From Glaciozyma antarctica PI12 (Eukaryota > Basidiomycota > Microbotryomycetes > Kriegeriales > Camptobasidiaceae), in the NCBI GenBank assembly GCA_002917775.1, contig KZ627161.1:1360467-1424466 (forward strand): a DNA stretch of 64,000 bases, given 5' to 3'. The notes below the pieces were generated by a model, which ran no database searches, was not told the origin of the DNA, and saw nothing but the letters and a program-made list of their open reading frames with translations. Made by a program: the position numbers and the translations under genes. This document shows positions 1 to 64,000 of this stretch, piece after piece (position 1 is the first letter of the stretch; every line of letters starts with the position of its first letter).

Positions 1-152
1 GGAGGGAGAGCGAATGAGAGGAAAAGGCGAAGTCCAAGTGCAGGCGACTTCAACGCGCCAACCGTCTCTTGGCTCTGGCTCATTCTGAACTGATTCAAAC
101 AACTTGACAATACCACGAAGGAGTACACAAAGGAACGCGAAGCTAGTACCGC

Positions 153-1940
153 TCAATCTCTCCTCGCCCTCTTGTTCGTCCCGCTCGACGCTGAAGCCGA
201 CCGCTTCGTCTGCGCAACGCAAGTCAGCACCCACCTCACAACAAGCCCAGTCATGAACTCACCCTAATCGACGACTCCCTGTCCGCCCTGCTCTCCCCCT
301 CCTCCTTCTTCACCTCGACCGCCTCCTCCTCCTCCGGCCCTCCCACCAGCATCTCCTTCCTCTTCTGCACCGTCCTAATCTCTCCCTCAATCCTATCCAC
401 CGCCTTCTTCAACTCGACCATCTGACCCAACGCCAACTGCAGCGCATCGAGCTTCTCGACATTCGTTTTCGTCGGCATGATGAGCTGCGTCGAGAGGCCC
501 AGCTCCGAGAGCGCGGCTTGGACTTTGGCGAGAACGGTGGGTTTGGGTTGAGCGATGCGAGAGGAACGGAGGGAGACGGAAGGGTAGGGGAGGGCTTTGG
601 TTGCTGAGACGGAGGGGGCGGGGTGGCGCTCGATGCAGTTCGCTGCGTCTGCACGCGGGAGGCATCAGTATTCGTGCTGGTTGGAGACAGCGAAAAAAAA
701 AGAGAACGTACCTTGCGCCGGCGTCGCCTTCCTCTTGCTGCCCTCGCCCGCCCATCCATCTGGCAATCCACCTCCGTTGAGCCCCTCGATCTCCCACCCC
801 GTCTGCCCCTTCCTCTTCCTCTCCGCATCCTTCTCGTTCCGATTACTCGCACCCTTGACTCCCCCTCCGACGCCCACTTGTACTCCTCCATGCGCTCCAA
901 TCCCTTCGCGCCCTCCGAGGATCTTGAGCAGGTCGGCTCGCTCGGCCGTGATCTTGTTGTACGCCTGCTCGAGTCGTCGGGATTCAATGTACAGGAAGTC
1001 CTCTTCGGCGATTTGTGCGGGAGTGCGGGAGAGGAGGGAGCGGAGGTAGGCCTTGCGGTCGATTTCGCGGGCTGCGGAGATTCGGGTCAGCGGAGAAAGA
1101 GGGAGCGAGTCTGAGGGGCGCACTCTTGTCGAATTGGAGAGTCGACATAATGGCTTGGCGAGGAGCATCGTCGACGGGGTGGCGAAGGCGGATGAGCTTG
1201 CGGCAGACGCTGTAATACCGCGCCTTGAGGTCCTGCGGGTGCAATACGGTTCAGCAAGCCTCCACAGGCACCTGGAAGAAGCACGCACGTCCACAGATCG
1301 CTGAGAAGGAAGCTGCCAACGATCGGCCATCACCACGAACCGCAAGTCGTACTGGTGCGCCAGCGCGAACAGGTGGTCCGTCTCCGCCTTGTCCCAGTCG
1401 GCCTCTGCAACTCGCAACTCGTCAGCTTCGCCCCTCCTTCCCCAAACGCAGCAACGCACCTGGAGGTAAAGCCTCGTACTCTGCAGCCGTGTAGGAGTAC
1501 GGTTGACTGCTCGTGTTGAACTTGGCGAACTTGTGATCTGGTGCTCCCGCTACGTGGTCCGCCGGCAGGTCCTTGACCCAGTGGTGCAGCCGCAGCTTCC
1601 TACTCGCCTCCCTCTCCTTCTCCTTCTTCTCCCCGCCCTCCTCCCCAGCCTTGGCGACCCCTCGACTCGGATTCGAAAACGCCGTCCACTGCCACTTGAC
1701 GCTCGGCCCATTCCGCTTGATCCGCTCCTTGAACTTGGGCTTGACGGTGTGGGCGAGGGCGAGAGAAGGCGCGTTGTCCCCGATGAGGGCGTAGAGCTCG
1801 CGAGTGATGCCGTCGGGGCGCTTGATGCGAGGGTCTGGAGGACCGCCTGAACGACGAGGTGGCTGGAGGGAGAGGGACGAGGACGAGGGTGGTGCCTGCT
1901 GCTGGATTTCCAGGATGTCCCGCACGTCTCTCCCCGACAT
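153..1940 (-). CDS. SWC4: SWR1/NuA4 complex subunit Swc4 (DMAP1 family)
   Basis: The family subunit is shared by the SWR1 H2A.Z-exchange and NuA4 acetyltransferase complexes and acts in the nucleus. The start at 1940 opens with MSGRDVRDILEIQ, the typical Swc4/DMAP1 opening. The SANT-like core follows: KFKERIKRNGPSVKWQWTAF, then HWVKDLPADH, then a tryptophan-rich stretch DWDKAETDHLFALAHQYDLR and FVVMADRW. Exon 3 gives DLKARYYSVCRKLIRLRHP, followed by a segment on dividing Arg/Lys helices and a C-terminal helix (TKTNVEKLDALQLALGQMVE). Introns start with GTGCGT. A last intron (donor just below 264) leads to a short basic tail ending KRARRD with stop at 153-155; without it the stop would be at 251. 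The start codon lies about 160 bp from the first coding sequence of the divergent acetyltransferase gene. Identification is confident; the last exon is inferred. Confidence 0.88.
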
Positions 1941-2093
1941 GTTGACTCTTGAGGAGGGTTGGGGAGCTAAAGGGAACGAAGGAGGAAGATTCCGCTTCGT
2001 GCGGCCCTCTCTCCTCAACGACTCCTCCTGCTCTCTTTCTGGCTTTGGAACGATACCTAGTACTCCCCAGAAGGTACCAGAAAGACAGCCTGG

Positions 2094-2865
2094 GACTCCC
2101 AGTACGGTACGCTCTGCCTTTCGACGCCGCGCTCTCAATCCTCTGCACGAACGCGTTCTTCGACACCTGGAACCGTTCGAGTACTCGTTCGTTCCAAACA
2201 GCTTATCCTGACCCTCGCTCCCCGCAGACAACTGGTTCGCCCAAGAGCCCACACTTCCCCTCCTCATCACCTCCGAAAACTCCGATCCCCTCTCTCCCTC
2301 TCAGTCCTCGCGCCGCCGCTTCTACGCCGCCATGATCTCCTCCGCTCGACGCCAAAAAGCCACCATCCGCGTCGCCGTATCCCCCTCAAACGAGATCCTA
2401 GGCTGCGCAATCTGGGACAGCCCAGGAAACCGCCTCTCAACCTCCCCCATCGCGCTCTGGAAGACGGGCTTCCTGCGCTTGCTCTGGAGCTGGGGGCTCA
2501 CAGGATATCGCCGAATCACTCACTTTGAATCAGAAGTCGAGCGACTAGCGAAGGAGGCATTTGCGGCCAAGGGGGATCAAGGAGGTCCGCTCGACGTGGC
2601 GTACCTCGCGCTTATTGCGACGCACGTCGAGCATCAGAAGAAGGGCGTTGCGGGGTACCTCCTGAGGGACGGAGTGAAGAAATTCGAGGGACTACCTTTG
2701 CTCTTCGAGGCGACTATGGCGAACGCGGTCAGGGTTTATGCGAGGGAGGGGTACGAGGTGGTCGGGGAGACGAAGTTGGCGCCGGGGGAGGTGGATGCGG
2801 ACGGATGCTTGGTTGGGGAGAAAGTGGCAGAGGGACTGCCGCTTTACGTGATGGTCAAGTGGTGA
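2094..2865 (+). CDS. GNAT-family N-acetyltransferase, 5' end unresolved
   Basis: Fungal GNAT (acetyl-CoA-dependent N-acetyltransferase) of unknown substrate. The second exon runs to the stop at 2863-2865 and holds the acetyl-CoA binding strand and loop: YLALIATHVEHQKKGVAGYL resembles motif A (V-x-x-x-x-Q/R-x-x-G-x-A), followed by LLFEATMANAVRVYAREGYE (motif B). A first exon in another frame (around 2094-2175) reads DAALSILCTNAFFDTWN, typical of the N-terminal GNAT helix. It would join to DNWFAQEPTLP through an intron with donor GTACTC and acceptor CCCGCAG near 2217. No ATG lies in frame upstream before the divergent SWC4 start, so the true start (or a missing short first exon) is unknown. The 3' end converges on the MDR gene, 148 bp away. 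Confidence 0.72.
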
Positions 2866-3012
2866 GAGGGGCGAGATCGTTTGCATTGTAGTCAGTCGTT
2901 GCGAGTCGTTCCTCGGTTCGCTGCTCCTCTCTCTCTGCTTCTCGCCACAGCAAGCGAAAATACACCCGAGACGACTCCAGTACTGCATCTATTACAGCTC
3001 AACGACCTGCGT

Positions 3013-4210
3013 CTACGACGACCTGACAACAACCACCACTTTCCCCCTCGCCCGCCCCTCATTCAACCTCTCGTACCCCTTCGCAGCCTCCTCAAATTTC
3101 CACTCCGAATCCACCCACACTTCGACTCCCTGCTCCACCAACCTCAGCGCCTCCCGCAGCAGCTCCGTATCGCGCCGCAAGCCAACGCACGCATACCTCG
3201 GTCCGCTCCCCCACCAGCTCCAGAAGTGCCTCATCACCATGCGAGGGTGCCAGGCATAGATCACTGGTCCTCCCATTGACGAGCGCGAAGTCTTGTCGCC
3301 CACGATGGTGATGTAGCTCCCGCCGTCCCTGAACTCGGGCGTGCGAGGAACGAGGAGCGAAGGGAGGATCCCGAACAGCTCGTCCCCGCCTACGCAATCG
3401 ATGATAGCGACGTACCCTTCCGCCGGCCGTAATTCAGCCAGTCGCGCCGGTATTGATTCCCTCGTATAATCAATCGTCGTCTCCGCTCCGAGCGACTTGA
3501 CGAACTCGGCATTCCTCGACGAGCAAGTCGCGATAACCCTCGCGCCGAGCTTTCGGACGGCGTCCTGCACCGCCCAAATTCCTACGGCGGAACTACTGCC
3601 TAGGACGACGATGGTGGGCGGATGGGAGGATGGAGGGAGGAGAGTGTAGGGCGGGGAGAGGGTCGTGAGAGCCGTGAGGGCGACGAGGGGGATCGAGGCA
3701 GCCTGGACGTGGGAGAGAGTGGCGGGCTTGTGAAGTAGGGTGGTGGTATCGGTAATGAGGATCTCGGAGAGGCAGCCAGTGTTGGGTTTACCGAGCTGGG
3801 GAGGAGATGAGAATCAGCGCCGGAGGCCCGGAAAGGCTCTAGGGCGAATCAGCGGAGACTCACTGGAGTGAAGCTCAGACCAAACACCTCGTCTCCGACC
3901 TTGAAGTCTGTCCTTGCTGTTCCGACTTGAAGGACGCGGCCTGAGAAATCGGCGGCGATTCCCTTCGGGTAGGCGAGCTGAGGGAGGCGGAAGATGGGCG
4001 CGTTCGCGAGCTGGACGTCCACTGGGACAGAGAGACGTTAGGTGCCGTCGGAAAGAGCGCTGCGAAGGGATGCTCACCTGGGTTAAGCGCGGCAGCATGC
4101 ACTTCGATGACGAGGGACGAAGGCGAGAGCTCCGCCGGCACAGCGACGGGTACGAGGGCGAGAGTCGAAGCCAACGGAGGTGTAGTGTAGGACCAGGCTT
4201 TGAAAGACAT
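3013..4210 (-). CDS. MDR-superfamily NAD(P)H oxidoreductase (zinc-free quinone-oxidoreductase type)
   Basis: Probable NAD(P)H-dependent reductase of the medium-chain dehydrogenase/reductase family; substrate not predictable. Three exons: 4210-4079, 4021-3864 and 3795-3013. The ATG at 4210 gives MSFKAWSYTTPPLAS. The catalytic domain shows EVHAAALNPVDVQLAN, GIAADFSGRVLQVG and VGDEVFGLS, all GroES-like features. The Rossmann segment has VVLGSSSAVGIWAVQDAV (Ser-rich variant of the AxxGxxG loop) and IDCVGGDELF. The zinc-binding cysteines of alcohol dehydrogenases are absent. A C-terminal WVDSEWKFEEAAKGYERL is typical of the family. It is divergent from the AP-3 sigma gene with 328 bp between the starts. 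Confidence 0.85.
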
Positions 4211-4538
4211 CCGGTGGGGAGGGAGACGAGCTACTCGTCGCGAAGAGGGACCGCGTCGAGAGAGAGGGGCTGAGGCAAGATCAGCAGCGTCCACCACCGC
4301 TCGTCGTGGGATGTTGGGCGTACCCTGAAGGAGCGTGAGTTACAGCAGAGCAGAATAAGCCAAATCGAGGTGAGCGCAGGAGGAAGAGGAGCATCTACAC
4401 AGCTTCCTCCAGGTGAGCACCTTCTCTTCAACCACCACTCTCCGACCTCCGAACACACACCAGCAGCCCCTACGCCTTCTCCCTGCAACACCTCCAGTCA
4501 AGCACCCCAGCGTCCGAACCTCTGGCTTCCCAGCAGCG
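4211..4538. promoter_or_regulatory. Bidirectional promoter interval between MDR oxidoreductase and AP-3 sigma
   Basis: This 328-bp interval separates two outward-facing start codons (4210 minus, 4539 plus), so it must contain both promoters and 5' leaders. I see pyrimidine-rich stretches near the AP-3 side but no clear TATA box or other site I can name. Confidence 0.5.
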
Positions 4539-5380
4539 ATGATTCACGGAGGTGCGTCTTCCTCTCTCTCTCGTGGCTCTCCCCCACTGAACGCGCCGCC
4601 CACAGTCCTGATCTTCAACAACGCCGGCAAGGCTCGTCTAACCAAGTTGTACGTAGCCCACTCCGCCCTCCCAGTCTCGAGCTAACGAGCTCCCGCCAAC
4701 AGCTAACTCCGTCCGTCCCTCCTCCCCCTGACCTCCCTCCGCTCTAACGCGCTCATCCCCCAGCCCTCCTCCCCCTCCGCCCGCGCCAAGATCCTTCAAC
4801 GCATCTTCAACCTCGTCTCGGTGCGCGGCGACACGCTGTGTAACTTTGTCGAGCTACCACCGGGGTTCGGGTTCGGAGAGGACGGCGAGAAGGAGGAGAA
4901 GGACGACGAGGACTTGAGGGTTATTTATCGACACTATGCGACGCTGTACTTTGTGATGGTGGTGGATCAGAGCGAGAGCGAGCTGGGGATCTTGGACTTG
5001 ATTCAGGTGAGTCGGCGCGCGCGAGGGGAAGAGGGGAGCTGATGGAGCTTGGTGCAGGTCTTTGTCGAGTCGCTGGACCGATGTTTCGAGAACGTATGCG
5101 AGCTGGACTTGATCTTCTCCTTTGACAAGGTGCGTCCTGCGACTGGGGAGCTGTGAGAAAGCAACTGACGCGCGTCGTCGTCTCGCAGGTTCATGCGCTG
5201 CTATCCTGCATCGTGACAGGCGGACTGGTACTCGATACCAGCATCGAATCGATACACAAGAGCTTCAACTCTCAACTGGCGGCGCGGAAGAGCTCGGCGT
5301 CGTCGGGATTGAGTTTGGGGGGGTCGGGCGTGGTGGCGGAGCAGTGGGATCGGTTCGGCTTCCAAGGTAGAGGACGATGA
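4539..5380 (+). CDS. APS3: AP-3 adaptor complex sigma subunit
   Basis: Small subunit of the AP-3 clathrin-type adaptor, which sorts cargo from Golgi/endosomes to the vacuole. The ATG sits in a 13-nt first exon (4539-4551, donor GTGCGT). After splicing the start reads MIHGVLIFNNAGKARLTK, the conserved sigma-longin opening. Later exons give LRVIYRHYATLYFVMVVD, ESELGILDLIQ, VFVESLDRCFENVCELDLIF and VHALLSCIVTGGLVLDTSIE, diagnostic of AP-3 sigma. The family is usually about 190 residues. A short acidic insert (GEDGEKEEKDDED) precedes LRVIYRHY. The second intron's donor could be after TTG-TAC (4653) or two codons earlier; only the first keeps frame with SARAKILQRIF. The 3' end converges on SWI1 with 95 bp between stops. 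Confidence 0.92.
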
Positions 5381-5475
5381 CGCCTGCTGTGGAATAAAAA
5401 CCGAGTACCAAGGCGCTTTCGTCGAACCCGTCCCTTGTTATTGTCACGCCAACCTACACCCCGGTCCAAACCTCC

Positions 5476-8400
5476 TCACTCCTTGCTCCCCCTCTTCGGA
5501 TCCACCAACCCCGCTCCCATCAACTTGACGAACATCGGCGCTCCCGACGGCCCAAACAAGCCCTCGAACATCGACCTCGAGTCCGCCAACAAGACCGGTG
5601 GGCCACCCGGGTTTGCGCCATTCGCCGGGGGCTGCCTCGCCTTGACCGTCGCGCGATCCGCCTCGGTGGGATTACACCCTCTGGGCTTATCCTCGAAGTC
5701 GCCATTCATGCCGAGCCCGAACCAAGGCGCATCGGCGTCCTCCTGGCTCTTGCCCGTCGTCCCGCCTACGTCCGAGAGGATCTGGAGGGTCGCGATGCAG
5801 CGGTCGCAGAGCGTTCCGAACGGGTTCTCCGCAGGGTCGGCTGATACGCTCGTCAGTCTTCGGACGACGCGGAGGAGACCTTTGATGAAGGCGGGGACGA
5901 CGCGGAGGCGGAGCTTGAGCTCGACGGGGGCGAAGAAGGCGAGGTTGTAGATGCTCATTGCGAGGTTCTCGGTGTAGATAAGCCCCGGCTCAGAGGTGAC
6001 GACTTGGAAGTCGGCTTCGGTGATGGGGAGGAGGTGGATGAGGGATTCGAAGAGGGGGAAGAGATCGCGCGTCGCGAGCGCTTTGGCGAGCACGCTGCGG
6101 TTGCTGTCGGTGAGGGTGATACGTGCGAAGGTGGCGAGGCCGAGGTCGACGTAGTGGGAGAGGTTCTGATGGGGAGGTTGGGCGAGACGGGCGGCCGAGG
6201 AGGGGGAGGAGGAGAGGTCGAAGTAGAGTTGGTCCTGGTGGTCCGAGTCGGCGAGGAAGAACGTGAGGAGGTCGAAGAGCGAGGCGACCGTTTCGGGCGA
6301 GTGCCTGCTCAGTCGTACCTCGAGTCCAAAGTTGCTCAACGTGACCAGAACGTCCTTCCGCAACGCCATCGACTCCGCCGCCGAGACCTGCACCGGCCAC
6401 CGTCCCTTCGTCGGTCCGTTTCTCCGCAAGGGCAAGTTGGCGACCCGAACGAGGACCTCCAGCAGGTCGGGCCGGCTGACCATCGTCCTGGCGTTCTCTT
6501 CCCAGAGCGACAAGTTGCGAAGGAGGTTGGTGATGGCCGAGACGGTCTCGACGGGACCTAGAGGGCAGAGTCCATCGTTCGAAAGGTCGTTCGCCGTCTT
6601 GAGCGCCGAGACTGGGTCGCCGAGTAGCTCCGCCTCCTCCTCCGTGACGAGTCGAAACAGGTCGCGGTACGTGAGGGGCGCCAAGATCGACTCGTCCTTG
6701 CCGCCTTTTGACCGCGTCCAGCTCGCCTCGTCCAGCTCTGCATCGCTGAACTCTCCCTCGATCCCAAACGCCGTCTCCTCGAGTAGGTCGACGAGTTCGT
6801 CGAGGAGGAACCCGCAGCTGGAGAGGGGGAAGTGGAGGTTCGTTTGGTCGTTGGGAAAGATTCGCATCGCGAGGGAGAGGAGGGTGAGGACGTTGAGGGC
6901 GAAAGCGACTTCGGTGCCTAACCGAGACTTGAGCGACATCGTCAACGAGTGAATGTCGACGTTTCCTACAAAGCGAGCGGGTAAGCATGCGTTCCACCTC
7001 GCGCGGAGAAGGATGGTTTACCGAGCTCTGCGGCTATTCTTGTTGGTTTACGCGACGCGACGTTGTGCATGAGCTCCTCCACTTGGGCAAGATCCCAGCC
7101 CGCATACGTGTCGACGCTCCGCGACAGTGGGACGTACTCGATCTTCTGCCGCTTGCGACGAGGCGGTCCCGTGGGAAGTTCTGGCGTCGCTCGCTTGACG
7201 TCGTCCGTCGAGAGGGAGGGGCCAGGACGGCCTGAGAGGGAGGGCGCGGCGTTCGTCGAGGGATCGAGAGCCGAGTTGAAAGGTTGGGCGAGAGTCGAGG
7301 TAGATGCGGCGGAGGGGTCGGTGGAGAAGGATGAGGGAGCAGGCGTGCCGGCGTACGAGTTCGAGGGCGCGGGGGACGGAGCGGGGGATGGAGCTCCATA
7401 CGATTCGGCGTCATCTGCTTGAAACCAACGTTAATGTGAGTCTCGAGGAACGCAGCGGGAAGAACGTACCCTGGACACTCTTCCCCTTCTTCGCAGGCTG
7501 GACCTTCCTTTTCTTCTCGACCTCCTTCCCCTTGCCCTTCATCTTGCGATCGTCCAAGACAGCCGGTGGCGTCGCTGCCTGCTGGTACGTTGCCTGCTGC
7601 TGCTGCGGTGTCGGTACTCGCTGCGTCCCCATCCCCAGCGGAAGCCCTTGCATCGGAAGTCCTTGGGGGAGCTGCCTCGGCGACTGCTGGAACGACGAGT
7701 TCGAAGGTGAAGGCGCGGCGTTTTGAAGGCTCGAAGGTTGCTGAACTTGGCCGTAGAAGCCACCTTGGCTGGCCGTGCGAGGGATGAGGTTCTGAGGGGC
7801 TTGTGGGAGAGGAGGGTTCTGAACGGGAGTCGAGGAGTTGAGAGGGGGCGCTCCACCGGAAGCGAGACGCATTTGTTGATTGCGCTGGAGAAAGGCTTGC
7901 TCGAACGGCCAGAGCGTCGTTTGGTAGGCCTACAAAGGAGTAAGGTCAGGTCTACGAAGCAGGAGCGAGAGTTCGAGGGACGAACGTGGGTGATAGCTTT
8001 GAGACGCGAGTCGGGATGCGCGCCGGACACGTCGGGTTGGAAGCCCAGCTGAGTGATGACGTTCGGAAGCGTTCCTTGTTGGTACACCTGCACGATACGC
8101 AACGTCAGCAACAAGTATCGCGAACGCGCTGCTCTCCACGAACCTGCTGAAAGCCTCCGCCCTGTACGACAACTGAAAACAACGTCAGCTCCCGTGTCCT
8201 CGTTAAGCAAACACGAACTTACGAGCATAGAACCTCGCCAGATCGAGCTGCCTCCCTTCGACCACCGGCGGGCCGGGGAACTGGATGCCCTTCTTCGTGA
8301 AGAACTCGACGAGCGTACGCGCGAACGCGATGGATGGAGAGCTATGCTGGGGGGCCTGCTGCTGCTGCTGCTGAGGCGCCTGTCCCTGCGCCAGTCCTGC

Positions 8401-8985
8401 TCCCTGCCTAGGATACCCGTACGCGCCTCCTGCGTTCCCGTTGACGGGCGCTGGACTCCCTCCTCCTCCTCCTCCACTTGCCGCAGGCGATCCCGGGTGT
8501 CCCATCCCCACTGCTCCCTGCTGAGCTGCCCGCTGGCGAAGCATGTAGTCGCGGATAGCCTGTTGCTGGTTGGGAGGGAGCGCCGCGAACTTCTCTGGAG
8601 TAAGGCCGGCGAAGGGGTTCTGTTGTCCTTGCTGCTGCTGCTGGTACTGTTGAGAGGGGGGAGGAGGTTGGGAGAGGGGTGGTTGCTGGCCGTTTTGGTT
8701 ATGATATGGCGCGGAGGGGTCTTGTTGATACGAGCCGTCCTGGAGCTGAGACGAGGGGTTGCGCTGCTGCTGCTGATAAGGGTTCGACTGCTGAGGCTGG
8801 CCTTGCTGCTGCTGTTGTTGTTGCTGCTGCATCGCGGCCTGCTGAGCGAGTTGTTGCTGGAGGAGACTCGACGACGAGTTGCTCTGGGAGGGGTAGGAGG
8901 GGTTGGCGTTGGGAGGGAAGGCGCCGCCGGTGTACGAAGGCTGTCCCTGCCATTGCTCGCCGCCTTGCGCAGGCTGCGCGTACAT
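5476..8985 (-). CDS. SWI1: SWI/SNF chromatin-remodelling subunit Swi1 (ARID domain)
   Basis: DNA-binding subunit of the SWI/SNF nucleosome remodeller (BAF250/ARID1 relative). The start at 8985 gives MYAQPAQGGEQWQGQPS, followed by a long Gln/Pro-rich low-complexity region (about 8340-8880) encoded by CAG/CAA runs. The ARID domain is assembled across small exons: IAFARTLVEFFTKKGIQFP, then VVQGGGFQQ, VYQQGTLPNVITQLGFQP, RLKAITH, and AYQTTLWPFEQAFLQ. A Lys-rich nuclear segment follows at 7490-7560 (KMKGKGKEVEKKRK). The C-terminal part (6950-5476) is an all-helical BAF250-C-like domain containing TEVAFALNVLTLLSLAMRI and ITNLLRNLSLWEENARTM. The reading frame extends a little upstream of 8985 without an ATG, so a further 5' exon is possible. 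Confidence 0.88.
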
Positions 8986-9814
8986 CGAGAGCTGGTCGAC
9001 GAGGTTGGCTGTAGGCGGGCTTGAGAGCGGCCGAGGGGCGGGGTGGCTGAGAGGGAGAAGTGGTCGTAGCCCCGAGTGTTGCCCTGGCTAGAGAGTCACG
9101 AAGGAAGACGCGTTGAGAGTTCTGCGCGTAGATGAAAGCCGCGTTAGCTGGCTGAGGCTAACCTCGTGCTGGGAGTCGTCACCAGTGGAGGGCAGGCTCA
9201 CCTTCGACTGAGCGTCCTAGCTACTCGACCAGAGTCGTCCGGGAGATTGTATCGACTGGTCCAGCGTTTGCTTGAGTGCGAGGCGTTCTTCTCACCACGT
9301 GACGGAGCGAGGGACAAAGAGGGAGACGAAGGGGCGGGAAGGGGGGGGAGGGCAGTCGTCGTCGTCGTCTGCGCAGAGGGAGCCAGGCTCAGCTGAGATA
9401 CTCTTTGCAGAGATCAACAGCCTTGAGACTCACCGAGGGGCTTGGAGATTCTCGTCGCGTCGACGTGCCGGGCAAGAGCGCCTGAGGCAGGCGGGACAGG
9501 CCGAGTCGATGAATTCGTCAGCCTGGCCTGGCGCCTCCGAGTCTCGTGGGGATCGCGGGTAGGTCTTCCTCTCCTATTGCATACACGCACTACAGAGTCT
9601 ACTGAACGAGCAAGGCAGCAGGATCGACTTGGGGAGAAATTTGAGCAAGGTGCCCTCGAAACTCGGAGTCCGACTCAATCGCCCAATTCACACTCTCCCT
9701 GTCTCTCCTGATCCAGCCCGCAGCGGAAACCCTTGGCGATAAAGCCAAAGCTCTTTAACAACAGTTGTGCGAGGATTAAACATCCGAATCGAAACCCCCC
9801 TCCCCCCCTCGCTC
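8986..9814. other. Intergenic: SWI1 5' region and 3' flank of the next minus-strand gene
   Basis: 829 bp between SWI1 (start 8985) and the stop at 9815 of the gene upstream of it. Sequence immediately above 8985 stays open in the SWI1 frame for roughly 30 codons (SSPPTANLVDQLS before the ATG), which may be leader or an extra exon. Beyond that I see no conserved coding sequence, only several splice-like GCTGAC/GCTAAC motifs and an ACT-rich stretch near 9550-9700. Confidence 0.4.
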
Positions 9815-11580
9815 TCAGAACTCATGCTCGAGGCTCTGCTTCCGCCTCCACCCCTCCCACCTCTTCCTTCCCTGCTCCATCAACTCCGCCTTCCTCGCCA
9901 CCACAGCCGCAGATTCCTGCGGTTCCCCCACCTCTTCCACCGTCTCCTCCTCCTCCGCCTCCTCGAGCAATTCCTCCGCCACGTCCAACCCCGGCGGCAC
10001 AGCTAACGGCGTCCGACTACTCGGCGGCACCGGCGCGCTCCCCATCGGGAACCCCATCTCGTCGAGAACGCACCGACAGTCCCGCGCGAGCCGTCGAGGC
10101 CACCAAGACGGGCTATCGTCGTTCCACGTCTTCGAATACGACTTGAGCTGGGCGGAGGGGTACGCGAGAGGTCCGTAGAGCCCTTCGGTGAGGCAGCGTT
10201 GAGCGTCTGGAGCGACTTCGATGAGCTCGTTGACGAGGAGCGTCACTTCTTTGAAAGAGGCGTTCGCGCCGCTCCCTGATTCGTCGCTCGAGCCAGAGGT
10301 CGACGAGGCGGCGATGTAGTTCTCGAGAGCGTCGATGAGCTCGACGACGAGTTGTAGCTCGATTCGAACGCGCTTGCCAGCACCGATTGATCGTGCGAGA
10401 CGTCTTCGGAAGGGGCCGAGGGGATTTAGGGAGGATGAAGGGGCGGAGGAAGAAGTTGTGCGGGAGGAAGAGGTGTTGAGGGGGTAGGAGCGGTTAGAAG
10501 GCTGGCGGGGAGGGGGTTGGGGTGTTGCGCGGTTGCTGAAGTAGGAGAGGTAGTGCCAAGGGTCGAGCTGCGTCGTGAGCGCTTCGTCTCCCTGCGAGAA
10601 TTCCCAACCCGAATCAGCACACCTCTTTCAATACGAAACGCAACGAAAGCCTTACCTGCTCCTGCCCAAACTTGTCTCTCCCTTCACTCTCCTCGACGTC
10701 CTTCCCCCAGTTCTTCCAGCTCTCCAACGGCCCGTCCCTGCTCCCTCCCTTCGACCCAGCCGACGACGAGTCCGACATCTGACGCGCGACCTTATTCCGC
10801 GGTTCAGGAGGGTACGAATGAACGGAAGAAGCGTCGGAGACGGAGGTGGTGGAGGAATCGGCATGTCGGCGCGAGAGGGACGAAGGAGCGAAGCTGTTCC
10901 CTCCGTCGGTCGTGAGGCTTGGTCTTCGAGATTCGTCTCGAATCCCAGCGAGGAGCGGCATAGAGGAAGTGCTGAGGTTCCCGACTGTCGTCCCGTTCGA
11001 AGTGGTGGAGCCGGGAGTGGAGGCGAAGGAGGAGAGGGAGGTGCGGTTCGGATGGGGGAGGGAGGACTCTCGAGAGAGGGGGGAGAAGAACGAGGTGGAG
11101 ACTTGGGAACCTCGACGGCGTCGTTCGGCTTCGGTGAAGGTGGGAGGCCAGCTGCGCGAGTTGGGAGAGGGCCGACTGGGGGAAGCGGGCTACAGCAAGC
11201 GAGAGGTCAGCTCCCTCCTACTCCCGCCTTGGAGCACGAATGCAAGGACGTACCGTACTCCTGTGCCCATTCGCATACGCCCCTCCGTCCTCACGCCCTC
11301 TCCCGAGTCCCTCCTCGTACCCCAGCTGCTCATCCCCATCCTTCTCCCAGCTCTCCCCTCTCTCCTCTCCTCCACCGTACTGCGTCGTCCCAATCTCCAC
11401 CACTGGCTCCTGCTGCTCCTCCTTCTGTCCCTTCTTGCGCAGAAAAGTCGCCTTGAAGATCGGAGCACTTTAATCAATCCGCGCTGGTCAGTCTCGAGGG
11501 GGCGGGGCTGAGTAGGAGCTGAGGGGGCCTCACCTCGTTCGGCTGCCGATCTGCTTCTCCTCCGTCTTTGAGCTCGACAT
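9815..11580 (-). CDS. Uncharacterised Ser/Pro-rich protein with conserved-looking C-terminal helical domain
   Basis: I do not recognise this family. Four exons read through cleanly: ATG at 11580 (MSSSKTEEKQIGSR), then SAPIFKATFLRKKGQ in exon 2, a Ser/Thr/Pro-rich disordered exon 3, and exon 4 after a GTAAGG intron beginning GDEALTTQLDPWHYLSYFSN. The C-terminal half is helical: RVRIELQLVVELIDALENYI, FKEVTLLVNELIEVAP and YSKTWNDDSPSWWPRRLARD. It ends EHEF with the stop at 9815-9817. Length is about 525 residues. No membrane segment or signal peptide is visible. The WPRRLARD...CVLDEMG region looks like a folded domain, probably of fungal or basidiomycete distribution. No function is proposed. 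Confidence 0.7.
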
Positions 11581-11960
11581 GAGGAGGCGCTCCCAAGGAA
11601 GGGACGCGGTGAGGTCGAGCAGAAACGATCCTTGTGAAGACTGCCAAGTGCGTTCGAATGTCGTCTAGACTCAATTTAGCGCGAATGGGGCGACCGGATG
11701 AAGAACGACGAAAGCGAGGTGGCTCTTTTGAACGACGAGGTGGTGCGAGAAAGAGCTTGGGTGGAGAGAAGAAAGGGGAGAAGACCAACGCTGGCAGCGA
11801 GTTGACGCCGGCGCGCGTGACAGAGATACTTCTTCCACTTTCGGAGAGAGCACTTTAACCGTGTAGCTGCCCGAGAGAACAAGATCTGTGTATCATGCCA
11901 GCGGTGCCAGGAGAGGGTATCTAATGCGAGGAATGTACAACTGCGACGGACTCTGGTAGC
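11581..11960. other. Intergenic: promoter of the 9815-11580 gene and 3' flank of the carrier gene
   Basis: 380 bp between two tandem minus-strand genes. It must hold the promoter and leader of the Ser/Pro-rich protein. No coding sequence, RNA gene or clear regulatory site was recognised. Confidence 0.4.
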
Positions 11961-13488
11961 TCAAGTGTCGAGGTGCTCCTTCGTCCACTCATACACGCTG
12001 CGAGTTCGAGGTCAGCGAGGTAGCTTCGAATCAGGAGCGATGAACGCACGCGAAGCTGGTGCCTATCGAAGGGCCGACCTTGAGGAGGTTAGGCCAGATG
12101 CCTTTGTAGAGCCCTCGAAGACCTGCGAGAGGTCAGCAGCGCCCAGGCAACGGGGAGGGAAGAACACACCTTCTGTTCGCACGATAGAGCCAATTGCCTG
12201 CAAGCTTCCAGTGTACTTGTAGCCCATCGATGCCATGCCAGTTACTTGCATTCGTCTCCGCAGGACGTCGAGCGGGTACGTTAGCTGCAGAAAGGCGTGA
12301 GTTTTCGATTCTCGAGCGTGCGAAGGATTGCTTCAGGAACTGACCGTCTGCGAGATGCTACCAGCGAGTGCGCCACAGCCGAGCTTGAGGAGCGTTCCAG
12401 GTTGCGAGCCGTCCTCGTTCGTGAGGTAGATCTTGAAGAGCTCGTAGCTGGCAAAGTTGAGCGCGACGTAGGGCGCTAAAGTCCTTGAATGTTAGCGCGT
12501 CGCTCGCAGACACTCAGAGAGCCCGGACTCACCAACTCCAGCTGCGGTTGGTGTTAAGCCACGGTACAGTCCTCGCACGCCTCCTTCCTCTCTATATACG
12601 CGTCTGGAGGGCCGAGAATGAGTCAGCAGCGTTCTTTGCGGGAGAGACGAGGAGGGAACGCACATTGTCATCCCCAAGATGCTGGAGTTCTTCCCCGTAG
12701 CCGAGTCTCCTATGCCGATAGACGCAGACTGCGAAAGCTGATCAGCTCCTTTCTCCCCGCACCCCAAAGCCGCCACGCTCACCTCTATTGACAATCGAGA
12801 GCGCACAAGATCCAGAGGATACGTGCTGATCACCGAGCAGATTCCCGCCAACGACCCAGCAATCAGCCGCCTCGGAGTGTCTATCTCCGCTCCGTTCGAC
12901 GCCAGCACGCCCTTGAACAGCTCGTAAGAGCTAAACTGGACCGCCGAGTACGGTGCTATCCGCAAGACGTTTACGCCGTTCCCTCGCATGTAGCCTGCAT
13001 CCCATCAGCTCCTTCCCTTCCCTCCCCTCGTGCTTGACTCACCTGCGAACCCCTCCTCCTTCCACATCTTCGCCAACGACGGTCCAACGCCCTTGTACTG
13101 CGCCGAAGGTCCTTGCACTGCACTCCTCATCAGCTCCGTTCCCTCGGGGCTCAATTCCGGCTATTCACCCTGTAGGATTATTTTAAGGCGCTCTAACGGA
13201 CTAACTACGGTTCGCGACGCCGCTCCCGCCACGGCACCAGCTGCAGCACAACCTGAATGAATCAGCGCGTTGTCACTCGTCCTTCGCGGCGGTCACGAGC
13301 TGCGTACCTATGAAAGCCGACTTGGGCGGCAAGGGGAAGAGGGGGAGAGTCGAGTTGCGGGACCAGGTGAAGATGGCGGGAGGGTGGGAGGAGATGGTCG
13401 GTTGTGCTGTGTCATCAAAGGTCAGTAGAGAGCTTGGGGAGGAGGAGGCCGGCGTACGGTGGAGAGAAGGTAGACGAGCTTGTGACAT
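11961..13488 (-). CDS. Mitochondrial carrier (SLC25), closest to yeast YPR011C type
   Basis: Six-helix inner-membrane transporter. The ATG at 13488 starts MSQARLPSLHP; the protein is assembled from about nine exons. Three carrier repeats are visible: AAAGAVAGAASRTVVSPLER with the P-x-(D/E)-x-x-(K/R) motif and LKIILQ; then AGSLAGICSVISTYPLDLVR; then ALAGSISQTVTYPLDVLRRR. Each is followed by an EEG or TEG helix (MWKEEGFAG, YREEGGVRGLYRG, RTEGLRGLYKG). The pieces RGNGVNVLRIAPYSAVQFSS and VGPSIGTSFAVYEWTKEHL resemble yeast YPR011C, reported to carry adenosine phosphosulfates; Leu5/SLC25A42 is the alternative. The substrate call is from memory of family sequences, not a search. Stop at 11961-11963. 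Confidence 0.88.
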
Positions 13489-14504
13489 GGCGGAGGGGAG
13501 GATAGGAGCTGACGATCCATGAAGCTGCTGCTCCTGCAGCTGTCGAGTGGAGGACGGTGGCTCTTGGTGCGCTAGATGATAACGAGCGAGCTGACTGCAG
13601 AGGACGAGAGGCGAGGCGGGGTTTGCGGTTTGCTGTGTGGGGATCGAGAGAGAGAGAGGCGGCGAGGGTCGGGTTTCCCGCCGCGGCAGGCTACTTTGTT
13701 TTTCGTTGATACTTGTTCTTTTCCTTATCCTTTGCGCAGGGAGAGCGTACTTGTAAAGCAGTACAGATTATCGCAGCGAGTAATCCCAGCTCGGGAAAGT
13801 TTGGAAATCCAGAAAAGAGTGGCAGATTCGGACCTGCGGCGGTGAGTACATTCTGAAGATCCGCCTGCTCAAGATCATTCTCAAACCAGATTCAACGGGT
13901 CTCATTCGCGCCGTGACACCTTTGACGCCGCCTGCACAGGAGAGACGCGTAGGATTTAACGAAAGCTCGGCAGCGAACCGCTCGCAACCGGCGTTCTTTC
14001 CATTCGTCCGGCTCCGACAGTTCTTGCGCACGATTCAGCTCTCTCACTGCCTCGTACGAAGCATCTAGCGCCTACGCAGCCACGATTTTGGCAGCTTTCT
14101 CCTTAGCAGCAGGTCGACCAACCTCGCGGAGCCCCGCAATCGAGCTGAGTGCGTTTGGCGCCCAGCCGTTCTCGTTTTTGCCCTGTCGACCCACCCTCCT
14201 TCTCCTCCTCACAGTTCCCTGACTATTTCACGAGTAGCTCGCGCGGGCGTCGGTCCCGACTGCTTGCTGAGAGAACCAACTTGCGTGCGAAAGAGGCAGT
14301 GGCTACCTCGTTTTTCTCGCTTCGACAGGCTTCGACCGCTCTGTTGTTTTCTGGCAAGCAGCAGGAGATAGTTTCCTTGTAGAAACGGTAGAAGAGGAGC
14401 TTCCGTTGTGGAATAAACAACAAGCCCGAATCGAAAGCCAAAGTCAGGCGCGCCCCCCCCCCCCCCTCCCTCCTACCTTCCCTGTCCTCTCGTCAACAAC
14501 TCTC
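13489..14504. other. Intergenic: divergent promoters, poly-C tract
   Basis: 1,016 bp between the carrier (start 13488, minus) and the small unknown gene (start 14505, plus). It should contain both promoters. Several short open frames occur but none shows conserved sequence or a sensible intron pattern. A 14-C homopolymer lies at 14453-14466, just upstream of the plus-strand gene. Confidence 0.4.
14453..14466. repeat. Poly-C homopolymer (14 nt)
   Basis: A run of 14 consecutive C 39 bp upstream of the ATG at 14505, followed by more CT-rich sequence. It probably lies in the leader or core promoter. The length is uncertain in any assembly because homopolymers of this size are error-prone. Confidence 0.9.
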
Positions 14505-15493
14505 ATGAAGAACCACCCCACACACCACCATACCCAACTCCATCCTTCCCCAACCCGCTCCTCCCAGAACCGTCCGCCCAGCACTCGTCGACGACGAAGC
14601 AGCTCCCTCTCCTCAATCCGGGGTGTCGACCACGGGAGTGCAGGGTTTCGTAGCGAGGGGGAAATGGAGTACGTAGGTGCTCACGGGGAGCGTAGGATCA
14701 AGAAGCGTTGCAGGAAGCACGTAGCCGTGAGTCTCTCCCTTGCTCCTGAGGGGGGTCCAGCAGCTGATCTCGACGTCACCTCTCTCAGCTCTCCTCCCCT
14801 TCGACTTCCAGTACTCTAGGAGTACCATTCTCCTACCAGCCACCGATTACCAGCATCAACCCTCTCGCGCCAGCCTTTGCTTTCCCCTCTCTGCCCTCCG
14901 AGTTCAACCTCCCAACCACCACAACAACACGCCACCTCCCCAACTCAACAACCACGCAGACCCCTTCGACTCCCCCCTCCTTCTCCCCCACCCTCTTTCC
15001 CTCCTCCTCCTCCTACTCCTCCGACCCCTCCTCCCACTCCCCCCTCACCCCACCAACCCACGCGACAACCTCCTCCTTCGACCCTCTTTCCTCCCCTTCG
15101 CCTCTCATCCTCGAGGACTCGGCGATGGACCTCGATGGACCGCCTGAGGTAGAACTGGACGAGATTAAGAGGTTGCATAGAGCTGCGTTTGAGGATCTTC
15201 GCAAGACGACGGAGAGGGATGGAGAGGGGTTTGTGGAGAGGTTGAGGAGGTGGGAGAGTTCGTCAGGGAGTGGGGTTTGGAGTGTTCATCAGGGAGTGGG
15301 GTTGGGAGTGGTGCGAGGTGAGGAGGAGATGGGAGGGGAGGGAGACGACGAGCTCGATGTCAACTTTGAGCTGGGAGAGGAGCGGGAGGGGGAGATGCGG
15401 GAGGGGAACGTCGTTGATCGACTTGCGCTTCAATTGGGAGGGGAGGAGTTGGAGGATTATTCTGCTGTGAGGGAGTATCAGAAGGCTTGTTGA
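14505..15493 (+). CDS. Uncharacterised small Ser/Thr/Pro-rich protein
   Basis: Unrecognised. The ATG at 14505 opens MKNHPTHHHTQLHPSPT, followed by a basic patch (RRRRSSSLSS) and VGAHGERRIKKRCRKHVA. A GTGAGT...CTCTCAG intron (about 14727-14787) joins to LSSPSTSSTLGVPFSYQPP. Then come a long Ser/Thr/Pro tract and an acidic, helical C-terminus: VELDEIKRLHRAAFEDLRKT, GFVERLRRWES, LDVNFELGEEREGEMREG and LEDYSAVREYQKAC before the stop at 15491-15493. Two segments separated by an intron remaining in frame support a real gene. The Lys/Arg patch could be a nuclear signal. No family or function can be named. Confidence 0.62.
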
Positions 15494-15819
15494 CCAGATG
15501 GACTACGGGGGCTTTGTTTACCTGTTCCTTTTGTATCGCGTCTCGACTCTCCTCCCCCTCTCGTTATTTATGTTGTACAGCCATACACTTCTGCCATAGC
15601 AATCATGCTTTTGTTTCCGCGTCTAAAGCTGCTGCAAAGAGCCCTTTTGCTCTCGAAGACGCTGGAGGGAACTCGGGCACGCTGGCGAAGTCGCGGGAAG
15701 GGGACGACTCCTTCGGTCCTTTCGAGGCAGCAACGCTCTTGGCTCCCTACCCTACGGACCTCAGAGTCTCTACACCTTCAGCACAGCTACCAACCACCGC
15801 TCCCAGCTCAACCAACAGC
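15494..15819 (+). promoter_or_regulatory. Upstream region of HSP104
   Basis: 326 bp between the previous stop and the HSP104 ATG. One AGGGG core (15699-15703) matches the yeast stress-response element, but a single 5-mer is weak evidence. No clean heat-shock element (alternating GAA/TTC units) was found by eye. No coding sequence is apparent. Confidence 0.35.
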
Positions 15820-18800
15820 ATGTCGTCTGGCGGCAAACCCCAGCTCACTGAAGCGAGTACTAGGGCTCTTGAGGCAGCCATCGCGTGCGCCCACTATAGT
15901 CCACAGGAGAAGCACAGCTAACCATTCGCAGCATCGCCAAAGAAAACAGCAATGCCCAGCTCGCCCCGGCGCACCTCGCTTCCGCCCTCTTGCAGTCCTC
16001 GACCACGGACTCGCAGGTAGGAGCCACGACGTTGTTCTCGTCGATCCTCAACAAGGCCGGCGCGCAGCCTGATCTCATGATTCGCGCTCTGGCGAAGCAG
16101 ATCGTGCGCTTGCCGTCTCAGGAGCCGTGAGTTCGAGCTACCAGGTGTTCTTGGGAGTGGAGCTGATCTGGGGACTGTGGTTGCAGGGCTCCGGACGACA
16201 TTAGCATGACTCCTAACCTCAGCAAAGTGATAAACGACGCTGGGAAGATCATGAAGGAGAAGGTGCGTTGTTCCTGGCTCTCCTTGTTGGAGTCGAGCTT
16301 ACCTCCTTCGCGTGCGACAGAACGACTCGTTCGTAGCTCAGGACCACCTCATTCTCGCTCTCATCCAGGACGCCTCCATCATCGCCGCGCTGAAGGACGC
16401 TGGTACGAACCCCGAGGCCGTCAAGAGGTCAGCGCAGCAGGTCCGAGGGGGCAAGCAGGTCAACAGTCGTGGAGCTGAGGATGGGTTCGAAGCTTTGGCC
16501 AAGGTACGTTGGGAGTAGGGAGGGAGGAGATGATGAGCTGATGAGGTGTTGGTATAGTACGCGCGTGATCTTACGGCGGACGCGGAGCAGGGTACGTCCT
16601 CGCGCCTGCTCGACTCGCTAAGTGGAACTCATCCTCTGCTTCATTACTAGGCAAGCTTGACCCTGTCATCGGACGAGACTCTGAGATTAGGAGGACCATT
16701 CGCATTCTCAGTCGTCGAAGCAAGGTGCGTCTTTCCCTCAGTTCCGCAGGTGGCCCATGAGCTGACGCTTCTCCTGCAGAACAACCCGTGCGTCTCGCTA
16801 ACCTCGTATGTGACCTACTCGAACTGACGATACGCTCGCAGTGTCCTCATCGGGGAGCCAGGCGTCGGCAAGACGGCCATCGCTGAGGGACTCGCTCTTC
16901 GCATCGTCGCTCGCGACGTTCCCACCAACCTCCTCTGCCGCCTCTACTCCCTCGACGTTGGAGCTCTTCACGCTGGAGCTTCCTACAAGGGTGCGTCCTC
17001 TCTTCCCCGCGCCTAGAATTCCCGCTGATCTCGTCGCGCTTCGCAGGTCAGTTCGAGGAGCGCATGAAGTCCGTCCTCGACGAGTGCGAGAAGTCCACCG
17101 AGTCTGGCCAGGGCGTCATCTTGTTCATCGACGAGCTCCACACCCTCATGGCGGGACAAGGCGATGTCGGGAGAAGGAGTCTACGGTACCAACGCTGCCA
17201 AAAGCCCGCTCTCGCTCGCGGCAAGCTCAGGTGCATCGGTGCGACGACTCTCGCCGAGTACAGGAAGTACATTGAGAAGGATGCTGCGTTCGAGCGTCGT
17301 TTCCAGCAAGGTCAGTCCTCGCCGTTCCAAGACGCCTTTGCTCGCGAGCGACAATAAGTGACGCCTCGCACGCCGCAGTCATGATCAACGAGCCCACCGT
17401 CCCCGAGACGATCTCGATCCTTCGTGGCATCAAGGACAAGTACGAAGTCCATCACGGAGTAACCGTCCTCGACGCCTCCCTCGTCTCTGCCGCCACGCTC
17501 GCCCATCGCTACCTCACCAGCCGCAAGCTCCCCGACGCCGCGATCGACCTCCTGGACGAGGCTTGCGCCGAGCTCAACGTCTCGAGGGACTCTCAGCCCG
17601 AGGAGGTCGACCGTCTCGAGCGTTCCAAGCTTCAGCTTGAGATTGAGCTGCAGGCGATCAAGACGGAGCTCGCGAGGAACAAGAAGGACGACGTCGCCAA
17701 GGCCAAAGTCCTCGAGGTTCAGGCTGCTATCTCCAAGATCGACGAGGAGCTTTCTCCCATCAAGGCCAAGTACCAGGCCGAGAAGCAGAAGTCTGGTGCG
17801 TCTCACTCACTCGCTTTTTTTTTTTCCCGCTTTTAGAGCACCCGCTGATCTCGTTCGTGCGCAGAGGAGCTTCAGACGATTCGCAAGAAGATTGACGAGC
17901 TCAAGGCGAAGGCGGAGGAGGCTGAGAGGCGCTACGACCTGGCTACGTGCGTGCCTTTCGCTGCCAAACTCCTAATGAACAGCACTGACTCTACCTCGTC
18001 CTCAGTGCTGCCGACCTCCGTCACTACGCACGTAAGTCGCTCTCATCTCTCCAAGCCTGCGACGTAGAGCTCACGTAGTGCCGCAGTTCCCGACCTCGCT
18101 AACCGACTCGAGACGCTCGAGAACCAGAAGCGCAATGAGGACGCCGCCAACATCGCTGCCGGTGGAGAGAGCCTCTCCGGCGACGTCGTGACTCCCGAAG
18201 CGATCCAGACCATCGTCTCCAACTGGTCGGGTATCCCCGTTACGTCGCTCAAGGTGCGTGCCCAAGCTCTTTCGCCTCGGAGCTCGCTGACGATTTTTTT
18301 TTTCGCAGACGACCGAGAAGGAGAAGCTCTTGCGCATGGAGAAAATCCTCACCAAGTCCGTCGTTGGACAGCCTCAGGCCGTCAAGGCGGTTGCGAACGC
18401 GATTCGCCTCTCTCGCTCCGGACTCTCGAACCAGGATCGCCCCATCGCCTCCTTCCTGTGCGTCTCTCCGCCACTCTCTCCAGCTTAATCCTGACGCTCT
18501 CTCTACAGCTTTGTCGGCCCCTCGGGAACTGGAAAGACGCTCCTCACCAAGACCCTCGCTTCGTTCTTGTTCGACTCTCCCGACGCGATGATCCGCATCG
18601 ACGCCTCGGAGTACAGCGAGAAGCACTCGATCTCTCGCCTCATCGGTTCGCCTCCTGGCTACATTGGGCACGACGAGGGAGGACAGCTTACGGAGGTGCG
18701 TTGTCGGTTCCTGCCGCGCTCTCGGTTGTGGCGGCTGACGTTTCGCGTGCTTGCAGTACGTTAGGCGCAAGCCTTACTGCGTCGTCCTCATCGACGAGTG

Positions 18801-19600
18801 AGTTGGTTTGACGCTTTTCAAGCGAGTGAATCGGAGCTGACCCGCGACTTAACAGGCTTGAGAAAGCCTCGAGGGAATTCGTCACCCTCTTCCTCCAGGT
18901 CCTGGATGATGGACGTTTGACCGACAGCCAGGGTCGTGTCGTCTCCTTCCGCAACGCCGTTATCGTGATGACGTCGAACCTCGGAGCTTCCTACCTCAAC
19001 GACCTCCCCGACGACGGAACCGCCATCCCCAAGGAGACGAACGAGCTCGTAATGGGAGCGATTCGCGCCCACCTTCCTCCCGAGTTCATCAACAGGATCG
19101 ACTCGCTCGTCATCTTCAACAAGCTCTCTCGCAAGGAGGTCAGGTCGATCGTCAACATTCGGATCGCGGAAGTGCAGAAGCGCCTGCGTGCGAACGGCAA
19201 GGACATCACTCTCGACATCTCTCCCGAGGCGTTGGACTAGTGAGTCGTGTTCCTGCTCCCTCGACGCGATTTGTACCAAACGCTCTCTCTCTCTCCAGCC
19301 TCGGATCAGTCGGCTACCACCCCAGCTACGGAGCCCGCCCCCTCGCGCGCTCTATCCAGATGGAGCTGCTCAACCCTCTCTCGCGCTACATCATCGACGG
19401 CTCGATCGCCGAAGGCGAGACCGCCACGAGTACGTCCCCATCCTTGCATCTCGAAATCACTCCGCTCACCCATCCTCGCAGTCACGTTCGACGGCAAGGC
19501 GAACCGACTCGTCGTTCACCCGAACCACGAGAGCGCGCAGAAGATGGAGCTCGACGATTCTGACGACGACATGGACGTCGAGATTGAGGAGCTCGACTGA
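15820..19600 (+). CDS. HSP104: Hsp104/ClpB-type AAA+ protein disaggregase
   Basis: Hexameric cytosolic and nuclear chaperone that threads aggregated proteins through its pore with Hsp70. About 14 short exons. Clp-N domain from 15820: [20 protein letters not shown], then [22 protein letters not shown]1 has Walker [21 protein letters not shown] near 16852, pore loop [13 protein letters not shown], and Walker [15 protein letters not shown] near 17118. The coiled middle domain follows (17540-18150). NBD2 has [19 protein letters not shown] near 18512, pore-loop [20 protein letters not shown] and VVLIDEVEKASREF, then [13 protein letters not shown]. It ends EIEELD, resembling the cytosolic EEVD tail that docks TPR co-chaperones. 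Around 17161-17210 the open frame does not match the family (see findings). Cytosolic rather than mitochondrial Hsp78, because it has the middle domain and acidic tail. Confidence 0.95.
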
Positions 19601-21069
19601 GAAGGGGTCGTGCCCCTTCGGCCTCAAGGAGGGGTGGAGACCAAGACGAAGAGGGGGAGCGAGGGGCAGAAGGGTGGGGAAAAGAAGAAGGCGAAGCGCA
19701 AATAGTGGCTTTCGTAGGGATGTTTGGGCTTGAAGTTCAGTTTTGTCCAGTACATAAAAGCGTGAGGGATCGTTTCTGCGAGAGTACGTCGGTAATTGTA
19801 GAGCGAGGGGAGCGAATCGAGGTCTCCCCACTCGCAGCAAGCTTTGCTGAGCGCGTGATTTCAAGAACATTCTTCAAGCTCGACGAGTACCCTTTCCTAC
19901 CCATGAGTTACCACCCTCCAGCTCTATACAAGCCTTCATGTTCGCTTCCACGTCCAAGGAATGCTCGGAGCGAGCAGGGCCGAGATTGAGCTTGACTTGG
20001 GATAGACGCGTTCGGGGTTCTCCAGCTTTTGAACACCTCAGATTCGTGGGTAAAGATCAGCTGAAGCTTGCAAGTACGACTGCGAACGCGACAAACACTT
20101 CCTTCGCAAGCGACGCCGAACTTGGTGCGCGATTCGGAGCCCGCACGAGAACCTTCGTTCGCCTCTGGCCCCCACTCGACGGCCTTGGTTAAACAGACGG
20201 TAAAGATCGAAGCCGGTAAGGCATTTACCACGAGGAGTTCGCGTTCAATCCTCGAGGTCTCAGCGCTTGAAGGAGGACGGTGGCAGGCGGCGGGGACTGA
20301 CACGGTGTCAACGTCAACTGAGCAGCCGAGGTTAGGGTTACGGCCCACGAGCTGTCGCTGTCAAAATCTCTCAGGGGAGGGCGCCAGGCTTTGATTCCCC
20401 TCGGCCATCCAAACAAAACAGTTAACGCTGCCCTGCACTTGCCCTGCGCTGCCCCAAACGCGGGTTTCGAGACAGTCGCCCCTTGTTCTCTCCCTTCACC
20501 TCACCAACCTCGACGCACTCTCCCAAGGAGAAACTGGAGCAAGTGTAGCGCAGGAGTGGTGACTGCCTTCCTTCGCCTCTCTTCCATCCTCCCCACCGAG
20601 CGCCGGTCGCTCCTCCCTCCCCACCTCCCCTTCTCCGACACACGACTCCATCCAGCCGACTTCCCTTGGCACCTTTACATACACCAAGGACCATCGTCGA
20701 CCCCCGGACCTTCCCCCTCACGACTCTCCCCCCGCCGCATGCCTAGTTGGCCGTCCACGTTCCCTCCGACTCCAGTCCCAGTCCAGTCCTTCCCCAGTCG
20801 CCAATCTCCTACGTCCGCCCAGCTCTTTCATCGCACCAAAGTCCTCTCCTGCTACCTCCCCGCCTCAAGCGCCGAGCGACCAGCCATCCCTCTTCCCCTC
20901 AGCTGCGGAAGCGGGAGCGTTTCATCGACACGGTGAGTACTGGCTGGGCTGTTTGCGAGCAGGGAGGATAGGGAGCTGACGAAGGCTGGGTGTGCAGGCC
21001 TACGACTCGCTCTTGACTCTCCCCTTTCCTTACACCTGTCCGCAAAGCCGCCAGCACGACCCCGCACCA
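19601..21069. other. Intergenic: HSP104 3' flank and phosphatase leader with a 5'-UTR intron
   Basis: 1,469 bp. HSP104 3' sequence occupies the first part. At 20933-20997 there is a good intron (donor GTGAGT, branch AGCTGACG, acceptor GTGCAG). It precedes the phosphatase ATG at 21070, and neither reading across it provides an in-frame upstream ATG, so it is probably a leader intron. An open minus-strand stretch at 19908-20348 has no recognisable family. I see nothing else to name. Confidence 0.45.
20933..20997 (+). other. Probable 5'-UTR intron of the dual-specificity phosphatase gene
   Basis: 65 nt with GTGAGT donor, GAGCTGACG branch region and TGTGCAG acceptor, matching the coding introns of the window. 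Upstream frames give no ATG that stays in frame with 21070, so it sits in the leader. The spliced frame through GCC-TAC-GAC is open to the ATG, so a coding upstream exon with a more distant start cannot be excluded. Confidence 0.6.
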
Positions 21070-23719
21070 ATGCCCCTTCCCCTCCGCACGCCCTTCCTCC
21101 GAATGTCCTTTGCGACTACGACGGCGACTACGACAGAGTCTGAAACTCCTCCACCATCGCCCTCCCTCCGCACCCTGTCCCTCAACAAACCGCCGTCCCT
21201 CCCCTCCCTCGACCTCTCCTCGGACGACCAGGTACTCGTCTTCGTGGAGCCAGCATCCCCCGCCATCATCCTCTCCTACCTTCCTATCGTATCAGCGCTG
21301 TCGTCCCCCAACCCCACTCCCTCCGTCTCATTTGTCCCTCCACCTCTCGCCGGCCTCGCCGCACGTCGCCTCAAGAACAAGAAGCAGCTCTCGCTCATCG
21401 TGCCAGCGACCTCCATATCCGCCTCCCTCGTTTCCCCCTCGTCCCCTTCCGGTCTCCACCCCGAAGACGCAGCGAACGCTGAAACTCGCTCGCTGCCGCC
21501 CTCGCCCGTCTCGTTGACGGCGTTTATTGGCGTCGAGGGATCCGAGGTGCAGGACAGGTTGATTGGGCGGCTCATGCTGAAAGCCCAGGCGGACGAGATG
21601 CGAGAGCAGATGACGGGAGGGCGAGGCATGAAGCGGAGGACGTCGATCCCTAGTCTGAACCTCGGCGCCGCCTCTCATCGAACTACGCCGTTCTCGCTTG
21701 GGTCGACGAACGGAGGGACGAACGGTGGGTCGGCGGTCCAGATGATTCGACGCGGCGCGGTGGAACGGAGCCGACCCGACGAGGAGGAGCGCGCGGCGAA
21801 GGACGGCAAGGACGAGTACCCGTACCAGCTGGGTCCGCGGGAGATTCTGCCGAGGATCTGGCTCGGGAGCGAGCAAAACGCGCGGGATCCCAAGGTGCTC
21901 AGGGAGTGGGGAATCGGCTGGATTCTCAACGTCGCAAAGGAGGTCGAATGTCCTTGGGTCGACGAGGTCATTCAGAATGAGGATGAGGTCGAGGAGGTAA
22001 TTCAAGGATCGAAGCGGGGGGAGCTCTGGCTCTTCGTCGCCGAATTCGCGCACGAGTCCTATGCTGTTGAATGAGCTGGACCCTGCTGCTCCCGTCGCTA
22101 CCAAGGCGAAAAATCGTCGAACAAAGACGCACGCCTCAATCGCCATCCCACCGCCCATCAACACGCGCGCCCCGTTCCTACGACCGTACGCATCGACGCC
22201 CAACCTTCAATCAGCGTTCAAGACGTTCTTCGACTCTTCCAGCCCTTCCAGCTCAACCCGAAACCCCCGCCTTCGACCTTCCTGAGCTCGAGCAGCACGA
22301 CGCCGGAGCCGACTTCGAAACTCGCAGCGAAACCTGGAGCCCCCATCCTCAGCAGCGAACTCCTCCTCGCACCTGTCGTCCTACCCAACTTCCCACCTCA
22401 GCCTCCAACCCTCGCATCCCTCCTACCTCGACCCGCTACCCAGCAAATTCTCGCTCGGGCCGACCGCCGCTCGAGTACCTTTGGCTCAAGTGGGGTCACG
22501 ACGAGAGCGACTTGGTCGAGGCGCTCAAGTTCCAGGTCGCGTTCGACTTTCTCGACAAGGTCCGCGCCGAGGGAGGACGGGTGTTGGTGCACTGCCAGTG
22601 CGGAGTCTCGAGGAGCGCAACTGTCGTTATCGCGTACTGTATGCGCGAGGCGGCGAGGGCGCTTGAGGAGGGCAGGGAGAGCTCGGAACTCAAGGGCATT
22701 ACAGGGATGCACGAAGCTTGTGAGCAGCTTGTCGTTTGCTGTCTATCGTCGCAGCGTTGCTGACCTCGTTTCGTCTTTGCAGACTCCTTCGTCAAGGACA
22801 AGAGCGAGTGGGTCGGGCCCAACCTCTGTGAGTGTCGTCACTTTGTGCGGCTAGAGAAGTTGCTGACCTTCCCTCCTCAGGCCTCGTCTTTCAGCTGGTC
22901 GCCTACGAGCGAGCTTTGAGCGGACAACCGCCTCCGCAGGATGACAACGAGGAGCATCTGTACCCGCACTACGCGATGGCTGGCGTCGAGGAGGAGTCGC
23001 CGATGGAGCCGTCCAGCCCTCGCAGCACCCGTTCGAACGGCGATTCGGAGACCTCGTCCGACTCGCGGCTGGGAGACGTACAGTTCCTCAAACCTCCTCT
23101 GTCGCCCTCGTCATTCAGCATGCTCTCCAGCTCGACCTCCCCCACTCCCCCTCATTCCCTCCTCGGCAAGCGGTCCGCCGAGATCATCGTCGAGTCGGTC
23201 GAGGACGATCCGGAGATGCTTAGCCCGATGGCTCAGTCGCTCACCCTCGACGGTGTCACCGACAGGACTCTCGATACAGGCGTCTTCGTCTTCGCGATCC
23301 CTCCGCAACGCCTCAGCAACCTCTCCCCTCTCCCGGCGAACGTCACGGCGCCTCCACCTACCCCCTTCCAAGAAGTCGCCTCGCCCGCACCCTCCCGCTT
23401 GAACTTCCAGACGCACAGCTCTCGCACCAACGGACCTCGTACCTCCGCCGCCAGTCGGTTCGCCTTCCCCGGTCCATCGAAAGCGACCGTCGTCACCTCT
23501 ACCCCGACGGCGGCTGCGTTTTCGATCGGCGAGACGCCTACGGCGGCACAGTTTGCTCTTGCGCGGGGAATTTCTCGCACGCCGCAGTCTCCTTTCGTGG
23601 AAAGCGACGAGGGAGGGCGCAAGATGTTTGGAGGACGCCAAACGCCGAACGAAAGGAGGGCTTCGCACAAGCGCGTGTTCTCCTCCGACCTCCTTCCTGG
23701 GCTCTTCCAGCGCACTTAG
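21070..23719 (+). CDS. Fungal dual-specificity protein phosphatase (MAPK phosphatase type, Msg5-like)
   Basis: Probable MAP-kinase phosphatase. The long N-terminus ends in a DSP fold: EILPRIWLGSEQNARD, LREWGIGWILNVAKEVECPW. The catalytic loop HCQCGVSRSATVVIAY (from about 22590) has Cys and Arg of the CX5R signature. YSFVKDKSEWVGPNLCLVFQ closes the domain, matching fungal family members. The linker PFLRPYASTPNLQ (about 22170-22210) is also typical of the family but lies in a different frame from both flanks. The frame steps 1 to 2 to 1 to 3 between 22010 and 22470, at or near a G6 run (22016-22021), a C5 run (22264-22268) and a third point near 22430-22470. The protein is therefore interrupted in this sequence; consensus error is likelier than decay. 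The Ser/Pro-rich C-terminus looks disordered. Confidence 0.85.
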
Positions 23720-24110
23720 ACCATCCCAGTATCTCTTATGCACACCCCTCCTCTCCCCGTATTGTTTTACTTTGTTCCCTCTCGTCTCTTATCGTTCTGC
23801 ACCACCCCCCGAGGCTCTCCTCACCCCCTTCGCTAGCATTTCTCTCGCTTTTGCCTCGACTCCTTGCTGGTCAGGGAGTCGGCTTCTTATACACTTATGC
23901 AATACGCTCTAGTATCTCTCCAGGCCATACAAACAAGGATGAGAAAGTCCCAAGCCCGTGAGAACCCCCTCTCGTCAGCGCAGCTTGCGCGGGTTCGGCA
24001 GCTCTTCGTCCTCCACTTCTCCTCACCGTCCTTTGCCGATTCCTAGGCAGACCCAAACTCCAATTCAACTCGACTACCGCCCAGTCACTCAGCTATCGAC
24101 GAAACACCCG
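23720..24110 (+). promoter_or_regulatory. Promoter/leader region upstream of the Rab5 gene
   Basis: 391 bp between the phosphatase stop and the Rab5 ATG at 24111. It is rich in CT stretches near 23750-23850. No coding sequence or specific site was recognised. Confidence 0.35.
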
Positions 24111-25354
24111 ATGAATCCTCCCACCTCGTCCCCGCCCTCCTCTCAGAGCGCTCGTCCAGTGCAAGTCAAGCTGGTGCTCCTGGGTACGTCTCCGTCTCTC
24201 CTGCCTCTTGCAAGAGGCTTTAGGGAACTGGCAGAGAACTAGAAGGGCGGTAGCTAACTTTCTGGGTGGCGCAGGAGAGTCTGCCGTGGGCAAATCGTCC
24301 GTCGTGCTCCGGTTCTGCCAGAACGACTTTCAGGCCAACAAGGAGCCTACGATCGGTGCGTCGTTCCTCCTGAGCACCCTGGTGATCTCTACTGACGAGC
24401 CCTCGTGCGCACTGTGCAGGAGCTGCCTTCCTTACCCAGCGCTGTCGATTGGGTGCGTGGCGCAGGCCGAGGGTTGGGAATCGACGAGGAGGGACGCTGA
24501 TGGGTTGCGTCGTGCAGAGGACAAGGTTATCAAGTTCGAGATCTGGGATACGGCAGGACAGGAGCGGTTCAGGAGTTTGTCGCCCATGTACTACCGAAAC
24601 GCTCAGGCGGCGGTCGTGAGCACCCTTCGCAGTTGCTCCCTCTACGTTGCGCTAACGTTTTGCTACCAACTCAGGTCGTCTACGACGTGACCAAGGCGGC
24701 TTCTCTCGAGCAGGCCAAGACCTGGGTCAAGGAGTTGCAGCGACAGGCGAACCCCAAGTACGTCTCTCGCGCCCTGGTCAACCGCTCGCCCCACTCATCT
24801 TTCCTCCCACAGCATCGTCATCGCTCTAGCCGGTAACAAGGTCGACCTCGTACGCGCCTCGTCCGACTCGGAGCCCTCGACCCCGCCCGCCACCGACGAC
24901 GAAGCGGACGATGCGACGGCTACGCCTGAGGGAGAAGCCGAGGCGGCCGAGGAGGAGGAGAACGCTGGACCGAGTGAGAGTAGGAGGGAGGTGCCGAGGG
25001 AGGAGGCGGAGGCGTATGCGAAAGAGAGTGGGCTGCTGTTCTTCGAGACGAGCGCCAAGACGGGCGAGGGAGTCGTCGAGGTCTTCACTGAGATCGGTAC
25101 GTTGGTCCTTTCGCTCTCTTTTTATCCCCACCCTGCCGCTCTCGACACTTGTTCGTTGTTGCACGTTCGTTCGCTGACCTTGACTCCCCTTCGCAGCGAA
25201 GAAGATCCCCCTCGACCACATCCTTGCGTCGACCCGAGCTCCCGGCGGCGCTGCTGGACGTGGTGCTGGACGTGGAGGAGCCGCAGCTGGAGGTAGATCG
25301 CGCGTGGATTTGAACGACGCGGAGGGAGCGAAGACGGACGCGTGTGCGTGCTAG
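24111..25354 (+). CDS. VPS21: Rab5-family GTPase (Vps21/Ypt5) with acidic insert
   Basis: Early-endosome Rab GTPase controlling endocytic fusion. Exons splice to [20 protein letters not shown] (P-loop GESAVGKS), [20 protein letters not shown] (Rab5-type effector loop), [20 protein letters not shown] (switch II), [20 protein letters not shown] and GNKVDL with [11 protein letters not shown]. The C-terminus ends C-A-C before the stop at 25352-25354, a CxC-type geranylgeranylation site. Between GNKVDLV and the helix [15 protein letters not shown] lies an insert of about 45 residues rich in Asp, Glu, Ser and Ala (about 24853-24985). Human Rab5 has no insert of this size there. The Gly-rich tail [13 protein letters not shown] precedes the prenylation site. 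Family assignment is confident; the insert's role is unknown. Confidence 0.93.
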
Positions 25355-25759
25355 AGTGCGGGGAGACGACTACCTCTCGATGGACTCCCCCTCTTATTAC
25401 TTTTTGTCATTTCTGTGTACAAGGCGTTCGTTGTTCTCAATTGTTCATTCCAGTTTGCTTTCCAGCGTGTGCATCGCATCGAGAGAAGCGTTCCCATTGA
25501 GCTGAGCTCTGCGAGAGCGAGCACTTGGCGAAATTGAATCGAGGTCTCCCCTCCTCGACGCGCGCCGTTCTTCCTCACACCCTCGACCAAGCTCACGATG
25601 GCAGCACAAACAAGATACAGGCAAGGTGAGTAGGTTCCCTCGACCGGACTCTCCACCTTTAGCGCGAGCCACGCCCAGCGCGCAGGCGAGAGGTCCGTGG
25701 TTAGCGCTGGGCTCCTCGCCACCCTTCGTTCTTCTCTACCTGGCCTGGACGACCGTACC
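25355..25759 (+). promoter_or_regulatory. Promoter/leader region upstream of PAL1
   Basis: 405 bp between the Rab5 stop and the PAL1 ATG at 25760. Open stretches on the minus strand show no recognised family. A GTGAG...CGCAG pair at 25627-25683 could mark a leader intron, but this is speculative. Confidence 0.35.
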
Positions 25760-27541
25760 ATGATGGCAGACAAATCTCTCAAGCGACACAAGTCACTGAC
25801 TCTCCTCTCCCTCCTTCGTCGCCCTTCCTTCAATCGTCCCGCTCCCGCCAACGCTCCAACAGACGCCTCCCCTTTCGGAGACCACGCAGACGCCGCGCCC
25901 ACGCGCCAGCCCTACCAGACCTCTCGTACCCGGTCCTCCAACAACATGCGCGAAGCCCTGCAGGACGTCGTCGTGAGTCCCTGCTTCCCGGACGCGGCGG
26001 GGACGCTAGCTGATTCCGACCGTTGCGCGTGTGTTCCTCAGACGATTCGAGCTGTCGACCCCTCGACGTCTAAGCGCTCCGATACGAACAACTCTCACGG
26101 GGATGCGTACGGTGCTACGAACGACATCCTCAGCGCGTATGACGACCCCGCTCCCCCGCCCCCACCGAAGCAGCGCGAGCCGCGCTCGAGCTCCAACCCC
26201 AAGGGCAGGAGTCCGCAGGCGGGAAGGCACGGCGACAAGAAGGTGGCAGGCACCAAGAAGCCTGATGTGCCGTTTGACGTGATCGACCGCCTCGATATCT
26301 CTGGACTGTACGGTGGAGGAGGTGGGTCGCGCGCGTCTGGCTTCGCTCGGGTCGGGGAGCTGATTCCGTCTTCGCAGCTTTCCACCGCCACGATGGACCG
26401 TACGCTGCTGCCACGGCGTCGCGCAACAAGGGTCCGCAAGCTCCTATGGCCGCATTCGACCCCTCCGCCCTCGCCCCTCCCGCACCGGCACGCGCCCCTC
26501 GCAGCTCGTCGAACCTCTCCGCACGCGCAGCAGCAACTCTCGCCGCGATGGACAGCGAGGAGATGGGAATGCGTGATGGACCGTACGGTGCGGTATCGCA
26601 GGCGGGATCGGGGAGGCCCAAGTTGGGGAGGAGGGCGAGCGATAGCTCGATCACGATGGGATTCCCGACGGGTGCGAAGGGCAAGGGTCAGCAACTGATT
26701 GAGATTTACGGCGTTCGGTGGGTTGGCTTCGATCAAATGGTATGAGTGAGCTTAGGCTGACGCGCGGTCGTGCAGGGACAACGAAGCGTGGGAGGACTTT
26801 GGGACGAGCAAGTACACGGGAGATACGGGCAGCTTTGCGTCGTCAAGGGAGAGCATCGTTCCTGCCGGTGTGAGCAAGGCCGACCGAGCGGACCGCGCGC
26901 AATCCATTTGGGACATCGAGGTGCGCTCCTTCCTCCCGAACCTCTCTTCCTGCGACGAGAAGAGCTAACTCGTTTTCTGTTGGCAGGCGACTCTCAAAGC
27001 TGGAAAGCCCGTCGGCCAAGCTCTCCCTCCCATGCCCGCCCTCCCCGACTACTTCAGCAGCAACAGCGGTCTCTCGCCCGGCGACAAGCCCAAGCGCTCC
27101 AAGTCGCTCGTCCAGCGCTTCCGCTCCGGTCGTCGCAACCCCAACAACCCGATGGACGACAACAACAACGACGGCTCGGCTCCTCCGTCACCATCTCACG
27201 AGATCACGAACGAGCCGCCCCTCAGCGTCGTTCGCGACGAGAACGCGCGGTTCAACGCCTCTCCTCGACGCCCGCACGGAGACGAATTCCTACCGTCGGC
27301 TTCAACAGGCGTTCGCTTCACCGAGGGCGAAGCTGCGACGTCGCCTACTGGTCGCTCGAACGCGAGAAACGGCGCAGGACCACCACCGGCTGGGTCGGCG
27401 AGGTTTGGAGGAGGAGGGCCGCTCGAGGGATCGAGGAGTACGGGGCAGGAGGGAGGCGAGGCGCCGGTGGTCAAGTCGAACGCGCCGCAGCGGAGGCCTA
27501 GCGTTATGCAGAGGCTGTTTTCGTCAGGGAAGACCAAGTGA
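25760..27541 (+). CDS. PAL1: Pal1-family cell morphology protein
   Basis: Pal1 proteins are membrane-associated factors for polarised growth and endocytic patch assembly. The ATG at 25760 gives MMADKSLKRHKSLTLLSLLR. The signature is DVPFDVIDRLDISGLYGGG, then after an intron HRHDGPYAAATASRNKGPQA and PMAAFDPSALAPPAPA. That is the D-x-I-D-x-L-D...G-x-(F/Y)...F-H-x-D-G-P pattern of the family. RDNEAWEDFGTSKYTGDTGS and RAQSIWDIEATLKAGKP follow. The C-terminus is Ser/Arg/Pro-rich and ends SVMQRLFSSGKTK. Five exons use GTGAGT/GTGGGT/GTGCGC donors and GCTGA(C/T) or GCTAAC branch sites. All exons stay open, so this gene is intact, in contrast to neighbours. Confidence 0.9.
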
Positions 27542-27970
27542 GGAGGGAGCGAGGTGGGCGAGGAGGAGCTGGATCTCTTTTATTCGAACGTTGGACCTGT
27601 GTACCGGACACTCCCTTTTTTTCTCCTCTTGTTTAGCTTCGGACGTACATAGAACCCTTTGTGCTTTTCAACGTGGGCTGGACGAGACGTGGCGGGAGAG
27701 AAAAGCAAAGACGCGCAGAGATTGGCAGAGAGACACTCCGTTCGTTTAGCACACGCGCCCTCGTTCTTCCCTTTGTCCCTAGTCTCCTCTTCTTGCCGGC
27801 TTAGATCAAGCAAGACGGGAAGAGGAGCCTGAGCGTTCGGTGAGCCATCAAACGACTCGCCCTAGCTGCCTGGCAGCCCGCCCACGCTCAGGCCCCTCTC
27901 GGCTCCTGGGCCTTCCTTTGCGGCGGTTCTCCCTCTCCCCCAACCGCCGCCCGTCGAGGGCCTCTACAGC
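27542..27970 (+). promoter_or_regulatory. Promoter/leader region upstream of the CNH-domain gene
   Basis: 429 bp between the PAL1 stop and the ATG at 27971. No recognisable coding sequence; a Pro/Arg-encoding open frame crosses it but is antisense-like compositional shadow. Confidence 0.35.
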
Positions 27971-30900
27971 ATGCTTCCTTCTACGAACAGGGAGTCGTCC
28001 GGGAGCAGCACCTCAAGAGCAAGCAACGGACGCCTCACCCCCGGCCGCCCCCTCTCCATCTCCGTACCTCCTGCGTCACCCTTCAATCCCTCCTCCGCCT
28101 CCCGACCGCCCTCCAGCTTTGTGGCGCAGCACTGGGGTGACACCGCGAGTCACTCTAGCGGCAGTGAGGAGGAGCACGAGCTGGGGCAGCACGAGGAGGG
28201 GGACTCTGCGAGCGCGTGGGAGGATGAGGGCGAGGAGGAAGGGAGCGAGCACGTCGAGAGGGAGGGACTGCTGGCCGAGATCCTCCGGTCGGAGAGGCTG
28301 CACTTCTCTCCTGGCGACGAGGACGACGAGGACGGCGACACGACGGAAGCTCCGACGACGCCGGCGCCTACTTCCTCCTTCCCTCCTCCGATACCGTACG
28401 ATGGTGTCGTGGAGACGACGATCCCGAGTAACTCGCCTTCTTTGTCCGACGAGGGGATGTCGATTGGGCCGAGTGGTCTCTCGCAAGCGGAGCGACTGCG
28501 GCTGGCAGAGGCTGAGGAGGATGCGGAGAGGTGGGAGGGAAGGGAGATGCAGCTCGAGGAGGAGAGATGGAAGTGTCAAAGCCAGGACGCGATGCCGACG
28601 CAGGACGAAGACGGAACGCGAGCCGAGCAGCTTCCCTTCGCAGCATTCCAGGAGTCGCCACCCACACTTGCCGCTGCCGACGCCGACGACGAGGACCTCA
28701 CCTACCGCCTCGACTGCAACCTTCCTCCCCCTCCCCTCGACTCTCGGCCCGAGACGCCGGCGGCGGCTTCGACCCACTCTCCTCGAACCTCGACCACCAT
28801 TTCGTCCTCCTCCTCCTCCAATGCGTCGACTCTCAGCCTACCCACCGAACCCCCCGTCGACCTTACTCTCCCCAATCTTTCAATTCGGGAGGGAGGAACG
28901 TTCATGAGCGTTGCAAGTGGGCCACTGGCGCATTTGGCTTCGGAGGGCGGCTCTGCGAGAAGCCAGGTGCGTTGCTCCTTCTTGTACCTCGGCTTAGTTT
29001 GCAGGCGCTGACTATTCATGATCTGAAGACGCGAGGATCTCTCTCTTTCTTCTCCAGCATCCTCGGCCGCGCCGTAGGACATCGCCCGCCCAACCTCCCC
29101 TCCGCGAACAGCTCAACCGCCTCTCTCGCCTCGCCTAGTCGATCGCCCAGCGCTCCCAACGGATTTAGCTATCCATCCGTCGCCGCAGTTATTCGAAACG
29201 GCGCGCACGCTCGCTCCTCGAGCCTCACAAGCCCGGATCTCAGCATCTCGGCGTTCAACCAATCGAGGTCGTTGCTGAATAGCCCATCGGCCTGGAACGG
29301 ACCAGGAGCACGCGTCGCTGGTCCTGTGGGAGGAGGGCGAACGTCGGGACTGCTGCGGTCCGCTTCTCTAAGGGCGCCAGGAAGCCCAGCGATCAGCTCT
29401 GCACCGCCATCCCCTACCCCCTCCTCACCCCTCAGAACTTCGCCAACCACAACCCGAGCTCGAACGACGCCCGAGCCTTCACGCACGACTGCCTCCACCG
29501 CACCTCCTCCGCCGCCTCCCAGTCTCCCGCCCCAAAGCCTAGGATCCATCGGCCTCGGCCTAGTCCCACTCACCGCCTCGCTCTCCCTCTCTCGGAATTC
29601 GCAGCCGCTGTGCGGTGCTTTGCTCGACGGAAAATACATCCTCATTGGTTCGTCCTCTTTATCGCATCGCTTCGACTCGAGCTGATCGCTCTTTAATCAG
29701 GAACGACGGGCGGGCTCGACTTCCTGCCGATTCCCTTTCCCGGCTGCCTCCCTATGCGGAACCACGGCAAAAAAGAGGCGAGAGACGCGCAAGCCCATCT
29801 CCCTCATCAAGCGTACCCGCTTCAAGCAGCTTGCTGTGCTCAGCGAGCGAAGCAACATCCTTCTCGCCATCGCAGGCCGCAACGACCACATTCGAGGTGC
29901 GCTCTGCTTCCATGTTTCGTTCGGCAGATCCTAACCCCTTTTCCTTGACAGTGTACGCTCTGGACGGCATTCGTGCGATGATCGAGCGCAAGATGGCCGA
30001 GCTCGACGTTCGCGACGGCTACCCCGTCAATCCCGACAGCTCATCCAGCTCATTCCTCCCCACCTCGACTCAAAAGGGAAAGGACGAGCAGTTCCTCCTC
30101 CTCCTCCTCTCTCAACGACCCCTCCTCGCCACTCAACTTTTCCTCCCCAGCCTGCACCTTCCTCCGCAGCATCGCAGCCATCAACGTCCTCCTCGCCGTT
30201 GCACTTTCCGGGCCTCTCCCCGCCGCCGGACTACGCGCTCACCCCACCCTCTCCTCCTCGCCAGCCCTCTTCGTCGACAACGTCTCCCGCAACGTCGCAC
30301 AACTCCTTCCTCCCTCCGAAATCTCCCATCCGACCTTTGTCACGCACCACCGGCTCATCGGGCTCAACCGTTCGAGGCATTCCAACCAACCCTCACGCTT
30401 CGCCCTCCAGATCGCCACTCTCTACCAGCCCTCGCTCCATTCGACGTCAGAAGTCGCGAGACTTTGTTGCCGTGAGACGCTCCACAACAGCGAGCATTGC
30501 GAAGCGCAAGTCTCGCGCCGACTTGCGGGGCGACAGCGGCAGCGCGAGCGGTAGCCGGAGTCAGCGGTCGAGCGTTTACTCAGGCGACGAGCGACCTTTA
30601 CCGCCGCCTCCCGCCCCGCCTCTCCCCGTCTCTCCCAGCGACAGAGCCCCCACCCTTACCGCGGCCGTCGAGGAAGAGGGAGACGACGGCGACTTTCTTT
30701 CGCCTTCGACGCGGCATGCGCAGCGGCGGACGTCAACGGCGTCGACTGGCGAGTCGGGATGGACGACCGATCGTTCGCAGACGCCTCTCATCTTGAAACC
30801 TCTTCCTCGAGCCGAACCACGACCTGCTGCCCCGTCGCCGGAACGGGGAGGACAGTCGGCTGCGATGGAGCTGGCCGAGGTCTTGCGTTCGAGTGGACCT

Positions 30901-33829
30901 GGACTATCGCTTTCGTCTCCTGCCTGCGAGGATGCGACCTCGGTGGAGACGGCGCCCAGAAGAATCGAAGGAGCGCCTACCGGTGATCGGCCCCTCGAAG
31001 GTGGACCGCGCGAACGACTTGCATCAGGACGAATTCGTCCCATCGCTAGGTCCGCGACGGCCACCAGCAGGGACGAGGATGGGTACTCGGCGACGCTCGA
31101 TCTTGCCGACTTCCTGCGAGCGGGTCCTCCAGGTCCAGCGACACCTCGCACGAACGGCGCCTCCTCAGCCACCAAGACGATTCCGCGTGAAGCGTCGCAG
31201 GCACGACTTTGTCCCGACCAACGATCCCCATCCCTCGACGTGGACGACTCCCTCCCCCAGACCTCCTCCGTCCCAGTCCGGAAGCTCGCCAGAGAAGCGT
31301 CTACAACTCGACTCCGCGCCGGCGAACAATCAACGACGCAGGAGCTCTCCGATCTTCTTCAGGACACGGGACCGTCGCCATCTTCGCCGCCCGAGAGGGA
31401 GAACCCTCGAGCGAAACGGGAGCCTCGCGAAGCAGCTCGCCCTCTCCAGCAGTCGTCCACCCTCGACCTCGCAGAGTTCTTCAGGGCGACCGGACCCAGC
31501 TCTTCATGCTCAGCTCCTTCGACACTGCGAGCGAGCGGAGCTCCTCGCGCTCGACCCACGTCGCAGTACACCACTCGGAGCATCGACGACGTCCCTTCGC
31601 CCAAATCCATCGCCTCATCTCCCCTCAGTCGCAGTAAAACCCTCAAGATGGAGCCTCGAGAAGCACGCGCCATGAACGCCTCGGACGACAGCGACGCGGA
31701 GAACGATCTTCCTGGCGCACGGCGTCAAGAAGCGACGAGTCTCGCTCAGGCCATCAGGGATGGTCCTCCTGCGGACTTTGTCGATCCAAGAGACGCTGGA
31801 ACGTCGTCGCCGACGGGCTCGCCCTGGAATCGGCACAACAAGCGCTGGACGATGAGCGGAATGGGATCGCTGTTCCTCAGTCGTCCTGCCGGACCGAGCG
31901 AAGAAGGCTCGTCCCTCCTCAATCCTCAGTCCTCATCGCAACCCGCCTTCGACGTCCCTCGCCCGCCCATGCCGCAAGACCGACCCATCAACGCGCTCGG
32001 CCGTCACGGGAAGGCAGCAGAGGAGATCTCGGTCGCGCAGCAGCCTTTGCTGGCCTCGAGGCCGCTTCCGCCGCATGACTTCAAGCTGCGACAGGACCTC
32101 CTCGAACCCGCCGAGACGCCTAGTCTCCCAGCTTCAAGCCAGCTGCCGCCCGACACTCACGCAGGAAGCGTTCGTCCATTTCCGTCGTCCGCACTGAGGC
32201 TGAACTCACAATCTTGTGTACACGCAGTCGAGCAGTCCTCTCGAATACGTCAAGCTGGCGCGTACGAAGGGAGCGCGACTCCTCCGAGCCTGCGAGACTA
32301 AAAAGCGCACCTACTTGGCGGTCCTTTGCGGAGATGAGGGCGAGCGAATCGAGCTCTTTACGGTGCGTTCTCCCATTCTCAAGCCCCCCCAACTCCTGCC
32401 GACGTGTTTGCGTGTAGGGATCTCGAAGCATCTCTCTTTCGCTCAACCGCACCTTCGTCCTTCCGGAGAACCCTCGGACCATCGAGTTCCAGCTGCAAGG
32501 GGATGACCTGGTCGACATTTGTGCGTGCTTTGTGCCGCTGCCCTCGCGAGGAAAGCTGACCCTCATCTCACACGCAGACCTTGTCTATCCCGAATCGATC
32601 TTTGCGCTCGGTGAGTCCTTCCTTGGGAACAGCGAGAAGGGTGCTTCGCTGACACCTAGTACAGAGCCTGCGACGGTTCGTGTCCGAGAAGTCGGAGTCG
32701 GCAGAGGGGAGCGTCGAGCTCGGCGGGATCGCGAACGACGAATGCAGGATATCGCGTCGATCGACGAGCACGGTCTTGCTCCACCGGAACCACCTACCGC
32801 GACGCTCCATCCCGCCGATCCTGCGCTCACGGAGGCGCCGTCAAGGCCCATCACCCCCGACAACAGCGCCGGCGACCTCGAAGGCCTCGCGATGGGGCTG
32901 GACGTCGGCTCAAGGTCTCCTTCCCCATCTTCGCCTCGCCCTCCTTCTCGAGCTGCCTCGCCTCAGCCTCCACCTGTGGGAGGATCATCCTCTCCACCTC
33001 CCCCAGTCCCTCCTCGCAACTCCGACACGTCTTCGTCGGATCAACCGCCTCCCGTCCCTCCTCGCAACAAGCACATTCTTCCGTACAGCACTTTCCAGCA
33101 ACTCCCCTTCGTTCCTCCAGTACCCTCGAGCGTTCTTTCGTCGGCGTGGATCATCCCACCTCTCTACACTGACGTCGTCGAAAGCGGAACGACGAAACCG
33201 TTCGTCTCCCCATCGACCTCGAGCAACAACCCTGCAATTACCATCACTGGCGACGCTTTCTCTCCCTCCTTCGACAACGCCGGACCACCTCAGTTCGCCT
33301 CTCAGCAACTTCCTCTCCTCTCGCCCATCTCGCTCCTCGGCGGCGCTGCTCAGCGAGCCAACGGTCCTCCAGGGCTCTTCTTCGTTTCGAAAGGCGAGTC
33401 GCACAAACTCCTCGAGCATTTCAGAAGTCTAACGACGCCTTCGCAGGTCGGAACCTGAGCGGAATCGTAACCGCCGACGGTCGGTCCGTCATCAAGAAGC
33501 CTCTCGTTTGGAGCCTCGAGAAGCCCGCCGAGTCGGAGACTCTAGACGTCTACCACCGGATCGAAGTCCTCGTCGTCGGCGGCAGCAAGACGGTCGTCGT
33601 CGGGATCGGATCGAGCGACGCGAAGGCGATCGCCGTCGGGGGAGGTACTGGCGAGGCGCCTTTCGGAGCAGCGGTGCCGGTCACTTCTCTCCCTACGTCG
33701 AAGCCGAGCGACCTGGCGGCTGTGAGGGAGGTACAGTTCCTCGGAACGCATGCGCCGTCGAACCAGCTCTTCATGAGCGAGCGGATTGGCGCTCATTTTG
33801 TGATTTACGCACTCTTTTCCAAGGGATAG
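27971..33829 (+). CDS. Very large CNH-domain protein with long disordered insertion
   Basis: CNH (citron homology) domains are beta-propellers found in Rho/Rab regulators and kinases; partner here unknown. N-terminus MLPSTNRESSGSSTSRASNG is Ser/acid-rich and disordered. The propeller starts near 29600: CGALLDGKYILIGTTGGLDF, then LIKRTRFKQLAVLSERSNIL, LAIAGRNDHIRVYALDGIRA. It is then split by about 700 disordered residues (30020-32172) and resumes after an intron with SSSPLEYVKLARTKGARLLR, TYLAVLCGDEGERIELFT, LSLNRTFVLPENPRTIEFQL. A second Pro/Ser insertion (32700-33400) is followed by ...LVWSLEKPAESETLDVYHRI and the closing EVQFLGTHAPSNQLFMSERI. Introns are small. Frame changes occur at an A6 run (29769-29774) and within a CTC-rich stretch near 30090-30160; both are bridged by homology and look like sequence errors. 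Total about 1,700 residues. Confidence 0.78.
30850..31795 (+). repeat. Five degenerate copies of a short peptide motif inside the CNH protein
   Basis: In the disordered insert five spaced segments share a pattern hydrophobic-(A/S)-(D/E/Q)-(hydrophobic)2-(R/Q)-x-x-G-P: AAMELAEVLRSSGPG (30859-30905), SATLDLADFLRAGPPG (about 31085), STTQELSDLLQDTGPSP (about 31330), SSTLDLAEFFRATGPSS (about 31455) and ATSLAQAIRDGPPAD (about 31732). The intervening sequence also repeats RL/REAS elements (REASQARL, REASTTRL, REARAM). This is seen directly in translation; the biological role is unknown. Confidence 0.8.
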
Positions 33830-33999
33830 ATTCTCCTTTCGTTTATTATACCATCTTCCCTTCTGCATACACACCCTCTGCAATCGCCTCTGCATAGCAA
33901 CTCAAACGGAAGCGATTCCGAAATTGGCGTGACCAGCGGCGCGTTCTTTCACTCAACTTCGTCTTTCTCCTCCCAGCAGGAGCTGCTCTACACTCAACG

Positions 34000-35279
34000 A
34001 TGAGCAGCAACGCGTACGAGCTCCAGCGCGCCGCACAACAGGCTAAGAACCGCTCTCTCCTCCAATCCTTTGGCCTCTCCCGCCAGGTTGCTCCTGCCGT
34101 CGGAGCAGCTCCCTCCACCTCCGCCTCTCCTCCCACCACTCCCAAGAAGCGCAAGACCGCCGCCGCGTCTCCATTCTCAACACCCGTGCGCGTTGAAGGC
34201 TCGGAAGCGGGGACGCCAGGGTCGGCGGGCTGGAGGACGAGCGCACGGATTAGGACTAGGATTGCGCGCGAGGAGCTGGGAGAGGACTTTGAGGACGATG
34301 GAGAGCTTGTGGGGGGCTTGCTGGAGGATTATGAGGATGAGTTGGAGCTGGGGGAGGACGGGGTGGGGAGGAAGAGAAAGCTGAGCTCCGGACGTCGTGC
34401 GTTCATTCCCAGTGAGGTGGCAGGGACATGAGCTGACTCGATTGCGTTGAGTGGAGGATACGAGGACGACAGTGAGCTTCCCTCAGCTTTACGCAGCCTC
34501 CTTCTTCGCGATCCTGACGTATATTTCTTGCGCAGTTGATGCGGGATACTCTCTTACCTTTACTGGGAGTGGCGGACGCGATCTTAAAGGTGGGTGACGC
34601 GTTGAATTTGCTTCCGGCGAGCGGGTCAACTGAACCTCGCACTCTTCAGGCACGAAAGCGGCTCCTAAAAACCTTCGTTCTGCTCCTCAGTCGTCGGACC
34701 AGGAATTTACCAAGGTCAACGCAGCTCTTCAGGTGAGTTTGTCGTCGTCGTGCTGCAATGTGAGCTCTGTTGACCCTCGTTTTCAGCATTCGGTCGCGAC
34801 GAAGAAGCCGGTACGCGTAATTCGTGGCTTCAAGGGCAGGAGCGCATTTGCTCCTGCAGAAGGATACCGTTACGATGGTCTGTACACGATCACAAAGGCC
34901 TGGCTCGATGTTGGTGCGTGGTGCGCTCGCTTGGGTGCTGAATCAGGCGCCAACCTTCCGCTTTTCTGGTCGCAGGTGAGTCTGGGTTCAAGGTCTGCAG
35001 GTTTGCTTTGATTCGGATGGACGGGCAACCTCGCATCCCGATCCAAGCAGGGCGCGAAGAGGAGGCCGCCCAAATCTTCGCCGTGCGTCTTCCTCTCTCC
35101 TCCTCTCTCCTCCTCTCAAGTCTCTAACGTCTTTCCCACAGGAATTTGGGAACGGTTCGCACGCGGAACCCGTTCTGACGACGCCGGCGAAGTCTGGTTC
35201 GCCCATTAAGGTCGACACGCCCAACGCCTCTCCGTCGAAACGAGGCTCCTCCTTGCGCTCGTCCCCGCTGAAGAACTAG
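34000..35279 (+). CDS. SRA-YDG domain protein (candidate methyl-cytosine reader)
   Basis: SRA domains of UHRF1 and plant SUVH proteins bind modified cytosine in DNA. The N-terminus MSSNAYELQRAAQQAKNRSL is basic/Pro-rich with KKRK at about residue 50. The SRA core is spread over small exons: GGYEDDIDAGYSLTFTGSGG, RDLKGTKAAPKNLRSAPQSS, DQEFTKVNAALQ, then KPVRVIRGFKGRSAFAPAEG, YRYDGLYTITKAWLDVG, and ESGFKVCRFALIRMDGQP. YDG and the G-G-R-D-L turn are the family hallmarks. No RING, PHD or SET domain is attached, so this is a stand-alone reader type. The tail is Ser/Lys-rich (SPSKRGSSLRSSPLKN). Intact exons, stop at 35277-35279. Whether it binds 5-methylcytosine is inference. Confidence 0.85.
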
Positions 35280-35651
35280 ATTCTATCACGCTATAGATTC
35301 TTCCGTGGATTGACGTTATTTGGCTGGAAAGCGAGCGATACAGGCTGCTCCCTGGCTCGTCCTCCTCTCTTCGCAGTGAGCGTAAATCCGGGCAACTCCG
35401 GATCTCGCTCGCGAGTTCGCTCTCCCATCGCCGTTCTCCTTCGACAGCCTCCTCCTGCTGCTTCCTGCTGCTTTTCACGCCCGTGTAGCTGCTCAGCTTG
35501 CACCTCAGATGATTCTAGACCAGTTCCGGCCGAAAATCGGCAGATTGACCGAGGGAGGGCGCGGCCTGGGGTGCGGGGTCGCGCCCGATTGAACTGAGGT
35601 CGAGCGACTCTCTCTCGGTCTCTTTTTGAACAAGTCCTCCCCAGTAGTAAG
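35280..35651 (+). promoter_or_regulatory. Promoter/leader region upstream of the acyl-CoA ligase
   Basis: 372 bp between the SRA gene stop and the ligase ATG at 35652. No coding sequence recognised. GC-rich with no clear TATA. Confidence 0.35.
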
Positions 35652-38075
35652 ATGTCGACACCCAGCGACCGCCTCCGCCAAGTCGCTCTCCAGCTCACGC
35701 CGGTACCGTCCAAGGTGCTGGCAACCACCTACCGCCCCCTCCTCCCCGCCGGCCTCAACCCCCAACAACACCCCACTCAACCCCATCACCTTCCTGCTGA
35801 AGGCGGCGTCCATCAGGCCCAACCATGTGGCGCTCCGCCATCCCACTCCAGCGCGGGGAGAGGGTCGGTCGTGGACGTATGCAGAGTGGTGAGGCGGAAG
35901 CGACGGGACGCGTGCGAACAAAAGGAGCTGACGGGCGTGCGGTTTGCAGGGCTACGAGGGTGTGCCAGCTAGCGTACGCGCTCAAGGCGAGGGGTATCAA
36001 GGCTGGAGACCGCGTGCTTGTATGCGGGCCTAACGTTCCCTTCGTCGCGGATGCACTTCAGGCGGTGGCTTCCGTTCAGGCGATCGTGGTCCCTATTAAC
36101 AGTGCGTTACGCTCTTCAGAGTTGCAGTCCCGAGCTCACTTTATTCTCGCGCAGCTCGTTTGACGGAGAACGAAGTCGCCTATCTCCTCGACAACTCCGG
36201 CGCAAGCCTCGTTCTCGTCGACACCGAGTTCGTCAACCTCGTTGCCTCCGCCAAAGTCCCCGTCGTTTCCTGCGACGATTCCGGCCTCGCGTCGGACCCG
36301 TACGAGCAGTTCCTCCTCGAGGGAGCCGAGTTCGATCGCAGGCACGGAGACCTGGGATGGGGAGGACTTGAGTTCCAGGCGGATGAGCACGCTACGTTTG
36401 CGATCTCTTGTGCGTCCTCAATTCGCTACATGAGAACTGAGGAGCGGAGCTAATGCCTAGGGCGCGCAGACACGAGCGGGACCACCTCGCGGCCCAAGGG
36501 AGTCGAATCTTCGTACCGAGGAACCTACTTGGCTGCGATTGCGAATGCGGTCGAGAGCGGACTCGGAGCCAAGTCGTCCTACCTCTGGATCTTGCCCATG
36601 GTGCGCACGTTTCTACTCGCGAAAGCGACAGAGCGAAGCTAACTCGCTGTCTTCGCTTCGCAGTTCCACTGCCTTGGATGGTGAGACGCCTTCCTTCGTT
36701 AGCTTCAGTGGAACCGGTACTGATGGTACTCGCAGGTGCTTCCCTTATGCCAATACGATGGCGATGTCGACTCAGATCTGCCTGCGAGGAGTCGGAGACT
36801 ACAGCGAAGTCTGGAAGGGATTCCTCGAGCGAGGCGTCACGCACTACAGCGGTGCTCCTACTGTGTGCGTCTTTTACCGTTCGTTTGCGAGCACTCGCTA
36901 ACCTTAGAGATCGCAGCCAACTCTCCATCGTCAGCCACCCTATGGCAACCAAGGTCAACGTTCAGACGACGATTGCCGGCGCTGCGCCCACTGCAGTGCT
37001 CATCGAGGGACTGGAGAAGCTCGGGATCAATGTTACGCACGTCTACGGACTCACGGAGACCTACGGACCCATGACTCGCACCGTGAGTGGCGCCATTGCT
37101 CTTTAGTTTGCGAAAGCTCACGCTGCGTCCAGTACTTCCCCGATCCCGCCTCGCCCGACTACTACACCCTCAAGGCGCGTCAAGGATCCGCTTTCCTTAC
37201 TGCCGACGATATTCGCGTCGTGCGCTTGATCCCTGAGGGAGAGGAGCTCAGCGTCAAGGAGGGCGACCTCCAGGAGGTTAGGTTCGATTCGAGCGAGGTG
37301 GGAGAGATCGTCATGCGAGGTGCGTCGTCCACTCCGCTTGCAACTGCTGCTTTCTAACATCTTTGTGCGCTCAGGAAACATCGTGATGAAGGGTGCGTTC
37401 TCGATTCCGCAGGAGGGAAAGGCGCAGGAGCTGACGAGGTCGCTACGCAGGATACTACAAGGACAAGGAGGCGACTGCCAAGGCGTTTGCTGGAGGGTAC
37501 TTTCACACTGGAGATCTCGCTGTTCGCTACCCCGACGGATCTTTCAACATCCAGGGTACGTCGTCTGCCCTCTCTCTCGAAGGGAAGGAGATTGATATCT
37601 CCTCGCAGATCGCTCCAAGGACCTCATCATCAGCGGCGGAGAGAACATTTCCTCCCTTTTCGTCGAGGCCGAGCTCACTACTCACGCCGACGTGCATGAG
37701 ATTGCAGTCGTGGCTCGGGCGCACGAGAAGGTACGTCTCTCGCTCTCCGGAACGAAGCTCGAGCTGACGACCGTGTTCGCAGTGGGGAGAACGTCCTCAT
37801 GCCTTTGTGGTCCTCCGCGATGGAGCCAAGTGGCATGGACGACACGCCGAGTTCTCGGCTGAGCTCAAGAAGCACGCGAAGAGCCGCATGCCGGGCTTCG
37901 CGGTTCCTGAATGGATCGAGATCGTCCCGGAGCTCGAGAAGACGAGCACTGGCAAGAGTACGTTCTCGCCGGTTCTTTCGTCGTGCGTTCGTTCGTTCGC
38001 TGACCCTGAGTTCGCTTCGCAGTTCAGAAGAAGAGTCTTCGGGAGAAGCTCAAGGAGTTGCATGGGAAGAAGTGA
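35652..38075 (+). CDS. AMP-binding acyl-CoA ligase (butyrate/AAE type)
   Basis: Adenylate-forming enzyme that makes acyl-CoA from a carboxylic acid, ATP and CoA. From ATG 35652 the start is MSTPSDRLRQVALQLTPVPS. The P-loop is YTSGTTSRPKGVESSYRGTY, followed by YLWILPMFHCLGWCFPYANT, typical of the plant AAE/butyrate-CoA ligase and bacterial relatives. Next come HVYGLTETYGPMTRT, then GEIVMRGNIVMKGYYKD, YFHTGDLAVRYPDGSFNIQD, RSKDLIISGGENISSLFVEA and the catalytic-lysine end LEKTSTGKIQKKSLREKL. It ends HGKK at 38073-38075, not a peroxisomal SKL. The first exon changes frame at a C5 run (35759-35763), between RPLLPAGLNP and NNTPLNPITFLLKAAS. The substrate chain length is not predictable from sequence alone. 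Confidence 0.87.
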
Positions 38076-38519
38076 AGCAGTTTCTAGAAGATACCTCTCG
38101 TTCAATCGCAACCCCAGTTTCTGTAAGATCGTTCAGTGAACGAGCAAGAGAACTCGCGAAAAGTAAAGGGATCAAATGTAAATAAAAGATATCTCTCCCC
38201 CTTCCCACCCCGCGCGCGCCGCCCGGACTCTCTCAATCCTCCACCACTCAACTCTCACAAGGTAGGTGCCGCCAGAGTGATCAATGCGCTGAAGTGTGCG
38301 AGACTCAGCGGCCGCCCGAGGGAGCGCACGCTCGAAAGCTGCGCGTAGGCGCGACCCGGAGCTTTCAGGCTGGGGAGAGGGGCAAGCGGGACCGACGAAG
38401 CGGCGCCTTGGGTGTGGAAGCTGGTGGAGCAGGGGACAGGCAGTGACGGCGCTGGCTTTTGACTGCACGTCGGCGCGCGCCCGACAGCAAGCTGACTCGC
38501 GCGACTCTTGCTCCTCCAG
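38076..38519 (+). promoter_or_regulatory. Promoter/leader region upstream of the DUF7918 gene
   Basis: 444 bp between the ligase stop and ATG 38520. The stretch 38200-38480 is GC-rich with purine/pyrimidine patches. No coding sequence was recognised and no regulatory site can be named. Confidence 0.35.
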
Positions 38520-39773
38520 ATGACTGTCGCGGACCTTGCTGGCGAAGCCAAGCAAGCTCAATCCACGCCAACGGACCTGTGAGTTAAGCTTTCCTGCTGG
38601 TAGTGATTGAGCTGACGAGTCCTGGACTACAGCAAGTCGCCCGCCGGGTTTCGAGCTTGGGTCAAGATTGGAGGCGTCGCGACGCCCGTGTACCAGCCCA
38701 AGGACGAGGCGAAGAAGGCGACGTGCTATATCGAGAGCCAGGAGGGAGTGGAATTGTGAGCCCTCGCTTCGTTCACCTCGACCCAGCTAACCCCGCCTGC
38801 AGTGAGGTTTGCTTCGAAGATGGTCGCCCGTACCGCGATGGCCTGGCCGCTTGCCTTTATCTCGATGGAACACAGTGCGTGGAGAGGCAGGAACAGGAAG
38901 AAATGACTTGGCTAACGTGGCTACAGAACCGAGTCCTTCGCGTTCGACCCCAACCAGCCCTCGAAGTTGGCGACTTGGATCGGAAAGCGAGTCTCGGACG
39001 TGAGCGAAGCCACTGACTCTCGTAGGCAAGCTTGCTGATCTATGCTCTTTTCTCCAGACCTCGATTCGCCCCTTCACGTTCGCCAAGGTGCAGCTCACGG
39101 ACGATGCCGACCTCGCGTGCAACGACGAGACATATATCAAGGCCGTCGGAACGATCGAAGTGCGCATCTGTCGAGTCCGCTATCTCGGCACGAGGCCCTT
39201 GATCGGGAGGTCGTATGCGGAAACCAAGCCCAAGGTACGTTTCGTCTGCGTCCGAGCTCGCGCACGCAGCTCACGTCCGCCGAAGGTCATGAACGAGAAG
39301 TCCAAGAAAGCTGTTCTATCGCACCAAACTGGACTGGGAGCCGCCAAGTACACGCCACCGACTGGAACCTGCGACGTTCAGTGGATCGAGCAGCCCGAGA
39401 ACCCCTACTTTACCTTTGAATTCACGTACCGCTCTCGAGGTTCGTTCGCTCCCCAATCCCTCACCCTCACTCTGCTGATTTTAGCTCGCCTTGCAGCTCT
39501 TCTCGAGCTCAACTCGATCATCCCCTGTCCGCCTTTTTTCAATTCGCCTCGTCCTCGACTGACATCCGTTTCGCAGCCGAAGCCGATGCCGCCCCCGTCG
39601 CTGGTCCCTCGCAGTCCAAGCACAAGAAACGTGCCGCGACGGGCATGATTACCATCGGATCGAGCGACGACGAAGCTCCCGTCGTCAAGCAGGAACCGCT
39701 GAAGAAGAAGGTCAAGAGCGAGAGCGGCGCCGTCAAGGGCGAGCGTGGCGCGGTCATCGTTATCGACGACTGA
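38520..39773 (+). CDS. DUF7918-type domain protein
   Basis: Fungal protein of unknown role. Six exons; the ATG at 38520 gives MTVADLAGEAKQAQSTPTDL. The domain is recognised by GFRAWVKIGGVATPVYQPKD, ATCYIESQEGVEFEVCFEDG, DGLAACLYLDGTQ and KRVSDTSIRPFTFAKVQLTD. DETYIKAVGTIEVRICRVRY and CDVQWIEQPENPYFTFEFTY follow. These resemble the basidiomycete DUF7918 family (beta-sandwich fold predicted), a memory-based assignment. After the domain is a Lys/Ser tail (KHKKRAATGMITIGSSDDEA, KQEPLKKKVKSE) that looks nuclear and may be SUMO- or kinase-targeted. Introns are typical. The gene is intact. Confidence 0.75.
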
Positions 39774-40894
39774 AGGAGGGTGCTAGGGACGTTGCGTGCT
39801 TGAAGGGCTTAGTTTGTTGTGTAGTGTAGGCGGGGAGGGGCTGATACGAAGCTGGGTTTCGTCGCGTCGACGGCTGCGAGGAGGATGGCTCCTGGCTTAC
39901 GCGGACGCCATTTTCGACCTTCTGCTTCGTCCTCTCTGCTTCTTCAGTCATCTACTGCGTCCTCCGATTCTCCTGCGCCTTCCGCCGCCTACTGGGACGC
40001 GCCGTCATCGCTGCGCCTGCTGTCTGTCACCCTCCCAGCACCTTCGGCAGCTCCAGTCCTCCCGCCGGCTTCTACTCCACCTCGACGTCTCCGAAGCGGC
40101 CCCTCAGCTACGACGAACGAAGGCTTTTGTTTCGAGGCGGGTTCGAGGGCGCATCAGCTCTTTCTGGAAGAGTAATTCGGAGCGAAGTAAATGGAGCGGG
40201 AAGCGGACGAGGGACGTGGAGCGAGATGGCCGAGGTCCGACGGCTCTGCTTGGTATGGGGAAGCAGGGATCTAAGCGGCATTAGGAGAAGCTGGGAAAGC
40301 AGAGGAGATGGTCGCCGAGGAATGGGGGAGGGGAGGTTGAGGAGCGGAGACCCCGTAAAGAGAGCGGGGGCGATAGAATTCGAGCGGAAGATCGAGCAGC
40401 TCAGAAGGAGATCGCGGACTGGTCGTTGGGGATGAGGAGGAGGTCGGTACGTCGCGAAAGGCGAGACGCGTTCGCAACGGTCGCGACGCCGCCGGGAAAG
40501 CAGTTGTTCCTTACGAACGAGTGGGAGTGGCGTGAAAATCTCAGTGCTTCGTCGCAGCTCGTTCGCCTTTTGAGCAGCAGAGAGGAGACGGTCGCGAAGT
40601 CGAAAACAACCGCGAGGAATCGAGGTTGTCTCAGGGGGAGCCTGAGGAGTTGGAGCCTTCTCTGCTTCCGTCTGCGCGCCGACACTCTAAACCTCCCGCC
40701 TTTTCTCAGCCGTCGCCATTACTTGCCAGCAGAACTGGACTACTCGGTGACCCCACTGCCAGCCTCGCAAACCGCAGGAGAGCTCGCTCAACATCCGCCT
40801 TGGTCGCGTCTCCTCTTCCCGGGGTCTGAAAAGAGGTGCGACCGCTCTTGTTGCCGTGGCCTATGCCTTGAGCTGACTTGTTTACAGCTAAGCT
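39774..40894 (+). other. Long leader/promoter region of the type II membrane protein gene
   Basis: 1,121 bp. A GTGCGA...TTTACAG intron at 40836-40887 sits 7 nt before the ATG at 40895, and an in-frame TAA two codons upstream excludes translation through it. Hence the upstream exon (from somewhere before 40836) is 5'-UTR or belongs to a separate unrecognised unit. Open frames at 39885-40175 and 40626-40829 encode Ser/Pro/Arg-rich stretches with no family resemblance; I cannot decide whether they are coding. Confidence 0.45.
40836..40887 (+). other. 5'-UTR intron
   Basis: 52 nt with GTGCGA donor, TTGAGCTGACTTG branch region and TTTACAG acceptor. Its acceptor is 7 nt before the ATG at 40895; an in-frame TAA lies directly upstream of that ATG, so the intron is in the leader. 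Confidence 0.65.
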
Positions 40895-43800
40895 ATGGTC
40901 AAGCACAAGGTGCAGCCCAGCATCGACCTGGAAGGCGCCAATCCTCGTCCCACTCCCGCGGTCCTCGTCAGGCGCCTCTCTGCACTCTCTCTCCGGCCAG
41001 GTCGCAACACTCTCCACGAACACGAACGCGAATCCAGCTCCGACCACCCACACTCCCTCTCCCCTTCCCTCCCCGGACTCGCGCCGTGGGATCCACCTCG
41101 AGACCGTCAAGGCGATTCGTCGGCTTTCTCGACTCTCCCTCCCTCTCCGTCTCAACCTAGCTCCGCCTTCCGCCCTTCTACCAGCGCAAAAGATATAAGG
41201 GCGATGTACGTCGACTCCTCTTCGCAAGACCACGGCAGCTACCTCGCCACGCCTCCCGATAGCACTCCCGGAAGCGCGCGCATCGAGGGAGCTGTCAAGA
41301 TGGCGATGGCAGGAGGAGTTACGGTAGTGCAGGGCAGGGAGAGCAGGGAAGGGACCAGCTCAGAGGCGTCAGACTCGACCAAGTTGTCTCTGGACGAGGA
41401 AGACGCGTTGAGGCTGGGCTACTCGCGCGAGGTCCCCAAATCCCCAGCTCTCGCGGGAGCCGATGCTTTCCTGGACAAACCCTCACTCAAGAAGCGTCCG
41501 TCGTTCATCCTCACGTCGGCGCCGCCAATCGACTCTGCCTACGACTCGGACGCGACTCTCGACTCTCCCATTCCCTCCCCGCGCTTTCGTCGCCAGTACC
41601 CTAACGACCCCTCCACCTCACCTCTCCCCTCCCCTACCAACGGTCGATTCCCCACATCCACGAGCCCCAGCGGCTCGCCGTCGACTTCTCACCCCTCCGC
41701 CTTCTTGTCCCCCAACCTCCCCTTCACCAGCTCCTCCTCGACGTCCAGCTCCTCGTCGAAGATGGCACGACAACCCTCCTCTCCCCTCCTTTCCACCTTC
41801 AACGGACTCGTACGTCGCACGTCCAGCAATTCGCTCAACGCCGGCCTGCCGACGTCGCGCTCGACCTCCCCCTCGCGCTCTCCCAAGACTTCGCCGTTGC
41901 TGGGAGGGTCGGCAGGCCCCGGTCTCGGCATTCGTCGACCAGGATTTGCGAACCAGGCGAGGGAGAAGGTCAAGGAGAAGGAGGAGGAGTTGAAGGAGCG
42001 GGAGAGGAAGAGGGTCGGATCCCACATTCGCTTGTTCAGTTGGGCCGAACGACCAGCCGATGCGCTTGCGAGGTCGAAGTCTGGGACGAGGATGAGCTTG
42101 AAGAGGAAGATCTTGCTCGGGGTTTTGCTATTGAGCACGATGGGAGTTTTGGCGCATTGGATGAGCGGGGGCAAGGGAGCGGCGAAGGAGGTGGTTGGAG
42201 CGGGGCCGACGACGATTCCTGGCGCTCGACTGCGTCGCGGAAAGCTACTAGGCTCCAGCTTCATCCACCCCGACGTCGTTCATCGGCAAGCGCGACAAGC
42301 GCCGCCCCCTGCAAGTCTCGCCTCGGTACCGTGGCGATGGCTCCGCCGCGTCCTCGTTCTGGATCCTCCTCGCCCTCGTTCTTCAAGCTGTCGGTCCGGA
42401 GACACCGTGCAGCCGCCAGCCGACAAGAAGGCGGCTGCTCCGCTGAAGCAGAAGCACAAGAACGCCGTCTTCGTCCCCGCTCCACCAGTCGCCTACTCGG
42501 ACCACCACCCCCTTCCTCCTCCCCTCATCCATTCCGACGACCCCGAACGCGACACTCTCGTTCTCTACCGCGTCCTCGGCAACGACCTCCCTCCCCGCCA
42601 CTCCCCCGGCCAAACCCTCCGCAACCTTCGCTTCCTCCTCCAGTACGAAAGCGACTTCTCGTCCCTCTCTCACCTCGGCCCTCACGTCCACCACCACTCG
42701 AACGCCTATGGATCGGGCTCGGACTCGAAGAAGAGTCACTCGAACGAAGGAGGCCTTCGCGTCGACAAGTACTTCATCCTCAACCGGATCGTCGAACCCG
42801 ACATGGTCAACGCGATCATCGGCCTCCTCCACCTCTACTCGGTTCCGAACAGTCGTATCCTCGTTATCCCGTTCGACTGGCACGAGTATCAGACGCGCAG
42901 CTTCCGCTGGGACGGCGGCGTCGACAAGTACCTCGGCTGGGGGATCGGGCCGCAGGACGGCGCTTCGGTTCCGTCGTCGAAGCAGGCCGCCAAGATCGCT
43001 TCGACCGACTTTGTGGATTCGCTTCCGGACGAGTTGGCGGAGGTTCGGAGTAGTCTCGAGGTTGGGCCGACGAAGGTCGAGGAACGGAAGCGGAAGGGTG
43101 ACATGCTGGCGAAGCTGCGAGCTCTCGACTTTACCTATCACGAGAAGAATCTCTACGCGATGAACAACGTCCGCCTTTTCTCCTTCGCTCGTATATTCTG
43201 AGCTAACACTTCGCTCCGAACAGAACGGCGGACGCAACTTTGCTCTCGAACACGGTCGCTCCCTTCCCAGCGCTCGCTGGATCCTCCCTCTCGACGGCAA
43301 CTCCTTCCTCACTCCCGCCGCCATGCATTCGATCGTCACCACCCTCTCCATCTCCGGCGAAGGCCCCACCGCCAGTCGCTACCTCATCATTCCCATGGCC
43401 CGCCTCCTCGACAACGACAACGTTCTCGCCAACAACTCGATCTCCCTCGTTCCCAAGCATTCGCACGACGACGAGCGAACCGCGAGGAACGACGCCGAGC
43501 TCCACCATCGCCCCGAAGCCGCCCCCGACACTCCCGAAGAGCCTCAGGTCGGCTTCCGCTACGATTCGACCGAGTCGTTCCAGGAGGCGATGCGGTACGG
43601 ACGTAGGAGCAAACTCGAACTCCTTTGGCGTCTCGGAGCGATCCCGTACGCGAGGGCGCTCGACCGTCGGACGCTCCCTTGGGAGAGCAGCGATCGCGAG
43701 CACGTCACGGTCCAGACGTGGGGCTCGATTCCCGGCGTCGAGGGAGCGGATCCCGACTCGGCCGTTCATCAACCTCACGGCGAGACGGAGGTCGGCGGCG

Positions 43801-45042
43801 CACCGAACCCGGAACGAGGACCGTTGGCGTACAGCAAGGCGGGCTGGGTCTACCGACTCTTTTCGGGCGACAGGAGCCAGGAGGAGCACAACTCGGGGGC
43901 CATCACGCTCCGAAACGTCAACCGCATCAAGGGGATCGCGGCATTCCTCGAGCGATTGGACGAGCGGATCGCACGAGGTACGCATGGCTGCGAAGGTACC
44001 GACGAGCGCTGCGGCTTCTCGTCCGAGCGCCTTTGGAGCTTCGACACGGACTTTGTCGAGCAGCTGCGACGCGACTATCACGCGGGACAGGAGGACGTCG
44101 TCGGGCAAGTCGAGGGCTACGAGGCTGCCATCTCGACGATGTCGAAGGAAGTCCAGGAGCTCTTCTCGGACCGCATCAAGCTTTCCGAGTCGGACCCTCA
44201 GCTCGCAGCGACGAACGCTTCCCTCCTCGCTATGGCGGGCTTCGTCACCGGCAACGCCAGCTACTCGATGCTCAGCGCCTCGCTCGTCAACGCTCGGTTC
44301 GCTCGCCCTACCCCACTTTCCTTCCGCCAAACCGAGCAGATGCGCAAGTTTAAGAATGTCGGGACCGACTACGTCGACGAGGACGGATCGGGGTACGCGT
44401 TCCCTACGCCGCCGAGTGAGGAGGGACGAGGCATCTCGTGGAGCGGGTCGCTGGGACTTCGCCTCGCTGGATCTGAGGTTCCTCAGCTTGCCTTTGATCC
44501 GATGGAGTTCGATGTGAGCTTGCTTTCTGCGCGTTTCGTGTCCCGGCGGCGAGCTGACGCACGTTCAATCGCAGCCCACTATCCTCATCGACACCGACAG
44601 CGTCCTCACGCACCGCAACTCTCCCCGCAACGAACTCGTCAACCCCGCGACTCGCAAATCCATCATCAACGTCCTCGTCGCCCACCTCTCCCACCTTCTC
44701 TTCTCCCCCGACGCCATCGCCTACTCTCGCGATCCTCCCTCACCCAAAGCCGGCGCGCACTACGACACGAAAGTCGCCGTCCTCGCAGCCTACCTCGACG
44801 ACGCTCGTCTCGTCGGACGCGTCGCTAACCGCGCGCGCCTGCGCCTGCCGAAGCAGTCGCGCAAGTCGGGCCTGATGGGAGGGACGAGGGACGTTCGAGA
44901 CGTGCATTCGAAGCTCGTCCAGGGCCTCGCCTACGTCAAGTTCAGGCCATACTCGATGTTGGCGCCGCCGGTCTCGCGGGGGGTGAATGGTCGGGGGAGC
45001 GCGCATGGGTACGAGTCGCCGTTCCAATTGCTCGGGGTTTGA
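40895..45042 (+). CDS. Large type II single-pass membrane protein with folded lumenal region
   Basis: I cannot name the family. About 400 disordered Ser/Pro-rich residues (MVKHKVQPSIDLEGANPRPT) precede a coiled, charged helix (REKVKEKEEELKERERKR) and one membrane segment, KILLGVLLLSTMGVLAHWM (about 42100). The rest should be lumenal/extracellular: TLVLYRVLGNDLPPRHSPGQ, VDKYFILNRIVEPDMVNAII, NGGRNFALEHGRSLPSARWI, LPLDGNSFLTPAAMHSIV, YSKAGWVYRLFSGDR, EEHNSGAITLRNVNRIKGIA, PTILIDTDSVLTHRNSPRN. The GRNFALEHG/LPLDGNSF and GWVYRLFSG blocks resemble enzymatic domains (glycan lyase- or glycosyltransferase-like), but that is weak inference. Two introns (about 43190-43222 and 44513-44573). Length about 1,340 residues; stop 45040-45042. 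Confidence 0.72.
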
Positions 45043-45246
45043 GGGGGAAGGGAGGATGTAGGGATTTAGGGTATTGGACGTAGACGTACGAATGGATTAT
45101 CGCATTAGCAGTACACTGTCGTAGCCTGTGCGAGACGAAGCCTCCGACCTCCCCTCGAGCTTCGCACGACCAGCTCTCTCCGCCGTCTTGTCCGCGGGCG
45201 GCTGGCTCGCCGCGAAAAATGAGCTTGTCCTCTTCTCCCCTCCATC

Positions 45247-45975
45247 ATGTCGCGCGCCTGGCCCAACATCCTCATCACCGGGTACGCAGGACCTCACATC
45301 TCCAGTGTCACCCGCTGACCTCGCTCCCGCAGAACTCCCGGCACGGGCAAGACGACTCATGCGAGCCAGCTGCTCGAAGCTCTCCAAGCTCCTGGGAGCT
45401 CGACGGCGGTGGCAGGGTGGGAGCATGTCAACGTTGGTGATTTCGTCAAGGATAAGGCGTGCCATTCGGGGTGGAACGAGGAGTGGCAGAGCTGGGATGT
45501 TGATGAGGACAAGGTGAGCTTGGGTCTTTGCTGCGCTCGTCGCGGCAGGCAGGGAGAGGTTGCTGATGAGGCCTGGCTGGGTGAGTAGCTGCTGGATGAG
45601 CTGGAGATTGATCAGGTGCCTGGAGGGAAGATCCTGGATTGGCACACGTGCGACATCTTCCCTGAGCGGTGGATCGACCTCGTCGTAGTCCTGCGGTGCG
45701 ATCACGCGCAGCTCTGGAGTCGATTAGAGAAGAGGTACGTCCTCTCTACACTCCTCGTAGCTCGTTCCTGACACTGTGGTCGCAGGGCATACTCTCTCAC
45801 CAAGATTCAGGAGAACAACACGGCAGAGATCATGGAGGTCGTTCTCGAGGATGCGCGGGCTTCGTACGCCGAGGAGGTAGTGGTCGAGCTCAAGAGCGAG
45901 AGTCCGGAGGAAGTGGAGGAGAACGTGGCGCGGTTAGTGGCTTGGGTGGAGGCGTGGAAGCGGGATCATGCCTGA
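45247..45975 (+). CDS. FAP7: Adenylate kinase 6 / Fap7 ribosome-biogenesis ATPase
   Basis: Fap7 (hCINAP) is a nuclear adenylate-kinase-fold ATPase needed for final 20S-to-18S rRNA processing. The ATG at 45247 starts MSRAWPNILITG; the first intron (GTACGC...CGCAG) splits the P-loop, giving GTPGTGKTTHASQLLEAL. Then HVNVGDFVKDKACHSGWNEE, LLDELEIDQVPGGKILDWHT, CDIFPERWIDLVVVLRCDHA and LWSRLEKRAYSLTKIQEN. EIMEVVLEDARASYAEEVVV is the family's C-terminal helix. The H-x-C-D-(I/F)-F-P-E-R-W block is diagnostic. Length about 190 residues, close to the usual 170-200. Four exons; intact. Confidence 0.93.
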
Positions 45976-46178
45976 TCTCGTCGGCGAATGGACGTTGGGT
46001 TTCTATCGACGCCTCCTGCTCTTCTCGCTCGCTGATCTGCGTTACGGAGTGCACATCTTCGATAAATTAGGCAGTCTCTAGGCGGACGCTAAACGCCTTG
46101 CGGTACAAATCTGCTCCCTGCCGGACCAACATCAAGCTCCGACGCTCGCCACGCTCGTCCTCTGCTCCACCTCCCCGC

Positions 46179-47972
46179 TCAGAATCGTCGACTGCCTGGT
46201 TGGTCTCCCATCACGCCCTCGCGCCCGGCATTCCCCTCCACTTCCCTCGCGCCACCACCTCCCTCGCCATTCCCAACCTCGACGACCTCCTGCGCGCTCC
46301 CCACCTCCACCTCCCCCGACATGAACTGATCGTTCCTCGACGAACCAGGATGGTCGAAAGACGGAGGAAGAGGAAACCCGTCCGTCCTCAATACAGGCGT
46401 CTGCAACGAGCTCGTCGACGTCCACCCCGACGCAGGCGAGTGCGGCGCTCCGAACTGGTCATAGGGGTACCCTCCATGCGAATTATACCCTCCCACTCCT
46501 CGATCCAAACTCCCCTCCGAGCCAGAAGCGTTCCCATACGACGACCTCCCGCCACCGAAGCTCGATCCGGACGCTGATCCCCCGTTCCCTCGTCCTCCTC
46601 CGATGACAGCAAGGAAGGACCGCCGTACCCTCGTTGCTCGTGAAGGCGGATCGACGTCCGCCCCACCGCGCGCGATGCCTAATTGCTCGGAGCTCCGGGT
46701 GTGTTGCGGACTCACGCCTCCTACGACGAGGAGGCCTGCGGAGGAGGAGCCTGGGGTGTTGGTTTCGATGATTTGGGACATCGATGGCCCTGCGCCGATG
46801 GAGGTGAGCCTGGCGAGCGAGGCGGCGCGGCGACGACGGCGGTAGAGGAGGAGGAGGAGGAGGAGGAGTGCGAGGAGGAGAGTGCCGCAGATGACGGAGG
46901 GGATGACTTTGGTACGGATGACGGCGGCGGAGTTGGGGCTGCGAGGAGGAGGGGGTTAATGGGGGAGCTGTGTAGAGGAAGCTTCGCAACGCACGAGTTG
47001 TTGGATTCGGAGATGAGGACTGAAGGTTCGGGAGCGGATAGGGCGGTCGGGGTGGAGGAAGAGGTCGGGCGTGCGCTGGAATTTTGAGAGGACGAGGGCG
47101 AGAGGACGAGGGATTCGCTTGTGGCAGCCGTACTTGAAGGTGGGCTTGCCTCGGTCGAACTCGCCGACGAACTGGTGACGAAGTCGGCCGACAAGTCCTG
47201 AGACGGAAGGGAGGGAATTTCGGGGGATAGGTTGGTGGAGAGAGGGAAGGAAGAGATGGTCGTAAAGGTGTTCGCGGTGGGGGAGGTTGGAGAGGGAGTG
47301 ACGCTGCGACGCGAGGAAGTGGTGAAGGTTGCTTGGCGAGAAGATGTCGAGGGATCTTGTGATCGCGGGTTAGATGAGCTGCTGGTACGCTTGGTGGTGA
47401 GGGACGGAGAAGTCGTTGAAGAGGAGGGAAAAGTCGAGGTCGACGTCGAGGCTTGCGGGAGAGATGGGGACAGGGACCCAGGTCGACGCCGTCGCATCGT
47501 ACGACACCCTCTCCTCGACGCCATTCTTTTCCCTCATCTCCTTCCCCTTCCCCATCTCCTTCGTCTTCGCTGCCCTCCTCAACTCCCTCCTGATCCTCGC
47601 GACACACTTCCTCAGCTCCTTCAGCTCGGTCTTCCCCGATTCGCCCCCCACTTTAAGCTCCAACCGACAGCACTTCGTAATAGCCTGGTTGATGGGTCGA
47701 TTGAGAGCTCTGGAGGACCCGGTGTACGCGTGGGAGGTCGAGCCTCCGGGCATTCCTTGAGAGGCCGAACCGCGGTCGTTTGAGTCGTTGGTGGAGGAGG
47801 TCGAGTGGGAGGTCGAATGTCGCTCGAGAGTGGTCGAATGAGATGAGGGTGGCTGTCCTCGAGGTGGTGATCGTCCTCGCGACCCATGATGAGAGAGGCG
47901 GCGACCAGTGGAGAGGGAAGGAGAGTGTTGCGGGCGGCGGCGCCTTTCGAGGGGGTTGGGCATCGACGGCAT
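46179..47972 (-). CDS. Ser/Thr-rich single-pass membrane protein
   Basis: A transmembrane segment, IPSVICGTLLLALLLLLLLL followed by YRRRRAASLARL, sits at about 46820-46905. On its N-terminal side is a long Ser/Thr-rich, probably O-glycosylated stretch (47524-46960; STSTSTFPSSSTTSPSLTTK and similar). On the other side is a cytoplasmic tail beginning MSQIIETNTPGSSSAGLLVV and ending at 46179. This architecture suits a fungal cell-surface or wall-stress sensor. The frame changes at a C4 run (minus strand; 46935-46938) between LLLAAPT and NSAAVIRTKVIP, and again near 47450-47500. Those changes and the absence of a visible signal peptide make the N-terminus uncertain; an upstream ATG is at 47972 (MPSMPNPLERRRRP). 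Function unassigned. Confidence 0.5.
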
Positions 47973-48634
47973 CGACGGTAGTGACGGGGGAGATGACGGG
48001 AATGGTGTAAGCTAGCTAAGTGGTACGCGTGTGAGGGTGGAAGGAGCTGCTGCAGGATAGGGAGGCAAGTCAGCTGCTGCCAGCTGAGGACGAGGCTGAG
48101 GTGCGTACCTCTTCAAGCTCCACCAAGTCGGAGGGTGCCGGTAAACGTGGGCGTGGGGTGCGAGGTGTTTCGCTGGTCGTGGAGTGGTGGGAGTTAGGAA
48201 GGGGAGCGAGAAGAGAGCAAAGGCGCCGAGGTTGATTGAGTTGGATTGAGTCTTGTCGTTCGTTTCAGTGTCGTGTTCACTTCTTCTTGCACCTCTCAGC
48301 TTGGTACAGATACGCTGATAACGAGGAGGAAACAAGGCCTCTCACAGGCTGGTTCCTACACAGCTTGACAGCGAGGCTAACGAAGAACGCGCGTGTTGAA
48401 CATCTACTTTTCTCCTATTCTCCTTTCCTTCGAGCTACAGCTTCTCCAAGTCTGTACGAATCTTCTGCAGACTTTGGCAAACTTAGAAGAGCTGGCGCAG
48501 ATGGCCTGCCAGCCTGTTAACGCGAGAGGGGACGCTGAATAGGGGACAAAAGCTCGATCACACATTGCTCTTCCCAGTCTCACTTGTCCAGCGCTGTCGA
48601 CGACGACGACGAACCTTGAAGCGGCCAAACGTTT
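47973..48634. other. Intergenic between Ser/Thr-rich protein and duplicated locus copy A
   Basis: 662 bp. A splice-like GTACGC...CTGCAG pair on the minus strand at 48053-48110 suggests a leader intron of the membrane-protein gene. An open minus-strand stretch upstream of it (to 48335) has a hydrophobic run (LGAFALFSLPFLTPTTP) but no in-frame ATG, so I do not call it a signal peptide exon. Confidence 0.4.
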
Positions 48635-48796
48635 ATTTACAACAACATCCTTGCTCCCCAAAGCCAAAACGAAAAGAACTCGAGCGACACCGACACATCC
48701 TCCGCGATCGACTTCTCCCTCTTCATCCTCAACTTTTGCTTCCTCATCTCCTTCTTCGACGGAGACACCTAGAAGACACACTAGACGTATACCGCG

Positions 48797-49099
48797 NNNN
48801 NNNNNNNNNNNNNNNNNNNNNNNNNNNNNNNNNNNNNNNNNNNNNNNNNNNNNNNNNNNNNNNNNNNNNNNNNNNNNNNNNNNNNNNNNNNNNNNNNNNN
48901 NNNNNNNNNNNNNNNNNNNNNNNNNNNNNNNNNNNNNNNNNNNNNNNNNNNNNNNNNNNNNNNNNNNNNNNNNNNNNNNNNNNNNNNNNNNNNNNNNNNN
49001 NNNNNNNNNNNNNNNNNNNNNNNNNNNNNNNNNNNNNNNNNNNNNNNNNNNNNNNNNNNNNNNNNNNNNNNNNNNNNNNNNNNNNNNNNNNNNNGGNNN
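48797..49099. other. Assembly gap (N run) in copy A
   Basis: N from 48797 to 49094, then GG, then NNN to 49099. It falls between the leader and the C-terminal tail of copy A, where the start codon and main coding sequence should be. Confidence 0.99.
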
Positions 49100-49201
49100 T
49101 TGGTTTTGGGTGGTGTGGGTGGCGGCGGTGGGTGAAGCTAGAAGCTCAGGAGGAAGACCGGAGCGAGTGGATTGGGATGAAGAGAGAGAGAGCAGAAGGA
49201 G

Positions 49202-49208
49202 TTTTATA
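49202..49208 (-). promoter_or_regulatory. TATA box, copy A
   Basis: TATAAAA on the minus strand, directly upstream of a CT-rich start-like stretch (CTCCTTCTGCTCTCTCTCTC). The same pair occurs in copy B at equivalent spacing. Strong TATA boxes are not apparent at other promoters in the window. Confidence 0.65.
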
Positions 49209-49316
49209 CCCACCAGAGCCAGTCAAAATCACATCCGTCACATCTTACTCACGCCGAGAGATCCAGTCGAGAAGGATGAGGGAGAGACGGACGAGAGAGT
49301 GAGGCGAGGTGCGTGC

Positions 49317-49760
49317 GCGAGTAGTTCCTGAGTGATTGGAGCTGAGAGCGAAGGGGGAGCTGGCGCGGATCAAGCAGCCTGCGTAGACCGCAGAATACGC
49401 AGATCTGAGAGCTGGGGAGTGAGCTTCAAGCTTGGAAGAGGACGACCCAGCCGTTCGACCTGTTGTTGACGCGAGAACGGATTGGAGGCGACCACGCTCG
49501 TCGAGTAGCTCCAGCGGCCTATCGGAGGAGGGCCTTTCGGCTGCTCCAGCTCGCCTTCCTGTGTACTGGTGTACGGAGCGGAGGTGTGGAAGGAGGAAGA
49601 GAGGCGTGCTGCGTTTAGGTTCGCGTTCGCCTCAAGCCTCTCCGACTCCTACCTACCACACTGACCGCCTCTATCATAGACCACACTTGGACAACGTAAC
49701 CAAGCTACTTAGACCCAGTCAACTTCCCAACCAGGGCCAAGGCCATCAGAGGGAATCCGA
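49317..49760. other. Intergenic upstream of copy A and of the NIPA-like gene
   Basis: 444 bp between divergent units: copy A (minus) and the transporter ATG at 49761 (plus). It must hold two promoters. No further homology to the copy B upstream region was found beyond 49316. No coding sequence recognised. Confidence 0.4.
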
Positions 49761-52228
49761 ATGGGAGGGCCAGACGCCAGACGTCCGCACATCTCGGTGG
49801 CTGTAGGAGTACGTCTGCTCTATTGGATGTCTTTCTATGAGGGAAGAGCGGCGTTACGGCACGTGGGGCTGTTGGAGCTCGCAGGAAGCTGCTTGAGGCT
49901 CGAGGGGACGCGGGGTCAGGAGACGCGGGGAGGAGGGCACGATGGCACAGACGTACGGGCACGAGGAGCTAATGGACTGTTGCACTTCTTCTGCAGGTTG
50001 TCGTCGGGCTCCTCGCGAGCTTCGTGCAGTCACTAGGTACGCAGTCGCGCGGCGACCAACGTTGGGCGTGAACCGACCTCCTCTCCTCCACAGGCTTGAC
50101 GATCCAGCGCAAGAGTCACCTACAGAACGAGGCACTTCCTTCCTCCCTTCGTATCCGCGATCACCGACGACCGTTGTGGCTAGGAGGGTTCGCCATCTTC
50201 ATCTGCTCGAAGCTCGAAGGGTGAGCGGAGCTGGGTGAGCGTGTAGGGAGCACAGGAGCTGATTAGTCGCTGTGCTAGGCACTATATTCCAGATTGGAGC
50301 ATTGCCAATCGTGGTCCTAGGTCCGCTAGGAGCAGTCAGCCTTCTGTGAGTTGAGGCGCGACGCGACCTTTGAGCTGGAGCTGACGATTTGGACGCAGAT
50401 ACAACGCCTTCTTCGCACGTATAATCCTCGGAGACGAGTTCTCTGTGCACTTGGTGGCAGGTGAGTCGAAATGGCAGCGCGAGGAGGTTCAGGAGAGCTC
50501 ACCACTTGCATTCCAGGAACGGCGCTCATCGCAGGTGGCGCCGGCCTCATCGGAATTTTTGGAGGTGCAGCTCGCTCATCTGTCCTATTAAACTCTAGCT
50601 GACACCATTTTGGGCGCAGTCGTCCCTGAAGTCACGCACACTCTCGACGAGCTCGTCCGCCTCTACTCCCGCCCCGCTTTCATCGTCTACTTCTTCCCTC
50701 ACTATCCCTCTCACCTCACGATCCTCGTCACCTTCGCCCACTTTGCCGAATGGGCTTTCGAACGTCGACTCCGCAAGATGGATCCATACGACGACGGCGC
50801 CCCTCCCACCACCCCTCTCACTCCCCGCCCGAGCAACCTCCTTTGGCGAAAAGCCTCTCGAAGACTCTCATGCTCTCGACCCTCGCATCACCATCACTCG
50901 CATTCCGCACCATCGCTTCAGCCGTCGAGTCCGCAAGGTCGATATGGCGCAGCTGAAGACACGGTGACGAGGTACGGCACCGAGGCGTCGTCGCTGGTGT
51001 CTCGGAACCAGGCTAGGGGGGCCGTGCCAGAGGCATCCTCCACGACCAACTTCTTCGAATCCGACCCTGCAGTCAAAGCCTGGACGAGCGCGGACGACCC
51101 AACGGAGAGCATCGAGGTCAAGGAGCTGATGAGCTGCGCGGCGATGGAGCGCACGAGGGTCATCTTGGGAGTCGCGTATGGAGCCGCATCGGGGACGCTC
51201 AGCGGGCTGTGCCTGCTGTTTGCCAAGACGGGGATCGAGCTGCTCATTCTCACAGTCGTCGGGCAGAACCAGGTGCGTCGTTCGCTTGCCCGAGTGGCGA
51301 GCGGTCCGTATTGACTGGATTCGCCTGCGCAGTTTGGTCGATTCGAAGCGTGGCTCATCGTACTCGTGCTTCTAGTCGCTGCGGTCCTTCAAGTGCGTGC
51401 ATTCGTGTCCTCGAACTGGACGCACGCTAATCCTCTCGCACAGCTGTTCTACCTCAACCGCGCGCTTCGCCTCGTCGGTCCGACCCTCATCTGTCCTCTC
51501 GCCTTTTGTTTCTACAACCTCTCGTCCATCATCTCGGGCCTCATCTACTACGATCAGTGGGAGATGCTTTCGGCGCTCCAGTTCGGACTCGTCAGTCTCG
51601 GGACTGCGATCCTCCTCGCTGGCGTGTGGATCGTTTCGATCAAGGCGAACGGGAGCGGCGACAAGAAGATGAGCGCGTCGGCCAGCGTCGATGAGATGGA
51701 TCGGCTGTTGAGCGAGGAGCCGGAGAGCTTTGAGTCGGATTCGGAGGATTCGGATGAGGAGCCTGGTACGTCGTGCTGCGCCTTTACTCCTTCTTTTTTG
51801 ACGTGATGTATCCCACAGTTGAATGGCTCCCTCGAGGACTGACCATCGGGCTGGGAGCCATGTCGCCAGGCTTCGACATTCGCCCCGCCGGCCACCGACG
51901 TACTCCCTCCCAACCGCACACCTCCACCCCCCTACCCTCTTCCTCGACCTTCCCGTCGCACTCCAACGACGCCGAGCGACCTCTACTGCACGAACGCCAT
52001 TCCGACGAAGCGGAAGGCGAGGTCGCAGTGGGACAGCTCGCGCGAAGACGGCGCGAGCGACGCGGTTTCTCCATCTCGGGAGCGCTGTACGTTGGGAGGA
52101 GAACGGCGAGCGAGGTGGATAGTGCGCCGAGTAGCCCGTTGCTGCCTACGGCGGAGGAGGAGGTCCTGCCGGCCCCGTCGGCGTCGAGAAAGAAGGGACG
52201 ACGGTTTGGAGGGTCCTTGGGGGGATAG
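49761..52228 (+). CDS. NIPA-like (DUF803) membrane transporter
   Basis: Multi-pass membrane protein; animal NIPA members transport Mg2+. A GTACGT...CTGCAG intron (49809-49996) joins MGGPDARRPHISVAVG to VVVGLLASFVQSLGLTIQRK, making the first membrane segment. Then GGFAIFICSKLEGTIFQIGA, PIVVLGPLGAVSLLYNAFFA, VAGTALIAGGAGLIGIFG, then TLDELVRLYSRPAFIVYFFP and ILVTFAHFAEWAF. After a soluble loop of about 115 residues (50770-51110) come ILGVAYGAASGTLSGLCLLF, FEAWLIVLVLLVAAVLQLFY, PLAFCFYNLSSIISGLIYYD and LGTAILLAGVWIVSI. The C-terminus is acidic then Ser/Arg-rich, ending at 52226-52228. The long loop is larger than in most family members. Substrate is by family analogy only. Confidence 0.85.
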
Positions 52229-52399
52229 TCGTAATGCAGATTTGCCTTCTTTACAGCTTGTGATGGCTCCATTGTTCTTTAGTAAACGCAGCCGAATGCC
52301 AACGACTGGAAAAGTGCCAAGGGCGCAGAAAAGGCGGGGGGAACAAGGACAACTCCTGACCACGGGACTTCGCTGTCTGTCTTCCTCCCTCCTCTCCCG

Positions 52400-53455
52400 A
52401 TGCTTTGCCACCCCAGTCCTGCACGCCGCCTACTTCCAGGTGAAGGCATCATCCAGCTGGACCGCAGCGGCGAACGATCGTCCTTCTCCGACGTCCAGTA
52501 CAGCTACCCCATAAAGGTGCTGTGTCCGCAACGGCACTTTGGTATCGACGGACTCTCCTTCTGCTAGCTGCTACAGCTATGGCGGTGCGTGGCGACCTTC
52601 CTGTCTTACGTGGCGTAGCTCACTCGGCTCTACAGGTGGACTGGTGGCGGGGGATCGTGTCAAGCTCGAGGTCCGCGTTTGCGGAGGCAGCGGTCTCGTG
52701 ATGCTCACTCAAGGTGCGTAAGCGCTCTCATTACCCCGTTCCCAGCTCACAAGGCTCCCACCTCCCACCTAGGCTCGACGAAAGTCTACAAGACTCGCTC
52801 AGGCGGTCCCCCCTCCACCCCCATCGTCTCTCCCCCCGTCATCTCCGAAGTGACCCGCCAGCTCATGGCGTGCACCGTCGCCCCCTCCTCATCCCTATAC
52901 CTCCTCCCGGCCCCCGTCACCTGCTTCTCCCGCGCCAACTACTCGCAACAACAAACGTTCCACCTTGCGGCAACTTCCAACCTCGTCCTCCTCGATTGGT
53001 ACACCTCGGGTCGGATGGACATGGCGGGCGAAGGACGAGAGGAGTGGGTCTTCGAGAGGTATCGGAGCTCGAACGAGGTATTTATCGATGGGAGGCGCGT
53101 CGCGCGAGACGTGCTGTTGCTCGAGGACGACGGGACGGGGACGGGAGGGAAGACGTCGTATTATAATCGCATCGCGCCGTACTCGTGCTACGCGACGCTC
53201 ATCCTGGTGGGACCGGCATTGGCGCCGCTGTTGGAGCATCTGCGGACGGCGTTTGAGAGCATAACGCAGTACAAGCAGTCGAGGCCGTATTCGATGCTGT
53301 GGAGCTTTAGCGAGGTGGAGAAGGGCAAGGGAGGCGTGGCGAGGTGTGCGGGGGATTGTACCGAGTCGGTCAAGGAATGGGTGATACAAGTGTTGCAGGA
53401 TGGGGGGATCGAAGATTTGATAGGGAAAGATCTATGGAAGAACGCGTTTACATGA
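52400..53455 (+). CDS. ureD: Urease accessory protein UreD
   Basis: UreD/UreH helps insert nickel into apo-urease. The ATG at 52400 gives MLCHPSPARRLLPGEGIIQL, DRSGERSSFSDVQYSYPIK, then SPSASCYSYGGGLVAGDRVK, LEVRVCGGSGLVMLTQGSTK, YKTRSGGPPS and LYLLPAPVTCFSRANYSQQQ, all typical of UreD. The region FHLAATSNLVLLDWYTSGRM and EVFIDGRRVARDVLLLED continues the beta-helix. Stop at 53453-53455. The frame shifts by one base around 52531-52545, between YPIK and SPSASCYSYGG, where homology demands continuity; likely consensus error. It implies a functional urease in the organism, common in basidiomycete yeasts. Neighbours are unrelated. Confidence 0.88.
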
Positions 53456-53783
53456 GGGCTTGCGAAGACGCCTCTTTGGAGCTCTGCGTCGCTGGGTTCG
53501 CCTGCAAGGGAAGTGCTGGAAAGAATTCGAGAGGTTACTCCAACGTGAGCTAGATCTGAGCAGAGACGAGGATGCGAGAGCCAGAGCGAGAGCGAGGCAG
53601 CTGCTTCGCAAGGCGGGGCCCCCAAACGGAATGAGGGTTGAGGAGGGCGCAACGATGCGGTCGAACGCCCTCTCGAAGCTTTCCTGTGCAGCTGAAGTGG
53701 GTATAGCATTTCGGGGTATCTGGGAAAGAGCGGGGATATCTAGACGGGAGGTTGCGAGGCAAGAACGAGGTGGGGTGAGAGTG
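53456..53783. other. Convergent 3' interval between UreD and GID4
   Basis: 328 bp between two stop codons facing each other (53455 plus, 53784 minus). It should contain both 3' UTRs. No other feature recognised. Confidence 0.45.
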
Positions 53784-55319
53784 CTAGCAGAAGTCGAACG
53801 TGCCGAGAGAGAAGGGTGCGGATGATGGAGTGGGAGTGAGAACGAGTCGTTGGTATGGCGAGGAGACGGGGTCGACGTATAGTCCTTTGCGAATGGGTTA
53901 GCGAGTGAAGCCGGACGCGCGAGATGAAGACGCACCTTCCAGCTTGCCCGTCTGTCGGTCCATGCAAATTAGGTAGTGACCAGCTATGCTGAGAGTAGAT
54001 TCGGCGGCTGTTAATAGGCAGAGAAGCGTCAGCTAGCCGCTTCTCAAACCGCGCGCCGAAAAGGACTCACGAGTGACATTGATAAAGTCGAGCTCCTGCC
54101 ACGACATCAACATCCATCCCTCGGTCCTCTGCCTCAACCACTCGAGATCTCCCGACCGCACGCTCAGCTCCTCCTTCCCCAGCCCTTTGAAAGGCCCCAA
54201 CTGCGCCCAATAAAGCGAATCGTCCCGCTTCTTCGCTCCGACCTTGCGTGCGAAAAGCCCGTCGACGGCTGGGTTGAGAATATCGCCTTGGAAGTAGGTC
54301 GTCACGATCTGGGCCGATGCGTCGGGGACGCCGAGCGCGTGCATGAGGCCGTGAATGGTTTGGGTTTGGTGAGAGTACGAGTGGATAACGACCTTGGCAA
54401 GGGAATCGCACGTCAGCTTCACAACCCTCCCAGGTAGGTCTGAACAAGCGAACGCACCTGAACTCCCCAATGCTCGTCCTCCTCGACCGGCGCGTTGTCC
54501 TCCAATCTCAACCCCGCCTCCATCGACGCCTCCATCATCGCGTCCTCCTCCCTCCACTCCGCCGCTCTCCCCGCCAACCTCTCCATCGCATTCCGTACAT
54601 CCCTCAACTCCCGCGTCTCCTCCAGCATACCATCGCCTCGTCTCCGACCCGCTCATCCCCTCTGACCCGGCTTCCGCCTCTCTCCGCCACAGCACCTCCA
54701 CTCCAGCTCCAGCGACGTCAAACAACGAATGTGCACGATGCGTGGCGCTCGAGTGCGCGGACGTTCGTGGAGGGAGCTGAGAGAGGGCAGAGGCGAGTGG
54801 CTCGAGGTGGTCCGTGAAATGAGGGCCGTTGCGCGGGGGAGCGCGAGAGGCGGGAAAGCCGGAGGGGGAGCGGCGAGAGATGGGGACGAAGAGTTGGGAG
54901 CCGGTGAAGACGACGCCGGGGGAGAGGAAGGAGGATGGAGAGGTGGCGGAGGAGGGGTCGGAAGGGGACTGGGAGGGAGAGGGGGGCAGAGCGGTGGGGA
55001 GGAGAGGAGCTGGTGGGTTGAGGGGTTGGGTAGAGAGTAGTCCGGGCCAGTACTGGGCTAGGTACTGGTCCTCGTCGTCGCCCGAGAGACGCTCGTCCTC
55101 GTCGGCGAGAATGTCGTCCAGCTCGTCCTCCGGGTCCGAGTCGTCCGAGAAGCCAGCCTGGTACAGGTCGTCCCCGTCTTGTTCAGCGTCCTCCGAGTCC
55201 ACCTCGATGTCGTCTTCTTCGCCGGGGGCATTATTCATGAGGTGGAAGATCGCTTGTCGTCTGGCGTCGGCGACGATTTGTTCCGTGTCCCTGTCCCGAT
55301 TGTCACCTGTCGAAGGCAT
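53784..55319 (-). CDS. GID4: GID/CTLH ubiquitin-ligase substrate receptor, Vid24 family
   Basis: Gid4/Vid24 binds N-terminal proline degrons of gluconeogenic enzymes for the GID E3 ligase. ATG at 55319: MPSTGDNRDRDTEQIVADAR. A very acidic N-terminus follows. The Vid24 domain: SFLSPGVVFTGSQLF, then VVIHSYSHQTQTIHGLMHAL, IVTTYFQGDILNPAVDGLFA, YWAQLGPFKGLGKEELSVRS, DLEWLRQRTEGWMLMSWQEL and DFINVT. Introns lead to AESTLSIAGHYLICMDRQTG, KLEGLYVDPVSSPYQRLVLT and the stop at 53784-53786. The frame changes by one base near 54628-54640, between SGSETRR and GMLEETRELRD; the latter joins smoothly across an intron to HWGVQVVIHSYSH. Likely sequence error. Other basidiomycete paralogues exist, so orthology to yeast Gid4 is inferred. 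Confidence 0.8.
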
Positions 55320-55841
55320 CGTGGGGAGGACGCTGAAGCGTATGCGCGGAAGGACAGGTGTGGCGAGAGAGACGAGAGAAGCCGTGGAGAGGTAGAAGAG
55401 CAAGAAAGGTGAGTGTGGGAGCGTTCGGGCAGCCCGTCGCAAGGCCTGAGCGGCGACTCAGCTCTCTTCCCTCTTCCTCTCCAGTATTTCTCTCGGGTAC
55501 GACCCAAGAGAAGATCAGACCTGGCAGGAATGAGTGAGCTGACACTAAAGTAGAAGCGCCATTCTCGTCGTCAAGTCCTTGCGCCCACCTCCTCAGCCAT
55601 TCGCAGCCTCGTTGGCTGCCTTTCTCTGGCGTCTTTCGAGTGCGACTCCAACACGTTCAGCTTCTGCTCACAAAACTCCGACGAAAGAGAGAAAGAGCAG
55701 AACGCGAGTCGAACTCCTGTCTCTTGGAATATTTAATTTAATGGCCAGCCTTATTTCAAGTGAATAAATTCTGCTCCACTGTGAGGGCGTGGTCTCCCCC
55801 CTCCTCCCTCCTCAAGCTCTCTCCCTCCCGCCTTGCAAGAA
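55320..55841. promoter_or_regulatory. Bidirectional promoter interval between GID4 and TPD3
   Basis: 522 bp between divergent starts (55319 minus, 55842 plus). An AT-rich patch TATTTAATTTAATG (about 55731-55744) stands out in otherwise GC-rich DNA and could be a core promoter element for the plus-strand gene, about 100 bp upstream of its ATG. No coding sequence recognised. Confidence 0.4.
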
Positions 55842-57960
55842 ATGGCCAGCCAGCAGCAACAGAGCGACGATCCGAGTCTTCATCCCATCGCAATCCTCGG
55901 TCAGTCAAGACGACGACGAAGCTGACACGCGAAACAACCCCCCAGCTAACACTCTCCCAACCTCTCCCCCCCACTCCTCCCTCTCCCCTCGCAGTCGACG
56001 AGCTCAGGTCAGAAGACGTTACCCTCCGCCTGAACGCCATTCACCGCATTTCCACCATCTCCCTCGCCCTTGGCGCCGAACGAACCCGCGACGAACTACT
56101 CCCCTTCCTTCACGACTCTCTCGACGATGACGACGAGATCCTCCTCGCTTTGGCGGAGGAGCTAGGGCAGGGCTTTGTCGAGTACGTCGGAGGAGAGCAG
56201 TACGCTCACCTCATCCTCGTCGTCCTCGAGAGCCTCGCCGCGGTGGAGGAGACGCTCGTGCGTGAGAAGGCCGCCGACAGCATCACGAAAGTGTGCGCGT
56301 CCCTCTCCGAGGCTCAAATCGAGGAGTACTACCTCCCCCTCCTCAAGCAACTCTCGACCGGCGAGTGGTTCACCTCGAGGACCTCCGCTACCGCCCTCTA
56401 CGCCGCCGCCTACCCCAAGGCCTCCCCGACCACGCGCGCCGAGATGAGGAAGATGTTCACCGCCCTCTGCACCGACGACACGCCCATGGTTCGTCGCGCG
56501 GCCGCCAAGGAACTCGGTGCCTTCTCCAAGACGCTCGACCACGACGTCCTCCTGACCGAGCTCCGTCCCCGCGTTCCGGAAACTCGCCTCAGACGACCAG
56601 GACTCGGTGCGGTTACTCACCGTCGACGCCCTCATCGCCATTGCCGAAGCGCTCACCGACGAAGAGTGCAAGACGTACCTCGGCGCAACGATGAAGTCGA
56701 TGGTCGGGGACAAGAGTTGGAGGGTGCGCTACATGGTCGCGGACCACTTTGTCAAGCTGGCGGCGGCGGCGGGAGAGGATATCGTTAGGGAGGAGTTGGT
56801 CGTGGCATTCGTGGCGCTGTTGAAAGACAACGAAGCGGAAGTGAGGACTGCGGCGGCGGGTCAGATCCCAGGTGCGTTCGTGTTTCGCGCCCCGGCTGTT
56901 GTTCTCGAGGGAGGGACCAGGAGCTGATCGTGTGCTTGCCTACAGGATTCGCCAAGCTCGTCGACCGCGACATCATCCTCGCCCGCCTCATGCCCTGTAT
57001 TCGCGACCTCTCCACCGACACCTCCCAGCACGTCCGCGCAGCCCTTGGCACGCAGATCTCTGGCCTTGCTCCCCTCCTCGGCAAGGACTCGACGATTGAG
57101 CACCTCCTCCCCCTCTTCCTCCAACTCCTCAAGGACGAGTTCCCCGACGTTAGGCTCAATATCATCTCCAAGCTCGAGATGGTCAACGAAGGTGCGTTCG
57201 TTCCTACTTTCGCCCTCGCCGCAGGCTAACCTCCATTCCCGTCCCAGTTATCGGAATCGAACTCCTCTCCAAGGCCCTCCTCCCCGCCATCGTCGAGCTC
57301 GCCGAGGACAAGCAATGGCGCGTCCGACAAGCGATCATCGAGTACATCCCCCTCCTCGCCAAGCAGCTCGGCGTCCAGTTCTTCGACGACCAACTCGGCA
57401 ACCTCTGCATGGCTTGGCTCGGTGACCCCGTCTTCTCGATTCGCGAGGCGGCGACCGTCAACCTTCGCAAGCTCACCGAGGTCTTTGGCGTCGATTGGGC
57501 AAGGAGCGCCATCATTCCCAAGGTCCTTGCGATGGGCAGCAACCCCAACTACCTCTTCCGCATGACGACCATCTTTGCCATCACCGTGCGTTCGTTTCCG
57601 TCTTCATCGATCGCACCTCGCTGACCGGGTATCGCTTCACAGACCATGGCACCCGCCTTGGACGTCGACGTCGTCCGCTCCTCCGTCCTCGCCGTCGTCA
57701 TCGCCCTCGTCTCAGACCGCATCCCCAACATCCGATTCAACGTCGCGAAAGCGCTTGAAGTCCTCGCCGTCAGCCTCGGCTCTCAAGCAGGCGGCAAAGA
57801 GCTCGTCATCGAGGGAATCCTTCCTTCGCTCGAAAAGCTGCGCGGAGACACGGATCCGGACGTTAGGTTCTTTGCGGAGAAGGGAACGGTCACGGCGCAG
57901 GCGGTTGTGAGTGGGGAGGTGCAGGCGACGACGACGGAGGTGGTGATGGAGGATGCTTGA
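55842..57960 (+). CDS. TPD3: PP2A scaffold (A) subunit
   Basis: HEAT-repeat scaffold joining the PP2A catalytic and regulatory subunits; typically essential or nearly so in fungi. ATG at 55842: [19 protein letters not shown], then across the intron [80 protein letters not shown], then [96 protein letters not shown] and [20 protein letters not shown] follow; these match animal and fungal PP2A-A closely. Total near 590 residues, as expected. At 56564 an extra C after GAGCTC breaks the frame; without it GAGCTC would continue into [14 protein letters not shown] exactly as in homologues. Such a break in this gene is best explained by sequence error. Confidence 0.93.
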
Positions 57961-58243
57961 GGGGGTTTATTTTTTCTTCGAGACAGAGGAGGGGGGAGAG
58001 GCGACGCAGATATACTGAAGCTTTCGAATTAAGAACCGATGTACCCATTCCTCGGCGTCGTTGCGAAGGACGAAAAGCAGGGACCTCGCGGGGTCCGGCC
58101 GCTCCTTCAATCTCTACTCGAGCGATGCGACGAGATTCTGACAGCCTTGGGCTTTGCTACACGGGGGGGACGTCTCTCTCTCTTGCTCTTTCCGCACGCT
58201 CAAGGTCGTCGCTCCCTCCCTTCCCCCAAACACCACGCGCTCA

Positions 58244-58636
58244 ATGTCCCCCCCTCCCTCCCCTCCATCCTCCATCCTCTCCTTCCTCCGCTTCAAGCCC
58301 AAGAAGTCTCCTAAGCCCTCCTCTCCACTCCCATCCCACACGCTCTCCATCACCCTCGTTCCCACCAGCACCACCTACTCCCCCCTCTCCCCCTCCAGCG
58401 CCACCTCATCCCCTGCCTTCTCCTGCACCTATTCTCCGCCTTCGTACCACTCCACAAGCAGCCGCGGGTTTTTCCCGGCGTACAACTCGACAAACAGCCG
58501 CGGGAGCAGCGGGGAGGAGGACCTCATCTGGGACGACAAGTTGACGGCGGATGAGAGATGTAGGGCTTGGGATCGGGCGGAGCTGATTAGGGAGGATAGT
58601 AGGATTAGTGATGGGTTGCGAGGGATGGGGTTGTAG
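58244..58636 (+). CDS. Small hypothetical protein
   Basis: Unrecognised, about 130 residues. The ATG at 58244 gives MSPPPSPPSSILSFLRFKPK, then a Ser/Pro stretch and YHSTSSRGFFPAYNSTNSRG (two SRG copies). The acidic/helical end reads EEDLIWDDKLTADERCRAWD and LIREDSRISDGLRGMGL. The C-terminal third (WDDKLTADERCRAWDRAELI) has plausible amphipathic helix content and clean codon use, which supports translation. The start is the in-frame ATG before the low-complexity part; an upstream alternative (58154) is not ATG. No family known to me. Confidence 0.45.
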   Translation: MSPPPSPPSSILSFLRFKPKKSPKPSSPLPSHTLSITLVPTSTTYSPLSPSSATSSPAFSCTYSPPSYHSTSSRGFFPAYNSTNSRGSSGEEDLIWDDKLTADERCRAWDRAELIREDSRISDGLRGMGL

Positions 58637-58980
58637 AGGGGTGCGGAGGGATGTGAAGCGGTTGTTGATGCGTTTTTGAGCTGTTCTCGGATCGCTGAGC
58701 TGAGAGTGAAGAGTGAGAGTGAGGTCCTTGCGTGTTCTGAAAGAGCTCCACGCAAGAGATGGCGAGAGATCAAGGCGCCGCAGAAACGACCGGCCACAAA
58801 CTCGAACTCGCAGCAGGAGGTCCGGAGCTCCGGATACGACGGTTTGTTTTCAGATGCAGTCGCTTTCGACCTTCCCTTCTCAGCATAATCGTATCTCACG
58901 CTAGTTTGGATTCGAACGTGCGCCACCTCGTGTTCGCAGCCCTCAAACTCAGCTCAGGAGCTATTCGCGCTCAGGGCGCC
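58637..58980 (+). other. Intergenic upstream of copy B
   Basis: 344 bp between the small hypothetical gene and the start of homology to copy A. A tRNA-like box (GGATTCGAACGTGC, near 58908) is present but cannot be folded into a tRNA; see rejected items. No coding sequence recognised. Confidence 0.4.
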
Positions 58981-59082
58981 GCACGCACCTCGCCTCACTC
59001 TCTCGTCCGTCTCATCCTCATCGACCTGAACTCTCGGCGTGAGTAAGATTAAAATGATACGAATTTGACTTTGACTGGCTGT

Positions 59083-59090
59083 TATAAATA
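59083..59090 (+). promoter_or_regulatory. TATA box, copy B
   Basis: TATAAATA followed by the same CT-rich leader (CTCCTTCTGCTCTCTCTCTC) as in copy A. About 78 nt separate it from the N gap, with no ATG between, so the start codon lies in or after the gap. Confidence 0.65.
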
Positions 59091-59167
59091 AGCGACTCCT
59101 TCTGCTCTCTCTCTCCTCACCCCAACCCAATCGACCCGGTCCTGAGCTTATATCCTAACCCAACGCC

Positions 59168-59375
59168 NNNNNNNNNNNNNNNNNNNNNNNNNNNNNNNNN
59201 NNNNNNNNNNNNNNNNNNNNNNNNNNNNNNNNNNNNNNNNNNNNNNNNNNNNNNNNNNNNNNNNNNNNNNNNNNNNNNNNNNNNNNNNNNNNNNNNNNNN
59301 NNNNNNNNNNNNNNNNNNNNNNNNNNNNNNNNNNNNNNNNNNNNNNNNNNNNNNNNNNNNNNNNNNNNNNNNNNN
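59168..59375. other. Assembly gap (N run) in copy B
   Basis: 208 N at the same relative place as the gap in copy A. Two unrelated gaps would be unlikely to fall at equivalent positions, so a shared feature (repeat or collapsed paralogues) probably defeats assembly there. Confidence 0.99.
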
Positions 59376-59495
59376 GTCGTCGAGGTGTCGGCGTCGAAGA
59401 AGGAGACGAAGAAGGAAAAGATGAAGATAAAGATGAAGAAGAAGAAGTCGAAGGATGCGAGGATGTCGGAGGCGCTCAAGTCGTTTGGGCTTTGA
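59376..59495 (+). CDS. C-terminal part of an unidentified small Lys-rich protein (copy B), 5' part in the gap
   Basis: 39 codons follow the gap in an open frame to TGA at 59493-59495: it begins VVEVSASKKETKKEK, continues through a Met/Lys run (KMKIKMKKKKSK) and ends DARMSEALKSFGL. The frame and end are aligned with copy A. With the 208-nt gap, the whole protein would be only about 100 residues. The Lys-rich stretch could be nuclear/nucleolar or RNA-binding. No family can be named without the gap sequence. Confidence 0.5.
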   Translation, partial: VVEVSASKKETKKEKMKIKMKKKKSKDARMSEALKSFGL

Positions 59496-59747
59496 GAGGT
59501 GGGGATGGCTGTTGTTGTACAGCAGAGTTATACCGCAGTGAGAGACGTTTTTGAGAGAGGTTGTAGGGAGAGCGAGAGAAAGTGAGGCAGGGAGAAATTC
59601 GGTTCGCAGCTTCGCACTCTCGCTGCCCGTCGAGAACCTCGCTGGGGTAGCGACTGGTACTTGCAAAGCAGTGACAGAGCAGAGAAATATAAGATATGTC
59701 CAGCGGATCGTCTCGTACCCACCCAAATGAATTGCCAGCGACGACCC

Positions 59748-61390
59748 TCAAGCCTTCGCAGCCTGGAGCGTGTTGTAGTAGTGCACCAAGCTCTTCCTCT
59801 TCTCGATCCCCGCCTCCTCGACGGTAATGAGGACCCAATCGCGCTCAAGAAGGTAGTAAGGACCATGAAGGAACCCAAGTTTCTTCGCCTCGTCGTCTCC
59901 CTCGACCTTGGTGAGGTCCACAACGAGGGAGGACTTGACTCCGAAGACGGCGTCGCTGCAGCGGGATGAGCGCGGATTCGAAAGGAGTGAGAGGAGAGAC
60001 TCACGATTTGAGGTAAGGGTCTCCGGTGAGGTAGAGGGCGGTGGTGAGAGGCTCGAAGCCGAGGGCCTGCGAAGCGAGGTCAGGGCCGAGGAATGAAAAC
60101 GGCGAAGAAACGTGAACGCACGGCGAACTGCATGTGAAGGTGGGAAGGACGGAAAACATGGCGGTTAAGGTGGCGGAGGAGCTTTCCAACAGGTCCGTCG
60201 TTGGGCTGCGCGAACTGAGGTGAGCGGGGCTCCCAGCGGGATTGGAGAACGTACGATAGGGTACGGGCAAGGCTTGATCGCGCGGTAGCTGTAATCACCG
60301 TTCTCGTCGGTCGTCAAGCGACCACGGCAGTCTGGCTCGGTGCGACCCTCGTACTGAGTGTCGTAGAGACCGTCCTCGTCCGTCTCCCACGTCTCGATGG
60401 TGCAGCCTGCGATGGGCTTGCCCTGCAAGAGCGGCAATTCGTTAGAGGGGTTACCAGTGGAATCAAAAGGGTAGGTGTACCTAAAGAATTACAGCGTTAG
60501 AGCGTTCTCAGAGGAAGGAGAGAGGAGAGGGACGGACCTGAAGATCCGTAACGCGTCCCTTGACGAACATGTACTCTCCCTTGCCCTCGCTAGCAATAGA
60601 TCCACCGGCAGGAATCTGGGAGGGATAGATCAAGGAGAGGGAGGAGAGCGAATGCGAGGAGAGGGGAGCGAGCGAGGTCAGGACTTGCGAAGCAATTTGA
60701 AGGCAGGCCAAATCTGGGAGAGAAGCACGCACGTCATGAGAGTCCTCGGTAAAGAAAGGTCTGCAGAGCGTCCGATAAATTAGCTTCGCAAAAACGGGGG
60801 CGAGAAGAGGAAGCTCACCCGAGAACGGTCGCCTCAGTCGCATTAGAGTTGGCGGGCTTGGGGTGGTTCATCGTATCGACGAGAGCAGAGAGACCAAAGA
60901 TATCGGAAAGGAGAATGAACTCCTGGCGAATGTCGGAGCACATCTGTCCGGTCGCGGTGAGGAACTGAATCGCACCCCTGCTCAAGAAGAGGGAGGTCAG
61001 CTCCCGCTTTCCTGCGCGCAAGGGCGAAAGTACTTGCATCCACTCATCCGTAGTCAAGCTAACTTCGCGAGCAAAGTCGTGCAGGTGCGTAACGAGCTTC
61101 TCCATCACGAACTTGGTCCTGAGGGGCATGCCGCGGTGATCAACGGCCGAAAGAGCTCCCCCGACCCGTCCTGCTCACCTGTTGTCCTCACAGAGCGCGT
61201 TGATGGCAATCACGTTTGCCGTGAGCGTATCCACGCTCATGTCGACGAGATCCGGCAGGAGAGACTGCGAGAGAGTCAGCTTCGCGTGCAAGGCAGCTTC
61301 GACTGAGGAGCTCACTAGGTCGACGTTGGGAGCTCCACGGGCGATCGCATCGGCCACAGCCTTGCCAACACGAGGAGTATCGGAAGACAT
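59748..61390 (-). CDS. Intradiol ring-cleavage dioxygenase (probable hydroxyquinol 1,2-dioxygenase)
   Basis: Non-haem Fe(III) enzyme that opens catechol-type rings between the two hydroxyls. The ATG at 61390 gives MSSDTPRVGKAVADAIARGA; about ten small exons. The N-terminal helical domain has TKFVMEKLVTHLHDFAREVS and LTTDEWMQ, GAIQFLTATGQMCSDIRQEF, then ATEATVLGPFF. The metal ligands by family alignment are Tyr in DEDGLYDTQY, Tyr in CPYPIPNDGPVG, and two His in RPSHLHMQF. It ends LVHYYNTLQAAKA (stop 59748-59750). Catechol 1,2-dioxygenase is the alternative. I favour hydroxyquinol because the divergent neighbour 450 bp away is a maleylacetate reductase, which uses the product of that reaction. 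Confidence 0.88.
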
Positions 61391-61840
61391 TTGATTCGAT
61401 TAGGATTGTAGGAGAGAAAGAGGAGGAGAAGGAGCTTGAAGGTGTGGCCGCCCGTGTGGGGGAAGATGTTCTCCCGCACCTGTGTCTCCACCAATCCTCT
61501 CGGGTCGAGGGCCCTGACCTTGTTCTCCTTCAGCACTCCTCGCGCAGAACACCTCGTAGTTCTCACCTCCAGCCTGCAAGCTCGCAAGAAGGTCCTCCCA
61601 AGCTCATCAGGCAAGTCCACGGTCTATCGGCCCCACCGGCGCTGCTGGAGAATCAGAAAGGAGGCGGAAAGCGCCTTCCTCTCAAGCTAACACCTTGCTC
61701 CGCCACAGATCCTGCACCTACCACAGCGGCCACCTGCGTCTTCCCTTCAGCCCACGCCCCCCCGACCCGCCTCAAGAGCCGTCTCCCGCCCTCACGCCCA
61801 ACAGCTTACCGCCGTCTTCCTCCTCACCCTGTCGCCCACC
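61391..61840. promoter_or_regulatory. Shared divergent promoter of the dioxygenase and maleylacetate reductase
   Basis: 450 bp between two outward-facing ATGs (61390 minus, 61841 plus), consistent with co-regulation by an aromatic inducer. I cannot identify an operator or activator site by eye. CGG/CCG triplets for zinc-cluster activators are too frequent in GC-rich DNA to be meaningful. Confidence 0.55.
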
Positions 61841-63309
61841 ATGCAGCCTTTCATCTACAACGCTCTTCCTGCGCGTGTCGTTTTTGGCTGGGGAACCTCG
61901 GCGCAGGCAGCTGCTGAGGTCCGCGCGCTGGGATGCGTAAGCTCGAGTTGCGTCTTGAGGAGGAGCGGGGAAGCTAACCTCTTGCGGTGCAGTCAAGGGT
62001 TATGGTACTCACGACTCCTCAGCAAGTGGCATCTGGAGAGGCGGTCATGAAGAGCATCGTGAGCTACGAGCGTCTGGGAAGGCTGGGAGAAAGGGAAGCT
62101 GATGCTCGCGCGCAGGGAGAGCTGGGAGTCGGGCTCTATACGAACGCTACGATGCACACACCTAAAGAGGTTACGATGGATGCTCTTGCACAGGCAAAGA
62201 AGCTTGGAGTGGACTGCGTTGTGCGTGCTGCTTGTCTTCTCCACAGCTTGCCTCAGGCTAACATCTTCCGCTTCGCAGATTGCTGTCGGTGGAGGATCTA
62301 CGACTGGACTTGGAAAGGCCATCGCTCTTCATTCCGAGACGGGAATCAAGCAGATCACGATCCCTACCACTTGTGAGTTCAGCCGCAGATTCTTGCGAAG
62401 GACGCACAGCAGCTGAGCTCGCTGTGCAGACGCCGGCTCTGAAGCGACTCCCATCATCGGCCAAACCGAGACGGACGCCTCCGGAAAGACGCTCAAGACG
62501 ACTCAAGTAACGCGCAAGGTCCTTCCAGACGTGATCATCTACGATATCGACCTCACTCTCACCCTCCCCGCCCAAATGACCGTCACCTCGGGCCTCAACG
62601 CCATCGCCCACGCCGTCGAAGCGCTCTACGCCGTCCAGGCGAACCCTATCATATCTTCTCTCGCCGAGCAAGGCATCACCAGCATCGCTCGCGCCATTCC
62701 TGCCATCACGAAGAATTCGCAGGATCGCGACGCTCGCTCTGATGCGCTTTTCGGCGCTTGGGCATGCGGTACCTGCCTCGGTGCAGTCGGAATGTCGTTG
62801 CACCACAAGGTAGGCCTAACACTTCTGCGTCCGCTCCTCGCGACTAACGTCGACGTTCACGCAGATCTGCCACACTCTCGGCGGAAGCTTTGGCATGCCT
62901 CACGCCGAGACTCACACCGTTATCCTTCCTCACGCCGTCGCTTACAACGCGCCTTACGCCAAGGAGGCTATCGCGCGCGTCGGAAAAGCAATGGGCGTCG
63001 ACTCGGAGAACGTCGCAGGAGCGCTTTTCGACCTTGCGAAGGACAACGGCGCACCTGTGAGCTTCATTCTCTCCCTCGTTCTGGCTCCAACTGACTGAGT
63101 CCCTGGTAGTACTCGCTCAAGGCGCTCGGATTTAAGGAGGAGGACCTCGAGAGGGCAGCGGAGATCGCCGCTGGAGCACCTTAGTGAGTCGCGGCTTCGC
63201 AACCTCGCTCCTCGCTGACCGCGATCGCAGCCCCAACCCGGCTCCTCTCGAGAAGGTTGCGCTTCTCAAGCTGCTCCAAAACGCCTTCCACGGAACTCGT
63301 CCTGAATGA
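61841..63309 (+). CDS. Maleylacetate reductase (iron-containing alcohol dehydrogenase family)
   Basis: Reduces maleylacetate to 3-oxoadipate with NAD(P)H, feeding the beta-ketoadipate route. ATG 61841: MQPFIYNALPARVVFGWGTS, with VMVLTTPQQVASGEAVMKSI after the first intron. Then KKLGVDCVIAVGGGSTTGLG (nucleotide-binding GGGST), ITIPTTYAGSEATPIIGQTE, LPDVIIYDIDLTLTLPAQMT and GLNAIAHAVEALYAVQANPI. The metal-site helix region reads ICHTLGGSFGMPHAETHTVI with LPHAVAYNAPYAKEAIARVG. YSLKALGFKEEDLERAAEIA and LLKLLQNAFHGTRPE close the protein. All exons are open. The IPTTYAGSE and HTLGG...HAETH blocks separate MARs from other iron ADHs. Confidence 0.92.
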
Positions 63310-63451
63310 GCGACGTAATGCATAGAGTTCTCTCTCGCTCGATTCGCGGTTTCGATAAAGTCTCTCTCGTTTGCTTCGAGGTCAAGGCTACGTGCGTCGA
63401 GTTTCGGTACGGACTACGATAAGAGAAGAAAGCAAGATACTACGGACGATA

Positions 63452-64000
63452 CTAATCGCTGTCGCTGTTGACGACCTTCGCCGACTTGGGCTTCTTCTTC
63501 TGAGGCTTCTGCGCGAAGAAGCTAGCATCAGGGGGATTCCCAAAACTGCGAGATGCGAACGAACCTCTTCCTCCGACCCCTCGTCGTCCGAAGCCTCTTT
63601 CATGCTCTTCTTGACCGCACCGCCGCGACGAGAAGGCTCGCGACGAGGAGGGGGAGTGCCGGCCTGCGATGGGAAGAGAGGTTAACTCTGAGGACGGCTG
63701 GGAGAGTGGAACGAACGCACATCCTCGTCGTCGCTTTCCTTCGTCTTGCGAGCGCGCTTCGGAGCAGCCTGCAGAGAGAATGTCAGAATCCTGCTCGCTC
63801 GATCAGCTCGCACCAGACTTCGACGCACCTTGGCCTTCTTCTTCAGCTTGACCTGATGGAAGATCATAATCAGCGAAGGTGACAGCGCGGGAGAGACCGA
63901 ACGAACGTCTTCATCCGTGCTGACGGCCTCGTCCTCGGATCCAGATCCCTCGCTCTCGGACTTGGCCTTCTTGGCCTTGATAGCCTTCTTCGCCGCAGGA
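63452..64000 (-). CDS. C-terminal end of a Lys- and acid-rich, nuclear-type protein (partial)
   Basis: The gene starts beyond the window. Several small exons encode alternating Lys and Glu/Asp/Ser blocks: AKKAKSESEGSGSEDEAVST, VKLKKKAKAAPKRARKTKES, DDEDAGTPPPRREPSRRGGA, VKKSMKEASDDEGSEEE and KPQKKKPKSAKVVNSDSD before the stop at 63452-63454. The introns use GTGCGT-type donors and are phased so all blocks stay open. Such a tail occurs in topoisomerase II, histone chaperones and other chromatin proteins. The folded part lies outside the window, so the identity is open. Confidence 0.6.

What the first reader, a model, noticed from the sequence alone, without database searches (positions are those of the whole stretch)
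48635..59520. Two inverted copies of a small TATA-containing locus, both broken by N gaps at the same place
Copy A (48635-49316, minus) and copy B (58981-59520, plus) share promoter-like blocks, TATA box, CT-rich leader and a Lys-rich coding tail in identical order, although the rest of the 10 kb between them is unrelated. Both copies have their only N run between leader and tail, at the equivalent position. The visible parts suggest a strongly expressed gene of about 100-140 residues with a repetitive or paralogous core that collapses in assembly. I know of no fungal gene family with this tail. Copy A has a stop where B has Glu, so one copy may be decaying while the promoter persists. This is the best candidate here for something undescribed.
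Basis: partly seen in the sequence, partly recalled or inferred. Interest (0 to 1): 0.78.

Follow-up and report, generated by a model that had tools for sequence, protein, structure and literature searches.

The report
Two diverged gapped gene copies, yeast-like
A fungus-like genome carries two old, inverted copies of one small gene-like locus whose middle is missing from the assembly in both; the duplication is real, but nothing visible shows that it is an unusual kind of gene.

Summary
Copy A (48635-49317, minus) and copy B (58980-59520, plus) share a 5' block (75.5% identical, E 2e-34) and a 3' tail (72%, E 8e-15) in the same order; these are the two strongest self-matches in 64 kb. All three N runs of the window lie inside the copies at roughly equivalent places, so the gaps probably share a cause. 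The divergence rules out one locus assembled twice.

The 5' block shows no coding signal and looks like a promoter plus leader. Both copies hold a TATA sequence, placed 6 nt differently. Part of B's 'Lys-rich tail' is a degenerate GAA tract. In the proposed frame 23 of 39 codons differ in meaning between copies and 1 differs silently, so protein conservation is not shown. The 'stop' in A may be a 3' splice site.

Most likely: a dispersed inverted pair of paralogous small Pol II genes with a conserved promoter, whose similar or repetitive cores broke the assembly. The gene cannot be named: its core is absent, no whole genome is held, and the two contig collections scanned hold prokaryotes and viruses.

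The parts
49284..49317 (-). Copy A: 34-nt block identical in copy B (upstream promoter-like block)
   Evidence: longest exact repeat of the window
49244..49260 (-). Copy A: CTCTCGGCGTGAGTAAG block
   Evidence: exact in A and B, no other place with up to 3 mismatches (15 of 100 shuffles also gave 2 or more matches at 3 mismatches)
49217..49227 (-). Copy A: TTTGACTGGCT block
   Evidence: exact in A and B, no other place with up to 1 mismatch (24 of 100 shuffles also gave 2 or more matches at 1 mismatch)
49202..49208 (-). Copy A: TATA sequence TATAAAA
   Evidence: read; starts 6 nt before the shared ACTCCTTCTGC block (12 nt in B); does not match TATAWAWR
49100..49202 (-). Copy A: CT-rich then CA-rich leader, no ATG visible
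48797..49099 (-). Copy A: gap (298 N, GG, 3 N), core missing
48638..48796 (-). Copy A: 3' tail; possible 3' splice site tgtgtcttctag|g
   Evidence: 48638-48777 is 72% identical to B tail; splice site read by eye
48632..48637 (-). Copy A: AATAAA just beyond the aligned tail, possible poly(A) signal, absent at the aligned place in B
   Evidence: read by eye
58980..59013 (+). Copy B: 34-nt block identical in copy A
59031..59047 (+). Copy B: CTCTCGGCGTGAGTAAG block
59070..59080 (+). Copy B: TTTGACTGGCT block
59083..59090 (+). Copy B: TATA sequence TATAAATA
   Evidence: the one match of TATAWAWR in the window; 0.42 expected, 32 of 100 shuffles had at least one
59095..59167 (+). Copy B: CT-rich leader, no ATG visible
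59168..59375 (+). Copy B: gap of 208 N, core missing
59376..59495 (+). Copy B: 3' tail, open reading of 39 codons to TGA; 59396-59447 is a degenerate GAA tract

Best explanation
An old dispersed inverted duplication of one small RNA polymerase II gene. Shown: homologous 5' and 3' blocks, 72-76% identical, in the same order around a missing core. Inferred: each copy starts from its TATA sequence, with the start a few tens of nt downstream in the CT-rich leader (general knowledge). The short coding part, roughly 70-115 codons by the gap lengths, lies mostly in the gap. That core is either nearly identical in the two copies (purifying selection or gene conversion) or repetitive like the adjoining GAA tract, and so broke a short-read assembly at the same place twice. 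The visible tail is the last, poorly constrained low-complexity part of the reading frame or the 3' untranslated region.
For: Two strong self-matches only, far above shuffles. All three N runs of the window lie in the two copies at roughly equivalent places. A TATA sequence is in both copies although not in the same alignment columns, which fits selection for a TATA there. The 5' block has no reading-frame signal: substitutions by codon position are near even (8, 10 and 13 in some order) in all 6 frames, and 5 of 6 frames contain stops in both copies. Exact repeats up to 34 nt in the flanks were assembled, so the lost cores probably hold longer exact or repetitive stretches. The first 10 codons of the tail next to the gap have 26 of 30 bases identical, above the tail's 72%.
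Against: No start codon, proven intron or full reading frame is visible in either copy. On the 5' side identity does not rise towards the gap: the last 40 alignment columns have 27 identical, 6 gap columns included. There is no transcript evidence. Gap lengths differ (303 and 208), which a near-identical core does not predict unless they are poor estimates. In the proposed tail frame 23 codons differ in meaning and 1 silently. The TATA motif alone is not beyond chance: 32 of 100 shuffles of the window had at least one TATAWAWR.
Confidence: 0.6

Rival explanations
1. The missing core is a structured noncoding RNA (for example a spliceosomal or nucleolar RNA kept in two copies), transcribed by Pol II from the TATA promoter.
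For: Size of the gaps (208-346 nt), no visible start codon, weak protein signal in the tail, shared promoter-like blocks. In relaxed scans the tails of both copies give a weak match to the same C/D snoRNA model, RF01306, though the tails are homologous and so not independent.
Against: No Rfam family reaches its gathering score in the window. The relaxed matches (5 in copy A's region, 1 in copy B's) have E 0.78 to 5.9 and 12.7 to 15.9 bits against cutoffs of 35 to 60. The core itself is N, so this is a weak test. The CT-rich leader looks like that of an mRNA.
Confidence: 0.15
2. The copies are remnants of a mobile or repeated element with further copies in the genome, and the repeat itself broke the assembly.
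For: Inverted dispersed copies, unrelated flanks, gaps in both.
Against: Only two copies in 64 kb; a gene-like order of TATA, leader and tail. Copy number in the rest of the genome could not be tested.
Confidence: 0.12
3. One locus assembled twice.
For: Both copies are gapped at about the same place.
Against: 24-28% divergence, indels and unrelated flanks.
Confidence: 0.01
4. The gene lies on the opposite strand (an antisense frame is open in the 5' block of copy A, and antisense frames are open in the tails).
For: In the 5' block one antisense frame has 0 stops in A, and all three indels are 6 nt. In the tail, antisense frame 0 has no stop in either copy and substitutions 5, 11, 15 over codon positions 1, 2, 3, which is a coding-like order.
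Against: In the 5' block B has a stop in that frame, substitutions are 8, 13, 10 over positions 1, 2, 3, and GC3 is 0.51. In the tail frame GC3 is 0.36. The frames with NIPA, UreD and HEAT matches have GC3 of 0.73, 0.74 and 0.74.
Confidence: 0.05

Closest known systems
Pairs of diverged paralogous small genes with a retained promoter (a general kind, from general knowledge)
   Same: Two diverged copies, same order of promoter-like block, leader and tail, gap between.
   Different: The gene itself cannot be named; the core is missing.
Core histone genes of fungi (considered from general knowledge)
   Same: Short, often two copies, conserved promoter blocks, very similar coding parts.
   Different: Fungal histone genes usually lie in divergent H2A-H2B or H3-H4 pairs (recalled). 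The nearest gene identified upstream of copy A is NIPA-like, about 2 kb away, and next upstream of copy B is an unnamed ORF in the same direction; the stretch 49.4-50.6 kb was not scanned.

Membership tests
Paralogous gene pair | Homology of both ends in the same order, beyond chance | tested here: met
Paralogous gene pair | Homologous protein-coding core | not testable with these tools
   core is N in both copies
   of 39 codons 15 same, 1 synonymous, 23 different in meaning, one of these a stop in A
Known protein family | Profile or sequence match of the 39-residue tail | tested here: not met
   0 Pfam families at E up to 1, 0 PDB sequences at E up to 10; the core is hidden by N
Known RNA family | Rfam match at the gathering score | tested here: not met
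   0 matches in the window; the core is hidden by N
Fungal core histone gene pair | Divergent partner histone gene | tested here: inconclusive
   15 frames scanned with Pfam, 10 and 5, gave no histone; the upstream stretch of copy A was not scanned

The most novel reading that the evidence does not exclude
The copies encode a lineage-specific small basic protein whose conserved core is kept by gene conversion between the inverted copies, while its Lys-rich end evolves fast and its promoter is conserved.
Probability: 0.1. Interest if true: 0.35.

Novelty: new member of a known kind. Interest (0 to 1): 0.15.

Why it matters
Mostly as a caution: cores lost at the same place in two paralogs are an expected failure of short-read assembly and can hide small genes from annotation. 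If the core proved to be an unknown conserved small protein it would deserve follow-up.

Tried and rejected
Assembly duplicate: rejected by 24-28% divergence. Coding 5' block: rejected by stops and even substitution phases. Antisense gene: disfavoured by GC3, although the substitution order in one antisense tail frame is coding-like. A reading of the tail in another sense frame ends in an Arg-rich stretch (15 codons visible in B, 16 in A); too short to judge. A scan of the window, starts sampled every 7 nt, for 39-codon open stretches with GC3 of at least 0.80 and mean GC at positions 1 and 2 of at most 0.37 gave 2 of 8790, both antisense to these tails. The sense frame of B would pass the same limits but its one possible start was not sampled, so the scan favours neither strand; a triplet tract gives such a pattern by itself. 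Comparison of flanking ORFs as proteins, low-complexity filter on (129 against 107), found no larger duplicated block: the matches at E 4e-16, 1e-6 and 1e-5 all lie in the same 5' block and every other match printed had E above 0.06. Collection scans: the 27-nt block had 0 exact matches in prokaryote genomes and 0 in viral contigs. A 17-nt block had 1 viral match, about what chance would give by my own rough arithmetic; it was not followed. Phage, plasmid and E. coli collections were not searched. Three literature searches, of which I saw listings and abstract starts only, listed no paper whose title or abstract start points to this locus; no paper was opened, and I make no claim about what is or is not in print.

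Full report
The window is eukaryotic and probably fungal. Near the finding lie matches to a NIPA-type magnesium transporter, a UreD urease accessory protein, a Vid24-type protein and the PP2A scaffold subunit, with an iron alcohol dehydrogenase further on. No whole genome is held for the window, and the two contig collections scanned hold prokaryotes and viruses.

In a self-comparison of the window the two best off-diagonal matches are the 5' block (200 columns, 75.5%, E 2e-34) and the tail (144 columns, 72%, E 8e-15), both inverted, in the same order in each copy. Shuffle and window controls leave no doubt about chance. The longest exact repeat of the window is a 34-nt piece of the 5' block. 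The next blocks, CTCTCGGCGTGAGTAAG and TTTGACTGGCT, are exact in both copies and occur nowhere else in the window within 3 and 1 mismatches; at those mismatch levels 15 and 24 of 100 shuffles also gave two or more matches, so each block alone proves little.

All three N runs in 64 kb lie in the two copies. If two gaps fell at random, the second would land within about 50 nt of the equivalent place roughly once in 640 times (my arithmetic), so a common cause is likely. Exact repeats of up to 34 nt in the flanks did not stop the assembly, so the missing cores probably contain longer identical stretches or an internal repeat. In copy B, 59396-59447 is itself a degenerate GAA tract, 17.3 units at 67% matching, score 48, found only with the threshold lowered to 30; no GAA tract was called in copy A's tail, where a 15-nt unit of 2.5 copies was. 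On near-identical cores the edges disagree: next to the gap the tail has 26 of 30 bases identical, while the last 40 columns before the 5' gap edge have 27 of 40. The stated gap lengths also differ.

The 5' block behaves like a promoter and leader. In six frames the substitutions are spread nearly evenly over codon positions. Both copies carry a TATA sequence just upstream of an identical 21-nt CT-rich block, but the TATA starts 6 nt from that block in A and 12 nt in B (read). That fits selection for the element rather than mere common descent, as an inference; copy A's version does not match TATAWAWR, and a single match in the window is not beyond chance. The TGAGTAA inside the conserved block resembles an AP-1 or Gcn4 type site; that is recalled and untested.

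In the proposed frame, G+C at the three positions is 0.36, 0.29 and 0.86 over both copies, which looks like coding, but a GAA tract gives the same pattern by itself. Between copies, 15 of 39 codons are the same, 1 differs silently and 23 differ in meaning, the TAG included; substitutions fall 15, 11 and 5 on positions 1, 2 and 3. A protein under constraint would show the reverse. The tail is therefore either a fast-changing low-complexity end or untranslated. The tail peptide matches no Pfam family and no PDB sequence. The in-frame TAG in copy A sits in tgtgtcttctag|g, a fair 3' splice site by eye, so 'decay' does not follow.

Other readings. An antisense gene has one point in its favour, a coding-like order of substitutions in one antisense tail frame (5, 11, 15), but GC3 there is 0.36 against 0.73-0.74 in three frames with Pfam matches. 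For a structured RNA, both tails weakly match the same snoRNA model, far below its cutoff (13.5 and 15.2 bits against 50).

Verdict: most likely an ordinary, old, inverted pair of small gene-like loci with a conserved promoter and an assembly gap in each core. The identity of the gene is not recoverable from this sequence. Structured RNA and a repeat element remain possible at lower odds.

Noticed in passing
58244-58636 (+): A Ser/Pro-rich open reading frame of 130 codons from an ATG, just upstream of copy B; the 129 residues scanned had no Pfam match at E up to 1. Possibly a lineage-specific gene.
   Followed up: partly
25164-25205 and 37990-38031: A 42-bp direct match at 83% identity, the only other self-match of the window below E 1e-3.
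   Followed up: no
59748-60500 (-): Open frames downstream of copy B look by eye like an intradiol (catechol-type) dioxygenase broken by introns; the one frame scanned had no Pfam match above cutoff.
   Followed up: no
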